From an uncultured Fibrobacter sp. (GTDB lineage Bacteria > Fibrobacterota > Fibrobacteria > Fibrobacterales > Fibrobacteraceae): a stretch of DNA of 56,356 nucleotides. The DNA is taken from positions 1-56,356 of the forward strand of contig CAMIWK010000002.1 of assembly GCA_946402415.1 (NCBI GenBank), read 5' to 3'. The translations under genes were made by a program, and so were the position numbers. This document shows, in pieces, positions 1 through 56,356 of the stretch. Each line of letters begins with the position of its first letter. Position 1 is the first letter of the stretch. Under the pieces are notes generated by a model. It saw only the letters and a list, made by a program, of their open reading frames with translations, ran no database searches and was not told the origin of the DNA.

Positions 1-55
1 GCTTGGCTTCGTCGATTGCCAGGCTGCCACCAATTTTTACAACCACTTTTTTCAT
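1..55 (-). CDS. Amino-acid kinase family protein, N-terminal fragment
   Basis: Only the first 18 codons are inside the window, and the gene continues past its left edge. They read MKKVVVKIGGSLAIDEAK. The K-I-G-G-S motif right after a beta-strand is the phosphate-binding N-terminus of the amino-acid kinase superfamily (acetylglutamate kinase, glutamate 5-kinase, aspartokinase, UMP kinase and relatives). The fragment cannot decide between these. The ATG at 55 is preceded on its strand by a GAGAGGACC-like ribosome binding site, which supports the start. Confidence 0.55.
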   Translation of the reverse strand, partial: MKKVVVKIGGSLAIDEAK

Positions 56-170
56 TTTTTGCGAGGTCCTCTCGTTTTATTTTTACGGAGACAAATTTAG
101 AAAAAGTAGTCAGTAGGAAGTATCACAATACACAAAAGGGGGAAGAATCCCCCTGATTGCAGCCTCAGCG

Positions 171-198
171 GTGTCATCCTGAGCGAAGTCGAAGGATC
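171..198. repeat. Dispersed repeat, short form (GTCATCCTGAGCGAAG type)
   Basis: This 28-bp intergenic element lies between the kinase fragment and the secreted protein gene. A second copy in inverse orientation sits at 55867-55910 and carries 15 extra bases in its middle. The arms GTCATCCTGAGCG and GTCGAAGGATC belong to a class of short repeats found between genes in many bacteria. Just beyond it, at 228-242, is a perfect inverted repeat AGGGGC-TCC-GCCCCT without a clear U-tract. That one could end transcription of the 261-830 gene or be another repeat family. The rest of 56-260 shows no gene. Confidence 0.7.
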
Positions 199-260
199 TA
201 GCCGAGGCTTCCATCACCCCTTCGCCTAGGGGCTCCGCCCCTAAAACCCCGATTTAGGAA

Positions 261-830
261 TTAACGACTGAAGTAGGCGTCAAAACATTCTTTTTGTGAA
301 ATCCGACGTTTATCAGCATTAGAAACACAGTCTGTTTTTTCTTCGGAATCTTTACTAAACTTTGTTTTCATCACCATTTTATTTCCATCGTAGAAATCAA
401 ATTGGCCATGTTTCACCAACTTATTTCCAAACATGCCACTCTTACAAATTCCGGTAACTGAGATAGAATGTCCCTTAGCCAAGCTCTCTCCATAATTGAT
501 TGTAAATATTTTTCCATTTTTGACTTCAGGTTTGGAGCAAATAGCGCTCATCATCGAGTCTAACGGGTGTACATCTTCTTTAGATTCTACAACTTTAACA
601 AATCTGTCGGTATTTCCATTTGAGTAGGTAATACTTTCAACCTCGCTCTTCTTGATTGTATATACAGGACCTTCTAAATTATCCAAGCGTTTATATTGAA
701 TTTGAGATTCTCCTATTTCAGTCACCTTCACGGTGAGCGAGTCTCCCTTATAGAAACGAACCACATCCTGACCAAAAGCCAGTGAAATTAACGGCAGTAA
801 AACCATAACCGCCAAAATTCGACAATTCAT
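261..830 (-). CDS. Secreted protein of unknown function
   Basis: This 189-residue protein has a signal peptide: hydrophobic stretch at about residues 5-19, with probable cleavage after ISLAFG-Q. The mature N-terminus (GDSLTVKVTEIGESQIQYKRLDN...GPVYTIKKSEVESITYSNG, shown in parts) resembles a short beta-rich module common at the start of exported Bacteroidota and Fibrobacterota proteins. In that module a 'K-G-D-S-(L/I)-x-V-K-V-x-E-I' strand is followed by 'Y-x-I-x-K-S-D/E-V'. The C-terminal half has no motif I recognise and contains four cysteines. It stands alone between intergenic repeats and the divergent ferredoxin gene. Function unknown; periplasmic or surface location is inferred from the signal peptide. 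Confidence 0.75.
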   Translation of the reverse strand: MNCRILAVMVLLPLISLAFGQDVVRFYKGDSLTVKVTEIGESQIQYKRLDNLEGPVYTIKKSEVESITYSNGNTDRFVKVVESKEDVHPLDSMMSAICSKPEVKNGKIFTINYGESLAKGHSISVTGICKSGMFGNKLVKHGQFDFYDGNKMVMKTKFSKDSEEKTDCVSNADKRRISQKECFDAYFSR

Positions 831-1014
831 AGTTTATCCTCTCTTTTGAAGAATCAACTACCCGAACCCATTCTGGGCAGCCCTCCGGAATGTAAAAAAA
901 AAACAACATTTGTCAATTGGGCAATTTTTCTCAATTTCACAACATAATTTCCACGTTTTCGCCTATTTTTTTATATCTTTAGGCCAGACACAAACCATAC
1001 ACAAGAGGTAAAAT

Positions 1015-1212
1015 ATGGCTATTTCTAAAGTTTGGCTGGACGAATCCAGCGACGAATGCGTATCTTGCGGTGCCTGTGAAGCTACTTGCGACGCAGTGTT
1101 CGAAGTTCCCGAAAAGATGAAGGTCAAGGAAGGCGTTGATTTCTCCGCTTACGAAAGCGAGATCAAGGACGCTGCTGACAGCTGCCCCGCCGGCGTGATT
1201 AAGTACGAGTAG
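1015..1212 (+). CDS. Small [4Fe-4S] ferredoxin
   Basis: This 65-residue cytoplasmic electron carrier has C15-x2-C18-x2-C21-x3-C25 near the N-terminus and C57-P58 near the C-terminus. C15, C18, C21 and C57 are the expected ligands of one [4Fe-4S] cluster, as in Desulfovibrio-type single-cluster ferredoxins. The second cluster of 2[4Fe-4S] ferredoxins is absent. The middle is acidic, typical of the family. AAGAGGT lies a few bases before the ATG, and a strong terminator follows 34 bp after the stop, so this is a monocistronic gene. An antisense ORF at 979-1218 is a shadow. Redox partners cannot be read from the neighbours. Confidence 0.9.
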   Translation: MAISKVWLDESSDECVSCGACEATCDAVFEVPEKMKVKEGVDFSAYESEIKDAADSCPAGVIKYE

Positions 1213-1245
1213 TAACAACTATTCTCGTTAATAGCAAAATTAAAA

Positions 1246-1273
1246 GACCTCCCCTACGGGAGGTCCTTTTTTT
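1246..1273 (+). terminator. Factor-independent terminator after the ferredoxin gene
   Basis: Perfect 8-bp stem GACCTCCC / GGGAGGTC with loop CTAC, followed by a run of seven T. The A-rich left flank lets it also serve the reverse-strand recombinase gene that ends at 1284. Confidence 0.9.
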
Positions 1274-1283
1274 CCCTATGGTT

Positions 1284-2120
1284 CTAGTGCAGCCGGTTCC
1301 ACTTCTTCATCTCCTTGTCCAGGAAGGTGTCCACGAATTTCGCATAAATTAACGTGGTGTCTAAATTACGATGACCCAGTAGTTTGCTGGTAGCTGGCAA
1401 GGGGATTCCCAAAGTAATGCAGGTGGTGGCGAAGGTATGCCGGGCCAGGTGGCAGTGGATATGCTTGTAATAGCCCAGCTTCTTGGCGGCACTTCGCAGG
1501 GTGCGATTGAAATGGGAATTTTCAACCACGCGAAACACGTTACCTTCTTCCAACTTTTCTGGCAACAATAGCCGGGCCTGCACTGGGATTGGAACATAGA
1601 CCGGATCCCCCGTCTTGTGCATCTGCTTGCGGATTTTCCAATCAAAAATTTCGTTCGCATTAAGAGACTGTAAATCACTGTACCGGAGTCCCGTAAAGCA
1701 GCTGAACAGAAACACTCGCATCACGTCTTGCTCCGTCTCGGTAAGGAATCGACGTCGGTCCATAAAGTTAAGGTACAGGCTCTTGAGTTCCCGTACCGTT
1801 AAAAAACCTCGCCGGGTATAGACCCTGCAGACCTTGATTTTATCGAAAGGCTTGCCACTCACCAGACCATCCGTAACCATCTTGTTGGTAAAGATACGGA
1901 AAACGGACAGGGCCTTGTTTACCGTAGCAGGCTTGTTTCCCTGCTGCAGCATATGATTACGAAACTCCCTAATCGTAGCCTCATCCACCGAGGCACATTC
2001 CAAATCGGGCCTGAAATACTGGATCTTTTTCAAATTCCAATAGTATGTCCGCACAGTAAGTGGTGCTAGATTTTCCTTTTCTTTCGCCAAATACTCCTGC
2101 GCCTTATCGTAAAAAAGCAT
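1284..2120 (-). CDS. Tyrosine recombinase / phage-type integrase
   Basis: This 278-residue site-specific recombinase carries the complete catalytic set: R146 (TGLRYSD), K169 (HKTGD), H224 and R227 (HLARHT), H250 (LLGHRN) and the nucleophile Y259 (TLIYAKF). Residues 1-85 form a SAM-like core-binding domain (LTVRTYYWNLKKI) of the type common in Bacteroidota integrases. It is shorter than XerC/XerD and has no partner gene here, so an integrase-like or solitary chromosomal role is more likely than dimer resolution, though the latter is not excluded. A GGAGG site precedes the ATG. There is little room for its own promoter: a terminator lies just upstream at 2158-2190, so expression may depend on read-through from the small unit behind it. 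No attachment sites or phage genes were seen. Confidence 0.9.
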   Translation of the reverse strand: MLFYDKAQEYLAKEKENLAPLTVRTYYWNLKKIQYFRPDLECASVDEATIREFRNHMLQQGNKPATVNKALSVFRIFTNKMVTDGLVSGKPFDKIKVCRVYTRRGFLTVRELKSLYLNFMDRRRFLTETEQDVMRVFLFSCFTGLRYSDLQSLNANEIFDWKIRKQMHKTGDPVYVPIPVQARLLLPEKLEEGNVFRVVENSHFNRTLRSAAKKLGYYKHIHCHLARHTFATTCITLGIPLPATSKLLGHRNLDTTLIYAKFVDTFLDKEMKKWNRLH

Positions 2121-2157
2121 ATCGCCTCCTTGTCAATAGTGTTGGCATTTTTCCGAT

Positions 2158-2190
2158 AAAAAACACCGGCCCGCTTTTTAGCGAGACCGG
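2158..2190 (-). terminator. Terminator of the small unit upstream of the recombinase
   Basis: On the reverse strand CCGG-TCT-CGCT, loop AAAA, AGCG-GG-CCGG, then TG and six T. It is two 4-bp helices around an internal loop, so moderate rather than strong. It lies between the 20-codon ORF and the recombinase start. Confidence 0.7.
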
Positions 2191-2223
2191 CGAAACAGAG
2201 AGAATTAGAAAAACTTGGGCTTA

Positions 2224-2286
2224 TTAGGCACGCTTGGAACGTTTTCTGAAGCTCTTAACCAGGAGGGCGGCGAGAATGCAGTACAT
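2224..2286 (-). CDS. Putative 20-residue hydrophobic/basic peptide
   Basis: This small ORF begins with MYCILAALLVKSF, continues with a strongly basic tail (RKRSKRA) and ends in two consecutive TAA codons. It is framed by signals: a TTGTCG-17-TATCAT promoter about 50 bp upstream, an AAAGGAT stretch before the ATG, and a terminator about 35 bp after the stop. The layout predicts a free-standing transcript of about 180 nt. The short apolar stretch plus cationic end resembles type I toxin peptides or a leader peptide, but no known family is recognised. The transcript could instead act as a small RNA, with the ORF incidental. Confidence 0.4.
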   Translation of the reverse strand: MYCILAALLVKSFRKRSKRA

Positions 2287-2339
2287 TTTTATCCTTTATT
2301 TTGCGGTTTTTTGCCCGTTTTTCCCAATCGGGCGGCCCA

Positions 2340-2368
2340 ATGATAACAAATTTTTACCTTCTCGACAA
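2340..2368 (-). promoter_or_regulatory. Sigma70-type promoter of the small unit
   Basis: TTGTCG at 2363-2368 and TATCAT at 2340-2345 on the reverse strand, separated by exactly 17 bp. It points toward the 20-codon ORF and then the recombinase gene. The predicted start of transcription is near 2333. Confidence 0.55.
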
Positions 2369-2449
2369 GGGGCTTGTTAAATAATTTTTACTTTATTTTT
2401 CTTACAATTCTCTCCCACGCCATCAACGCGATTTCAGCCTCGCTTATTA

Positions 2450-2482
2450 GCCCCAAAATGCCGAATTTTGTAAATTTGGGGC
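2450..2482 (+). promoter_or_regulatory. Inverted repeat abutting the batD start codon
   Basis: GCCCCAAA (2450-2457) and TTTGGGGC (2475-2482) form an 8-bp inverted repeat that ends one base before the ATG of batD at 2484. No normal Shine-Dalgarno sequence is visible, and the only G-rich bases near the start are inside the right arm. The hairpin could therefore control translation, or be an operator. Confidence 0.4.
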
Positions 2483-2483
2483 C

Positions 2484-4295
2484 ATGAAAAGACTGTTGTT
2501 GATCCTTCTCTGCCTAGCTGCCTGCGTAATGGCACGTCCATCCCTGCAACTGGACAGGGAACGTGTAGAATCGGGCAAGGCCTTTGGATTGCAACTCGTT
2601 TTCCCCCTGTCGGAGCTTCCCGATAGCCGTAGTGACTTACAGATGGAAACCGCCAACGGTTTCTCGCTGGTGGGAATCGACAGCACCGACCAGGTAATCC
2701 GCCCCAGCATGGAAGACATGTTCAACTCCTTTTTTGGAGGCGGAAGCCGCGGCGGTTACAAGGCCCGCATCTATACGTTCAAGCTAAAAGCCCCAAAAAA
2801 GACCGGACGGATTAGCGCCGGTCAAATCTACCTTACCATCGACGGACAGAAACGCAACCTTACCGGAGACGTTCCCATCAACGTACAACGGGCCTTCACC
2901 GACGAGGCTCTCTCCGTTAGCCTCACCCCAAGCAAGAAAACAATATACGAAGGGGAACAGTTCTACGTAACCCTGGGATTCCACACCTACGAGCATTTCG
3001 AAGGAAACCTCCAAGCTACGGATATGAGCACGGGAAACGACTTCATTGTCCACCGGGGAGACCTTTCTAATATGGAATTCAAGCCCGTAGAGGGAGCACG
3101 CCGAGAAATGCAGGCCAGTGCCAAGTTTGCCTGGCTCTCCCCCACCAAGAACGGGAGTCTTCAAATTCCGCCATTCAAATTCAAGTACACTAAGCGCGGC
3201 GAACCGAAAATTGTAGAAGAAAAAAAGCAGATGGGAGGTATGTCCTTCCACGCCCAGTCTATAAAGCAGGAATCCGTCGAAGCCGAAACCCAGACACCCA
3301 CCGTCACCATCAGTGTAAAGCCCCTCCCCGCCCAGGGCAAACCAGCAGACTTTAGCGGTATGGTAGGCGACTACAAGTTTAGCGCCGACTTCGACCGCAC
3401 CAACCTGAAGGTGGGCGAAGCCCTCACCCTTTCCGTGAACATCAAGGGCGATGGCACCCCCGGCACCATTACAGACCCCAAGCTCCCCGACTTCAGCGAG
3501 TTCCGTTCCGTTCCGCCCGAAAACAACATCTCCAAGAAAATCTCGGGAAACAAGGTGGTTACCACTAAGGACATCAAAGTGTTCCTCTACCCCAAAAAGA
3601 AAGGGACCTTTGAAATTCCAGCCATTAGTTATTCCTGGTTCAACCCTGCCAAGAAAAAATACGAGACCACAACGACGGGCCCCTGGACCATCGAGGTGGA
3701 AAAGGGCGATGCCGGATCCGAGGCCATATTCCAGGGCCCCGTGGCCGGAGCATCGGGCCCCAGCGCCGTCCAAAAACAGGATATTGAATCCCTAGGAAAC
3801 GACATACGGTTCATCCACCCGAACATGGGAAGAGCCGAATCTACAGTCCCCTATAAGAGCCTCCTATTCTGGATACTTTTTACGGCAGCGTTTCCGTTCT
3901 ACGTCGTTGCCATCCTGATAATCAAGATCCGCCGCAAACGCCGCAGCAACGCGGCTTTGGTCCGCAAGGGTCAAGCGAACAAGCAGTTACGCGAACGGTT
4001 TGCCCAGGCCCGCGAGGCGCTGAAGACCGGCGACGGCAAGGGATTCTTTGCCGCTCTGGAAAATGGATTGGTAAACTACCTAAGCGACTTGACCAACTTG
4101 GAATTCAATGGCATGACCCGGCCGCAAATGAAGGCCGAACTTGAAAAAATCGGCGTTCAAGAAGAGACCATCGCCGCCATTGATAGTTGGCTCGAAAAAT
4201 GCGCATTCGTACGCTATGCACCCGTAACCGCATCTACAGAGGAGCAGAAACAGATGCTTGCCGATGTGGAAAAACTATGCGAGAAGTTGAGGTAG
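2484..4295 (+). CDS. batD: BatD family protein (aerotolerance operon)
   Basis: A 603-residue inner-membrane-anchored periplasmic protein. It has a signal peptide (about residues 1-17, ending VMA-R), a long beta-rich region with the BatD signature (a 'VSLTPSKKTIYEGEQFYVTL' segment near residue 150), and a second Ig-like part near 300-400. One transmembrane helix follows at about 462-485 (LLFWILFTAAFPFYVVAI), then a basic helical cytoplasmic tail. In other bacteria BatD belongs to the MoxR-BatA-B-(C)-D-E group, thought to build a membrane complex of VWA and TPR proteins linked to stress or oxygen tolerance. Here only batD and batE are present; batA, batB and moxR are not adjacent. Long ORFs on the opposite strand (2784-3773 and others) are shadows. 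Confidence 0.85.
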   Translation: MKRLLLILLCLAACVMARPSLQLDRERVESGKAFGLQLVFPLSELPDSRSDLQMETANGFSLVGIDSTDQVIRPSMEDMFNSFFGGGSRGGYKARIYTFKLKAPKKTGRISAGQIYLTIDGQKRNLTGDVPINVQRAFTDEALSVSLTPSKKTIYEGEQFYVTLGFHTYEHFEGNLQATDMSTGNDFIVHRGDLSNMEFKPVEGARREMQASAKFAWLSPTKNGSLQIPPFKFKYTKRGEPKIVEEKKQMGGMSFHAQSIKQESVEAETQTPTVTISVKPLPAQGKPADFSGMVGDYKFSADFDRTNLKVGEALTLSVNIKGDGTPGTITDPKLPDFSEFRSVPPENNISKKISGNKVVTTKDIKVFLYPKKKGTFEIPAISYSWFNPAKKKYETTTTGPWTIEVEKGDAGSEAIFQGPVAGASGPSAVQKQDIESLGNDIRFIHPNMGRAESTVPYKSLLFWILFTAAFPFYVVAILIIKIRRKRRSNAALVRKGQANKQLRERFAQAREALKTGDGKGFFAALENGLVNYLSDLTNLEFNGMTRPQMKAELEKIGVQEETIAAIDSWLEKCAFVRYAPVTASTEEQKQMLADVEKLCEKLR

Positions 4296-4304
4296 TTCGG
4301 GAAT

Positions 4305-5069
4305 ATGAGACGTCTTTTATTTGTTTTGTTCGCTATCATAACGGCATTCACAACTTCTAATGCGGCAGAGCCTTGCTCAGGCCTCGAAGCAGGCACCAAG
4401 GCCTACAACCAGGGCGACTATGAGCGTGCCATCGATGAATGGCGTTCTTGTGCCGACGACGGTCTAAACGATGCCAACCTCTTCTACAACCTGGGAAACG
4501 CCTACTTCAGAAACGGCAAGCTGGGATTTGCCATCTTCTATTATAAGAAAGCCCTGCGTCTCCAGGCCAACGATGAAGACATTTTGCACAACCTGAAATA
4601 TGCCCAGGCTATGACCCGCGACAAGGTAGATGAAGATGGCGAAGAAAACCCGATACTTGCGAGCCTCTTCCGAATCCACCACGCCATTTCTCTCAAAGTC
4701 CAACTCTGGATTGTACTTGGGATTTTCTGGGTCATTGCCATAGCCGCCGTCTTTATAAAGCTCTCCCTCCGTGAAAAAACAAAGAACATCTTCACGGGCG
4801 TCATCTTCGCGCTGACAATTGCCCTATGTGTTTTCGGTGCAAGTGCGGGCTACAAGATTTTCGTGCTAGAAACAGACATTACGGGAGTGGTCACCGCCCA
4901 AAGTGCCGACGTGACCAGCGCCCCAGATGACAAGTCCCAAACTCTGAATACCCTTTCCGAAGGAACCGCTTTCCAAGTTCTTTCTACCCAAGGGAACTTC
5001 GCCGAAATCAAGCTAGGCGAAAAGATCAAGGGCTTTGTCCGTCTTTCGGACGTCGGGATTGTAGATTAA
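4305..5069 (+). CDS. batE: BatE-like TPR and SH3-domain membrane protein
   Basis: A 254-residue protein starting 9 bp after batD, so probably in one transcript. Signal peptide to about residue 20 (SNA-AE); two to three tetratricopeptide repeats at 25-105 (AYNQGDYERAIDEW, LFYNLGNAYFRNGKLGFAIFYYKKAL); two transmembrane helices at about 133-153 and 163-185; and a C-terminal bacterial SH3 domain at about 190-250 (GVVTAQSADVTSAP...GFVRLSDVGIV). TPR + two helices + SH3 is the standard BatE plan, a protein-binding partner of BatD in the periplasm. Its stop codon overlaps by 4 bp the stop of the converging sprA-like gene. Confidence 0.85.
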   Translation: MRRLLFVLFAIITAFTTSNAAEPCSGLEAGTKAYNQGDYERAIDEWRSCADDGLNDANLFYNLGNAYFRNGKLGFAIFYYKKALRLQANDEDILHNLKYAQAMTRDKVDEDGEENPILASLFRIHHAISLKVQLWIVLGIFWVIAIAAVFIKLSLREKTKNIFTGVIFALTIALCVFGASAGYKIFVLETDITGVVTAQSADVTSAPDDKSQTLNTLSEGTAFQVLSTQGNFAEIKLGEKIKGFVRLSDVGIVD

Positions 5070-8000
5070 TCGAATCGCAGCATCAGCGCTATTTCGAACT
5101 GCAGGATCTGCCGTAGGTGCGGAGTTTCATCATCTAGCTTCTCGTGAATCTGCCGATACTCGATGTAGCTGCTCATAGAGGCGATACGGTTGAACTGATA
5201 GCCAGCACTGGGCCGCACGAACCATTCGTGGGTTCTGGAAGGCACCGTACGATCTGTCTTGTGGAGTTCCGGCTTGTAGACCACATAGTCGTAACCGTCA
5301 ATAGTCCACTGCCTAAACACTCCATCGGTACCGCTGGACTTGTTCCACATGTCGTAACCAGGATCCGGGTCGTATTCCTTGCGAATGGTCTTGTTGTAGT
5401 CGTAGCCCGCCGTAAACCTCAGATCGATATCGTTATCCAGCTTGAAATACCATTTCCACAGCTGGAACCCACGCTTGGTCTTTAGCGGGTAAGAAATAGT
5501 CAGGTCGTTTCCGATATTGATGGCGAAGTCGTTGTACAGCGAGGTATGTATCCAGGGGGTATCCCAGAAATAATCCGTAGTATCCTTGACATTGCCATCC
5601 TGGTTGGGCCAGTAGGGACTGTCGATCACCTCTTCCTTGGGCCGCCTGTCTGTTGATTCTATCTTCAAACGGACTGCATTATCAATCCTCATATTGCTCT
5701 GGGTCAAGAAAGACAGGCGGATCAGCGGGTTAAAGTTCCACTGATGGGCCCAGGAATCTTCGGCACTCTGGAAGGGCCGCACCACGGTAGTCCTGGTATA
5801 ATCGAAGCGGTGGTTGGCACTAACACTCTTGAAACCATTCAGGAACGACACCCGCTGAGAGAAGTTCGGGACGTTCACACCTATGCCAATCTTCGGCCAG
5901 ACCGTAGTAGTATCTAGATACAACGGGTATTCCCTAGACTGATTAAATTCTTCACGCCACATCAGGTCACCAGTAACGCCGATATCCCAGAAAGGCAGCG
6001 TGATACCCGAACCAATCTGGAACTGGCGTGACACGGAATGGCGGAAGTTACCCTGATAAACGAGGGTATCTACATGGTGGTTGCGGTACTGGGCAAAACG
6101 GGTAAAGTCATCACGGTGGTCTAGGCCCATATCGCCCGTAACAATATTCCAGAAACCTCGATTACGATATCCGTTTCCAAGACCAAGGCCATACAGGTAG
6201 TACTCCATCGGAGTCACCCCCTGTTCTTCGTATAGCTGCGAAAGCGTAAAGTTTTCACCAACCGTATTCGTCGTGGTCTGCCAGCTCATACGGATTTCAT
6301 ACCACTTGATTTTTTCGAGAGAGGCGGCCGCTACATTGTCCTTGCCAAAATTCTGCAAGAAATCAATAATGCGGAAGGTGGGAGCGAATTCAAACCTGTT
6401 TGTCTGGGAAATGGTCCAGTAATTCTTCTCTATGTCAGAGGCGTCCAAGAAATCATATTCATCGGGAATAGTCTTTTGCTGGTTGAAATCCGATGAAAAA
6501 GTCGTGTTGAACGGAATAAAGGGAATAAGCCTTGGGTTGAAGCCTATCTTGAACTGCTGGGTACGAGCACGTTCATTACGCAAGATTCCGTAAGACCGGC
6601 CATATTCTCGTGTACCCACGCTATCCACACGGTAGAACGAAGACGTATCGTAAAGGATTTCGTACGTTTCTGGATTCTGCATGTCTATAGCCCATTCCCT
6701 ACCATCAGCCATAGTTTTGGCCACCGTATCCCGAGGAACAATCACCACACTATCCTTGGATACATAAACCTTGCGGTCCGTATGGTCGTAATCAAACACG
6801 TAATCGCTAGCAAAAAGGCCGCCCTCCTTCGTAGTAAAGAAGTTTTCCTTCACAAACCCTTCACGGTCGCCGCCACCCTGCATATCACGGGAAATGTTCA
6901 AGGAATAAGACGTATTCAACCAGGTCAATATATTCCACCGCATATTCAACTTGTGGCTCAAATCTGCCGTATAGGTCACCACCTTATCTACCTGGGGTTC
7001 CACAAAGTCAGGATCCCTATCCTGGTCCACATAGCGCACATAGTGGAAATCAAACAGAGTCACGTCGAAGGTCTGGGGCCAAGGCTCAAACTCCGTGGCA
7101 GCCATAGCCTTGCTGAAAGCATTGTCAAACTGGGAAAGACCCTCGAAAGGTTTTTTCCTGAACAGGGTAAACGTACCCAGCTTATATTCCAAGATAGTCC
7201 TGTAAGAATAGGTGGAATCCGCACTGGTGGTGGCCCGACCTTCTGATTCCGCATAGGAGTAGCTTGCCGCCGGGCGTTCCAACAACACCTGATTCAGCAC
7301 CTCCCCAACAGCAGTTTCAGAGGCCTTGTAATCCTTGCTGTAGCTTACGCTGAAACTCTTCTCCCGCACATACGACTCATAGCCCTTGGATTCGGATTCA
7401 TCGCGCAGTTCCTGCTCTTTCTTGTTAGAGGTCACCGAAAGATCGTTCTGGAACATATCTTTGGTCAGGTTCGAGAAACTGCTCTTTTTCAGAAGCAAGT
7501 CATCGGTGGGTTTCATATAGGGGCGCTTGGTGGTGCTGTTGTAGCCAAAGTTCATGGGAATATGGAAACCAAGACTATCGTTCAAGAACTTGTTCAAGCT
7601 CAAATTCAGGTCTCCAGCCACATCGAGTTGCGAAGCGGCATCCGAAAGTTTCGGCTTCGGAGAACCTCCTGTCGTTGAAAGGGTGGCAAAGTCACCATCC
7701 TGATAGCGAACCGCACCAGACAGCGAAATGAAATCGGCAAACTCAATCTGGCCAGAGGTACGGGCCGCATAACCCCATTCCGTATCCATATTGGAAAGCC
7801 GCAGGTCATCAATCCAGAAAGTTCCCTTCAAGTCAGCAGGAGACGCATCTGCGTCGGCAATGATCACAAAACGGATCCAGTCGATATGAGTCACGGAGGG
7901 ATTACCCACTAGGCGAATCTGTTCATCCCTAGCACTTCCGTCAACCTTTTTTACCGTAGGTTCCAAGAAAGGCGGCTTGCGGCCACGTTTCATATTGGAG

Positions 8001-16281: not shown

Positions 16282-17712
16282 ATGAACTTTAAAAATTTTG
16301 AAAGGATCTTGTTCCGTTCTCTAGCGGTAGTTTCACTTACCCTATGGACCGCCTGCACCGTCAAGAACGCCGACGAAGAGATTATCATGCCGTGTATTGA
16401 TGGTTACTGCGGAAACCAAGGAAATCAGGAGAACAGTAACCTCTCCGATGCCGAACAGGAGATGCTCGATAACTACTACCTGCTCTCTGTCTACTACATC
16501 AATGCCGAGAAAAAACTGGGCGACATCGATCAGTACATCGGTTATGGCGAAAAGAACGGCTATTCCCCGGTTTATTACGAATATCCGGACATCTACTACA
16601 TGTACGGACAGATGGGCGACCTATATACGCGGTATTTCGGGCCCTATTACGCATCCAAGTATGACTTTGATTCCGCAACCGACCCGATTTACAACCTTGC
16701 CGTCAGCCTGGATTCTGCGAATTCCAAACTGGTCATCACCCATGTTTATCCGGACGGCCCCGGCAGCAAAGCCGGACTTAAAGAAGGCGACACCGTTCTC
16801 TATGTCGGAGCTTCTGCACCGGGCGACATCAACGGTTTCAACAGGCTAACCTCTGGAAAGGATGGCGACAAGATTGAACTGACCGTCTTGAGAGGAACCG
16901 AAACCCTGGATATTTCGGCCCAACTATTCTGCTATCTGGAACCTACGGTATCCATCAGTTACAAGGATTCCATCCCCGTCATCAAAGTGACCGGTTTTGA
17001 AGTCTATAGTGCAATGAGCTGTGCGGATGCAACCAAATCCAGCACCGCCAGGGGCACAAAAGATGAAATCAAGGATGTACTCGGCAAGACCAGTGGGCCT
17101 ACGGTAATCGACCTAAGAGGCAACCCCGGTGGGTCAATTCCCCAATGCGTCGCCGCCGCAGAGCAGTTCCTCTCCAAGGGGGATACCATCGCCATTTTTG
17201 AAAGCACTGACCTTGCACCCGATTCCGTCAGCCAGATGATTATCACCGAAAGGGTGGTCGCCACCGAGGACGGTGCCGGGAAAGGACGCTACTTCGTATT
17301 TTTGGCAGATACGGCCAGCGCAAGCTGCACAGAAATCATGTTGGTCGGAATCACCCAGAATCTAAAATCCCCAATTGTCGGTATGCGAACCTATGGAAAG
17401 GCTATCGGCCAGTACTACATTCCCACCTTTGTAGGGGGGTACGCCATCATTACATCCATGAGATTCAATGACAAGGATTTCTTCTTCTATCTCGACAAGG
17501 GACTTCTGCCAGACTACGAAATTTCGGACCCCACTAAGGCTTTGAATAAGGCCATAGAACTCGCCAAAGGCGGCAAGGAAAAAAGGACCAAGGGTTACGG
17601 CACCGAAGACCAAGGGCATTTCAGCAGTTCCTTCAACAAGACCGCCGCCACAAGGAGTGGACTCCCCAAAGGTGGAGCGTACAAGATTATAAAGAACCCG
17701 CGAATAAAGTAG
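16282..17712 (+). CDS. S41 family peptidase lipoprotein, second of a tandem pair
   Basis: A 476-residue paralogue of the gene before it and probably in the same operon. The lipobox is LWTAC (residues 21-25). It has a PDZ-like part (ITHVYPDGPGSKAGLKEGDTV), 'TVIDLRGNPGGSIPQC', and the dyad S348 in ASASCTE and K373 in TYGKA. The catalytic spacing of 25 is kept. The C-terminal tail (last about 45 residues) is rich in Lys, Ser and Gly and looks unstructured. Like its partner, it keeps a cysteine next to the catalytic serine (S-C), where most family members have S-A-S. Two adjacent active copies suggest divided substrate preferences. Function beyond proteolysis is inference. Confidence 0.87.
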   Translation: MNFKNFERILFRSLAVVSLTLWTACTVKNADEEIIMPCIDGYCGNQGNQENSNLSDAEQEMLDNYYLLSVYYINAEKKLGDIDQYIGYGEKNGYSPVYYEYPDIYYMYGQMGDLYTRYFGPYYASKYDFDSATDPIYNLAVSLDSANSKLVITHVYPDGPGSKAGLKEGDTVLYVGASAPGDINGFNRLTSGKDGDKIELTVLRGTETLDISAQLFCYLEPTVSISYKDSIPVIKVTGFEVYSAMSCADATKSSTARGTKDEIKDVLGKTSGPTVIDLRGNPGGSIPQCVAAAEQFLSKGDTIAIFESTDLAPDSVSQMIITERVVATEDGAGKGRYFVFLADTASASCTEIMLVGITQNLKSPIVGMRTYGKAIGQYYIPTFVGGYAIITSMRFNDKDFFFYLDKGLLPDYEISDPTKALNKAIELAKGGKEKRTKGYGTEDQGHFSSSFNKTAATRSGLPKGGAYKIIKNPRIK

Positions 17713-17735
17713 TCGGCAGAGTTTAGATATAAGCT

Positions 17736-19064
17736 CTAATCATTTACCACACGCATATGGACCATGACATCGGTGGTGTCGTTGGCACGAACCGCCGGCG
17801 CCGCCTGCGTAAGTTCTATCTGCTTACGAATTTCGGACACCTGCTTTTTCAGCCGGGCAAGACGGGCGCCTTCCAGCTTGGGCGTTGCAATCATAGTCTT
17901 GCTCAGGGGGTTTATCCAGGCGCCATTCGCATCTTTGAAACCAAAGTGCAGATGCGGACCGGTGCTACGGCCCGTGGAGCCTACACGCCCGATGGCCTGA
18001 CCCGGCGAGACTTTCGCCCCGACGGCGACGCCCCGAGACTGGAGATGCATATACCAGCTTACGGAATTGTCCCTGTGCTTGATGGCAATCTTGTTTCCGC
18101 TCAGGTCATCATAGCCAGAAACAGTCACGTTTCCTTCTGCAACGGCATGAACCACCGTTCCTGTAGGAGCGCCATAGTCAACACCATAGTGGACCTTGCG
18201 CTGGCCCGTAATCGGGTGTATTCGGGAACCGAAAGAACTGGTAATGCGCAGGTGTTCCAGCGGATAACGGAGTCCGTCAAAGACCAGGGCATCGCCCGCT
18301 TCGGTATAATGGGCGTTATAGGAACTCTTGGGGTCTTCATCCTCATAGCGGAACGCCTCATGATGGCCTACATTCCTTCCGTCAAATTCGGCATAGATAA
18401 CCTTGCCTCCCACCCAAATGGAATCCTGGTAATAAGAATCTTCTAGAAGAACGCGAAAGCGGTCCCCGGGGCGGGCCAAGGGGAACGCCACCTTACACTG
18501 GAGCACGCCACTTACGATTCCCACCATACGTCCGGGAATGCCCACCTTGAACAGGATTCCGTTCAACGTGCTGTTTTCTTCGAGTGTTCCCTCATAGAAC
18601 GACTGTTTCTTGACAACGGGTTTCTCGATAAGCTGATAGGCAAAGCCCGTATCTGTTTTACTTACCAAGTGAACGGTTATGGGATTGGGCGCATAGCGGA
18701 AACGCTGCACTCTGTTGGAGGAATCTACGGAGACATAGAAAATTTCACCTACGCGGAGCTTGAATTCCACACTGTCCTGCATAGCGGCATAGACGCGGCC
18801 CAAGTCCTCTTCGCCGTGGCTCACCTGAGCCTTGAGTCTTGTAAACAGGTGGAAGGGGCCCTCTCCTGCGCGAACCGTATCACGGATGACGCGAACGTTC
18901 CGGACCATGGACTCCATTTTGCCGATTTCTCTTTTCAAGGAATCTACTTGTCCCTGAAGGATATTCCCTTCTGCTTTCAGGTTTTGGATAACCTCTTCTT
19001 CGTTACAGCCAATTAGAGAAAGTACAAAAAACAAGGAAAGGGCGATATGCAGCAGAAATCTCAT
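17736..19064 (-). CDS. M23 family metallopeptidase lipoprotein (murein hydrolase)
   Basis: Starting from the ATG at 19064 the signal peptide reads MRFLLHIALSLFFVLSLIGC, with a good lipobox. The frame could also begin five codons upstream at 19079. A coiled-coil segment follows (EEVIQNLKAEGNILQGQVD...), then a beta-rich linker and a C-terminal peptidase domain at about 275-390. Zinc-site motifs are present: H-Y-G-V-D (HxxxD), then 'VSWYMHLQSRG' and H-L-H-F. These are the ligands of lysostaphin-type endopeptidases, which cut peptide cross-links in peptidoglycan. Another coiled coil of about 25 residues follows. The gene converges on the S41 pair and diverges from the lipoprotein gene at 19106. 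Confidence 0.87.
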   Translation of the reverse strand: MRFLLHIALSLFFVLSLIGCNEEEVIQNLKAEGNILQGQVDSLKREIGKMESMVRNVRVIRDTVRAGEGPFHLFTRLKAQVSHGEEDLGRVYAAMQDSVEFKLRVGEIFYVSVDSSNRVQRFRYAPNPITVHLVSKTDTGFAYQLIEKPVVKKQSFYEGTLEENSTLNGILFKVGIPGRMVGIVSGVLQCKVAFPLARPGDRFRVLLEDSYYQDSIWVGGKVIYAEFDGRNVGHHEAFRYEDEDPKSSYNAHYTEAGDALVFDGLRYPLEHLRITSSFGSRIHPITGQRKVHYGVDYGAPTGTVVHAVAEGNVTVSGYDDLSGNKIAIKHRDNSVSWYMHLQSRGVAVGAKVSPGQAIGRVGSTGRSTGPHLHFGFKDANGAWINPLSKTMIATPKLEGARLARLKKQVSEIRKQIELTQAAPAVRANDTTDVMVHMRVVND

Positions 19065-19105
19065 AGAACAAATATACATAATAAAACAAATTCTAAATTA
19101 AAGTC

Positions 19106-19681
19106 ATGCTGTTCCGGTCGTACATCCGAACACTCCTGCTTTGGAGTTCGGCACTTTCTATAGGTGCCTGTTCCGTTAATCTGATCCAAGGCGACAAGAT
19201 TGCGGATACTGAACCGACACAAACCGGAAAGCCCTTATTCAAAAAGATTTCGCTCTCGCTCGGTAATGACACTTTATGGCTTTCCCAGGAACTTCTGGAG
19301 GCCTACAACCGGGCCGCCCCCAATGACCTGTACCCGAGAGATAAATGCGACGGTTCAGCAAACATCCAGGCGCAGGTGATGCAAAATGCACCTGCCAATC
19401 CCTGGAGTATTCCCCTGCTTGTTATTCCCATCTGGCCCATCACCCCCATAGATGAGACCTGGATCTACCTTCTGAAGGTGCAAATTTCCTGCGATGGGGT
19501 GCTGGTCAAGCAGGCCGAATACAGAGAAGAAGAAACCATTCGGGCGCAGTGGTACGGAAAACTGCGCAGCGACCTTCTGAACAACGCATCGAAGGATATG
19601 CACCGCAAGTTGGTCCAGAGACTCGCCTTTGAACTGAACTACCCCTATAATGCCGATATGGGAACGCGGAGCGATTACTAA
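19106..19681 (+). CDS. Lipoprotein of unknown function
   Basis: A 191-residue protein with signal peptide ending in LSIGAC-S (lipobox, Cys22). The mature part has no recognised domain. It contains a Trp/Pro-rich middle (NPWSIPLLVIPIWPITPIDE) that may be membrane-associated, and a helical C-terminus (LRSDLLNNASKDMHRKLVQR). It is nine bases upstream of rsmI, so it is probably the first gene of a lipoprotein-rsmI-lnt transcript. That order is apt, because Lnt adds the third acyl chain to lipoproteins, but a functional tie is speculative. Confidence 0.7.
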   Translation: MLFRSYIRTLLLWSSALSIGACSVNLIQGDKIADTEPTQTGKPLFKKISLSLGNDTLWLSQELLEAYNRAAPNDLYPRDKCDGSANIQAQVMQNAPANPWSIPLLVIPIWPITPIDETWIYLLKVQISCDGVLVKQAEYREEETIRAQWYGKLRSDLLNNASKDMHRKLVQRLAFELNYPYNADMGTRSDY

Positions 19682-19690
19682 ATTTAGACT

Positions 19691-20377
19691 ATGGCTCACA
19701 CCTTATACATCGTGGCAACTCCCATCGGGAATATGGAGGACATCACCTACCGTGCAGTCCGTATCCTGAAAGAAGTCCCCCTGGTGCTAGCGGAGGATAC
19801 CCGCCACACACGGATTCTTTTCGACAACTACGGAATTTCCACCCCCATGGAAGCCTATCATGACTTTAACAAGGAAGCCGTCACCCCGAAGTACGTGAAC
19901 TACCTGAAAGAACAAGGAGACATCGCCCTGGTAAGCGATGCGGGTACACCCGGAATTGCGGACCCGGCTTTCAACCTGGTACGAGAATGCGTGCGGGAGG
20001 GTATCGATGTGCGCGCAATCCCTGGCCCATGCGCCATGGTCACCGCCCTGGTAAGTTGCGGTATGCCCACAGACCATTTCGCCTTCCAGTACTTTTCTCC
20101 CAAAAAGAGCGCCCAGCGGTTGCACCTTCTGGAAAAGCTGAAAGATGAAGAAGCCACCCAGATTTTTTATGCCAGCCCCCATAACGTGGATAAGTTCGTA
20201 GATGAGATCCGCACCATTTTCGGGGACATCAAGATTGCGCTGATGCGGGAACTGACCAAAAAGTTCGAAGAACACCTAATCGGCACCCCTTCCGAGATTC
20301 TAGAACACTTCAAGAGCCACCCGCCCAAAGGGGAGTTTGTACTGATCTTCAATCCAAAGGACAAAAGTGGACTGTGA
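19691..20377 (+). CDS. rsmI: 16S rRNA (cytidine1402-2'-O)-methyltransferase
   Basis: A 228-residue tetrapyrrole-methylase-fold enzyme. It 2'-O-methylates C1402 of 16S rRNA in the decoding centre, using SAM. Diagnostic segments: 'LYIVATPIGNMEDITYRAV' at the N-terminus, 'LAEDTRHTRIL', 'ALVSDAGTPGIADPAF' (the glycine-rich SAM loop) and 'AIPGPCAMVTALVSCGMP'. Slightly shorter than E. coli RsmI (286) because the C-terminal extension is missing, as in several phyla. The stop overlaps the start of lnt by four bases (GTGA), so translation is coupled. Confidence 0.93.
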   Translation: MAHTLYIVATPIGNMEDITYRAVRILKEVPLVLAEDTRHTRILFDNYGISTPMEAYHDFNKEAVTPKYVNYLKEQGDIALVSDAGTPGIADPAFNLVRECVREGIDVRAIPGPCAMVTALVSCGMPTDHFAFQYFSPKKSAQRLHLLEKLKDEEATQIFYASPHNVDKFVDEIRTIFGDIKIALMRELTKKFEEHLIGTPSEILEHFKSHPPKGEFVLIFNPKDKSGL

Positions 20378-22293
20378 GAAAGGTGATTAAAGCCCTGCCG
20401 AAGGCGTACTGGATTTTTCTCGGGCTCCTGTTCGTAGCGGAACTGGGCGTATATCTGATTATTCCCGATATGCCTGGGCTTTACACCTGGAAAGCCCAGT
20501 ACATTCCCTTCATTGTCGCCACCCTCTTTCTTTTTGTCAGGGACGCCCGTAAGCCTTTCAACCGATTCATCTATAGCTACGCAGCCTTCGCTTTCCTTTT
20601 TCTCGCCCTGGATTACCTAATCGCTGGCCACGCCGGACTCATCCAAATTTCGGTCACGTTCATTCCCCTGGGGCTTTACCTGCTTTTCCGATTCAGCATT
20701 TGGAATGTCAAGAAGCTACGTGAAAAGGATTCCCGGACAGCGCTCCTGCTTTCTACCATCGCCTGGGGTGCCATGGCCCTGGCGTTCCCACCTCTACCCC
20801 TGGGGCCCGCCGCCCTCCTGTTGCTCGTACCCTGGTTCATCGCCCTGAACCACTACAACCGCAGCTCAGCCATCTTTGCCACTTTCTGGGCCAGCATGGT
20901 CTATAACGGTGTCAACTACTACTGGATATTCAACGTCATGAATGTGGAGACCGCACCATCGGCCATCATCTTCCTGGGCGTGGTACTGCTGGTAGCCTTC
21001 TTTAGCGCCTATAGCGTGGTGGCGGCCTTTGTCTATACCCTTGTCAAGGATATCCGAATCAAGGGCTACCGAGTTTTATGGATTCTCTATCCCATTTTCT
21101 ACGCGGGCCTGGAAATGACACGCACCCGCGGCGACTTCGCCTTTCCCTGGAGCCACTTGGGGTATGTGTTCGGCAACTACCTGGAACTTTTGCAGGCCCT
21201 TTCTTTTGTCGGAATTTTTGGCTACACGTTCTTAGTTGTTATAAGCAATATGTTAGTTGCCGATGCACTTGACAAGCCCGGCATCAAGAGCAAGTGGCCC
21301 TTTGTTCTCCCAGCCTTGATCCTTGCCGCATTATTCGTTCAAGGCAAAATCACATTGTCCGCTCTCGATGCCATTCCCTTCCATGGTAGCGCCAGACCAG
21401 ATACACCCCAGATTGCCATGGTGCAGCCCTGCATCAAGCAAGGTGAAAAATGGAGCAAGGAGCGTTACGACCGCATTATCGACAAGACCCTAGGTATGGT
21501 CCATGACAGCGTTAAGCGCGGAACCGATCTGATTATTCTGGCTGAGACAGCAATCCCCGACCACATTCGTCGGCAACCCACCACCATTGACCGCATGCAC
21601 AGGGTGTCCAACCGTATGAACGCAAGTATTCTCGTGGGAGCCCTTGACTTCAAGCGGAACAAGGAACCGGATGCCGTCCGTCGTTACGAGGTTTACAACG
21701 CCGCATTCCTGTTTACTCCGGGAGACAAGCATTTCCCCCAGCGTTATATCAAGAAGCACCTGGTACCTTTCAGCGAACGAATTCCCTTCGATGACATATT
21801 TCCCATCTTGAACTACGTGGATCTGGGAGAAGGGGACTTTGTCCCTGGCAAGGAAACACCCGTTTACGAGCCCTTCCTGTGGACTCCCTTCATATGCTAC
21901 GACGCCATTTTCGGAGACCTGGTTCGCGAGGCTATTCGCGCAGGGTCAAAATTCATGGTGAACATTACCAACGACGGTTGGTTCGGTCGCAGTACCGCCC
22001 CCTACCAGCACGTGAACCTGGTACGTTACCGCGCCATCGAGAACGGGTTCCCTGCGGCAAGGCTTGCCAATAGCGGTGTATCCGTATTCATAGACCAGTA
22101 TGGGCATATGGACCAGAACACGCCCATTTTCGAAGATGCTGTCATCCAGCGCAAGATGCAGTTGAAATCCAGGGAGACCCTGTACCAGAATATCGGAGAC
22201 AGGGTTGAAGATGCCCTGCTCTATTTCTTCGGAATATATCTGGTGGCTGCAATCGTGTGCAGCCTTGTCATCCGCCTTAAGCAGGATAACTAA
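20374..22293 (+). CDS. lnt: Apolipoprotein N-acyltransferase
   Basis: A 639-residue inner-membrane enzyme that adds an acyl chain to the N-terminal cysteine of lipoproteins, the last step of lipoprotein maturation. The N-terminal part has about seven or eight hydrophobic helices. The C-terminal nitrilase-like domain (about 345-590) carries the triad: E391 in LAETAIP, K460 in the YIKKHLVPFSERIPF segment, and C508 in FICYDAIF. The residue after C-Y is Asp rather than the usual Glu. It is longer than E. coli Lnt (512) through an N-terminal extension of additional helices. GTG start overlaps the rsmI stop. The many lipoproteins in this window are expected clients. Confidence 0.92.
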   Translation: MRKVIKALPKAYWIFLGLLFVAELGVYLIIPDMPGLYTWKAQYIPFIVATLFLFVRDARKPFNRFIYSYAAFAFLFLALDYLIAGHAGLIQISVTFIPLGLYLLFRFSIWNVKKLREKDSRTALLLSTIAWGAMALAFPPLPLGPAALLLLVPWFIALNHYNRSSAIFATFWASMVYNGVNYYWIFNVMNVETAPSAIIFLGVVLLVAFFSAYSVVAAFVYTLVKDIRIKGYRVLWILYPIFYAGLEMTRTRGDFAFPWSHLGYVFGNYLELLQALSFVGIFGYTFLVVISNMLVADALDKPGIKSKWPFVLPALILAALFVQGKITLSALDAIPFHGSARPDTPQIAMVQPCIKQGEKWSKERYDRIIDKTLGMVHDSVKRGTDLIILAETAIPDHIRRQPTTIDRMHRVSNRMNASILVGALDFKRNKEPDAVRRYEVYNAAFLFTPGDKHFPQRYIKKHLVPFSERIPFDDIFPILNYVDLGEGDFVPGKETPVYEPFLWTPFICYDAIFGDLVREAIRAGSKFMVNITNDGWFGRSTAPYQHVNLVRYRAIENGFPAARLANSGVSVFIDQYGHMDQNTPIFEDAVIQRKMQLKSRETLYQNIGDRVEDALLYFFGIYLVAAIVCSLVIRLKQDN

Positions 22294-22295
22294 GC

Positions 22296-22943
22296 CTACA
22301 GCAACAGCTGCGGAGGCCAGTGGCCAGCCTTTGGCCGTTCCTTAAAACTTGCGTCCGGGAGGAATTCCCGTAGTTTTAGCGTCTGGGATGGAGGTACAGC
22401 CCTATCCATACGACCATAAAGGACTTCCATATCCTTGCTGTTCTCGATAGTTTCCGTAATCTTGTTGTCTGCCAAATAGGAAATGCCCTTGGCCAACTTT
22501 TCGGCGCACATCTTTTTAGCGCAGTCCATCCAATCATCCTGCCACTCCCCAAACTCATCTTCGAACTGTTCAGCAAAGGAGTTCAAGCCTGGCTCCACAG
22601 TCGTCAAGATCTGCCTTGCCATAAAGTGGAGGTTTGTCTCCGTCCAGTCGCTATCCTCATCACAGAAGTCGGCATAGGGAGAAAGCAAAATCCATCTTTG
22701 CCCCGCCTGCTTTTTCTTGTGGTTCTTCAGCAGGAGGAATGCACCCATACCCCAACCCACAACCACACCGGCCTTAGCAAGACCTGAAATCTTGAACGGG
22801 TCTTCTAGATTGTCGGCCATAGTCTCATAGGGAACAAACGTGTGGCTGGCAGAAGATTCAACTTCTGTCAGGTCGTCTTGCCACAGGGACAAGTCCGACG
22901 CCCAGTCCGGCAACCACAGCCATGTTTCACTCGACTTACCCAT
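22296..22943 (-). CDS. Alpha/beta-hydrolase-fold protein, BioG/BioH-like, with altered nucleophile site
   Basis: A 215-residue protein resembling the small carboxylesterases that free pimeloyl-ACP in biotin synthesis. It has an N-terminal 'WLWLPDWASDLSLWQDDL' strand-loop, a nucleophile-elbow region 'VVVGWGMGAFLLL', a late acidic residue in 'LYGRMDRAVPP' and a C-terminal 'AGHWP'. The elbow would normally read G-W-S-M-G; here the codon is GGT, giving G-W-G-M-G, so the catalytic serine is missing while the Asp and His positions look intact. Either this is a non-catalytic relative, or the family assignment is only partial. It converges on lnt. Confidence is high for a real gene, moderate for the fold. 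Confidence 0.6.
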   Translation of the reverse strand: MGKSSETWLWLPDWASDLSLWQDDLTEVESSASHTFVPYETMADNLEDPFKISGLAKAGVVVGWGMGAFLLLKNHKKKQAGQRWILLSPYADFCDEDSDWTETNLHFMARQILTTVEPGLNSFAEQFEDEFGEWQDDWMDCAKKMCAEKLAKGISYLADNKITETIENSKDMEVLYGRMDRAVPPSQTLKLREFLPDASFKERPKAGHWPPQLLL

Positions 22944-23061
22944 ACATCAATCCGAAGGGGATCAGAATCAAAAAAATTCGACACCCCTTATAGAAAGATA
23001 TATAGTGAAATCAGGAAAAGAACACTTTTTGAAAATTTTTATTACTTTATGACATAGTTGT

Positions 23062-23676
23062 ATGTTTTTTCGCAGTTTTTTTTGCCATTTTTTGATAATT
23101 GGCACCTTTTGCCTCTGGGGAAATGCCCTCGCCTCCCCTCTGCGCCTCCATGATGAAAACCGAATTTTGAGCGCGGCTCAAGGCCATTACCTGGAATTTT
23201 TAGCCCAAGAGCTGGAGCAAAAGGCCGGATTTACCCTTACTATCGTTTTATTGGACGACGGCCGCAACAAGCGGGAATTCTTACCAGGCGACAACGATCT
23301 GCTGCTGTACACCGCCTTCAAGCAACAAAAACACTTTGTAAAACTGGGCAAAAACCTGGAATCCGAACTTTCCACAACTGAAATCGAGAAGTTCCAGCAG
23401 AAATTCCTGTTCCCAGAATACAAGTCCGCACGCTACGACAGGGGGACGCTGCAACTGGCCTATCAGCTTACAAAAGCCCTTGTCAAGAAGAAGGGTGGCC
23501 GCTTAGGCATCCTCCCTCCAGAATCTGCTCCGGAGGGGTCGCTCAATGGGGCCGGCTGGGCCTTTGTCGCCATCATCTTCGCCCTGCTGTTTTACGCCCT
23601 CTACAGAAGGGGACGGCACAGCCGCGTATCCAAAAATTGCAGGCGTTTCCAGTACGGACGGTTTGGCTGGAGGTAA
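23062..23676 (+). CDS. TPM-domain membrane-anchored exported protein
   Basis: A 204-residue protein with a signal peptide (about residues 1-24, ending ALA-SP). A TPM-type domain follows at about 27-150: 'DENRILSAAQGHYLEFLAQELEQKAGFTLTIVLLDD' (shown in part) matches the first helix-strand unit of TLP18.3/Psb32/MOLO-1 proteins. One transmembrane helix lies at about 165-185 (WAFVAIIFALLFYALY) and a short basic tail follows. Topology: domain in the periplasm, tail inside. TPM domains are found in membrane-maintenance proteins of varied function. It is the first gene of a probable operon with the next two genes; GGAGG of the next gene overlaps its stop. Confidence 0.65.
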   Translation: MFFRSFFCHFLIIGTFCLWGNALASPLRLHDENRILSAAQGHYLEFLAQELEQKAGFTLTIVLLDDGRNKREFLPGDNDLLLYTAFKQQKHFVKLGKNLESELSTTEIEKFQQKFLFPEYKSARYDRGTLQLAYQLTKALVKKKGGRLGILPPESAPEGSLNGAGWAFVAIIFALLFYALYRRGRHSRVSKNCRRFQYGRFGWR

Positions 23677-23681
23677 ACTTT

Positions 23682-24299
23682 ATGAAAAAACTACTGAGCA
23701 TCCAAGAAATAAAGCAGTCCCCCTGGCCAAGCCGGTTCACCGAAACCTTCGGAGACAACCTGGTTTCCGCCTTTTTGTACGGGGACTGTCTGGAAGAAGG
23801 ATTCAGTGCCCTGGAAGCCCCCTGGACCGTAGCGTTTATTTTGAAGGACGCATCGACTGTAGAAGTCCACAAGCTAAAATCCTGGAGCAAGACAGCCAAG
23901 CGGGAAGGTCTGGTATTTACCTACGTATTCTCCAGTGCAGAAATACTCTCGAACCTGGACCTGTTTCCGCTGGAATTCCTGGAAATGTCCCGCCGGAGCC
24001 GAGTCCTGTGCGGGATTTCCCCTCTGGAAGGATTCTCCCCCAACCGGGAGTCCCTTATCATCCAATGCTTGCGGGAATGGAAGGCCTTTTTATTTCACAG
24101 TCGACTTTCATTCACGGGCAGTTCCGAACTACAGGAACTCTCACCACTGCTAAGCGGCCTCTACTACCTGAAAAACGGGAGCTACCCCGAAAGCCGGCGC
24201 CAAGTACTTGACGCTTTCCCGGAACTCAAGTCCACAGAAAACCTGCTGGAGTCCCTACAAAAAGTATTCGACCAAGTTTGTTCAACCCCGAACCACTGA
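23682..24299 (+). CDS. Unknown protein with a degenerate nucleotidyltransferase-like N-terminus
   Basis: A 205-residue cytoplasmic protein. ATG at 23682 is chosen for its GGAGG site eight bases upstream; the frame extends further but overlaps the previous gene. The segment 'FGDNLVSAFLYGDCLEEGF' and then 'PWTVAFILKDAS' resembles the start of pol-beta-type nucleotidyltransferases (L-Y-G-S-x-A-R-G ... D-x-D). However, the serine, arginine and metal-binding aspartates are not preserved. 'LFPLEFLEMSRRSRVLCG' followed by a helical 'REWKAFLFH' region fits the second half of such proteins. Probably non-catalytic or only distantly related; function unknown. Located between the TPM gene and the M16 peptidase gene. 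Confidence 0.6.
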   Translation: MKKLLSIQEIKQSPWPSRFTETFGDNLVSAFLYGDCLEEGFSALEAPWTVAFILKDASTVEVHKLKSWSKTAKREGLVFTYVFSSAEILSNLDLFPLEFLEMSRRSRVLCGISPLEGFSPNRESLIIQCLREWKAFLFHSRLSFTGSSELQELSPLLSGLYYLKNGSYPESRRQVLDAFPELKSTENLLESLQKVFDQVCSTPNH

Positions 24300-24313
24300 C
24301 ATTGAACTTTTTA

Positions 24314-25585
24314 ATGAAACAGATTCTTAAAAAGACCGAACTGAAAAACGGCATCACCATTCTCACCGACTATATGCCCCACGCCTATTCTGTGGCCGTG
24401 GGCGCCTGGATTCCGCGAGGTTCTAGGCACGAGGCCCCAGATGAATGCGGACTCAGCCATTTCTATGAACACCTGGTCTTCAAGGGTACGCAAAAACGCT
24501 CCGCCCTGGAAATTGCCAGGGCCATTGAGGACCGGGGCGGCAACCTGGAAGCCTACACCACCAGGCAGGAGACTGGCTTTTACGCCCAGGTGGAAAGTAA
24601 CGATTTGCCATTAGCCATAGATGTCATCGCCGACATGCTTATGCACCCCCGCCTCGAAAAGAAGGAAATGGAAAAAGAGCGGAGGGTCATCATCGAAGAG
24701 ATACACAGCTACGATGACATTCCCGAAGAACTGGTGGGCGACGTTTTCAACTCCATCCATTTCAAGGGCTCGGGCATCGCCCATTCCATTACCGGAAATG
24801 TGCAGCAGGTCAAGTCCCTCACCCACCGCCAGATGCTCAAGTACAAGCAACAGGTCATAAGCCAGATTCCCATCTTTGTCTGCGCCTCGGGCAAGGTCTG
24901 TCATGACGCCCTGGTAAAGCTTTGCAAAGAAAAGTTCGCCGAAAAGACTATCGACGGGAGCTACCCCTCCGATATTTACAAGGCCACCCAAAGCGTGAAG
25001 GTGGTGCAGAAGCAGGACATCACCCAGTCCAACCTTTTCTGGGGTCTCAGCTTTGACCGAAACCTCATGGACGATCGGGATCGTGCCGCCCTATCCATGT
25101 TCAACGTGGCCATGGGCGCCGGGATGGCATCCCGCCTGTTCCAGAAGATCCGCGAAGAAAAGGGGTTGGCCTACTCCGTCTACTCCACCGCCGACATCTA
25201 CCGGGACTGCGTAGACTGGGGTATCGCCCTTGCAACGGAACCTCACCAGCTGAAGACTGCTCTGGAAATTTCCGTCGACGAGACAAAGAAGTTCCTGAAG
25301 CACGGATTCAAGGCCGGAGAATTCGACCGGACCCGGGCAAACATCCTGGGCGGTATGCACCTGGGCGCCGACAGCCCCGAAAAGCGGCTTGTGCGTATGG
25401 CCGAACAGATGCTGCACCTCGGGGAATTCCGTGCCATGGAAAAGAGCGAGAAGACGCTAAAGTCCTTAACCGAAGATGAAGTCGTCGCCACGACAAACAG
25501 GCTGTTCAACGCCTCCAAATTTTCAGCTGCCGTGGTGGAACCCAAGGGCAAGAAAAAGACCGCCCTCGACGTGAACTTCTTTTAA
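24314..25585 (+). CDS. M16 family zinc peptidase (processing-protease-like)
   Basis: A 423-residue cytoplasmic or periplasmic-facing insulinase-family peptidase. The inverted zinc motif H-F-Y-E-H occurs in 'GLSHFYEHLVFKGT', followed by 'NLEAYTTRQETGFYAQV' and a downstream 'EKERRVIIEEIHSYDDIPEE' helix providing the third ligand Glu. The C-terminal half contains the M16 R/Y signature region 'LFQKIREEKGLAYSVYST'. Length fits the single-unit bacterial homologues (about 410-430) related to mitochondrial processing peptidase. ATG at 24314 is preferred; an upstream TTG at 24278 overlaps the preceding gene. No signal peptide is seen. Confidence 0.9.
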   Translation: MKQILKKTELKNGITILTDYMPHAYSVAVGAWIPRGSRHEAPDECGLSHFYEHLVFKGTQKRSALEIARAIEDRGGNLEAYTTRQETGFYAQVESNDLPLAIDVIADMLMHPRLEKKEMEKERRVIIEEIHSYDDIPEELVGDVFNSIHFKGSGIAHSITGNVQQVKSLTHRQMLKYKQQVISQIPIFVCASGKVCHDALVKLCKEKFAEKTIDGSYPSDIYKATQSVKVVQKQDITQSNLFWGLSFDRNLMDDRDRAALSMFNVAMGAGMASRLFQKIREEKGLAYSVYSTADIYRDCVDWGIALATEPHQLKTALEISVDETKKFLKHGFKAGEFDRTRANILGGMHLGADSPEKRLVRMAEQMLHLGEFRAMEKSEKTLKSLTEDEVVATTNRLFNASKFSAAVVEPKGKKKTALDVNFF

Positions 25586-25613
25586 TGAGGTAATGGCGAG
25601 GGCCCAACCTTGG

Positions 25614-25651
25614 ATAAAAAAAATAAGACCAACCTTTCGGTTGGTCTTATT
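25614..25651 (-). terminator. Terminator of tRNA-Glu
   Basis: Perfect 13-bp stem AATAAGACCAACC / GGTTGGTCTTATT with a 4-base loop. On the reverse strand it is followed by eight T, directly after the tRNA-Glu 3' end. Confidence 0.93.
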
Positions 25652-25652
25652 A

Positions 25653-25725
25653 TACCCCCAAGCGGTTTCGAACCGCTGTTGCGGGAATGAAAATCCCGAG
25701 TCCTGGGCCACTAGACGATAGGGGC
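25653..25725 (-). tRNA. tRNA-Glu (anticodon TTC)
   Basis: Cloverleaf of 73 nt on the reverse strand: acceptor GCCCCTA with TGGGGGT, anticodon stem CGGGA/TCCCG around loop TTTTCAT (anticodon TTC), T arm AGCGG-TTCGAAA-CCGCT, discriminator A. CCA is not encoded. Confidence 0.95.
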
Positions 25726-25739
25726 GTTAAGTAAGGCCA

Positions 25740-25767
25740 AATATAGGAAACTTTATTTCTTTGTAAA
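25740..25767 (-). promoter_or_regulatory. Promoter of tRNA-Glu
   Basis: Reverse strand TTTACA (25762-25767), 16-bp spacer, TATATT (25740-25745); transcription would start about 7 bases before the tRNA 5' end. Confidence 0.6.
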
Positions 25768-25803
25768 GGGTGGCCCCTTAAAATTTTTAAATTTTCGCCA
25801 AGG

Positions 25804-27378
25804 ATGTTGAAAAAGTGGCTCAAAAAATCCTTTTTGAAAGGCATTTTGCGGTTCCTGCCGCTGGCGATAGCTTCTAGCGCTGCAGACGGCGCCCTACTTT
25901 GGGGAATCCGTTCCTTTATGGAACTGCTCTCCCAGGAATCCCCCTTCACCCTCACGGAATGGGTGGCCCTGATGATTCTTTTGACAGCCCTTCGACTTAT
26001 TTTCCTCTTCGCCAAAGTCCGACAGAACGAGACCTGGATTTTTCAGATCAGCTCTTCCCTACGAAGCTGGTTTATCCGCAAGCTTAGGAATCTCTCCCCA
26101 CGATTTTTCCACGGCAAAGACAGTGGCGCCCAAACCGAAATGGCCTTCGACGCCATCCATACCATCCAAAGTAACGGAACCGTCTTTTTCCAGGCGACCC
26201 AGGCGGCCCTGCAGCTGCTGATTTTTATTCCGGTGCTGCTCTACATTTCCTGGCCACTGACCCTGTTCCTTTTCCTGATTATCGCTCCCCTAGTGGCATG
26301 GCTCCAGCGCAAGATACACCGCATGGGTCCCGAAGAAGAATCCCTGTTGTTTGAAAGGTCGAAATTCCGGAACAATTTTGACATGACCCGAAGGCTTTTC
26401 CGCACCTGGAGCGCTCCCCAAGAACGTGCCATCCTTTCATCGAACCTCCAAAAGAATTCCCGGGAGCTGACCCAGAATACCAAGCGTTTCTCCATACGCA
26501 AGAACGGACTCTCCCTGGTGATGGAATCTGTCTCCGTGCTGTCCATGATTTTCGTGCTCACCTTCTGCGCTATCCTCATTGCCCGAGGCTGGATGGACAG
26601 CAAGGGGCTTATCCTGTTCTGCTCCGCCGTACTCCTGAGTTACAAGCCCGTCAAGGAATGTTCCCGCGCCCTGCCAGAATTCCGAGCCCTGGTAAGCGCC
26701 TGTCATTTTCTTTTCAAGTTCGAAACCGTTCCCGAAAAATCGACCGCCCCGAGCGCCAGCGGCGAAAACCTTTCCATCCGTCAGGGTGCATTCTCCTACG
26801 GAAGCTCTGACCACAATGGTGACACCCCCGAGACCTTGGTCTACCGCAACCTGAATCTGAACTGGAGCGTAAAGCAGCCCGTACTTCTGAAAGGGAAGAA
26901 CGGCGCCGGCAAGACCACGCTGTTTAGGCTTATCGCCAATCTCGAGGAATGGAACCAGGGTGATATTTGTGGCCCCTATTGTAGCGTACCCGACGGGATT
27001 TTCCTCATGTCCCAAGACCTGGAGCTCCCACCGAAAAGCATCTTGAAAGACCTGTTGGCACGCTCCCAGTCCCCCCTGTTGCAAGACTTCATAGAGACTT
27101 TCCGAATCCAGAAGTTACTCTCCAAAGAAGCCCTCTCCGGAGGGGAGCGTGCCAAGGTGGCCTTGCTGTGGGCGCTGGCGTCCCCTTCCAAAGTCGTGCT
27201 ACTGGACGAGCCTCTGGCAGGCATCGCCCTCGCCGACCGGGCCCCCATTCTGGAAAAGCTTTTGGAGACCTGCGAAAAGCTGGGCAAATGGCTTTTGATC
27301 TCTAGTCACGACCGCCTGCCCGAAACACTGGAAAATAAGTTCCTGCTGGTAGATTTGGATTATGAAAAGAATCTATAA
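25804..27378 (+). CDS. ABC exporter half-transporter (fused membrane and ATPase domains)
   Basis: A 524-residue protein. The N-terminal 300 residues carry membrane segments of an exporter-type transmembrane domain (clear ones at about 15-35, 55-75, 130-165 and 240-275). The C-terminal ATPase has Walker A 'GKNGAGKTT' near residue 365, signature 'LSGGERAKVALL' near 443 and Walker B 'VVLLDEP' near 465, with a 'SSHDR' switch at the end. The ATPase is short and atypical: no clear Q-loop context was recognised beyond 'MSQD'. Substrate unknown. Placed directly before lipid-A core and isoprenoid genes and overlapping the next gene by 17 bp, so one transcript is likely. Confidence 0.85.
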   Translation: MLKKWLKKSFLKGILRFLPLAIASSAADGALLWGIRSFMELLSQESPFTLTEWVALMILLTALRLIFLFAKVRQNETWIFQISSSLRSWFIRKLRNLSPRFFHGKDSGAQTEMAFDAIHTIQSNGTVFFQATQAALQLLIFIPVLLYISWPLTLFLFLIIAPLVAWLQRKIHRMGPEEESLLFERSKFRNNFDMTRRLFRTWSAPQERAILSSNLQKNSRELTQNTKRFSIRKNGLSLVMESVSVLSMIFVLTFCAILIARGWMDSKGLILFCSAVLLSYKPVKECSRALPEFRALVSACHFLFKFETVPEKSTAPSASGENLSIRQGAFSYGSSDHNGDTPETLVYRNLNLNWSVKQPVLLKGKNGAGKTTLFRLIANLEEWNQGDICGPYCSVPDGIFLMSQDLELPPKSILKDLLARSQSPLLQDFIETFRIQKLLSKEALSGGERAKVALLWALASPSKVVLLDEPLAGIALADRAPILEKLLETCEKLGKWLLISSHDRLPETLENKFLLVDLDYEKNL

Positions 27379-27928
27379 GTGGCGGGGTTTTATTCTGGGA
27401 TTGTTGGCCCTGGGGTTGTTCATCACTCCTGCAGCACCGCTACAATATGGGCCCACAACAACAGCGGCCCTTCTCCTAATCGTTGGAATTCTGCTCCGGG
27501 TTTTTGCAAGGCGTACCATCGGTGAGCACACGCGGGGAGTCGTTCATACAGCGCCTACCTTAGTCACCACCGGAACCTACTCCCTAATGCGGCACCCGCT
27601 CTACGTCTCCAACACCCTCATCGCTAGCGGGGCCATCCTTTTTCACCTGGATTTTGAAGTTTGGGCAATTCCCTTCCTAGCCGTTTTGCTTTCTCTGGAA
27701 TTCGCCCTTTCCAAGGCGGAAGACCGTTTCCTGGAGAGTACCTTTCAAGACGATTGGAAAAATTGGAAGGCAAGAACCTGGGCCTTTTTCCCAAATCCGC
27801 GGAATTTCACGCCAACCCCGCAACCCAGAAGTTTTTTCCAATCCCTATGGGCCGACCGTTCCACCTGGCTTTGGGTCTTTTTGTTAATTTTCGCACTGTA
27901 CGGTAAAAAAGTTTTTCTTGGAGCGTAG
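27362..27928 (+). CDS. Isoprenylcysteine methyltransferase-like integral membrane protein
   Basis: A 188-residue membrane protein with about five hydrophobic helices. The conserved ICMT/PEMT core is visible: 'LVTTGTYSLMRHPLYVSNTLI' (the R-H-P substrate/SAM loop) near residues 62-82, and 'EDRFLESTF' followed by D-W-x-x-W near 120-135. Bacterial members of this superfamily methylate lipid-like or small substrates using SAM; the true substrate cannot be told. It overlaps the ABC gene end by 17 bp and is directly followed (0 bp) by the Kdo transferase gene, which hints at an envelope-lipid role. Confidence 0.8.
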   Translation: MKRIYKWRGFILGLLALGLFITPAAPLQYGPTTTAALLLIVGILLRVFARRTIGEHTRGVVHTAPTLVTTGTYSLMRHPLYVSNTLIASGAILFHLDFEVWAIPFLAVLLSLEFALSKAEDRFLESTFQDDWKNWKARTWAFFPNPRNFTPTPQPRSFFQSLWADRSTWLWVFLLIFALYGKKVFLGA

Positions 27929-29116
27929 ATGTTCAACGCATTCAGTATTGTTCGCGAAGTCGCAGGTGTGGTGGCGGTCGCCACCACCAAAATCCCTGCC
28001 ATCGAAAAAAGGTTCCGCATTTCGGAAAGGCTGGACGGCAACTGGCCCGAAGGCCCGTTCCTGTGGTTGCATGGGGCAAGCCTCGGCGAATGCCGGATGC
28101 TCCTTTCCCTCGCCGGATTTTTGCAGCAGGACCTGCCCGGCTGCCCGAAAATTCTCATCACGGCACAGAAGCCCGAGGTCGTAGACTTCTTGAAGAATTC
28201 GGGCAAGGATATCGAAGCCGCCATGGCCCCCGCCGACACGCCCACTTCCCTTGCAAAGTTCATTTCCAAGGTAAAGCCCGTGGGCCTTGTCCTGGGCGAA
28301 AATGAACTCTGGCCAGGCTACCTATCTGCCATGCGCAGGCTTTCGTTGAAACCCTCCGTGGCTATCGTGTCCGGCAGGTTCCGCATGGCCCTCCCCTTTA
28401 TGGACTACAGCCCTGTCGGGTTCGCCGCCATGCAGACCGGCGCCGATTCCAGCCGTATCCAGGCGGCCTTCGGCGACACAAGCTCCACAAAGGCCGTCAT
28501 CGGCGGCGACTGGAAGCTGCTTTCCTGGGCCAAGGCTGGCAAGCAGGTTTCCGCTCCCGAAAATCCAAGCGTAGACACCGTATTCCTATCCATGCATTTT
28601 GCGGAATGGGCAAGCCTCAGCCGAATGATTCTTTCATCGATCAAGCGCCAGGAATCCGTGGTGCTGGTGCCCCGCAGGCTCGAAGAGGTAGAGACCTTCC
28701 GCAAGGCTCTCGTAGAGCAGGAACTCATCGTCACGGAATGGCCCCTGGTCCAGAAGGGCGCCGTCTCCATGGTCACGGAATTCGGTCTTGTTCCGGAGAT
28801 CCTGAAAAACTCACGGTCTGCTGTTGTAGGCGGTTCCTTCAGCCTGACCCTCGGGGTCCACGACTTCTGGGAACCCCTCCAGAACGGAGTAGCCACCTGC
28901 GTCGGCCCCTATTCCAGAGGCCAAAGGGAAACCGTTTGCACCCTGGTCCGCGAAGGCGTACTGACGCAGCTTCAGACTACCGCAGGATTTGCCGACCGGA
29001 ACAAGGCGGACATCCGGATGGTCCAGTCTTTCCTGGAAAGGGAACGGCTCAAAATTACGGAGTCCTACCAGCAGCTCGTAGAATTCTTAAAAGACCTGCT
29101 CCAAGCACAAGGCTAA
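27929..29116 (+). CDS. waaA: 3-deoxy-D-manno-octulosonic acid (Kdo) transferase
   Basis: A 395-residue GT30 glycosyltransferase that transfers Kdo from CMP-Kdo onto lipid A precursor at the inner membrane. Signature 'WLHGASLGECRML' holds the catalytic-base Glu; 'APADTPTSLAKFISKVKP' and 'LVLGENELWPGYL' match the family's E-x-E-x-W-P region; 'AIVSGRF' follows; the C-terminal domain shows 'AVVGGSFSLTLGVHDFWEP' (the family G-G-S-x ... G-x-H-x-x-x-E-P motif). The usual N-terminal membrane helix is weak. Direct evidence for a lipid A-Kdo outer membrane in this organism. Followed after 5 bp by ispH. Confidence 0.88.
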   Translation: MFNAFSIVREVAGVVAVATTKIPAIEKRFRISERLDGNWPEGPFLWLHGASLGECRMLLSLAGFLQQDLPGCPKILITAQKPEVVDFLKNSGKDIEAAMAPADTPTSLAKFISKVKPVGLVLGENELWPGYLSAMRRLSLKPSVAIVSGRFRMALPFMDYSPVGFAAMQTGADSSRIQAAFGDTSSTKAVIGGDWKLLSWAKAGKQVSAPENPSVDTVFLSMHFAEWASLSRMILSSIKRQESVVLVPRRLEEVETFRKALVEQELIVTEWPLVQKGAVSMVTEFGLVPEILKNSRSAVVGGSFSLTLGVHDFWEPLQNGVATCVGPYSRGQRETVCTLVREGVLTQLQTTAGFADRNKADIRMVQSFLERERLKITESYQQLVEFLKDLLQAQG

Positions 29117-29121
29117 AAATT

Positions 29122-30066
29122 ATGAAGAAACTGATTCTAGCGACCCCCCGTGGATTCTGCGCCGGAGTGGACCGCGCCATCCATGTGGTGGAAAAAGCTC
29201 TGGAAAAATTTGGCTCCCCCATCTATGTGCGCCATGAGATAGTCCACAACCGCTATGTGGTGGAAACCCTGAAATCCAAGGGCGTCATCTTCGTGGACGA
29301 GCTGGACGAAGTCCCCGAAGGTTCTGTCGTCATCTTTTCGGCCCACGGAGTAGCTGACCACATCTACCAAGATGCCGAAGCCAAGCACCTGAAGGTGGTA
29401 GACGCCACCTGCCCGCTGGTGCGCAAGGTCCATTTCAGCGCCAAGAGGCATTATTCTGCCGGACGGCATATTATCCTTATCGGGCATGCCGGACACGCCG
29501 AGGTGGAGGGCACCCTAGGGCAACTTCCCGAAGGGGCCATCACCCTCATCCGGAACGAAGCCGATATCGAGAAGCTAGCCTTCCAGGATGACAAAGAAAT
29601 CGCCTATATCACCCAGACCACCCTTTCCGTGGCGGAAACCCGAAAGATTATCGCCACCCTGAAGGCAAAATTTCCAAACATCATCGGACCAGAAGCTGGA
29701 GACCTGTGCTACGCCACGGGTAACCGCCAGGCCGCCGTCCTTGACCTGTGCACCCAGGTGGACCTGCTTCTGGTGGTGGGTGCGAAAAACTCATCCAACT
29801 CCTCCCGTCTTATGGAACTGGGACTTGAACAAGGCATTAAAAGCCACCTCATCGAATCCGTAAGCGACCTGGACCCGAACTGGTTCCAGGGGGTGGAGAC
29901 TGTGGGCGTCTCCAGCGGGGCCAGCGCACCGGAAATACTAGTCCAAGAGGTGGTGGACTGGATTAAGACGGAATTTAGCCCCATAGAAGTGGAAAATTTC
30001 GTAAAATTGGTGGAATCTACCAAATTTAACCTGCCAAAAGAATTACAAGACGCCCCCCAGTCTTGA
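29122..30066 (+). CDS. ispH: 4-hydroxy-3-methylbut-2-enyl diphosphate reductase
   Basis: A 314-residue [4Fe-4S] enzyme of the last MEP-pathway step, reducing HMBPP to IPP and DMAPP. Cluster cysteines C13 (GFCAGV), C97 (DATCPLV) and C196 (GDLCYAT); substrate histidines in 'VRHEIVHN' and 'GHAGHAEVEGT'; and the C-terminal 'VGVSSGASAPEILVQEV' motif. The frame is open far upstream to 28606, but the ATG at 29122 is at the family start, five bases after the Kdo transferase stop. It supplies isoprenoids for menaquinone and undecaprenyl phosphate; UbiA-family use is encoded at 34298. Confidence 0.95.
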   Translation: MKKLILATPRGFCAGVDRAIHVVEKALEKFGSPIYVRHEIVHNRYVVETLKSKGVIFVDELDEVPEGSVVIFSAHGVADHIYQDAEAKHLKVVDATCPLVRKVHFSAKRHYSAGRHIILIGHAGHAEVEGTLGQLPEGAITLIRNEADIEKLAFQDDKEIAYITQTTLSVAETRKIIATLKAKFPNIIGPEAGDLCYATGNRQAAVLDLCTQVDLLLVVGAKNSSNSSRLMELGLEQGIKSHLIESVSDLDPNWFQGVETVGVSSGASAPEILVQEVVDWIKTEFSPIEVENFVKLVESTKFNLPKELQDAPQS

Positions 30067-30122
30067 CAATTCCCCCAGTTTTAACTAAAATTGGTGTCCG
30101 TAAAAAACAACGGAGTTTAATT

Positions 30123-30344
30123 ATGAGCCGTATTTGTGAAGTCACCGGAAAAGCCGGCCTCGTGGGCAACATGGTTTCCCACTCCAATCGCAAGAAGTTG
30201 ATGAAGCAGCTTCCCAACCTCCAGAAGAAGCGCTTCTATATCCCTGAAGAAGATCGCTGGGTTACCCTCCGCGTAAGCGCCGCCGGTCTCCGCACCATCA
30301 GCAAGTGCGGTATCCAGGCTGTCGCCCAGGAACTCGGCATCTAA
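30123..30344 (+). CDS. rpmB: 50S ribosomal protein L28
   Basis: A 73-residue basic ribosomal protein. 'MSRICEVTGKAGLVGNMVSHSN' (in part) and 'RRFYIPEE'-like 'KKRFYIPEEDRWVTLRVSAAGLRTI' followed by an isoleucine-rich end are typical L28. ATG at 30123 has CGGAG nine bases ahead; an in-frame ATG-less extension to 30063 is not needed. The gene ends the ABC-ICMT-waaA-ispH run, though the 56-bp gap could hold a separate promoter. A terminator follows. Confidence 0.95.
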   Translation: MSRICEVTGKAGLVGNMVSHSNRKKLMKQLPNLQKKRFYIPEEDRWVTLRVSAAGLRTISKCGIQAVAQELGI

Positions 30345-30363
30345 TTTTTCCTCGAAATTAACA

Positions 30364-30398
30364 AAAAACCACCAGAGTCTCTCTTTGGCGGTTTTTTA
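30364..30398 (+). terminator. Bidirectional terminator after rpmB
   Basis: Hairpin AAAACCACCAGA / TCTTTGGCGGTTTT with one mismatch, a T6 run on the forward strand and an A run on the left, so it can also end the reverse-strand exonuclease gene stopping at 30414. Confidence 0.85.
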
Positions 30399-30413
30399 TG
30401 TATTCAAAACAAT

Positions 30414-31061
30414 CTACTTATTTATAAACTGGGGTGTGCCCTTGTACTTAGCGAGGCTCGCCATGATGTTTCCCAGTTCCCAGTCCTTTTCCTTGAACCG
30501 GCGGCGGAGGATGGCTACGAACACCTCCATGAGCATTTCGCAGTCATAGACGGCGCGGTGCATCTTTTCGGAATCGATATTCATAGCAATCTCGTTACGT
30601 CGCTTGAATAACCCCGCCATATAGCCCAGCTTGTGGTTTTCCAGTTCAGGTAGGATAGTCCTTGATACAACGAGACTGTCAATCACGGGGTTTCCCGGCA
30701 CCAGCTGGGGATTCTTGGCATAGGCCGCCCTCAAAAAGCTGGCGTCAAAGTTCGCATTGTGGGCCAGCAAGATGGAGCCCTGTCCACAAAAGGCGGTAAA
30801 CCCCTTGAGGCAATCCCCTACAGGAGGGGCGTTCTCAACATCCTTGTCGTAGATGTGGTTCACGTTGGACGCCTCGGCAGGAATCAGCATATTGGGCTTC
30901 ACAAAAGTCTCGAACTCCGAAAGCAACTTGGGCACCACCTTGCCGTTCTTGGTTTCTACGGTGAATTTTACGGCACCAATTTCAATAATTTCATCTTTCT
31001 TATTATCAAGCCCTGTGGTTTCAAGGTCAAAAGCAACAAACTTTGGAGGTAATGCTATCAC
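30414..31061 (-). CDS. DnaQ-like 3'-5' exonuclease (DNA polymerase III epsilon family)
   Basis: A 215-residue DEDDh exonuclease. Exo I 'FVAFDLETTGLDNKKDEIIEIG' (acidic D-x-E), Exo II 'LLAHNANFDASFLRAAY', Exo III with H and D in 'HRAVYDCEMLMEVF'. It degrades single strands from the 3' end; such genes act either as polymerase proofreading subunit or as separate nuclease. No polymerase gene is nearby. GTG start at 31061 overlaps by four bases the stop of the upstream DUF374 gene, so the two are translationally coupled. Confidence 0.9.
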   Translation of the reverse strand: MIALPPKFVAFDLETTGLDNKKDEIIEIGAVKFTVETKNGKVVPKLLSEFETFVKPNMLIPAEASNVNHIYDKDVENAPPVGDCLKGFTAFCGQGSILLAHNANFDASFLRAAYAKNPQLVPGNPVIDSLVVSRTILPELENHKLGYMAGLFKRRNEIAMNIDSEKMHRAVYDCEMLMEVFVAILRRRFKEKDWELGNIMASLAKYKGTPQFINK

Positions 31062-31606
31062 GGTATATCTTCCTTTTTATCATCTTGTCTTGAACGTTCA
31101 CAAAAATACTTAATTCTCACGACAATTGTTGACATGGGAAAGGGAATTACAAACCGGTCCCAGCTATGCAGGCTGAAGTGCCTTCCATACTGGACCTGGA
31201 TTTCCCACAAAGGGCGTCCCGATTTCCTTGACAGCCAAAGAGATCCAGGCTTTGCAATACCAGCAGGGCCGCGAGGCCCGTCCAAGGCCATACCAGCAAA
31301 TTGACCCGCATTTAGAGAATCCAGCAGACGACGCACATTGAGCGCCCCATGGCTATCTGACCCTCGGGTAACCTTATACCCTAACCGCCTAGCAGTTGCG
31401 CTGAAAAAATCTCCGTCCCTGGACTCGGATATCAAGGCATGAACCCCCTTGTCCTTGAAGGCTGCACAACAGGCCAGCAGGTCCCTGTGCCAAATCCCGA
31501 GAATGCCAGGACCGTAGCCCTCCGGGGGCTCCAGGCGCACCCTAAGACTCCTAAGCCAGAGTGACACCACCAAAGAGGCCAGTTTCGCCCTAAAATTGCC
31601 AAACAT
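31058..31606 (-). CDS. DUF374 lysophospholipid acyltransferase-like protein
   Basis: A 182-residue protein with the DUF374 pattern. 'GIWHRDLLACC' keeps the acyltransferase H-x4-D motif in altered form (H-R-D). 'ALISESRDGDFFSATARRLGYKVTRGSDSHGA' (in part) and 'ALDGPRGPAGIAKPGSLWLSRKSG' are the DUF374 substrate-loop sequences. These proteins are related to LpxL-type acyltransferases and probably act on lipids at the inner face of the inner membrane; substrate unknown. It is the first gene of the pair with the exonuclease and is divergent from tRNA-Cys. Confidence 0.8.
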   Translation of the reverse strand: MFGNFRAKLASLVVSLWLRSLRVRLEPPEGYGPGILGIWHRDLLACCAAFKDKGVHALISESRDGDFFSATARRLGYKVTRGSDSHGALNVRRLLDSLNAGQFAGMALDGPRGPAGIAKPGSLWLSRKSGRPLWEIQVQYGRHFSLHSWDRFVIPFPMSTIVVRIKYFCERSRQDDKKEDIP

Positions 31607-31639
31607 GGCCTAAAAATTAGTTTTTTTAGGGCTTTGCCC

Positions 31640-31668
31640 TTGGAAAACGGGTCTTCATTACCTATATT
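31640..31668 (+). promoter_or_regulatory. Promoter of tRNA-Cys
   Basis: TTGGAA (31640-31645), 17-bp spacer, TATATT (31663-31668). Predicted start is about 6 bases before the tRNA. Confidence 0.65.
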
Positions 31669-31680
31669 AGGCCTCACATT

Positions 31681-31753
31681 GGCGACGTACCCAAGTTGGT
31701 AAGGGGCGGCTCTGCAAAAGCCTTATTCATCAGTTCGAGTCTGATCGTTGCCT
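31681..31753 (+). tRNA. tRNA-Cys (anticodon GCA)
   Basis: Cloverleaf of 73 nt: acceptor GGCGACG with CGTTGCC, anticodon arm GGCT-CTGCAAA-AGCC giving GCA, T arm with GTTCGAGTC, discriminator T. No encoded CCA. Confidence 0.95.
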
Positions 31754-31757
31754 CTCG

Positions 31758-31784
31758 AGACCTCCGCAAGGGGGTCTTTTTTTA
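31758..31784 (+). terminator. Terminator of tRNA-Cys
   Basis: Stem AGACCTCC / GGGGGTCT with tetraloop GCAA and a T7 run, five bases after the tRNA. The 31785-31936 stretch that follows is very A/T-rich with long A and T runs and holds no gene; it probably contains the promoter of the next gene. Confidence 0.9.
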
Positions 31785-31936
31785 TGGTTTCCGGCCCGAT
31801 TTTCTTTTTTTTAGCCTTGTCAAGGGTATTTTTGTACTTTTTTCGCAAAATTTTTCGAAATTCTCAAAAAAAATTTGAAAAAAATGCTTGTCAAGACCTA
31901 GAAAAAAAATTTTTTTGGGACTATTTTTGAGGTCAA

Positions 31937-32599
31937 ATGTTACGATTCACTCAAGAAATCCTTCTGGCACTGCGTTCCATAGCCAACGAAGAAGAATCTC
32001 ACGAGATGTCCAAAAAGGCCCGGGAGCAATTCGACTTCCTCGGAGTGAAACTGGTACCCCGCCGGGAAGTGACATACCCCATTTTCGACAGGAACCCTCC
32101 CAAGAACGATACGGAGCTGGTAAACCGGATTGAGGATATGTGGACTCAACCCTACAGGGAAATCCAGTACGCCGCCTGCGACTACCTGTTCAGGCACAAG
32201 GGTATGCTGGGAGGACAGCACCTCAACTTTTTAAAGAAACTGATTAAGACCCGTGCCTGGAAAGACACCGTCGATACCATCGCAGCCTGCATCCTAGGGG
32301 ACCTGGCGCTCCGCCTACCGGCGCTTCACGCCAAGATTGCCTCCTGGATACGGGACCCCAACATCTGGGTACGCCGTAGTGCCATCATTTTCCAGATACA
32401 GTACAAGGACCGCACCGACTGGCCCCTGCTCCGGCAGTTCTGCCTCACCTGCGCCAAGGATGATGAATATTACATCCGTAACGGCATCGGCAAGGCTCTT
32501 TCGGAATACGCAAGGATTAACCCCACCGAAGTGCGTCGCTTTGTGCAAGACAACAGTTTTGCCGAACAGACCACCCAGGAAATCCTGCGGATGATATAA
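31937..32599 (+). CDS. DNA alkylation repair protein, AlkD-like HEAT-repeat glycosylase
   Basis: A 220-residue all-helical protein of ALK/HEAT repeats. AlkD landmarks: 'REIQYAACDYLFRHKGML' repeat, 'TRAWKDTVDTIAACILGDL' (the W...D-x-V-D catalytic stretch), 'DPNIWVRRSAIIFQIQYK', and 'YYIRNGIGKALSEYARINPTEVRRFVQ' (the R...A-L-x-x-Y region). AlkD-type enzymes excise bulky or positively charged alkylated purines without base flipping. Length matches Bacillus AlkD (about 235). Stand-alone gene with its own terminator. Confidence 0.88.
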   Translation: MLRFTQEILLALRSIANEEESHEMSKKAREQFDFLGVKLVPRREVTYPIFDRNPPKNDTELVNRIEDMWTQPYREIQYAACDYLFRHKGMLGGQHLNFLKKLIKTRAWKDTVDTIAACILGDLALRLPALHAKIASWIRDPNIWVRRSAIIFQIQYKDRTDWPLLRQFCLTCAKDDEYYIRNGIGKALSEYARINPTEVRRFVQDNSFAEQTTQEILRMI

Positions 32600-32615
32600 A
32601 GAAAGCAAAAAATGC

Positions 32616-32656
32616 ATTGACGGGAAGCACATTTTTTCCGTCAATCGCCTTTTTTT
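32616..32656 (+). terminator. Terminator after the AlkD-like gene
   Basis: ATTGACGG (32616-32623) and CCGTCAAT (32638-32645) form a perfect 8-bp stem with a 14-base loop, followed by CGCC and seven T. Confidence 0.75.
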
Positions 32657-32702
32657 GCCAAAAACGGCATTTCTTTCGGAAAATTCATTTTATATTGTAG
32701 GT

Positions 32703-33131
32703 ATGGAATTCAGGATTCCACATATTTTCGCCGTTCTTATTCTGGCATCCTGCCTGTGGGCCCAAGACCTGTCCAAGCCCGTAAATGACGTGCAGATTTT
32801 CCGCCCCGAAAAGCGAGAATCCAACATCCAGCTGGTAGATTCCAGCAAGGCCAATACGGTGTTGCTGAACGTGGATATCTTCGGAAGCCTGGACGTAGGA
32901 TCCTACTATATCCTCTGGGATATGATCGATCTGTCCGAAGACATCAAAAAACTGATGACCACCCGGGATTTTGCACGTGATGAATTTTTCATGCAGAACA
33001 TCGACCGGGAACAGTTTGAGCAGGAACGGATATTGCAGCTATTCGAAGACCGCAAGCGTGAGTTCTTTGCCATCTTCCCCGAAGAAGCCCTGAAGGAATT
33101 GCAAGAAAAGCAAGCGGAAGAAAATGAATGA
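32703..33131 (+). CDS. Small exported protein of unknown function
   Basis: A 142-residue protein from the ATG at 32703. The frame opens 16 codons earlier, but only this start puts a signal peptide at the N-terminus: MEFRIPHIFAVLILASCLWAQ, cleavage before D. The mature part is acidic, with 'NTVLLNVDIFGSLDVGSYYILWDMIDLSEDIKKLM' (in part) and a C-terminal helix rich in Glu and Lys. No known domain recognised. Situated between the AlkD-like gene's terminator and birA; the 64-bp gap to birA carries an AT-rich inverted repeat. Confidence 0.65.
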   Translation: MEFRIPHIFAVLILASCLWAQDLSKPVNDVQIFRPEKRESNIQLVDSSKANTVLLNVDIFGSLDVGSYYILWDMIDLSEDIKKLMTTRDFARDEFFMQNIDREQFEQERILQLFEDRKREFFAIFPEEALKELQEKQAEENE

Positions 33132-33199
33132 AAAATGAAGAATTAAAAATTTTTTCTTCGGCTTCTCATTTTTCATCATTCATTTTTAATTTTTAATGA
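33122..33199. repeat. AT-rich imperfect inverted repeat between genes
   Basis: The stretch reads AATGAATG-AAAAATGA-AGAA on the left and, around a central CTTCGG, TTCTCATTTTTCATCATTCATT on the right in parts. The arms pair over about 20 bp with small gaps and would fold into a long weak hairpin. It overlaps the end of the preceding gene and the start of birA. It may be a repeat element or a weak terminator (T6 run inside). Confidence 0.45.
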
Positions 33200-34083
33200 G
33201 CATGTTTTCTCCTGAGCGCAGATTTACAGATTGGCAACTCACAGGTTTCGATAGCGTACCCGCTCTGCTTTTTGAGACCCTTGAAAGTACCCACTCCCTA
33301 ATGAAGGCTAAAGCTATCGCAGGAGAAATCCCCCCAGGCGCTTTAATTGTAGCCGACAGGCAATCAGCGGGCCGGGGCCGACATGAGCGTACCTGGGACT
33401 CCCCCGCCGGACTCAACCTTTATTTCAACATCCTGATTCCGCTGGACGGGATTCCGCTGGCATCCGCTCCGCAGATTACCCAGGTGGCGGCACTCACTTT
33501 CGCAGAGGTGTTTCAAAACCTTCAAGAAGAATCGAACGCAAGAGGTCAAGGCAACAAGGACATCGGCAAGGTTACCGTCAAGTGGCCCAACGACATCCTC
33601 TGCGGTAAACACAAGTTCTGCGGGATTTTGGCGGAGGTTGTGATGGTAAAGCCGATGCTGAAACAAGTTCAGCATGACTTTAGGGAGCCAGCCGTCAGCA
33701 TGGGTGTAGGAATCAACGTAAACAGCGATCCGTCTGATTACGCCGCCCTCGGGCGCGCCGTAACAACGCTTAAAGACATTTGCGGCCAGAAAACCAATCG
33801 TGAAAAGCTTTTGCAATTGCTTATCGGGAATCTGGAACGGGCCATCGGACAGTTCCGCGCCTTCGGGATACGCCCCTGGGTCAGCGCCTGGAAGCGTATG
33901 GACCAATTCATCGGGGCGCGGGGTACCATCATTTTAAACAACCATTGTACCGACCAGACCCGGGGTGAAGGCGACATTAAAAAGACCGGCTCCATCCTCG
34001 ATATGCAAGATGACGGAAGCCTGCTTTTCAAATGCGATGACGGAACCGTCGAAACCGTTTATTCCGCCGACTTGGAAATCTAA
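33196..34083 (+). CDS. birA: Biotin--[acetyl-CoA-carboxylase] ligase, without DNA-binding domain
   Basis: A 295-residue enzyme that joins biotin to biotin-carboxyl-carrier domains through biotinyl-AMP. Motifs: 'ADRQSAGRGRHERTWDSP' (biotinyl-AMP loop, G-R-G-R), 'VKWPNDI', 'GILAEV' and 'GVGINVN'; C-terminal SH3-like domain from about 240. There is no N-terminal helix-turn-helix, so it is a monofunctional ligase. An insertion lies between the 'LAEVV' strand and 'GVGINVN': residues 151-168, including M154-L-K-Q-V-Q-H-D-F162. These residues are encoded by a palindromic repeat. Most homologues have only a short turn there. Two ATGs (33196, 33202) are possible starts. Confidence 0.92.
   Translation: MSMFSPERRFTDWQLTGFDSVPALLFETLESTHSLMKAKAIAGEIPPGALIVADRQSAGRGRHERTWDSPAGLNLYFNILIPLDGIPLASAPQITQVAALTFAEVFQNLQEESNARGQGNKDIGKVTVKWPNDILCGKHKFCGILAEVVMVKPMLKQVQHDFREPAVSMGVGINVNSDPSDYAALGRAVTTLKDICGQKTNREKLLQLLIGNLERAIGQFRAFGIRPWVSAWKRMDQFIGARGTIILNNHCTDQTRGEGDIKKTGSILDMQDDGSLLFKCDDGTVETVYSADLEI
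33655..33675. repeat. Palindromic repeat inside birA
   Basis: ATGCTGAA - ACAAG - TTCAGCAT is an 8-bp perfect inverted repeat in frame with birA, followed by GAC. It encodes MLKQVQHD. The same DNA word (GATGCTGAAACAAGTTCAGC...) is familiar as a dispersed intergenic repeat in many bacterial genomes. Its presence here explains the extra loop in BirA. Confidence 0.7.
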
Positions 34084-34311
34084 CTATAGTTTCCGTTTAA
34101 AGTACAAGCTTCCGATAAGCGAAACGGCCAGCACCACAATCATAGCGGTTAGGCCCATCTCCGCAAGAGAGGCATTTTCACCGGCTACACCCGTTTCAAT
34201 CACAATGATAAAGGCAAGGGCAAGAACCGCTCCTACAGAACCCATCTGCTGAAACATCTTGACCTTGCCTTCCACCGTGAACTTTCCATCGGGTCTTTTA
34301 ATAAAGGGCAT
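34084..34311 (-). CDS. Small membrane protein with two helices
   Basis: A 75-residue protein from the ATG at 34311, which has GGAGG eight bases upstream. The frame extends upstream to 34377 but overlaps ubiA more. N-terminal 'MPFIKRPDGKFTVEGKVKMFQQ' (in part) is polar and basic. Transmembrane helices lie at about 26-43 (VGAVLALAFIIVIETGVA) and 52-71 (GLTAMIVVLAVSLIGSLYF). It overlaps the end of the ubiA-family gene by 14 bp and closes the menaquinone operon. No family recognised. Confidence 0.6.
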   Translation of the reverse strand: MPFIKRPDGKFTVEGKVKMFQQMGSVGAVLALAFIIVIETGVAGENASLAEMGLTAMIVVLAVSLIGSLYFKRKL

Positions 34312-35209
34312 CGACGTTACCTCCCATGCAAATCCACACGATAAGTCCAGCCATGACCAACACGCTAATGGCCACATTGGCCAAGAAAAAATCCCGATTC
34401 ATAGCATCCAGGTCATCGGATTTGCGGAACAAATGGATATAGAGGACCGCAGCTGTCATAAGGCCTGTAACCACCCACCAAGGCACTCCCATATTCCAAA
34501 ACAAGCCAAACACCACGCAAAGGACAAGCATGGCCATATGGCTCCAGAAGGCAATTTGCAGGGCCCGCCTGCGACCAAAGCGTGCAGGTACCGAATGGAG
34601 CCCCATAGCACGATCGATTTCCTCATCCTGGGTGGCGTAAATGATATCGAAACCACCCATCCAAAGCATAAGAATTACCAGCAAGAAAAACGGGAACAAC
34701 GCAAATTCCCCACGTATGGCAATCCAGGCACCCAAGGGGCTCATACCGATGGCAAAACCCAGGAACCAGTGGCAAAGCCAGCTGAATCGTTTCCAGTAAG
34801 AGTACGAAAGCAGCAAGAGCCACACCGGCAAGGCAAGCAGGCCGGCGAGGGGTTGCAGCAGCGCCGCAAAAGTCACGAACAGTATTCCATTCACCACTAG
34901 GAACGCAATGACCGACGCCTTGCTCAGGCGACCGGCAGGCAGGTGACGCTTTGCCGTGCGAGGGTTCTTTGCATCGATATCGGCGTCGGCAATGCGGTTG
35001 AAGCTCATGGCGCTGTTGCGGGCGGTCACCATACAGCCCACAATTAGCGCAATAATCCTGACCGCCTCCACGGCATCCATGCCGTGGAAACCCCTCGCCG
35101 CCACCCACATGGAGCCTATGGCAAAGGGCATGGCAAAAAGCGAATGGCTAAAGCGCACTAAGTGGCCGAACTCTAGAATTTTTTTCAACACGAGGAGCCC
35201 CCGTCCCAT
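34298..35209 (-). CDS. ubiA: UbiA-family prenyltransferase (menaquinone pathway, MqnP/MenA-like)
   Basis: A roughly 303-residue integral membrane prenyltransferase with about eight or nine helices. Both Asp-rich prenyl-diphosphate sites are present: 'NRIADADIDAKNPRT' (N-R-x3-D-x-D-x2) and 'YATQDEEIDRAMGLHS'. 'VRFSHSLFAMPFA' at the N-terminus is the classical UbiA start. Start is uncertain: TTG 35230, ATG 35209 or GTG 35191, the last overlapping the ubiX stop as GTGTTGA. With ubiX and ubiE upstream the group fits attachment of the polyprenyl tail in menaquinone synthesis, possibly by the futalosine route. The genes for the early steps are not in the window. Confidence 0.87.
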   Translation of the reverse strand: MGRGLLVLKKILEFGHLVRFSHSLFAMPFAIGSMWVAARGFHGMDAVEAVRIIALIVGCMVTARNSAMSFNRIADADIDAKNPRTAKRHLPAGRLSKASVIAFLVVNGILFVTFAALLQPLAGLLALPVWLLLLSYSYWKRFSWLCHWFLGFAIGMSPLGAWIAIRGEFALFPFFLLVILMLWMGGFDIIYATQDEEIDRAMGLHSVPARFGRRRALQIAFWSHMAMLVLCVVFGLFWNMGVPWWVVTGLMTAAVLYIHLFRKSDDLDAMNRDFFLANVAISVLVMAGLIVWICMGGNVDALY

Positions 35210-35760
35210 GGCTTTACAATAGTCGCGCAATCTTCAACCGTTACCGCTCCTAGGTGCTTAAGGATTTTCGCCACCACCGTATCCACAAGTTCTTCGATAG
35301 AGGAGGGCTTGCTGTAAAACTGCGGCGAAGCAGGAATCACGATTGCCCCGGCCCGAGTCACCCTTTCCATATTCTCTATGTGAATCATATTGTAGGGCAT
35401 TTCCCGAGGCACTATCACCAGGGGCCGCCTTTCCTTGAGACACACATCAGCAGCGCGGACCAGCAGATTGTCCGAAGTCCCTGCGGCAATACGTCCCAGT
35501 GTTCCCATAGAGCAGGGCACTACGGCCATACCCTTGTAATCGGCACTTCCACTGGCACATTCCGCAAAAAAATCATCTACATTGAAAACGCGATCTGCGT
35601 AGTCAAAAAGGGCACCCTGCCCTTCGAATTCAACCACTTCGCGACCAGGCTTTGTCATTATAAGCGAAATCTCATGGCCAAGCCGTTTCAAATGCATGGC
35701 GGTACGGGCCGCATAGATCGCCCCGCTGGCTCCAGTCACTCCAAGAATATACCTAGCCAT
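35185..35760 (-). CDS. ubiX: Flavin prenyltransferase
   Basis: A 191-residue flavoprotein that makes prenylated FMN, the cofactor of UbiD-type decarboxylases. 'YILGVTGASGAIYAARTAMHL' (phosphate-binding loop), 'AVVPCSMGTLGRIAAGTSDNLLVRAADVCLKE' (in part) and 'VIVPREMPYNMIHIENM' (the R-E-x-P loop) are diagnostic. No ubiD gene is visible here. It overlaps ubiE by 8 bp and the ubiA-type gene follows, so the order ubiE-ubiX-ubiA is one operon on the reverse strand. Confidence 0.93.
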   Translation of the reverse strand: MARYILGVTGASGAIYAARTAMHLKRLGHEISLIMTKPGREVVEFEGQGALFDYADRVFNVDDFFAECASGSADYKGMAVVPCSMGTLGRIAAGTSDNLLVRAADVCLKERRPLVIVPREMPYNMIHIENMERVTRAGAIVIPASPQFYSKPSSIEELVDTVVAKILKHLGAVTVEDCATIVKPWDGGSSC

Positions 35761-36451
35761 GGGATGCCTCCAGAGGCTTTCTCAAGAAAACCCCATAAGA
35801 AATTCCGCCATTGAAACTTTTCACTTTCATCACCTGGAATCCGCAATCTTTCGCCAAGCGGCAGAAATCCTGCACTGGCAAGAATCGCTTTATAGAATTC
35901 ACCAGATATTCATAGGCCTCTTTCTTGCCACTGAAGAAAGCCCCAAGCAAAGGGATAAACACAGGCGCAAGACACCCGTAAAAGAAACGGTTAAACACAT
36001 TGCGCGGTGCAAAGAATTCCAGCACACAAAGGTAGCCGCCAGGTGCCAGCACACGAAAACTTTCTTGCAGTGCCCCACGAGCATTGGGAACGTTTCGCAT
36101 ACCAAAGCCGTTCAGTACCACGTCAAAAGACGCCTCTACAAAGGGGATTCGCATGGCGTCTAGCTGCACAGGAGTCGCCGTCATCTTTTTCCCCGCAGAA
36201 CCCCTCAGCATACCAAGGGAAAAATCCCCCAGCACAGCCACGTCTGGCTTTACGCAGAGCTTTTCAAAAGTCACCGCAAAGTCGCCCGTACCACCACACA
36301 GGTCGAGCAGGCGCCTTCCTGCACCGTATTTTTTCAACTGACGGCAACAATAATGCCGCCACAGAATATCTTGGCCACAGCTTAGAAAATGGTTCAGAAA
36401 ATCGTAACGACCGGCAATGCCGTCGAACATTTTACGGACGGGACTAATCAC
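35753..36451 (-). CDS. ubiE: Demethylmenaquinone methyltransferase
   Basis: A 232-residue class I SAM-dependent methyltransferase (MenG/UbiE). 'VRKMFDGIAGRYDFLNHFLSCGQDILWR' (in part) is the UbiE signature 1; 'LLDLCGGTGDFAV' is the SAM motif I; 'DAMRIPFVEASFDVVLNGFGMRNV' signature 2; 'SIKRFLPVQDF' and a C-terminal 'YGVFLRKP' follow. It performs the final C-methylation of menaquinone. First gene of the operon. In Fibrobacter menaquinone serves the fumarate reductase chain leading to succinate (established for the genus). Confidence 0.92.
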   Translation of the reverse strand: MISPVRKMFDGIAGRYDFLNHFLSCGQDILWRHYCCRQLKKYGAGRRLLDLCGGTGDFAVTFEKLCVKPDVAVLGDFSLGMLRGSAGKKMTATPVQLDAMRIPFVEASFDVVLNGFGMRNVPNARGALQESFRVLAPGGYLCVLEFFAPRNVFNRFFYGCLAPVFIPLLGAFFSGKKEAYEYLVNSIKRFLPVQDFCRLAKDCGFQVMKVKSFNGGISYGVFLRKPLEASHG

Positions 36452-36472
36452 GCGTTAAATGTAGAAATTCTT

Positions 36473-38881
36473 CTACTTGAACGTGGCCGTAAAGGTTGCT
36501 CCGTCCGAAATCGTGACAATACGGGGATTGTCCTTATTCTTGTCATTCCAGCCGGTAAACGCTGCACCTGCCGCAGGTACCGCCGTCAGCTCCATCGTGT
36601 TCTTAGAGAAGAACTTACCCGTGTAAGAACTAGGCAGTTTGCGGCCCTCCATCAGCACAGAGCCATTTCCAGAGGCGCTAATGCTGACCGATACCAGGTC
36701 CCCTACGCCAAATTGACTCTTGTAATCGCTAACGAAAGTCTTATCGCGGTTCTCCGCCCACGTCTTCATGCAGGAGCCCGATATGCTGAACTCACCCTCA
36801 CAGGCGTTGTGGTACCACCTTCTCGGAAAAGCCTTCTGGTCCCTGGACGTTTCATCACTGATTAGGGTCGACGCCATGGAACTCAAAATAGACTTGACAC
36901 GGGCAGAATTGACATAATCATTGAACAGCAGTGCAGAGCGGTTGATAAACAGGCGCTTGAAATTTGAGTTCTTTATCAGGTGGTTGAAAACATTGGCAAA
37001 GGAGCGGGTGTCGGAATAGCCATATCCCTTACAGCCGGCTTTGGCAATCCAGCTAAACATATTGGTTCCAGTAGCACTCTCATTTGTAACAAACTCACTG
37101 CAAGCAGGCCACATCCAATCCATACCATGGTCCATATCATAGACCATAAACTTGTAGGGATGATCGGGACTACGCCAGGCACGGACATTATTCCCGGGCC
37201 AGTCCGCGTTATGCATATAGATTTCAAAGGCCATGTAATCGGCAAAGTTGCCCACATCCATCATGGTCTTCAGCGTAGCATAGTCGGCATCGGAAACAGC
37301 ATCTGCCTTAATTGCCAAATCAAGCATATCCGTGTATGTCTTTGTAGAATTCGTATTGCTGGTAATGTCATGACCCAAATGCTTGATAACTTCTACCGAG
37401 TTGGCATCTATCCCGTAATTGGTTTCTACATAATGCTTGTTGAACCGCTCCCGCATATCGTGGATACCAAAATACTTGCCGTTATAGAAAACCACCACCT
37501 GACGGCTACGCTGGTAATCCACTTCTGTCCCTTCCAAAAGGGCTCCCGCCATAGCGTCCATCAGGTAGTCGCTCACAAAGCGGTTTCCGTTATTGCGCAA
37601 GTTGAATCCCCTGAAGGTGTTGGCGGTCTCCTTGCGAGTTTCGAACAGCGGGTAATGAATCTTTCCGTCCTGGTAGTCTTCACGCATGACGATGCCTACG
37701 GACTTCTTGTCTTCTAGACGGCTGTAGCCGCCCATCAGGGAAAGACCGGCATCCACATCAAATGCGGAACCATCGGAACTGCTTCCGTTTTCAAAATATT
37801 CCACGTGTACAGGGAACTCTACATCCTGGTACATAGCGGAATTATAGTTCGGCGTACCTCCGGCAAGGCCCTGGGTATAATACTTGCTCAAGAAAGTCGG
37901 ATCCACGCTGATAGCCACTACCGGCATCTGCACGGTCTCGCCAACAAAGATAGTCCTGGTTACCACTTCCTTGGTAAGGGTTCCGCTCTTGAAGGCGGAA
38001 CAACGGAGAGAGGTGTTCTTGGTAATGGTCATTGGGGCGTTAAAGACTTCGGAAGACGAGGTGGGAGCCGAGCCGTCCTTGGTGCAGCGGAGGGTCACGC
38101 CAGATTCCAGAGTCGGCGGATTGATGGTCACGCCCTTTTCATCGTAGAAACCCGCCTTGATGGAACTCAAATCTACCGACGGAGCCATAGCGTCATAAGC
38201 GGTAGCATCCGTATTCTTTCTCTCAGGAGTTGACGTTCCGAAATACTTCCAGTCTCCTCCATCTACAATACCCCAGCTAACTCCGCCGGCAAGTTCCGGA
38301 TAGTCCGCAGAATCTCGGATACCGTTGCTCGGGTCAACCAGGTAAATCGTACCCCCGCTCTTATCCAGCTTCCAGTTGGTATGGGTACGGCTATGCAGTA
38401 CGTTCTTGTCGGCATCTACGGAATCCTTGATTCCATAGACCGTCGCAATATCTTTCTTGTCGCAAAAAACCGTACGGAAAGACTTGGGCGGAATCCATTC
38501 GTTGCCAAACACCCACTTCTTGGGTTCCTTCAGGTTCTCTACAAGAGCGTAACCCTTGAGATTCGCCGTATCTCCACCCGAATTATATATTTCCACCCAG
38601 GAGGGGTCATCGCCATCCCTGTCCATCCAGTCCAGATTGAGAGACGCAATCTCCGTAATATGCAGGGCGGAATTGCCCACATACCGCAGTGTGGTATCCG
38701 GATAAATTCGCACGGTATCCCTAATCGTGTCGCCAGTCAGGGAATCAATTATAACATCTCCGTCGGATGGAACTTTCTTTTCCTCAACGATGACTGTTCC
38801 TGATCCATTGGAACACGCAAAATAGCAAGCCATACAAAACACAGCCAGGTATATCTTTACTGCAAAAGACCAAATACGCAT
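36473..38881 (-). CDS. CotH kinase family surface lipoprotein with lamin-tail and InlB-like domains
   Basis: An 802-residue exported protein. N-terminal signal (VFCMACYFAC-SNG) with probable lipid attachment, although the lipobox is imperfect. Domains: lamin-tail domain at about 70-185 (ITEIASLNLDW, SWVEIYNSGG, LDKSGGTIYLVD); a chitobiase/hexosaminidase-type beta domain at about 230-310 (GVTLRCTKDGSAPTSSS); a CotH kinase-like domain at about 315-690 with 'YFGIHDMRERFNKHYVETNYGI' and 'YKFMVYDMDHGMDW' (catalytic D-x-D/H-G region); and a C-terminal InlB-B-repeat-like segment at about 735-802 (GNGSVLMEGRKLPSSYTG, TAVPAAGAAFTGW). CotH proteins phosphorylate proteins in spore coats; exported versions are poorly known. 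The antisense ORFs at 36980-38233 are shadows. Confidence 0.83.
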   Translation of the reverse strand: MRIWSFAVKIYLAVFCMACYFACSNGSGTVIVEEKKVPSDGDVIIDSLTGDTIRDTVRIYPDTTLRYVGNSALHITEIASLNLDWMDRDGDDPSWVEIYNSGGDTANLKGYALVENLKEPKKWVFGNEWIPPKSFRTVFCDKKDIATVYGIKDSVDADKNVLHSRTHTNWKLDKSGGTIYLVDPSNGIRDSADYPELAGGVSWGIVDGGDWKYFGTSTPERKNTDATAYDAMAPSVDLSSIKAGFYDEKGVTINPPTLESGVTLRCTKDGSAPTSSSEVFNAPMTITKNTSLRCSAFKSGTLTKEVVTRTIFVGETVQMPVVAISVDPTFLSKYYTQGLAGGTPNYNSAMYQDVEFPVHVEYFENGSSSDGSAFDVDAGLSLMGGYSRLEDKKSVGIVMREDYQDGKIHYPLFETRKETANTFRGFNLRNNGNRFVSDYLMDAMAGALLEGTEVDYQRSRQVVVFYNGKYFGIHDMRERFNKHYVETNYGIDANSVEVIKHLGHDITSNTNSTKTYTDMLDLAIKADAVSDADYATLKTMMDVGNFADYMAFEIYMHNADWPGNNVRAWRSPDHPYKFMVYDMDHGMDWMWPACSEFVTNESATGTNMFSWIAKAGCKGYGYSDTRSFANVFNHLIKNSNFKRLFINRSALLFNDYVNSARVKSILSSMASTLISDETSRDQKAFPRRWYHNACEGEFSISGSCMKTWAENRDKTFVSDYKSQFGVGDLVSVSISASGNGSVLMEGRKLPSSYTGKFFSKNTMELTAVPAAGAAFTGWNDKNKDNPRIVTISDGATFTATFK

Positions 38882-38952
38882 TATATGTCCTCTATATCCT
38901 ACCTAAATCTATATGATTTTTCGTAAAAAAGCTAGTAATATTCTATTTACCC

Positions 38953-38981
38953 TTGACAAATCAAGCTCTATCAGCTATTTT
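38953..38981 (+). promoter_or_regulatory. Promoter of tRNA-Phe
   Basis: Perfect -35 TTGACA (38953-38958), 17-bp spacer, -10 TATTTT (38976-38981); start expected about 7 bases before the tRNA. Confidence 0.75.
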
Positions 38982-38994
38982 TGGGCTACAATTT

Positions 38995-39067
38995 GGTTCT
39001 GTAGCTCAGTTGGTAGAGCAGTGGACTGAAAATCCGCGTGTCGTTGGTTCAATTCCAATCGGAACCA
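38995..39067 (+). tRNA. tRNA-Phe (anticodon GAA)
   Basis: Cloverleaf of 73 nt: acceptor GGTTCTG with CGGAACC, D arm GCTC...GAGC, anticodon stem GTGGA/TCCGC with loop CTGAAAA (GAA), T arm with GGTTCAATTCC, discriminator A, CCA not encoded. Confidence 0.96.
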
Positions 39068-39069
39068 CG

Positions 39070-39106
39070 AAAAGCTTCGGTTTAGCGACCGAAGCTTTTC
39101 TTTTTC
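39070..39106 (+). terminator. Terminator of tRNA-Phe
   Basis: Perfect 11-bp stem AAAAGCTTCGG / CCGAAGCTTTT with an 8-base loop, then CTTTTTC. It may also terminate the converging HD-GYP gene. Confidence 0.93.
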
Positions 39107-39138
39107 TTACAAGACTGCCGTAAAACGCCGAAAAAACG

Positions 39139-40251
39139 TTAATTTCGGTAAGGTCCGTAAACCTCATCCCAATGAGCAAGCAGCAAGTCCACCAGTTCCG
39201 GTTGAAACTGGGTGCCGCGCTGTTTCATGAATTCCTCACGAATACGCTCCTCGGGCCAGGGCTCCTTGTAGCAACGGGGGCTGCTCAGGGCATCCAAAAC
39301 ATCGGCGACGGCGCAAATACGGCCAGCCAGGGGGATAATTTCACCCTTTAGACCGCGGGGGTACCCCGTGCCGTCCCACCGTTCATGATGCGATCCCGCA
39401 ATGACCGATGCAAACTGAAGAAGCGCCCTCTTGGAGGTCTTGAGCATTTCTTCGCCGATGATGGCGTGAGACTTCATAACCCCATACTCCACCTCGGTAA
39501 GCCTGCCTGGCTTGTTCAATACGGAATCGGGGATGCCGATTTTCCCCAGGTCGTGCATAGGAGCCGCAAGCCTGATCCGCTCGGCATCTTCTTCAGGAAG
39601 CCCGTAATGTTTCGCCAAAACGTAAGAGATTTCCGCCACCCGCTGGATATGATCGCCCGTCTCCTGACTGCGATACTCGGACGCCTCACCCAAGATATGG
39701 ATGATTTCCCTCTGAGTAGCCTCCTGTTCGGCAATCAGGCGGGCAGACTCCACCGTCTTGGCGGAATAGACTGCTGTAAGAATCAGCCTCTCCAAATCCT
39801 GTGGGGTAAACACCTGGGAATTCCCCTGCTTGTTTATGGCCTGAAAGGCCCCCATCACGACACCTTCCGTGTCCAAAAGGGGAACGGTCAGTACAGATGT
39901 GGTGCGGTAGTGGGTCTTTTCGTCGCTCCGCCGGTCAAACCGGGGGTCTTGGTAGGCGTCCTCTATCCGCAAGGGCTTGCCTGTCCGTACGGAATAGCCT
40001 ACGAAACCGGCATTCAAGGGAATCCGGAGCTCATCCACCCCGTGAGCCACCTTGGTCCAGAGTTCTTCCGTATCCTTGTCGATAAGCCAAAGGGAACAGC
40101 GGTCCGCCGACACCATCGTACGGCCCAGGTCGGCCATGAGGATTAGCAGGTTGTCCATTTTTCGCTCTGCCGCAATCTTCGGCATATACGAAAACAGCAA
40201 CTCCAGAATCCTTCCCGATTCTAAGGTCTCGTCGTCACTTTCTCCCTTCAT
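39139..40251 (-). CDS. GAF and HD-GYP domain phosphodiesterase
   Basis: A 370-residue cytoplasmic signalling protein. GAF domain at about 30-175 (DRCSLWLIDKDTEELWTKVAHG, TTSVLTVPLLDTEGVVMGAFQAINK, in parts), then a helical linker, then HD-GYP at about 180-365. Metal/catalytic motifs: 'GDHIQRVAEIS', 'PMHDLGKIGIPD' (HD), 'SHAIIGEEML', 'SHHERWDGTGYPRGLKGE' (HH and GYP) and 'ICAVADVLDAL'. Such proteins hydrolyse cyclic di-GMP or related dinucleotides, with GAF sensing a small ligand or redox state. No transmembrane segment. Located between two tRNA genes. Confidence 0.92.
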   Translation of the reverse strand: MKGESDDETLESGRILELLFSYMPKIAAERKMDNLLILMADLGRTMVSADRCSLWLIDKDTEELWTKVAHGVDELRIPLNAGFVGYSVRTGKPLRIEDAYQDPRFDRRSDEKTHYRTTSVLTVPLLDTEGVVMGAFQAINKQGNSQVFTPQDLERLILTAVYSAKTVESARLIAEQEATQREIIHILGEASEYRSQETGDHIQRVAEISYVLAKHYGLPEEDAERIRLAAPMHDLGKIGIPDSVLNKPGRLTEVEYGVMKSHAIIGEEMLKTSKRALLQFASVIAGSHHERWDGTGYPRGLKGEIIPLAGRICAVADVLDALSSPRCYKEPWPEERIREEFMKQRGTQFQPELVDLLLAHWDEVYGPYRN

Positions 40252-40273
40252 GGGCCCAAAGATAGAAAAACCA

Positions 40274-40302
40274 TTGACGGAACGGAATCAGTTTTTTATT
40301 CT
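40274..40302 (+). promoter_or_regulatory. Promoter of tRNA-Ser
   Basis: TTGACG (40274-40279), 17-bp spacer, TATTCT (40297-40302). Same layout as the tRNA-Phe promoter. Confidence 0.7.
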
Positions 40303-40315
40303 TTACCCACCTTTT

Positions 40316-40396
40316 GGAGGAATAGGCTAATTGGTAAGTCAGCGGTCTTGAAAACCGCCGCCGTCAGGCTTGGGGGTTCGAGTCCCTCTTCCTCCG
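40316..40396 (+). tRNA. tRNA-Ser (anticodon TGA)
   Basis: Class II tRNA of 81 nt: acceptor GGAGGAA with TTCCTCC, anticodon stem GCGGT/ACCGC with loop CTTGAAA (TGA), a short variable arm GCC-GTCA-GGC, T arm GGGGG-TTCGAGT-CCCTC, discriminator G. The variable arm is shorter than usual for serine. A reverse-strand ORF across it (40339-40524) is the common false translation of a tRNA. Confidence 0.93.
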
Positions 40397-40397
40397 T

Positions 40398-40431
40398 AAA
40401 AAAAACGCCCCATGAGGGCGTTTTTTCTTTT
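40398..40431 (+). terminator. Terminator of tRNA-Ser
   Basis: Stem AAAAACGCCC / GGGCGTTTTT with loop CATGA and T-rich tail; the A-rich left flank makes it usable from the other strand too. Confidence 0.93.
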
Positions 40432-40511
40432 GTTCGCTAATTTTACATAAGGGCACTTTTCTTTTTCAACCTCCTTTTCATAGTAGGTCGTAAACGAGAA
40501 CTTCACGATCC

Positions 40512-41210
40512 CTAAAAATTCCACATGGCTCCTACAGTAGGCACTACCGAGAATCCGCCATCGCTCTTGTCGGACTTAAAGGTATCCTTACGATTGACAT
40601 CGTCGTTGTCATATTCGTCAGTAAGCAGCCACACTGCAACAGGTGCCCAACGGCCACCGACGGAAGCGAACACGCCCACATGATCGCCGAGAGCCTTACG
40701 GACAACCACGTCGCCACCAAGGGTCAGGGCACCAAGCGTCACAGATCTTGTCCAGTCCACCTTTCCGAGGTCCGGATGCTTGTAGGTTTCCGTGTCCCTC
40801 GTAAACACGGAGCCTTCAACACCGACTGTCGCGAAGACGGCAACGGTCCAGTCCGGCGTATTCACGAATCCGTAGCCGAGCCCGACTTCGCCCGCAACGT
40901 AGGTGCCAACATCGGCATCTTCCTTTTCGTTGTACTTGACATCGTCCGTAAACGTAGCGCCAGAACTCAAGTCCGCACGAACCGCAAAGCCACTCTTACT
41001 GATTCCCATATAACTGAGGTTTAGCCCAGCGCTCACCAGGGAGAAATCCGATCCCTCTACATTGTACTTGGAAACTGGCACCGTAACACCAGCACCTACA
41101 AAATGGGTCCAGCCCTTTTCGGTTGCGGGTGCGGCGGCGGTCTGAGTGTTGTCGGCGGCAAATGCGGTAGCGGCAGCAAAGATAGCGGCAGTAAAAACGA
41201 TCTTTTTCAT
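40512..41210 (-). CDS. Outer-membrane beta-barrel protein
   Basis: A 232-residue protein with signal peptide MKKIVFTAAIFAAATAFA-AD. The mature chain alternates hydrophobic/polar residues in about eight to ten strands (for example HFVGAGVTVPVSKYNV, SAGLNLSYMGIS, GFAVRADLSSGATF, VAGEVGLGYGFV, GVFASVGGRWAPVAV). It ends in 'VVPTVGAMWNF', a C-terminal Phe as recognised by the BAM machinery. Probably a small barrel of the OmpA/OmpW-like size class; function unknown. It has a good promoter and AAAGGAG before the ATG, suggesting strong expression. Confidence 0.8.
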   Translation of the reverse strand: MKKIVFTAAIFAAATAFAADNTQTAAAPATEKGWTHFVGAGVTVPVSKYNVEGSDFSLVSAGLNLSYMGISKSGFAVRADLSSGATFTDDVKYNEKEDADVGTYVAGEVGLGYGFVNTPDWTVAVFATVGVEGSVFTRDTETYKHPDLGKVDWTRSVTLGALTLGGDVVVRKALGDHVGVFASVGGRWAPVAVWLLTDEYDNDDVNRKDTFKSDKSDGGFSVVPTVGAMWNF

Positions 41211-41251
41211 AATGAACTCCTTTGTTCTGTTTTTTTCTTGTTTACGTCCAT

Positions 41252-41280
41252 AATATACCCTCAGAAATTCATAAAATCAA
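41252..41280 (-). promoter_or_regulatory. Promoter of the beta-barrel protein gene
   Basis: On the reverse strand TTGATT (41275-41280), 17-bp spacer, TATATT (41252-41257). The 5' UTR would be about 35 bases and carries AAAGGAG before the ATG. Confidence 0.65.
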
Positions 41281-41326
41281 ATGCATAATTTTCATTAAAA
41301 TGATATAAATTATTGATGAGTTGAAC

Positions 41327-42025
41327 TTAAGGGGTCCAAAATGCCTGGCGATCCGCCACAAAGTCCATGGTGGCGCTAAAAGGCATATCATAAAGCAGGG
41401 TACACACCTTCACGTCTAGCGGAAAATCCTTACCAAGGGCGTCAACGCAGGCCCCCGTTGTCGCTCCCGTCGTATAGACATCATCTACGACAATCACCGT
41501 CCCTTTTTCAGGAAGTTCCGATGGCAGCTGCGGTACAAAGGCCCCAGCCACATTCCTCTCTCGCTCTCCACGAGACAGCTTTGTCTGGGAAACCCGAAAT
41601 GTAGAACGCCTAAGCCACCGACAAATCCGACCTCCCGTCTGCGCCGCCAAGGCGACCGCAATCATTTCGGCCTGATTATACCCCCGCTCCCTAAACCTAG
41701 CCCTATGGAGGGGTACCGGCACAAAGTACAAGGGGCGCGCAAAATCAGAAAACAAACCTTGCCCCCGCAAGCCACAGAATCGCCTCACCAGGTAGCTCGC
41801 CATCCCAGGAACAGCCCGGTATTTCAGCAAATGAACCAACCGACGGGTCAGCTTTTCCATAGGAAACAGGCAAACCACGTCTTCAGCGGGGCACCGGGGC
41901 TCCTTGGATAGATTCGCCAGGGATTTCTGACAATCGGGACAAAGCCAGGGATCCAGAGATTCCGAAGCACAACCACATCCCAGGCATTCCATACCAAAAA
42001 CGACACTGGACCAGGATTCAAGCAT
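41327..42025 (-). CDS. comF: ComF family phosphoribosyltransferase-like protein
   Basis: A 232-residue protein with an N-terminal zinc-ribbon (C-L-G-C-G-C ... C-P-D-C at about residues 14-33) and a C-terminal PRTase fold: 'VPVPLHRARFRERGYNQAEMIA', then 'TKLSRGERERNVAGAF' and the PRPP loop 'VIVVDDVYTTGATTGA'. ComF proteins take part in DNA uptake/natural competence in several bacteria, although many hosts have no demonstrated competence. The antisense 41705-41911 ORF is a shadow. Single gene, between the barrel protein and a terminator. Confidence 0.9.
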   Translation of the reverse strand: MLESWSSVVFGMECLGCGCASESLDPWLCPDCQKSLANLSKEPRCPAEDVVCLFPMEKLTRRLVHLLKYRAVPGMASYLVRRFCGLRGQGLFSDFARPLYFVPVPLHRARFRERGYNQAEMIAVALAAQTGGRICRWLRRSTFRVSQTKLSRGERERNVAGAFVPQLPSELPEKGTVIVVDDVYTTGATTGACVDALGKDFPLDVKVCTLLYDMPFSATMDFVADRQAFWTP

Positions 42026-42035
42026 ATTTCCTCAC

Positions 42036-42069
42036 AAAAAAAAGCGTCTTCTTGTATAGACGCTTTTTT
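42036..42069 (-). terminator. Terminator after the surface lipoprotein gene
   Basis: 11-bp stem AAAAAAGCGTC / GACGCTTTTTT with a 10-base loop. T runs flank it on both strands, and on the reverse strand it separates the lipoprotein gene from comF. Confidence 0.9.
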
Positions 42070-42122
42070 CACCGGAAATATGCCTAAAAACTTTCAGATT
42101 TTTGATTTTTTACAGTTCTCAC

Positions 42123-43394
42123 CTACTTTTGCAGGCGGAATATTTTCACGTCCTTGATGTAGAAAGTTCTCTCCTTGCTACCCAAATTCAACTCAAATCT
42201 GGCAAAAGGAGTGCTCTCTCTCGGGACAAACTCTATTTCCACAGACTTGCTCGAGGTTCCCACATCCACATGTTTCTGGAAACCGATTGTCTGATAATCA
42301 TCGTAGGCCCCAATCCTTGCAGTAATTTGACCATCGACATCGGACCTGATATTGAAAACACACCTGTATTTCTTGCCGGCGAGCAAAGCCACGTTCTCTT
42401 GAATAAGCTGGACACTGTAAGAGAACTTGCCTCCACTAGTCACCTGGATTTTGGCGTAGTGCGTTCCATCGGAACCCTTTTCTACGGAAGCCTTCGAGCT
42501 TCCACCAAATTGGTCAAAAACAATCCAGCTATAGAAATCGTTAGAAAAATCTCCGTTCTTGATGGTATTATCGCTCATCGCTCCAATGATTCCTTCCCAA
42601 ATATCCAAGACATACGCCTCGGCAACATCGCCATCGGTATCGGAGTAGCCGTACCGCAATGGCCTGAAGCTGGAGATAAACTGCTGGTTCAGTTCTTTCC
42701 ATATAGGAGCATTATGGGTAGCGTCAAGATAAACCGCGCCGTCTTCGGCAACCTTCACCTTGGAGAAATCAATTCCATCTACAAAGTAGCGAGGGAAGAA
42801 CACCACGGACAGGTTGGCAATGCTATCCGATACCTTTTCTATCTGGGAATAATGGTACCGGAGTTCAAACTGTTCGAGCCAAGCCAGAGAATACTGCACA
42901 GGCACGTACTCGCCGTCAAGCAGGAGTTTTCCATAAACCTTGGGTGTATGCTTGGCAGGTCTGAACGAAACGCCCATTTCTTTCAGATAACCCTTGTCTT
43001 CTAGACGGATGTTCTTGAAGGGTTCTTCCACTACAGAAGCGTCGGTAAAGGATACCTTCAGAGATGAATCCGCAAGGTCCTCGCCAGGCCACAGCTGTAC
43101 GCCCTTCGACATGTCAATATTCACGTCCACATAATAGCTGGAGTAAGAACGGACCTCAAAGAAATCCAAGGCGAAAGAATCCAACAGCAAGGGCTCATCC
43201 TTGGCTGCGGAGGTCTTGGAAAGAGAATTGGTGGAAACTTCGGAATAATCTACGGAGAAATCCGCCGTAAAAGCCATGGACGGATTCCCGATTTCAATTC
43301 CCGCCACAGATTTATCATCAGAACAAGCGACAAAAGCCATGGCAGCATATGCCATAGTCAACAAAGACCCAAATTTAAACCCCACAAAGCGCAT
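42123..43394 (-). CDS. GIEIGNPS-type lipoprotein with C-terminal carbohydrate-binding-like domain
   Basis: A 423-residue lipoprotein; signal peptide ends AFVAC-SDD. Directly after it comes 'VAGIEIGNPSMAF', a motif I recognise from a large Fibrobacter lipoprotein family. The middle (about 60-280) is beta-rich and unclassified. The last about 145 residues form a CBM4/9-like jelly roll: 'IKNGDFSNDFYSWIVF', 'YSVQLIQENVALLAGKKYRCVFNIRSD' (in part), 'RIGAYDDYQTIGF', 'FARFELNLGSKERTFYIKDVKIF'. Likely surface-exposed, polysaccharide- or glycan-binding (inference). The start overlaps the stop of the TIGR02147 gene as TAATG, so it is translated from the same message. Confidence 0.8.
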   Translation of the reverse strand: MRFVGFKFGSLLTMAYAAMAFVACSDDKSVAGIEIGNPSMAFTADFSVDYSEVSTNSLSKTSAAKDEPLLLDSFALDFFEVRSYSSYYVDVNIDMSKGVQLWPGEDLADSSLKVSFTDASVVEEPFKNIRLEDKGYLKEMGVSFRPAKHTPKVYGKLLLDGEYVPVQYSLAWLEQFELRYHYSQIEKVSDSIANLSVVFFPRYFVDGIDFSKVKVAEDGAVYLDATHNAPIWKELNQQFISSFRPLRYGYSDTDGDVAEAYVLDIWEGIIGAMSDNTIKNGDFSNDFYSWIVFDQFGGSSKASVEKGSDGTHYAKIQVTSGGKFSYSVQLIQENVALLAGKKYRCVFNIRSDVDGQITARIGAYDDYQTIGFQKHVDVGTSSKSVEIEFVPRESTPFARFELNLGSKERTFYIKDVKIFRLQK

Positions 43395-44242
43395 TACATT
43401 CCTCTGGTTAGGGGGAACAGCTGGATGTTGACCTGTACGACTTCGTCACCTTCTCCAACACTGGCAGAGAAATCTAGCAGTTCTTTGCGCATCAGTTGGA
43501 TCTGTTTTTTCAAATTGGGGAAATCTTTGCGCCTAATACTGAATGTAAGGGCCGAAAAATCTCGTTCCTGGCTTGCCAGTTCGGACAACTTATCTTTGGA
43601 CATAGAAAGCATCTGCTGGTGGTACTGCTTTACCATCAAGTCCTGAACCTCATCATCGGTAGTAATCATGGGGTCACGCTGGCGGAAACCGTTAGCCGTC
43701 TTGACTACAAGCCCCAGTTCCTGGAGCAGCTGGAAAGATTCCTGCACCTGGGCGGGAGTGACCTTGCCCTGGAGCCGCTTGGATACCCAGTCGGGAATGG
43801 GCCTGAAGCCCTTTAGGGAGACCATCTCCAGAATGACGGAATGATGCCATTCCCTGAAAATACGGAGCTGAGCCTGATCCATCTTGTGGAGCTTGGAATG
43901 GGGGCTCGCCTTGACCAGCTGCTCGTAATAGACCTTCTTTTCTTCATCGTCGGTAGCCTGGTTAAAGAATACCAGGTTCTCGAAGTAGGTAGCCCGTTGC
44001 TTGATAAGCCCGAGACCGTGTATAAGCTTGGTGACGGTGCTCTTGGTAATGTTTCGCTTGCCGTCAATGGTCAATTTCAGGTGTGCATGGCTGGAAAGGC
44101 CCGCTTTTTCAGCGAAAAAGCGCAAACTGAAGGCTGGCTGGGTCTTCTTCTTATAATCGTAATAGTCCCGAAGATACACGCGGAAATTCGTGTATTGCAA
44201 CACGTCGGGTTCTATCAATTTTTCATTTTCTCCATTGTCCAT
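43394..44242 (-). CDS. TIGR02147 family protein (winged-helix-type regulator, Fibrobacter paralogous family)
   Basis: A 282-residue cytoplasmic protein. 'NFRVYLRDYYDYKKKTQPAFSLRFFAEKAGLSSHAHLKLTIDGKRNITKSTVTKLIHGLGL' (in part) is the family signature and looks like an XRE-type helix-turn-helix. The remainder (DUF4423) contains 'HHSVILEMVSLKGF', 'PAQVQESFQLLQELGLVV' (a winged-helix-like unit) and a C-terminal beta strand 'VVQVNIQLFPL'. Known as a highly expanded family in Fibrobacter succinogenes; members are also scattered in Bdellovibrio and others. It is the first gene of a two-gene unit with the GIEIGNPS lipoprotein, one base overlapping. A role in controlling its own partner lipoprotein is inference. 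Confidence 0.85.
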   Translation of the reverse strand: MDNGENEKLIEPDVLQYTNFRVYLRDYYDYKKKTQPAFSLRFFAEKAGLSSHAHLKLTIDGKRNITKSTVTKLIHGLGLIKQRATYFENLVFFNQATDDEEKKVYYEQLVKASPHSKLHKMDQAQLRIFREWHHSVILEMVSLKGFRPIPDWVSKRLQGKVTPAQVQESFQLLQELGLVVKTANGFRQRDPMITTDDEVQDLMVKQYHQQMLSMSKDKLSELASQERDFSALTFSIRRKDFPNLKKQIQLMRKELLDFSASVGEGDEVVQVNIQLFPLTRGM

Positions 44243-44287
44243 GCCACAAAAATAGAAGTATAGGGGGGCAAAAGCACTACCGTTTGG

Positions 44288-44881
44288 TTAATTATCGTTT
44301 ACCCAAGTAACCACGTCCCCAGCAAGCTTCGAAAGCCGGAGGTGGTCATGGAACTTGCCGTTCAGGTACTCAAATTCACGGCAAACGCCCTCTTCCTGGA
44401 ATCCACAGCGGCGGGCAACCCCGATACTGGCGGAATTCTGAACTGCAGCGGTGATTTCTAGGCGGTTCAGCCCTAAAGTTTCGAAGCAGAACCTGCTTAA
44501 AATGCTCAGGGACTGCGTCGCGAGGCCGCGGCCCGTGTACGCTTGCCCAAGCCAGTAGCTGACAGTGGCCGAGCGGTGCTCCAAATGGACCCAACCGATA
44601 AAGATGCAGCCCGCAAGTTCAAGGCCTGTCGAAGTTCTCTCGAAAATGCCCCAGCAAGCGCCGTTTCCCATCTGGGCCTGCATTTCCCAGGTTTCCAGAC
44701 GGGACACCACGTCTTCTTCGGAACGGCAATCGGGGGACCAGGGCAGGAACCGCCCCAGATGTTCCCGGGAGGAATCGATCAGGCGATAAAGCGAGGCGGC
44801 GTCCGGCTCGTGCAACGGTCGGAGAACCACGCGTTCGCCTGGCAGTTCCGTTTCGGGAATTTCTTCTAACAGCTCATTCAT
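44288..44881 (-). CDS. GNAT family N-acetyltransferase (RimJ/RimL type)
   Basis: A 197-residue acetyltransferase. 'VVLRPLHEPDAASLYRLI', 'FLPWSPDCRSEEDV', 'ELAGCIFIGWVHLEHRSATVSYWLGQAYTGRGLATQSL' (in part; the Q/R-x-x-G-x-G/A acetyl-CoA loop is here Y-T-G-R-G-L-A-T) and 'RLEITAAVQNSASIGVARRCGF' are the RimL-like pattern, which acetylates N-termini of proteins such as ribosomal L7/L12, or small molecules. Substrate unknown. Start codon ATG 44881; single gene between the TIGR02147 gene and tRNA-Leu. Confidence 0.9.
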   Translation of the reverse strand: MNELLEEIPETELPGERVVLRPLHEPDAASLYRLIDSSREHLGRFLPWSPDCRSEEDVVSRLETWEMQAQMGNGACWGIFERTSTGLELAGCIFIGWVHLEHRSATVSYWLGQAYTGRGLATQSLSILSRFCFETLGLNRLEITAAVQNSASIGVARRCGFQEEGVCREFEYLNGKFHDHLRLSKLAGDVVTWVNDN

Positions 44882-44937
44882 GCGGAAGATATATAGTAAA
44901 GGCCACCTCTAAAAATTGCTTTGATTTAAGAGGATGC

Positions 44938-44971
44938 CAAAAGAAAAGCCCGCTGACATAAGTCAGCGGGC
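44938..44971 (-). terminator. Terminator of tRNA-Leu
   Basis: Perfect 10-bp stem GCCCGCTGAC / GTCAGCGGGC with loop ATAA, followed on the reverse strand by a T-rich run (CTTTTCTTTTGG). Confidence 0.9.
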
Positions 44972-44977
44972 CTTCAG

Positions 44978-45061
44978 TGCGGATGAAAGGACTTGAACCT
45001 TCATGCCCTCGCAGGCACTAGAACCTGAATCTAGCGTGTCTACCAGTTCCACCACATCCGC
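44978..45061 (-). tRNA. tRNA-Leu (anticodon CAG)
   Basis: Class II tRNA of 84 nt: acceptor GCGGATG with CATCCGC, anticodon stem around loop TTCAGGT (CAG), a long variable arm (TGCCTGCGAGGGCA), T arm with GGTTCAAGTCC, discriminator A, CCA not encoded. A TTGACA lies about 35 bases upstream on the same strand, but no good -10 is paired with it. Confidence 0.95.
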
Positions 45062-45097
45062 GTGGTGCACCAAATTTTGAAAAAAAAGGGGATTTTG

Positions 45098-45829
45098 TCA
45101 AGGGGTTTTTATAAAAATCGCATTCCTAATCCATTGCGGGTAGCGTTTTTCCCAGTAACTCCAGTCGTGTTCGCCAGCCGGGTCATACTTCAAGTCGCAG
45201 TCCGACCCCACGTTCCTGCAAAAATCCTGAATCCAGGGCAAGGTCTCCCCCGAAGGATAGAGCCTGTCGGAACCGCCCTGCAAAAACCGCCACCGCCCAG
45301 ACTTTCCCTTCATAGCGGTAGCCGCCTCCGAGGCCGTCCCTAAAAACGGGCCATAGGAACTGACCATCAGGCGGTTTTTCACGTCCTGACGTTTTCCATG
45401 AAGGGAATAGAACATCACTCCGAAAAAACCATCGGACACCCCCACCAGGGAAACATCCTTAACCGGGTGACCCATACGCTGCGCTAGCGAATCCAGAGCT
45501 GCGTCTACCACCTCTACCATCTGAGGAGTGGCCCAGTGGTTTTCCTTGCAGGCAGACGCACTGAGGACGATGGCCTCGGGAATCAATTCACTAATGGACT
45601 TGCCCGCCTCAAGCCCCTTCTCGCAATTGGAACTTTTCATGCCGCCGTGGAACCAGACGATGACGGTTGCTTTAGAAAAAGCCTTGGGCGATTCCCCCTT
45701 TACGGCGGGCCACCAGATTCCCACCGGACTATTGAGCATTCCCTTGCCTACGGGGACATTAAGAGAGGCACTCCGGTCTAACCCAAAGACAAAAACAGAG
45801 GCCAGAAGGACTATCCCGAGAAATTTCAT
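45098..45829 (-). CDS. Exported alpha/beta-hydrolase (esterase-like)
   Basis: A 243-residue secreted protein with signal peptide MKFLGIVLLASVFVFG. Catalytic elements: nucleophile elbow 'VSLVGVSDGFFGVMF' (G-V-S-D-G), an acid in 'FLQGGSDRLYP', and a late His in 'PAGEHDWSYW'. The oxyanion region is 'VIVWFHGGMKSSN'. The family resembles extracellular polyester or feruloyl-esterase-like hydrolases and putative esterase D types; substrate unknown. Third gene of a reverse-strand unit with two membrane proteins; the start overlaps the preceding stop by four bases (ATGA). Confidence 0.8.
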   Translation of the reverse strand: MKFLGIVLLASVFVFGLDRSASLNVPVGKGMLNSPVGIWWPAVKGESPKAFSKATVIVWFHGGMKSSNCEKGLEAGKSISELIPEAIVLSASACKENHWATPQMVEVVDAALDSLAQRMGHPVKDVSLVGVSDGFFGVMFYSLHGKRQDVKNRLMVSSYGPFLGTASEAATAMKGKSGRWRFLQGGSDRLYPSGETLPWIQDFCRNVGSDCDLKYDPAGEHDWSYWEKRYPQWIRNAIFIKTP

Positions 45830-46338
45830 GGGCGGTTTCTAATCGCGAGGATAAAGAATATCAGGAACCCGACGGAACACACGCCGATGATCCCCAGAAC
45901 AATCAGGGAGTAGAACAGCTGGTACTCGGCCAGGGTTTCCCAATCCAGTTCGCCATAGGTCGAAGCCATAGACTTGACGATATAGCGGTTGCCGGAAAGC
46001 CGAACGGCGCTGATTTCCAGGGGAACATCCCCCACATTGATGGCGGCAAAGTTGAACCAGTCCGACATGGAATCCAGCATCTCTTCGGAGGCATACAGCA
46101 CGAAGGTGGCGCTGTCGTCGCCGTTTATCTTGAAAAAGGTCTTGTCCAGAAAGGGAACGTTGGAACCACCGAACACGCTGGGGATAGCCGCATAGGATAC
46201 CCGACCATAAAAGAGATGCTCTTCCTTGAAAAAGCTCTGCAAGACAGGGCCCGCGTAAGATACGCACCACACCACCGCAAGCAGCAGGAGTAAAGCCAAG
46301 TTGAAATAGATAGAGCGTCGGGAACGAAATCGGGGCAT
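45826..46338 (-). CDS. Membrane protein of unknown function, two helices
   Basis: A 170-residue protein with an arginine-rich N-terminus (MPRFRSRRS), a helix at about 11-30 (YFNLALLLLLAVVWCVSY), an exported segment of about 110 residues (GRVSYAAIPSVFGG, FFKINGDDSATFVLYASEEML) and a second helix at about 143-165 (FYSLIVLGIIGVCSVGFLIFF). No recognisable family. It lies 6 bp after the 46345-47133 gene and overlaps the hydrolase gene by 4 bp, so all three are one operon. Confidence 0.65.
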   Translation of the reverse strand: MPRFRSRRSIYFNLALLLLLAVVWCVSYAGPVLQSFFKEEHLFYGRVSYAAIPSVFGGSNVPFLDKTFFKINGDDSATFVLYASEEMLDSMSDWFNFAAINVGDVPLEISAVRLSGNRYIVKSMASTYGELDWETLAEYQLFYSLIVLGIIGVCSVGFLIFFILAIRNRP

Positions 46339-46344
46339 CGAAAG

Positions 46345-47133
46345 TTACTGTTTGGAGCGGAACATGAAGAAAAATGTAGATAAAAGAAGCACCAAGGTCA
46401 AGAAGTAGAAGACCAAGGGAATCTTTGCATTCAAGGCGATTTCGTTTAGCCGCTCCATCTGGAAAAACTGTATCAGTTCCTCGCTGTTCAGCATGGCCAC
46501 ATCGCTATCGAAGCGGCTCCAAGCCACCGAAAGGTCCAAATTGACGTTGAGCAACATGTCCAACTGGTGATGGAGGGAATCCGGCAAGCCCAGCCCTTCG
46601 GGCAGGCGCACCGGGAACCCGGCACGGGCGGAATCCAGAAGCTCACGGACCACGCTTTCTTGATTGTCGGGCAGACCGTTCACCGTATAGGAAAGCTGCT
46701 GCCAGGATTTCAGCCATTGGGTCCGGATAGACAGGTAACGCCTAGCCGATGAAACTTTGCCCAAGACTTCACGTTCAAAGCGGCCCACTGCGGCAGAACT
46801 AGGGGCCTTGAAACCGAACCCCTGCAACTCGTCCATCTGGCGGGCAAAGGAGACCGCCATCTCCCTGAGGGTCATGGTCTCGGACAGAATTCTCATAGTG
46901 TCCAACCCGTAACCGCTGCGGGCACGTTCCATATCCTTGGAAAGCCGGGCATCTAGCAGCTGGAAATCCGACAGGGACTTGATGTACTGGGAGTATAGGA
47001 CCATCTGGGGCTTCTGGGACAACGAGAAAAGCACGGTAAGCCCCACGGTCAGGGCCACCACAATCCACACCCAGGGCGTTTTCAGCTTGGAGCGGAATGT
47101 TTCCGCGATGGTCTTGTTTTTCGTTTCGTCCAC
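46345..47133 (-). CDS. Membrane protein of unknown function with long helical exported domain
   Basis: A 262-residue protein with a short cytoplasmic N-terminus, helix 1 at about 20-41 (PWVWIVVALTVGLTVLFSL) and helix 2 at about 239-259 (IPLVFYFLTLVLLLSTFFF). The 195 residues between are mostly alpha-helical (SQYIKSLSDFQLLDARLSK, REMAVSFARQMDELQ, FQMERLNEIALNAK) and would face the periplasm. Architecture resembles sensor-like helical bundles, but there is no kinase or receptor domain. First gene of the three-gene operon; divergent from the MORN lipoprotein gene with a 34-bp gap. Confidence 0.65.
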   Translation of the reverse strand: MDETKNKTIAETFRSKLKTPWVWIVVALTVGLTVLFSLSQKPQMVLYSQYIKSLSDFQLLDARLSKDMERARSGYGLDTMRILSETMTLREMAVSFARQMDELQGFGFKAPSSAAVGRFEREVLGKVSSARRYLSIRTQWLKSWQQLSYTVNGLPDNQESVVRELLDSARAGFPVRLPEGLGLPDSLHHQLDMLLNVNLDLSVAWSRFDSDVAMLNSEELIQFFQMERLNEIALNAKIPLVFYFLTLVLLLSTFFFMFRSKQ

Positions 47134-47167
47134 GAAAAGAAATTACCTTTTTTCTACCTTAAAAGCT

Positions 47168-48412
47168 ATGAAGCCGCTCCATTTTGCCACTTTTTTTTGC
47201 CTTTTCGGTTTCTTTTGCGGCTGTACCGTGGAAAGAGCCGAAGAACAGGTGATAGAAAGGCACTCCAACGGGGTCAAGAAGACCTCGGTATGGGTGTACC
47301 CCGATGGGGAAATACTGAAGCGGAACGAGTGGTACAACAACGGCATCAAGGAATTCGAAATCCCCTACAAGGACAACGTTCCCCACGGCGAAATCAAGCG
47401 ATGGACCGGCCTTGGAAACGTGGTCATGGTAGGCCAGTACAAGAAAGGGCTCAGGACCGGAAAGTGGACCAGCTTCTACGGCGACAAGAAGGTAGAGGCG
47501 GTGCGCTACTACAAGGACGACCACCCCGTAGGAGACTGGGAAGGCTGGCATTACAACGGCAACAAGGCCTTCGAGGAGCACTACAACGAGAAAGGCGACA
47601 CCGTAGGCGTGTGGAAAAAGTGGTCCAAGAGCGGAAAGTTCCAAGAAGAGAACAGTTGCCACGGTGGCGACAGCCTGGGGACCATCGTGGAGTATTACGA
47701 AAATGGGAAAAGAAGGCATTCCACAAGCTGCCGGTACGGAGTGTTTAACGGTCCGCAAATCACCTACGCCGCAGATGAAAAGAATTCCTGGCTTGTTACG
47801 GAGGGTTACACAAACGGCGTTTTGGACGGAGCTCGGGAATTTTACCTCCCCTCCGAAGACGGTTTGCTACCCTATAGACGGGAACGCTGGAAGATGGGCG
47901 CCCGGGATTCTATCTGGCGGCTGGATGACGGCCATATGCACTTCGTAATAGAAAGCGAGTTCATAAACGGCACGGGAATCGGCTACGGGCAGTGCGAAGA
48001 CAACTACGGGATGATTTGCGCAGAGACATCTTTTGTAGCGGGAGTTCCTGGCGGCACTTTGGACAGCAGCGCCATCTTAGGGAAGACTGTTGCGGGAGCC
48101 ACCCTGTGGTACTACAAGAAGGGCCACGACCTGCGCTACGAAGAAATCTGGGAGAACGGCGAGATTGCGGTAAGCAGGAGTTTCTACCCCGACAGCCTGG
48201 GCGGCAGGCTTGCAAACGAGGCCTTCTGGAAAGACGGCAAGCGGAACGGGATTCTGCGGAACTGGTACCGAAGCGGTGTGCTGCGAGACAGCCTCTCCTT
48301 TGTGAACGGGGAACGCGTAGGCGAGCAGTTCAGCTACGACAGTACCGGCAAGCTTACCATCCACAAGACCGAGGCTGGCAAGAACCGCCCGGTGATCATG
48401 CACTTGCACTAG
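47168..48412 (+). CDS. MORN-variant repeat lipoprotein (YwqK-like)
   Basis: A 414-residue lipoprotein; signal MKPLHFATFFCLFGFFCGC (lipobox FCGC). ATG at 47168 fits the signal peptide; the frame is open further upstream. The mature chain has about ten toxin-antitoxin-YwqK/MORN-type repeats of about 22-25 residues: 'G...K...WYNNGIKEFEIPYKDNVPHGEIKRW' (in part), 'YKKGLRTGKWTSFYGDKKVEAVRYY', 'DHPVGDWEGWHYNGNKAFEEHY'. The repeat core is x-G-x-W-x-x-(W/Y)-(Y/H)-x-N-G. Most often such proteins are surface or periplasmic repeat scaffolds. The name 'antitoxin' given to this family is not supported by context here. Divergent from the envelope operon, convergent with the sugar porter. Confidence 0.83.
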   Translation: MKPLHFATFFCLFGFFCGCTVERAEEQVIERHSNGVKKTSVWVYPDGEILKRNEWYNNGIKEFEIPYKDNVPHGEIKRWTGLGNVVMVGQYKKGLRTGKWTSFYGDKKVEAVRYYKDDHPVGDWEGWHYNGNKAFEEHYNEKGDTVGVWKKWSKSGKFQEENSCHGGDSLGTIVEYYENGKRRHSTSCRYGVFNGPQITYAADEKNSWLVTEGYTNGVLDGAREFYLPSEDGLLPYRRERWKMGARDSIWRLDDGHMHFVIESEFINGTGIGYGQCEDNYGMICAETSFVAGVPGGTLDSSAILGKTVAGATLWYYKKGHDLRYEEIWENGEIAVSRSFYPDSLGGRLANEAFWKDGKRNGILRNWYRSGVLRDSLSFVNGERVGEQFSYDSTGKLTIHKTEAGKNRPVIMHLH

Positions 48413-48430
48413 ATTCCTAACGCAATCAAG

Positions 48431-49822
48431 CTACATCTCTTCGAGCTCTTTTCCCTTTGTCTCCTTAATGAACTTAGCCACGAAGAAGATACTGAAGATG
48501 GCACAGAGCGAGTAGATTCCGTATGTGGGGCCAACACCGATACCATCTTCGCCGGTGAGAACCGGGAATGTCCAGGTGACCACAAAGTTTGCAAACCATT
48601 GGGCAAGTCCACAAACAGCGATGGCGATGGTACGGATGCGGTTGTTGAACATCTCGCCAAGCATCACCCACATAACAGGCCCCCATGTTGCCGCAAAGAA
48701 GGTGATATAGAGGTTTGCAGCAATCAACGCGATTACGGAGGCGTGTCCCGGCAAGCTTCCATCGGCACCCGCACTCATGAAGCAGAAAGTGAGCGTACTC
48801 AAGGTAACAGCCATGCCGATACTACCGATTAGCAGCAGGGGTTTACGGCCAATCTTGTCAATCAGCATAATTGCGACCACAGTCATCACCAAATTCACAC
48901 CACTGGAAATCACACTCGTTAAGAAGGCGTCGCTCTCACCGAAACCAACGCTCTGCCAGAGCATAGTACCGTAGTAGAAAATCACGTTGATGCCCACCAG
49001 CTGCTGCAATATAGCAAGACCGAGTCCCGCCCACAGAATCGGCGAAACCCTTTCCTTGCCATCAATAATTTCAAGCATATCGGTAAATTTGGAAGGCTTT
49101 TTGTTTTTAAAAGTTGCCTGAATAGATTCAACTTCTTCATCAATCCCTTCGGGATTGATTTGCGCAATAACCTTCTTTGCCAAGTCTAAATATCCTTTAT
49201 GAACAAGGTAACGAGGTGATTCTGGAAGTTTCCAGGCGGCGTATCCGTAAATTACGGCCGGGATGACTTCGACCCAGAACATCACTTGCCAAGCCTTAAT
49301 ACGACCAAACATCGGGTTATTCGCCGACCCAGCAATTTGCACAATTAGATAGTTCGAAAGCAACGCCACAAAAATACCAATCACAACGGCAAACTGTTGC
49401 ATCGATCCTAGTCGTCCACGTAAATGAGCGGGTGCAGTTTCGGCAATGTAAATTGGGGCAATGATAGATGCCATGCCAATGCCAAGGCCTCCAATCACAC
49501 GCCACATGATAAAGTCGGGAATGCCAAAGGGAATACCTGAACCGATGGCACTTAAAACGAAAAGGTCCGACGCAAAAAGCATGCAACGCACTCGGCCCAA
49601 GGCATCTGCAATTTTACCAGCAAAGAAAGCGCCGATGGCAGCGCCAATCAGTGCAAGCGAAACAGACCAAGCCAGTTCATAATCCGTCGCATTGAAATGA
49701 GCCTTTAGAGCCCCATTTGCGCCGTTAATCACAGACGAATCGAAACCAAACAGAAATCCACCTATTGCAGCGGACAAGGTAATCAAGACCACATGCCTAA
49801 GGCTAGATTTTGTGCCAGACAT
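48431..49822 (-). CDS. Sugar porter family MFS transporter
   Basis: A 463-residue inner-membrane transporter with 12 helices. Sugar-porter motifs: 'GFLFGFDSSVINGA' (helix 1), 'GKIADALGRVRCM' (G-x-x-x-D-x-x-G-R), 'PIYIAETAPAHLRGRLGSMQQ', 'PESPRYLVHKG', 'QQLVGINVIFYYGT' (helix 7 sugar site), 'DKIGRKPLLL' and C-terminal 'IKETKGKELEEM'. ATG at 49822 has GGGGGAG just upstream; an in-frame ATG at 49882 lacks one. Expected substrate: a monosaccharide such as glucose, galactose or xylose, by proton symport. Downstream of the glucosidase gene on the same strand but with its own promoter and the palindrome at 49910. Confidence 0.92.
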   Translation of the reverse strand: MSGTKSSLRHVVLITLSAAIGGFLFGFDSSVINGANGALKAHFNATDYELAWSVSLALIGAAIGAFFAGKIADALGRVRCMLFASDLFVLSAIGSGIPFGIPDFIMWRVIGGLGIGMASIIAPIYIAETAPAHLRGRLGSMQQFAVVIGIFVALLSNYLIVQIAGSANNPMFGRIKAWQVMFWVEVIPAVIYGYAAWKLPESPRYLVHKGYLDLAKKVIAQINPEGIDEEVESIQATFKNKKPSKFTDMLEIIDGKERVSPILWAGLGLAILQQLVGINVIFYYGTMLWQSVGFGESDAFLTSVISSGVNLVMTVVAIMLIDKIGRKPLLLIGSIGMAVTLSTLTFCFMSAGADGSLPGHASVIALIAANLYITFFAATWGPVMWVMLGEMFNNRIRTIAIAVCGLAQWFANFVVTWTFPVLTGEDGIGVGPTYGIYSLCAIFSIFFVAKFIKETKGKELEEM

Positions 49823-49852
49823 AGACTCCCCCTTTTTATGTGTATTTATCAT

Positions 49853-49882
49853 AATATATTTGCAGAAATTGAAAAAAGGCAA
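49853..49882 (-). promoter_or_regulatory. Promoter of the sugar porter gene
   Basis: Reverse strand TTGCCT (49877-49882), 18-bp spacer, TATATT (49853-49858). The palindrome centred at 49919 lies about 40 bp upstream of the -35. Confidence 0.5.
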
Positions 49883-49909
49883 CTAAGAGGCCAATAAATC
49901 GTCAAAAAG

Positions 49910-49928
49910 ATATTCCAATTTGGAATAT
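49910..49928. promoter_or_regulatory. Palindrome ATATTCCAA-T-TTGGAATAT upstream of the sugar porter
   Basis: A perfect 19-bp palindrome with a single central base. A second copy, TATTCCAA-G-TTGGAATA, is at 52319-52335 upstream of the vsr/glucosidase unit. Size and symmetry fit a dimeric repressor or activator site, for example LacI-type. No regulator gene is in the window. Confidence 0.55.
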
Positions 49929-49944
49929 TTGGCCACAAAAGACC

Positions 49945-49998
49945 CTAAATTTCTACAGTTTCTTCGTCACTTTTGATGAAGGCAACGAGGCGTTCGAT
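49945..49998 (-). pseudogene. C-terminal remnant of a vsr-type endonuclease gene
   Basis: Eighteen codons including the stop read I-E-R-L-V-A-F-I-K-S-D-E-E-T-V-E-I, identical to the last 17 residues of the vsr gene at 55338 and, apart from L for V, the one at 51853. DNA upstream of it has no vsr similarity and runs directly into the glucosidase stop codon at 50023. It is a remnant left by deletion or a partial copy. Confidence 0.8.
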
Positions 49999-50022
49999 GG
50001 AACAAACGATTATACGTTCTTT

Positions 50023-51804
50023 TTAGCGGTTGGTGTTAGCAAATATAACCGCTTCCAGGGGACGCATTTTCCCGAATTCCGTATCGCCGTAACTTGAAAT
50101 AATCAGCTTGTCGCCCGCTACTATCGTGCTGTCATACAAGGCTTCCGTTTCACTCAGGTTCACGAGGACGGTGACGGTATCGTTTTCGCTGTCGCTTGCG
50201 AAGACTCTCTTGTATGCGAGAATCTGCTCGTGAGCTGCAAGAATCGGCGTGAAGGTTCCCTGCGTGAGCGCCTTTTGCTGCTTGCGGATTTGAGCAAGTT
50301 TCCTATACCAGTTCAGCACCGATGCGGAATCTACCGTTTCGCTGAGTGCGTTTATGGTCTTGAAGTTTTCGTTCAGTGCAAGCCAAGGCTTGCCTGTGGT
50401 AAATCCGGCATTTGCGCTCGTATCCCATTGCATCGGGGTGCGGGCATTGTCGCGGCTGTAGGCCTGTACATAGGCGATTGCCTGTTCAGGGGAATAGCCT
50501 TCTTGCAGAGCCAAGTTATATTGTGGCTTCGTGTTCACGTCATCGTAGGCTTCGACGGAATTCCACTTGACATTGCTCATACCGAGTTCCTGCCCTTCGT
50601 AAATAAAGGGCGTTCCTCGAAGCGTCAGCATAATTGTACCCATCGCCTTTGCAGCAAGCACGCGATCAGCCTTTTCGCTAAAGTAGGCGTTAACCGAACG
50701 AGGCTTGTCATGATTCTCGAAGAATACCGGATACCAGCCGTTATTTGCCGTGGCGGCCTGGCTGCTGATGAGGGCGCTCTTGAGTTCCGGTATAGAAATC
50801 TTTTTAGCCTTGTGCCAGATGTCGCCACCCGACAGGTGGTTGAATTCGAACAGCATGTCAAATGCACCGCTTTCGCCCACCCAGAATTTGAGTAATGCGG
50901 GACCGACGCCATTTGCTTCAGCAACGGTAAAGACCCCCTTGCCTGCGACGGTTTTTTGCCGGAATTCGTAAAGGTAATCAAGAATGCCTTCTGTATTGAC
51001 AGTCATGTCGTGAATGTTCACCATGCCGTCCGCGCCATCGGGCGTGCCATCTGCCATTTCGGCGGGTTTCTTGATGTAGGGAATGGCGTCGATCCTGAAG
51101 CCGCCCACGCCTTTTTCAATCCAGAAATTCGTGATGTCGTACAAGGCCTGTCGCACGTCGGGATTGGCCCAGTTCAAGTCGGGCTGTGCAGTGGCGAAGG
51201 TGTGCAGGTAGTATTGCTTGCGGTCTTCGTTCCACTGCCAGGCGGAACCACCGAAAATGCCTCGCCAGTTGTTCGGCGCAGAACCGTCGGGCTTTGCGTC
51301 TCGCCAAATGTACCAGTCGCTCTTGGGATTGTCTCTGCTTTTCTTGGATTCCAGGAACCATTCGTTCTGATCGGAAGTGTGGTTGAATACCAGGTCCATC
51401 ACGATTTTGATGTGGTGTCTATTGGCCTCTGCAACCAGAGAATCCATATCTTCCATGGTGCCGTAAAGCGGGTTGATCTTGTAGAAATCTGCGACGTCAT
51501 AACCATTATCGACCATTGGTGAAGCGTACACCGGCGTTAGCCAGATACACCCGACATTCAGCGATTCTAGGTAAGAAAGCTTTTGCGTGATTCCCTTAAG
51601 GTCTCCGGTGCCGTTCCCATCGGAATCCATAAAGCTGTTCGGGTAGATTTCGTAGCAGACAGCCTGCTTCCACCATTCCATCGGGGCGGTCTCTGCGCTC
51701 TTTTGCGATGCCGGGGCATTTTCCTGTTTCCCGCAAGATGTAATGCTTGCAGCAAGAATCGCCGCCAATACCGCTGCCGAACAAAATGCAAACCAACCTT
51801 TCAT
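50023..51804 (-). CDS. GH13 alpha-glucosidase / oligo-1,6-glucosidase-like lipoprotein
   Basis: A 593-residue glycoside hydrolase exported as a lipoprotein; signal ends in AASITSC (ATG at 51804, with GGAG eight bases ahead). Catalytic barrel motifs: 'VMDLVFNHTSDQNEWF' (region I), 'GFRIDAIPYI' with nucleophile D239, 'FTVAEANGVG' with acid E296, and 'FFENHDKPRS' with the stabilising Asp. 'DLNWANPDVRQALYDI' and the GH13_31-like N-terminus 'WWKQAVCYEIYPNSFMDSDGNGTGDLKGI' (in part) fit oligo-1,6-glucosidase/alpha-glucosidase subfamilies that act on short alpha-glucans. With the sugar porter downstream it forms a utilisation unit for starch- or isomalto-oligosaccharides. Substrate specificity is inference. 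Confidence 0.9.
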   Translation of the reverse strand: MKGWFAFCSAAVLAAILAASITSCGKQENAPASQKSAETAPMEWWKQAVCYEIYPNSFMDSDGNGTGDLKGITQKLSYLESLNVGCIWLTPVYASPMVDNGYDVADFYKINPLYGTMEDMDSLVAEANRHHIKIVMDLVFNHTSDQNEWFLESKKSRDNPKSDWYIWRDAKPDGSAPNNWRGIFGGSAWQWNEDRKQYYLHTFATAQPDLNWANPDVRQALYDITNFWIEKGVGGFRIDAIPYIKKPAEMADGTPDGADGMVNIHDMTVNTEGILDYLYEFRQKTVAGKGVFTVAEANGVGPALLKFWVGESGAFDMLFEFNHLSGGDIWHKAKKISIPELKSALISSQAATANNGWYPVFFENHDKPRSVNAYFSEKADRVLAAKAMGTIMLTLRGTPFIYEGQELGMSNVKWNSVEAYDDVNTKPQYNLALQEGYSPEQAIAYVQAYSRDNARTPMQWDTSANAGFTTGKPWLALNENFKTINALSETVDSASVLNWYRKLAQIRKQQKALTQGTFTPILAAHEQILAYKRVFASDSENDTVTVLVNLSETEALYDSTIVAGDKLIISSYGDTEFGKMRPLEAVIFANTNR

Positions 51805-51852
51805 AAGACGCTCCATTTTTTCGGCAGCAAAGATAGTTTCTTTTGAAGCAGC

Positions 51853-52293
51853 TTAGATCTCTAGGGTCTCCTCGTCACTCTTGATGAAAGCGACAAGGCG
51901 CTCGATGGTGCGCGAGAAGTCGCTCTTGAGGGAGCACTCCCAGACGGTCGCCACACGGTAACCCAATAGCGAAAGCTTCCAACCCGTCTTGACATCTCGC
52001 ACTACATTGTTCGTAAACTTGTCATTCCAAAAACTGCTGTTAGATTTCGGGCGACTGGTAAGCTTGCAACCGTGTTGGTGCCAAAAACATCCATTTATAA
52101 ATACGATTACGTTGTACTTCAAGATGAACAGGTCGGGTGAACCGGGCAAATCCCGCCGATGCAGCCTATAGCGGAATCCGGCTTGGAATAGTGAACGTCG
52201 TACAAGTAGTTCGGGCCGGGTATCCTCGGAATGCACCGCCTGCATCATCTGGGAGCGGCTCATGGGGGTGTGCTTTTTACGCTTACGAGGCAT
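51853..52293 (-). CDS. vsr: Vsr-type mismatch endonuclease, copy 1
   Basis: A 146-residue endonuclease of the very-short-patch-repair fold. The frame opens to 52380, but alignment with copy 2 sets the start at 52293. Key residues are complete: metal-binding D54 (LPGSPD), zinc/catalytic set C69, H72, H74 (CFWHQH), C76 and C120 (WEC), with the same spacing as D51, C66, H69, H71, C73, C117 of E. coli Vsr. Differs from copy 2 at 10 of 146 residues, while many silent changes separate the DNA. Vsr nicks T:G mismatches made by deamination of Dcm-methylated cytosine. No dcm-type methylase is in the window. It lies upstream of the glucosidase gene on the same strand, 48 bp away. Confidence 0.9.
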   Translation of the reverse strand: MPRKRKKHTPMSRSQMMQAVHSEDTRPELLVRRSLFQAGFRYRLHRRDLPGSPDLFILKYNVIVFINGCFWHQHGCKLTSRPKSNSSFWNDKFTNNVVRDVKTGWKLSLLGYRVATVWECSLKSDFSRTIERLVAFIKSDEETLEI

Positions 52294-52318
52294 GGTATGA
52301 AAGATAGGAAAAGGAACA

Positions 52319-52335
52319 TATTCCAAGTTGGAATA
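52319..52335. promoter_or_regulatory. Palindrome TATTCCAA-G-TTGGAATA upstream of vsr copy 1
   Basis: Perfect 17-bp palindrome, sharing all symmetric positions with the one at 49911-49927. It lies 26 bp before the vsr start and may control transcription of vsr and the glucosidase gene behind it. A related half-site (AATTGGAAATAT) occurs at the same distance before vsr copy 2. Confidence 0.55.
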
Positions 52336-52481
52336 GTGTTTTTCGCGGCAAATCAAGGGACTATGGATTTTTTTGAACAAATTTGCGGATATTAGAGTAT
52401 ATTTAGGCTATGATTTTCTTGAGCGCACAAACTGACCGTTTGGGCGGGTTTGTATATGTGCAGACCCGTAGTACTGCGTTA

Positions 52482-52508
52482 CCCCCCCCCATGTAAACTC
52501 TAGTTTAC
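52482..52508 (+). repeat. C9 homopolymer and adjoining inverted repeat upstream of the surface lipoprotein
   Basis: Nine consecutive C (52482-52490) are followed by GTAAACT-CT-AGTTTAC (52493-52508), a perfect inverted repeat. They lie about 100 bp before the lipoprotein start. Homopolymers of this length slip in replication and often switch genes on and off in other bacteria. The 52336-52588 interval holds no convincing gene. Confidence 0.55.
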
Positions 52509-52536
52509 AAAGCTGCGCAACGCAACTTTTTGTAAG

Positions 52537-52560
52537 GTCCCTGAGCTTTGTCGAAGGGCC
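52537..52560 (+). repeat. Dispersed repeat (CCCTGAGCTTTGTCGAAGGG type) forming a terminator-like hairpin
   Basis: AAGGTCCCT ... AGGGCCTT arms around CTGAGCTTTGTCGAAGG, followed by TTTTCTTCG. CCCTGAGC-TTGTCGAAGGG elements are widely known interspersed repeats. Here it also has a U-rich tail and could end a transcript from the left. Confidence 0.5.
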
Positions 52561-52588
52561 TTTTCTTCGTTTTTCCCGAGGATAACTT

Positions 52589-55321
52589 ATGAAGAATCCT
52601 TCCATTAAAAAGAACGTAACGTCACCCTGGATTCTATCGGGGCTGCGCCCCTCCAGAATGACAGCAGTGATAGGGTCTGTTTTCACCCTCCTCCTGGCCG
52701 CCTGCGGCGATGACAGCAGTAACAATGCCGAAGAAAAAATCGAGGTCGTTTCATCTATTGATAAGTTAGATGACTGTACTGACAAACTTGAAGGTGACAC
52801 GGTCTTTGTCAAAAGCGAGAAGGCAGACTACATTTGCAAAAGCGGCAAGTGGGTCAACGCTGATTCCAGCGCAGCGCAGTCTGCTAAAGATTCTTCTTAT
52901 AAACAGGATTCTTCTGCCTACATTCAGCCCCCGGTGGTGGCCATCAAGAACAAGTCCATCACAGGATTCTCCCAGAAAGGGCCCTTTGTGACCGGTACTG
53001 CCGTAAAAGTTTACGAACTAGACGGCAAAACATACGCCCAGACCGGCAAAAGCTTCACCGGTAAAATCACAAGCGATGATGGCAAATTCAAGGTGTCAAA
53101 TGTATCCCTTGCAAGCCAGTACGCCCTGCTAGAGGCAAACGGCTACTTCCGTAACGAAATCACTGGTGAAAAATCCAAGGGCGCCATTACCCTTTATGCC
53201 ATAACCGACCTTTCTGACCGCAAGAACGTGAACATCAACCTGCTCACCCACCTGGAATACGAGCGCGTCCTTTATCTGGTGGGTACGGGCATCAACGTTC
53301 CTGCAGCCAAGAAACAAGCCGAAGCCGAAATTCTCAAAGCTTTTGGAATCAGCGGTAATTTTGCAAGTTCAGAGGACCTGGACATTTTCAGCAAGGGCGA
53401 GGGAAACGCCGCCCTGCTTGCCATTAGTGTAATGATGCTCAGAGGAACAGGGTATGACAGTGAAAGATCATCCGAAGCGGAGCTGACCGAACGCCTGGCG
53501 AAGTTTGCTGCCGACATAGAGAAAGACGGCACCTGGGATGATGAAAAGACCAAGGCGGCAATTGCGGACTGGATCCGTGAAGAACTTGCGCCTGTCAGGG
53601 GCGGAATATCAATGTGCGGAGGACTATCCTACGACATTTTTCATTTTTACGACATCCGTGAAAATATTGAAGAATGGGAACTGGGCGATGTTCCCGATTT
53701 TGAAAAGTATGCGAGAACTTTCTGGTACAATAATTACGGCCTTGGGGACTGCAACAAGAACAACGAAGGAAAAATCCAAAGTGTAGCAAACCGCGACAGC
53801 GAAAGCTACGATTACCGTCAATTTATCTGCGAAGACGGATTTTGGAGGGTTGCAACCGATTTAGAAAGAGATTTTTTCAAATTTGGAAAAGAAAAGAAGG
53901 GCAGCGATGGAGAATTGTGGGTTGGCCCCGCAACCGAAATAGTCTACAAATACGATGTAGAAAGTGGGAAGTGGGGCGATGCAGATGAATTAGATAAGCG
54001 CTTTCTAGAGGAAGGGTATGACTTTGGCGGGTGCACACACAAACGAGAGGGAGAAGTGGTCACTGTTGAAGAAACAAAGTGTTCTGGTTCTAATAGTTAC
54101 TGTGATGAATACGGATGTTATGAAAATTGTCCAAAAGGTCCTGTCAACTATGTTTGCGAAAATTATGATAGAAATGGTATGTATGGCAGCTGCGGTATAT
54201 ATGTTTGGGAAGAACAAGAAATGGATATTCCTGCAGCAATCAACTTCCTCTCCGGAAACAAGGGAACCGATGGCCAACTTTGGACAAGCCAGATTTGGAC
54301 AAACTACGGCATTTCCACAGGAAAAACATATATATATGACGAGGGTCTGGACAAGTGGCTAGTTGCAAACAGCAGCGGCTATTACGAAGATTCCATAGGG
54401 GTCTGCACATCCAAACGCAGAGGCGAAACCAAAGCAACCACAAATGATTACGGTGATGATTGGGCTTTGATATGTAAAGAAACTGGCGTACCTGATTACG
54501 GGCAATACTCCGAATACTATAGTCCGTTCAGTTGGACTTATGCAGATGAAAACGAAGTCCTCTATGGCATATGCGACCCATCAAATGAAGGGCAACTCAG
54601 TGATGACCTTGCATACATCTGTTCCGATGGTCGCTGGAAAAAACCGACAGAAAATGAAATGTTACGAGCGATAAAGGAAAAGCATTGGGGTCCTTGTAAT
54701 TCATCAAATGATGGTCAACTCAGTAGCGACGGAACACAAAAATGCCAGGACGGGCTTTGGCATTTCTATGCAGGGCTAATCGATGATTTTGAAGACGACA
54801 ACAACGTTGCAGAAAATGCGTATCCCGGCATCTGGTTTCTTGGTAAAAGTGACAACGTATCTTTTTCCAATTCCCTAGACGAATCTAGATGGTCTTACGA
54901 TGTGGTTAGAACAGCAGGTAAAAATTCCTATGCGGCAATGGAAAATATTTCCGGTATAACCCATAGCGATTCTCACGGGTCCGAGTCTTATGCAATCATT
55001 GGATTAACTTTTCTATATAAAACATATGGTATGCTAGGAATACTCAGCAACTGTTCCTCTATCCAGTATGATTACAAGGGTTCGGGACACACAGTTGATT
55101 TTACATTTGGAGGCGGTAATAATTTCGGATGGGGGCCCTATGTCAATTCCTCAACCGAATGGAAAACGATTACTCTTTCATCGGAGGATATTGGTACTTA
55201 CGGTGGCAGCTCCATTGATTGGAACCAAGTCACAGATTTAAGTTGGAGCGTTAACTCCATCCTTTCCCAAGAAAACATCGGCACCTACCTTTACATCGAC
55301 AACGTAAAGTGCATCCGGTAG
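52589..55321 (+). CDS. Large surface lipoprotein with two-Cys repeats and a C-terminal carbohydrate-binding-like domain
   Basis: A 910-residue lipoprotein. ATG at 52589 has GAGGA six bases ahead. The signal peptide (residues 1-39, lipobox LLLAAC) has its n-region interrupted by a 14-codon segment from a palindromic repeat at 52621-52662. Mature parts: a two-Cys unit at about 60-90 (DDCTDKLEG...YICKSGKW); a conserved Fibrobacter-type domain at about 115-340 (ITGFSQKGPFVTGTAVKVYEL, SQYALLEANGYFRNEITGE, VNINLLTHLEYERVLYLVGTG); four or more two-Cys units at about 380-725 (GICDPSNEGQ..., GPCNSSNDGQ...); and a CBM11-like jelly roll at about 730-910 (DDFEDDNNVAENAYPGIWF ... YLYIDNVKCI). Probably glycan-binding on the surface (inference). 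Flanked by two vsr copies. Confidence 0.82.
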   Translation: MKNPSIKKNVTSPWILSGLRPSRMTAVIGSVFTLLLAACGDDSSNNAEEKIEVVSSIDKLDDCTDKLEGDTVFVKSEKADYICKSGKWVNADSSAAQSAKDSSYKQDSSAYIQPPVVAIKNKSITGFSQKGPFVTGTAVKVYELDGKTYAQTGKSFTGKITSDDGKFKVSNVSLASQYALLEANGYFRNEITGEKSKGAITLYAITDLSDRKNVNINLLTHLEYERVLYLVGTGINVPAAKKQAEAEILKAFGISGNFASSEDLDIFSKGEGNAALLAISVMMLRGTGYDSERSSEAELTERLAKFAADIEKDGTWDDEKTKAAIADWIREELAPVRGGISMCGGLSYDIFHFYDIRENIEEWELGDVPDFEKYARTFWYNNYGLGDCNKNNEGKIQSVANRDSESYDYRQFICEDGFWRVATDLERDFFKFGKEKKGSDGELWVGPATEIVYKYDVESGKWGDADELDKRFLEEGYDFGGCTHKREGEVVTVEETKCSGSNSYCDEYGCYENCPKGPVNYVCENYDRNGMYGSCGIYVWEEQEMDIPAAINFLSGNKGTDGQLWTSQIWTNYGISTGKTYIYDEGLDKWLVANSSGYYEDSIGVCTSKRRGETKATTNDYGDDWALICKETGVPDYGQYSEYYSPFSWTYADENEVLYGICDPSNEGQLSDDLAYICSDGRWKKPTENEMLRAIKEKHWGPCNSSNDGQLSSDGTQKCQDGLWHFYAGLIDDFEDDNNVAENAYPGIWFLGKSDNVSFSNSLDESRWSYDVVRTAGKNSYAAMENISGITHSDSHGSESYAIIGLTFLYKTYGMLGILSNCSSIQYDYKGSGHTVDFTFGGGNNFGWGPYVNSSTEWKTITLSSEDIGTYGGSSIDWNQVTDLSWSVNSILSQENIGTYLYIDNVKCIR
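52621..52662 (+). repeat. 42-bp palindromic repeat inserted in the signal-peptide coding region
   Basis: Imperfect inverted repeat: GTCA / TGAC, CTGGA / TCCAG, GGGGC / GCCCC around TGC. Its length, 42 bp, is exactly 14 codons, so the frame is kept. Without it the N-terminus would read MKNPSIKKNVIGSVFTLLLAACG, a normal lipoprotein signal (20 residues shown without the last three is MKNPSIKKNVIGSVFTLLLA). Confidence 0.7.
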
Positions 55322-55337
55322 GAATCCCCCAAACTCT

Positions 55338-55778
55338 TTATATTTCTACAGTTTCTTCATCACTCTTGATGAAGGCAACCAGCCGTTCGATGGTGAGGGC
55401 AAAGTCATTCTTGAGGGAACACTCCCAAACGGTCTCTACGCGATAGCCCAGCAGGGAAAGCTTCCAGCCCGTCTTGACATCGCGTACTACGTTGTTCGTA
55501 AACTTATCATTCCAAAAACTGCTATTGGATTTTGGATGAGTGGTAAGCTTGCAGCCGTGCTGGTGCCAGAAGCACCCGTTCACGAAAACCACCACGTTGT
55601 ACTTCAAAATGAACAGGTCCGGTGAGCCGGGCAGGTCCCGTCGATGAAGCCTGTAGCGGAATCCGGCTTGGAACAACGCACGCCGCACAAGCAGTTCGGG
55701 GCGGGTGTCCTCGGAATGTACCGCCTGCATCATCTGGGAGCGGCTCATGGGGGTGTGCTTTTTACGCTTACGAGGCAT
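55338..55778 (-). CDS. vsr: Vsr-type mismatch endonuclease, copy 2
   Basis: A 146-residue paralogue of the gene at 51853 with identical catalytic set (D54, C69, H72, H74, C76, C120). The first about 70 bases of the coding region plus about 20 bases upstream differ from copy 1 at only one position, while the 3' half differs at many silent sites. The N-terminal 'TPMSRSQMMQAVHSEDTRPELLVRRALF' (in part) is the family helix that contacts the mismatch. It ends 16 bp after the stop of the convergent surface lipoprotein gene and is divergent from ileS. No methylase partner is in the window. Confidence 0.9.
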   Translation of the reverse strand: MPRKRKKHTPMSRSQMMQAVHSEDTRPELLVRRALFQAGFRYRLHRRDLPGSPDLFILKYNVVVFVNGCFWHQHGCKLTTHPKSNSSFWNDKFTNNVVRDVKTGWKLSLLGYRVETVWECSLKNDFALTIERLVAFIKSDEETVEI

Positions 55779-55866
55779 GGTATGAAAGATAGGAAATTGG
55801 AAATATGAACGGGATTTTCTATCTTTACCGCCGAAAATTTAATGTCCATGTGGTTAATGCTAGCCT

Positions 55867-55910
55867 GGATCCTTCGACTACGCCCTGACGGGCTTCGCTC
55901 AGGATGACAC
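55867..55910. repeat. Dispersed repeat, long form
   Basis: Inverse-orientation copy of the element at 171-198, with 15 additional bases in the middle (CCCGTCAGGGCGTAG on the reverse strand) making its own small hairpin. It lies 28 bp before the ileS start codon, between vsr copy 2 and ileS. Confidence 0.7.
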
Positions 55911-55937
55911 CTTGCATTCCACTGTTCCGAGGAAACT

Positions 55938-56356
55938 ATGTTTCGTGAAGTAAAGAAAGAAGAGACCTTCCCGCAGATTGAAGAGCGTGTGCTCGGTTTG
56001 TGGGATAAGGATGAATCGTTCAAGAAGTCGCTGGACTCCCGTCCGGAAACTGAACCGTACACTTTCTACGATGGCCCTCCGTTTGCAACGGGCCTTCCGC
56101 ACTACGGTCACTTGCTTGCCGGTACCATCAAGGATATCGTTCCGCGTTACTGGACCATGAAGGGCAAGAAGGTTCCGCGTGGTTTCGGTTGGGACTGCCA
56201 CGGCCTTCCGATCGAATCCCTCGTGCAGAACGAGCTCGGTCTCGCTGGCGTTGCCGAAATCCAGAAGCTCGGTGTCGATAAGTTCAACGAAACTTGCCGC
56301 GGCAAGGTGCTCAAGTACACCAGCGAATGGAAGAAGACCGTGCGCCGCATGGGCCG
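55938..56356 (+). CDS. ileS: Isoleucyl-tRNA synthetase, N-terminal fragment
   Basis: The first 139 codons are in the window; the gene runs off the right edge. AGGAAAC before the ATG at 55938 supports the start. 'EERVLGLWDKDESFKKSL', 'YTFYDGPPFATGLPHYGHLLAG' (in part; P-H-Y-G-H is the HIGH-type ATP-binding motif), 'IKDIVPRYWTMKGKKVPRGFGWDCHGLPIE' (in part) and 'EWKKTVRRMG' are class I IleRS. 'FATGLPHYGHL' and the G-W-D-C-H-G-L-P-x-E form fit the eukaryote-like IleS2 type, as far as the fragment shows. Charges tRNA-Ile in the cytoplasm. Confidence 0.93.
   Translation, partial: MFREVKKEETFPQIEERVLGLWDKDESFKKSLDSRPETEPYTFYDGPPFATGLPHYGHLLAGTIKDIVPRYWTMKGKKVPRGFGWDCHGLPIESLVQNELGLAGVAEIQKLGVDKFNETCRGKVLKYTSEWKKTVRRMG

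Follow-up and report, generated by a model that had tools for sequence, protein, structure and literature searches.

TIGR02147 regulators paired with tagged lipoproteins in Fibrobacterota, and a candidate operator upstream of one such pair

Throughout the phylum Fibrobacterota, an uncharacterised family of regulators (TIGR02147) is tied one-to-one to lipoproteins with predicted export, and in the operon analysed here a testable candidate operator precedes the regulator gene. The two genes probably constitute a self-contained dicistronic module: the regulator would bind a private operator and control its own operon only, with one tagged lipoprotein as the output. Fibrobacter is a main rumen cellulose degrader, and if this reading is true, each cell would hold dozens of parallel modules, every one of them joining one switch to one surface protein. 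The DNA analysed (the window, 56,356 nt) is a whole contig from a genome of the genus Fibrobacter that is 62% complete and in which six TIGR02147 genes were found. The two genes and the parts of their products are the following:

43394..44242 (-), TIGR02147 / DUF4423 regulator, 282 aa (ORF and profile scores)
regulator residues ~17-101, N-terminal XRE-like helix-turn-helix (HTH; predicted structure)
regulator residues ~119-221, C-terminal winged helix (predicted structure)
42123..43394 (-), 423-aa partner lipoprotein (signal peptide with lipobox read from the sequence)
43281..43301 (-), GIEIGNP, residues 32-38 of the lipoprotein, eight residues past the lipid cysteine (orthologue alignment)
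42180..42569 (-), C-terminal CBM_4_9 carbohydrate-binding module, residues 276-405 of the lipoprotein (PF02018 and Foldseek)

The original prediction of a helix-turn-helix protein of the TIGR02147 family is borne out by the profile scores. The regulator reaches 330.6 bits against TIGR02147 (Fsuc_second; curated whole-protein cut-off 50 bits) over profile positions 2-271 of 272, and 130.3 bits against DUF4423 (PF14394; gathering score 30). It is a full-length member of a named but uncharacterised family. Two folds of the DNA-binding type are present in the predicted structure (AlphaFold2, pLDDT 85). The N-terminal part aligns to HigA/XRE structures and resembles C.AhdI and C.BclI (Z ~7), while the C-terminal part aligns to winged helices of the ArsR/MarR type (Z ~7-7.8); these resemblances exist at the domain level only, and the Foldseek comparison of the regulator model with the PDB gave no match under E 0.001.

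The partner possesses a signal peptide that ends in the lipobox AFVAC with Cys24, a cysteine which is invariant in the alignment A6; the protein is classed as a lipoprotein, with predicted lipidation and export. Its C-terminal module scores 37.5 bits against PF02018 (gathering score 25.9) and belongs to that family, and its predicted CBM4 fold is matched by 3k4z, 3p6b and 4bj0 (E ~1e-11 to 1e-10). The lipoprotein with a GIEIGNP stretch and a glycan-binding-like domain had thus been correctly described. For the middle region, no Pfam or NCBIfam model was matched. Two distant orthologues of the window lipoprotein (L266:3800-4546 and L267:1951-2652) keep the stretch as AGTEVGNPE and have no CBM4 module. 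Since these partners retain the tag without the module, the glycan-binding module is an accessory part of the protein.

The lipoprotein reading frame begins within the stop codon of the regulator, and the following elements accompany the two genes:

43392..43396 (-), TAATG, regulator stop overlapping the lipoprotein start (sequence and orthologues)
43400..43405 (-), Shine-Dalgarno-like AGAGGA for the lipoprotein gene, within the last codons of the regulator (sequence and orthologues)
42038..42069 (-), terminator-like hairpin with a T-rich tail, 3' of the lipoprotein gene (RNA fold)

The translational coupling proposed from TAATG agrees with its conservation: the TRATG overlap is preserved in 40/42 orthologous pairs, the junction CGAGGA(G/A)TGTRATG is conserved among the orthologues, and a regulator orthologue lies directly upstream in all 30 lipoprotein orthologues examined. 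The preserved overlap and the constant upstream neighbour argue that the arrangement did not arise by chance. Across orthologous loci the regulator is more conserved than the partner lipoprotein. The hairpin folds with -17.2 kcal/mol (z -4.3 versus shuffles); a consensus promoter/terminator scan gave no hit at the positions in question, the hairpin included. The regulator and lipoprotein genes would be co-transcribed as a dicistronic unit.

The same pairing recurs at the paralogous loci. In the complete Fibrobacter genome G005, a lipoprotein gene follows 27 of the 28 TIGR02147 genes at a distance of -17 to +11 nt, and the remaining gene has a divergent lipoprotein gene ~144 nt away. In a second complete genome, G044, the next gene encodes a lipoprotein in 29/30 copies examined. 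Across the genus, a downstream lipoprotein was found at 95 of 97 loci (94 by rule, L188 by hand), 36 of which are best matches per genome and largely orthologous, so that G005 and G044 are the fair units of comparison. The phylum sample (26 genomes, 25 genera, 14 families of Fibrobacterota) gave 28 paired loci among 29 evaluable ones (the lipobox rule scored 24 of them, inspection by eye the other 4), and the TIGR02147 loci in named GTDB records agree with the pairing. The background was taken from 1.2 Mb of stretches of G005, where the strict rule places a lipoprotein within 100 nt after 42/930 other genes (~4.5%) and after 12/17 TIGR02147 genes (17/17 by eye). Against this background the neighbours of TIGR02147 genes are not random, and the modular pairing that the original prediction had made conditional on its recurrence among paralogues does recur, in both complete genomes and in the phylum sample. 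In five further orthologues the lipoprotein gene lies 120-150 nt away on the opposite strand; this divergent arrangement retains the association of regulator and lipoprotein without coupling.

The family is present in all 61 genus genomes searched, with 6 to at least ~35 copies per genome, and in 157/168 genomes of the phylum; the number of TIGR02147 genes per genome reaches up to ~50. Zero matches were obtained in ten mostly well-covered genomes of two genera (G067-G074 and G089-G090), which are natural losses of TIGR02147 and a useful comparison.

The partners share a short tag just past the lipid cysteine. Their alignment yields the motif C-S-x(n)-(V/T)-A-G-x(2-4)-(E/D)-x-x-N, often followed by (S/T)-(I/V)-A. 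A motif common to the partners, as had been anticipated, does exist, but GIEIGNP is only the local variant of this looser motif and belongs to the orthologous group of the window. Within that group it occurs in 42/42 orthologues, three of them with one conservative substitution (GIEVGNP in L195 and L256, GTEIGNP in L268), compared with a mean column conservation of 62% for the whole lipoprotein. The GIEIGNP codons vary synonymously among orthologues; the constraint therefore acts on the peptide. A site embedded at the DNA level was considered and is excluded by the same synonymous variation.

The tag also predicts membership of the lipoprotein class. When a motif model was built from G044 and other genera, G005 being left out, and applied to the 249 lipobox candidates of the G005 sample, ranks 1 to 17 all went to TIGR02147-linked candidates, and rank 18 was one of a few tagged lipoproteins encoded downstream of a TIGR02147 array, at a distance of 2-6 kb. 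The tag is essentially confined to TIGR02147-linked lipoproteins in this sampled genome. In one array region (G005 C1 ~716000-729200; L130, L131), three regulator/lipoprotein pairs are succeeded by at least four more lipoproteins, which carry a weak tag, CSSxxSSVAGGDxEE, with no regulator gene interspersed among them. By eye, the tag is absent from six other lipoproteins of the window. A lipoprotein of 910 aa (52589-55321, +) without the tag and with no TIGR02147 neighbour contains an FSQKGPF stretch as in several TIGR02147-linked partners (VAGVxQKGPFV); this region is a domain common to linked and unlinked lipoproteins. Another untagged lipoprotein, of 802 aa (36473-38881, -), looks CotH-like by eye.

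Beyond the tag, the partners are diverse in length (mostly ~190-660 aa) and in domains, with CarboxypepD_reg in 23/53 and CBM4 in only 2/53; laminin-G, LRR, Fib_succ_major, CBM6, pectate lyase and sulfatase-modifying-factor domains were also detected. The glycan-binding-like domain claimed for the system is hence present in the window partner as CBM4 but is not class-wide. The idea that the modules control alternative adhesins or respond to polysaccharides found no support.

Quite possibly, the tag directs the sorting or surface display of a dedicated lipoprotein class, whose regulators would control the class and never meet the tag. The known sorting and export signals of lipoproteins are located just past the lipid cysteine, which is where the tag sits, and unlinked Fibrobacter lipoproteins often begin with C(G/S)DDSSS instead. 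A general export route, however, should serve some unlinked lipoproteins as well, and almost none of these carry the tag. This explanation concerns the tag only and is compatible with the dicistronic module.

The candidate regulatory elements of the window operon lie between the regulator gene and the upstream GNAT acetyltransferase gene, which ends 45 nt from it, and within the end of the latter:

44297..44312 (-), operator-like palindrome GGTTACTTGGGTAAAC, 16 bp, overlapping the final codons of the GNAT gene (orthologue comparison)
44249..44254 (-), -10-like hexamer TATTTT, 6 nt before the ATG (CTATNTT conserved in orthologues)

The palindrome, whose best form among the orthologues is GTTTACTTGAGTAAAC, was found upstream of the regulator in 39/42 orthologues, including those of other genera, where 0.025 would be expected per shuffled set. 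Its characteristic features are: (i) a distance of 49-50 nt from its centre to the -10 hexamer in all carriers except L268 (54 nt); (ii) near-constancy of this spacing also in orthologues with another distance to the ATG; (iii) retention where the flanking sequence differs, for instance in L041; (iv) privacy to the operon. In 7 of 8 genomes the strict pattern occurs once, always upstream of this regulator (reversed control 0); within the window the palindrome has no second occurrence, and in the window's genome the strict form is likewise the sole one, the genome-wide search having used the strict pattern, which weaker sites could escape. The position of the -10 hexamer, six nucleotides before the ATG, suggests a leaderless regulator mRNA with a transcript start near the ATG. 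The centre of the palindrome would then lie ~62 bp upstream of the transcription start (~-62), a spacing typical of class I activators and thereby in favour of positive autoregulation. In principle, the palindrome could be bound by another factor.

In G005 and G044, other TIGR02147 genes are preceded by repeated elements which differ from gene to gene, for example GTATCATGAA, TGTATAGTAT and GTATTCCTGGAATAC. The repeat search is weak for a single locus and informative only when spacings are pooled. Among the pooled paralogues, exact 8-mer repeats numbered 12 at a spacing of 19-23 (0.5 expected, shuffle maximum 2) and 11 at a spacing of 69-74 (0.4 expected, shuffle maximum 3). Repeats at the characteristic spacings of ~21 and ~71 nt, scored by a strict rule, are found in 22/57 paralogue regions versus 13/236 intergenic controls (Fisher p 1e-9), the paralogue regions being more AT-rich than the controls; most of the 57 regions have no such repeats by this rule. 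Several paralogues have a near-consensus promoter, TTGACT-17-TATATT, and in many cases the proximal repeat stops 5-6 nt short of the -35. The repeats are compatible with each promoter having two or three regulator sites, whose sequence would differ by paralogue. Operator similarity and regulator similarity among the paralogues are not significantly correlated (permutation p 0.10-0.14).

The opposite sign of control is a somewhat doubtful alternative. Under negative autoregulation the regulator would keep its operon repressed, a ligand or the export status would relieve this, and the lipoprotein would be held at a constant level, giving a homeostat and not a switch. Near-consensus promoters such as those of the paralogues usually need no activator, and XRE/HigA-like folds are often repressors; in the window, on the other hand, the palindrome is clear of the promoter, with its centre at ~-62 and a near-constant spacing, which is unusual for simple repression.

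In the self-contained dicistronic module, as we reconstruct it from the sequence, the TIGR02147 regulator would bind a private operator before its own promoter and control no operon other than its own. The gene behind it would be translated by coupling, and its product would be exported as a presumably surface-exposed lipoprotein bearing the class-specific tag past the lipid anchor, so that each regulator would set the level of one tagged lipoprotein. Positive autoregulation is the favoured sign in the window and would make a switch that, once on, is inclined to remain so; repression at high regulator concentration may also occur. The cassette would have been duplicated to dozens of copies across Fibrobacterota, with operators and lipoprotein bodies diversified and the coupling and the tag kept.

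Such a system had been proposed as an undescribed one, and the literature searched contains no account of a TIGR02147-lipoprotein pairing, of the tag or of private operators. No mention of TIGR02147 was found in that search, and DUF4423 was mentioned once, in a Bdellovibrio proteome table. The 2011 Fibrobacter genome paper, on S85, reports few regulators near cellulase genes, leaves cellulase regulation unanswered and does not discuss TIGR02147 (PMC3079729).

By analogy, the module would work like the operons of restriction-modification (R-M) controller proteins, as an autoregulated operon of regulator and output; it is notable for its scale, together with the tag and the proposed private operators. 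The controllers C.PvuII, C.AhdI and C.BclI likewise have a small XRE HTH gene upstream of the output gene, palindromic operators before their own promoter and local autoregulation, the operator function and the autoregulation being putative in Fibrobacter; C proteins can act as bistable switches (PMC3695507). In contrast to these controllers, the output in Fibrobacter is a predicted exported lipoprotein and not an endonuclease, the regulator adds a C-terminal winged helix, and dozens of parallel copies exist per genome. No R-M genes are present at the window locus, where the neighbours are the GNAT acetyltransferase, the partner lipoprotein and a ComF-like gene, and the regulator is not an R-M controller.

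Among solved folds, HigA-type antitoxins come closest to the N-terminal domain (Z 8.8, a Z near 8 being common for HTH folds), and they have autoregulating operons as well. They differ from the window pair in their neighbourhood: the downstream gene here encodes a lipoprotein with CBM4, the upstream one a GNAT protein, and there is no toxin-like gene, which places the regulator outside this group. In PlcR/PapR and Rgg/SHP, systems of the RRNPP type, an HTH regulator adjoins the gene of its own exported peptide. The likeness to Fibrobacter, a cytoplasmic HTH regulator beside the gene of an exported partner, is one of arrangement only, whereas the Fibrobacter partner is a lipoprotein of ~190-660 aa (423 aa in the window) and not a short propeptide, and the C-terminal domain of the regulator is a predicted winged helix; the pair does not belong to this type.

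Outside Fibrobacterota, the plasmid of Bdellovibrio sp. HAGR004 (L220:4989-7286) contains a TIGR02147-like gene (by similarity, E 4e-7), which overlaps by ATGA a gene for a signal-peptide protein with the mature start AKVIGNGGNEIALDF; a gene for another signal-peptide protein follows. This single case, a lead, hints at a coupling to exported proteins that predates Fibrobacterota. A scan of genome contigs with the Bdellovibrio protein gave no relatives, the phage records searched contained no match, and a further contig scan for relatives returned Fibrobacterota only, so that the occurrence in other phyla rests on this one plasmid.

The confinement of the tag to TIGR02147 partners in the sampled genome, its constraint at the protein level and the regulator's C-terminal region, which has no assigned ligand, are points in favour of an export-sensing loop. 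In such a loop, the regulator would recognise the tag of the unexported prelipoprotein in the cytoplasm, and blocked export would alter operon transcription. The Bdellovibrio member, a single example, adds to this, since the exported protein to which it is coupled has a mature N-terminus rich in Gly and Asn. The tag could instead serve sorting or surface display, and the loop is unlikely. Extended to the whole family, the idea becomes distinctly improbable: dozens of parallel cytoplasmic regulators would each watch the export or fate of their own operon's lipoprotein through the tag peptide, forming a programmable and possibly bistable surface coat across the phylum, and perhaps in Bdellovibrionota with a different exported partner.

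That the pair is a selfish or hitch-hiking cassette, spread by duplication and adjacent without regulatory meaning, is very improbable: tandem arrays of three regulator/lipoprotein cassettes do occur in G005 and G044, but the palindrome is private to its operon and almost fixed in spacing, the pairing persists across 14 families, the divergent arrangement keeps the partner, and the regulator is more conserved than the partner.

An orthologous TIGR02147 subgroup (L221, L223, L226, L227, L229 and L076) has its tagged lipoprotein gene divergent, 120-150 nt off. At several loci of the L076 type the divergent partner is absent and no recognisable partner was seen, and the TIGR02147 loci L175 and L209 have no lipoprotein partner. 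A palindrome, CGTTGTTTCTAGACAACG, lies upstream in L076, and a near copy of it is present in L175.
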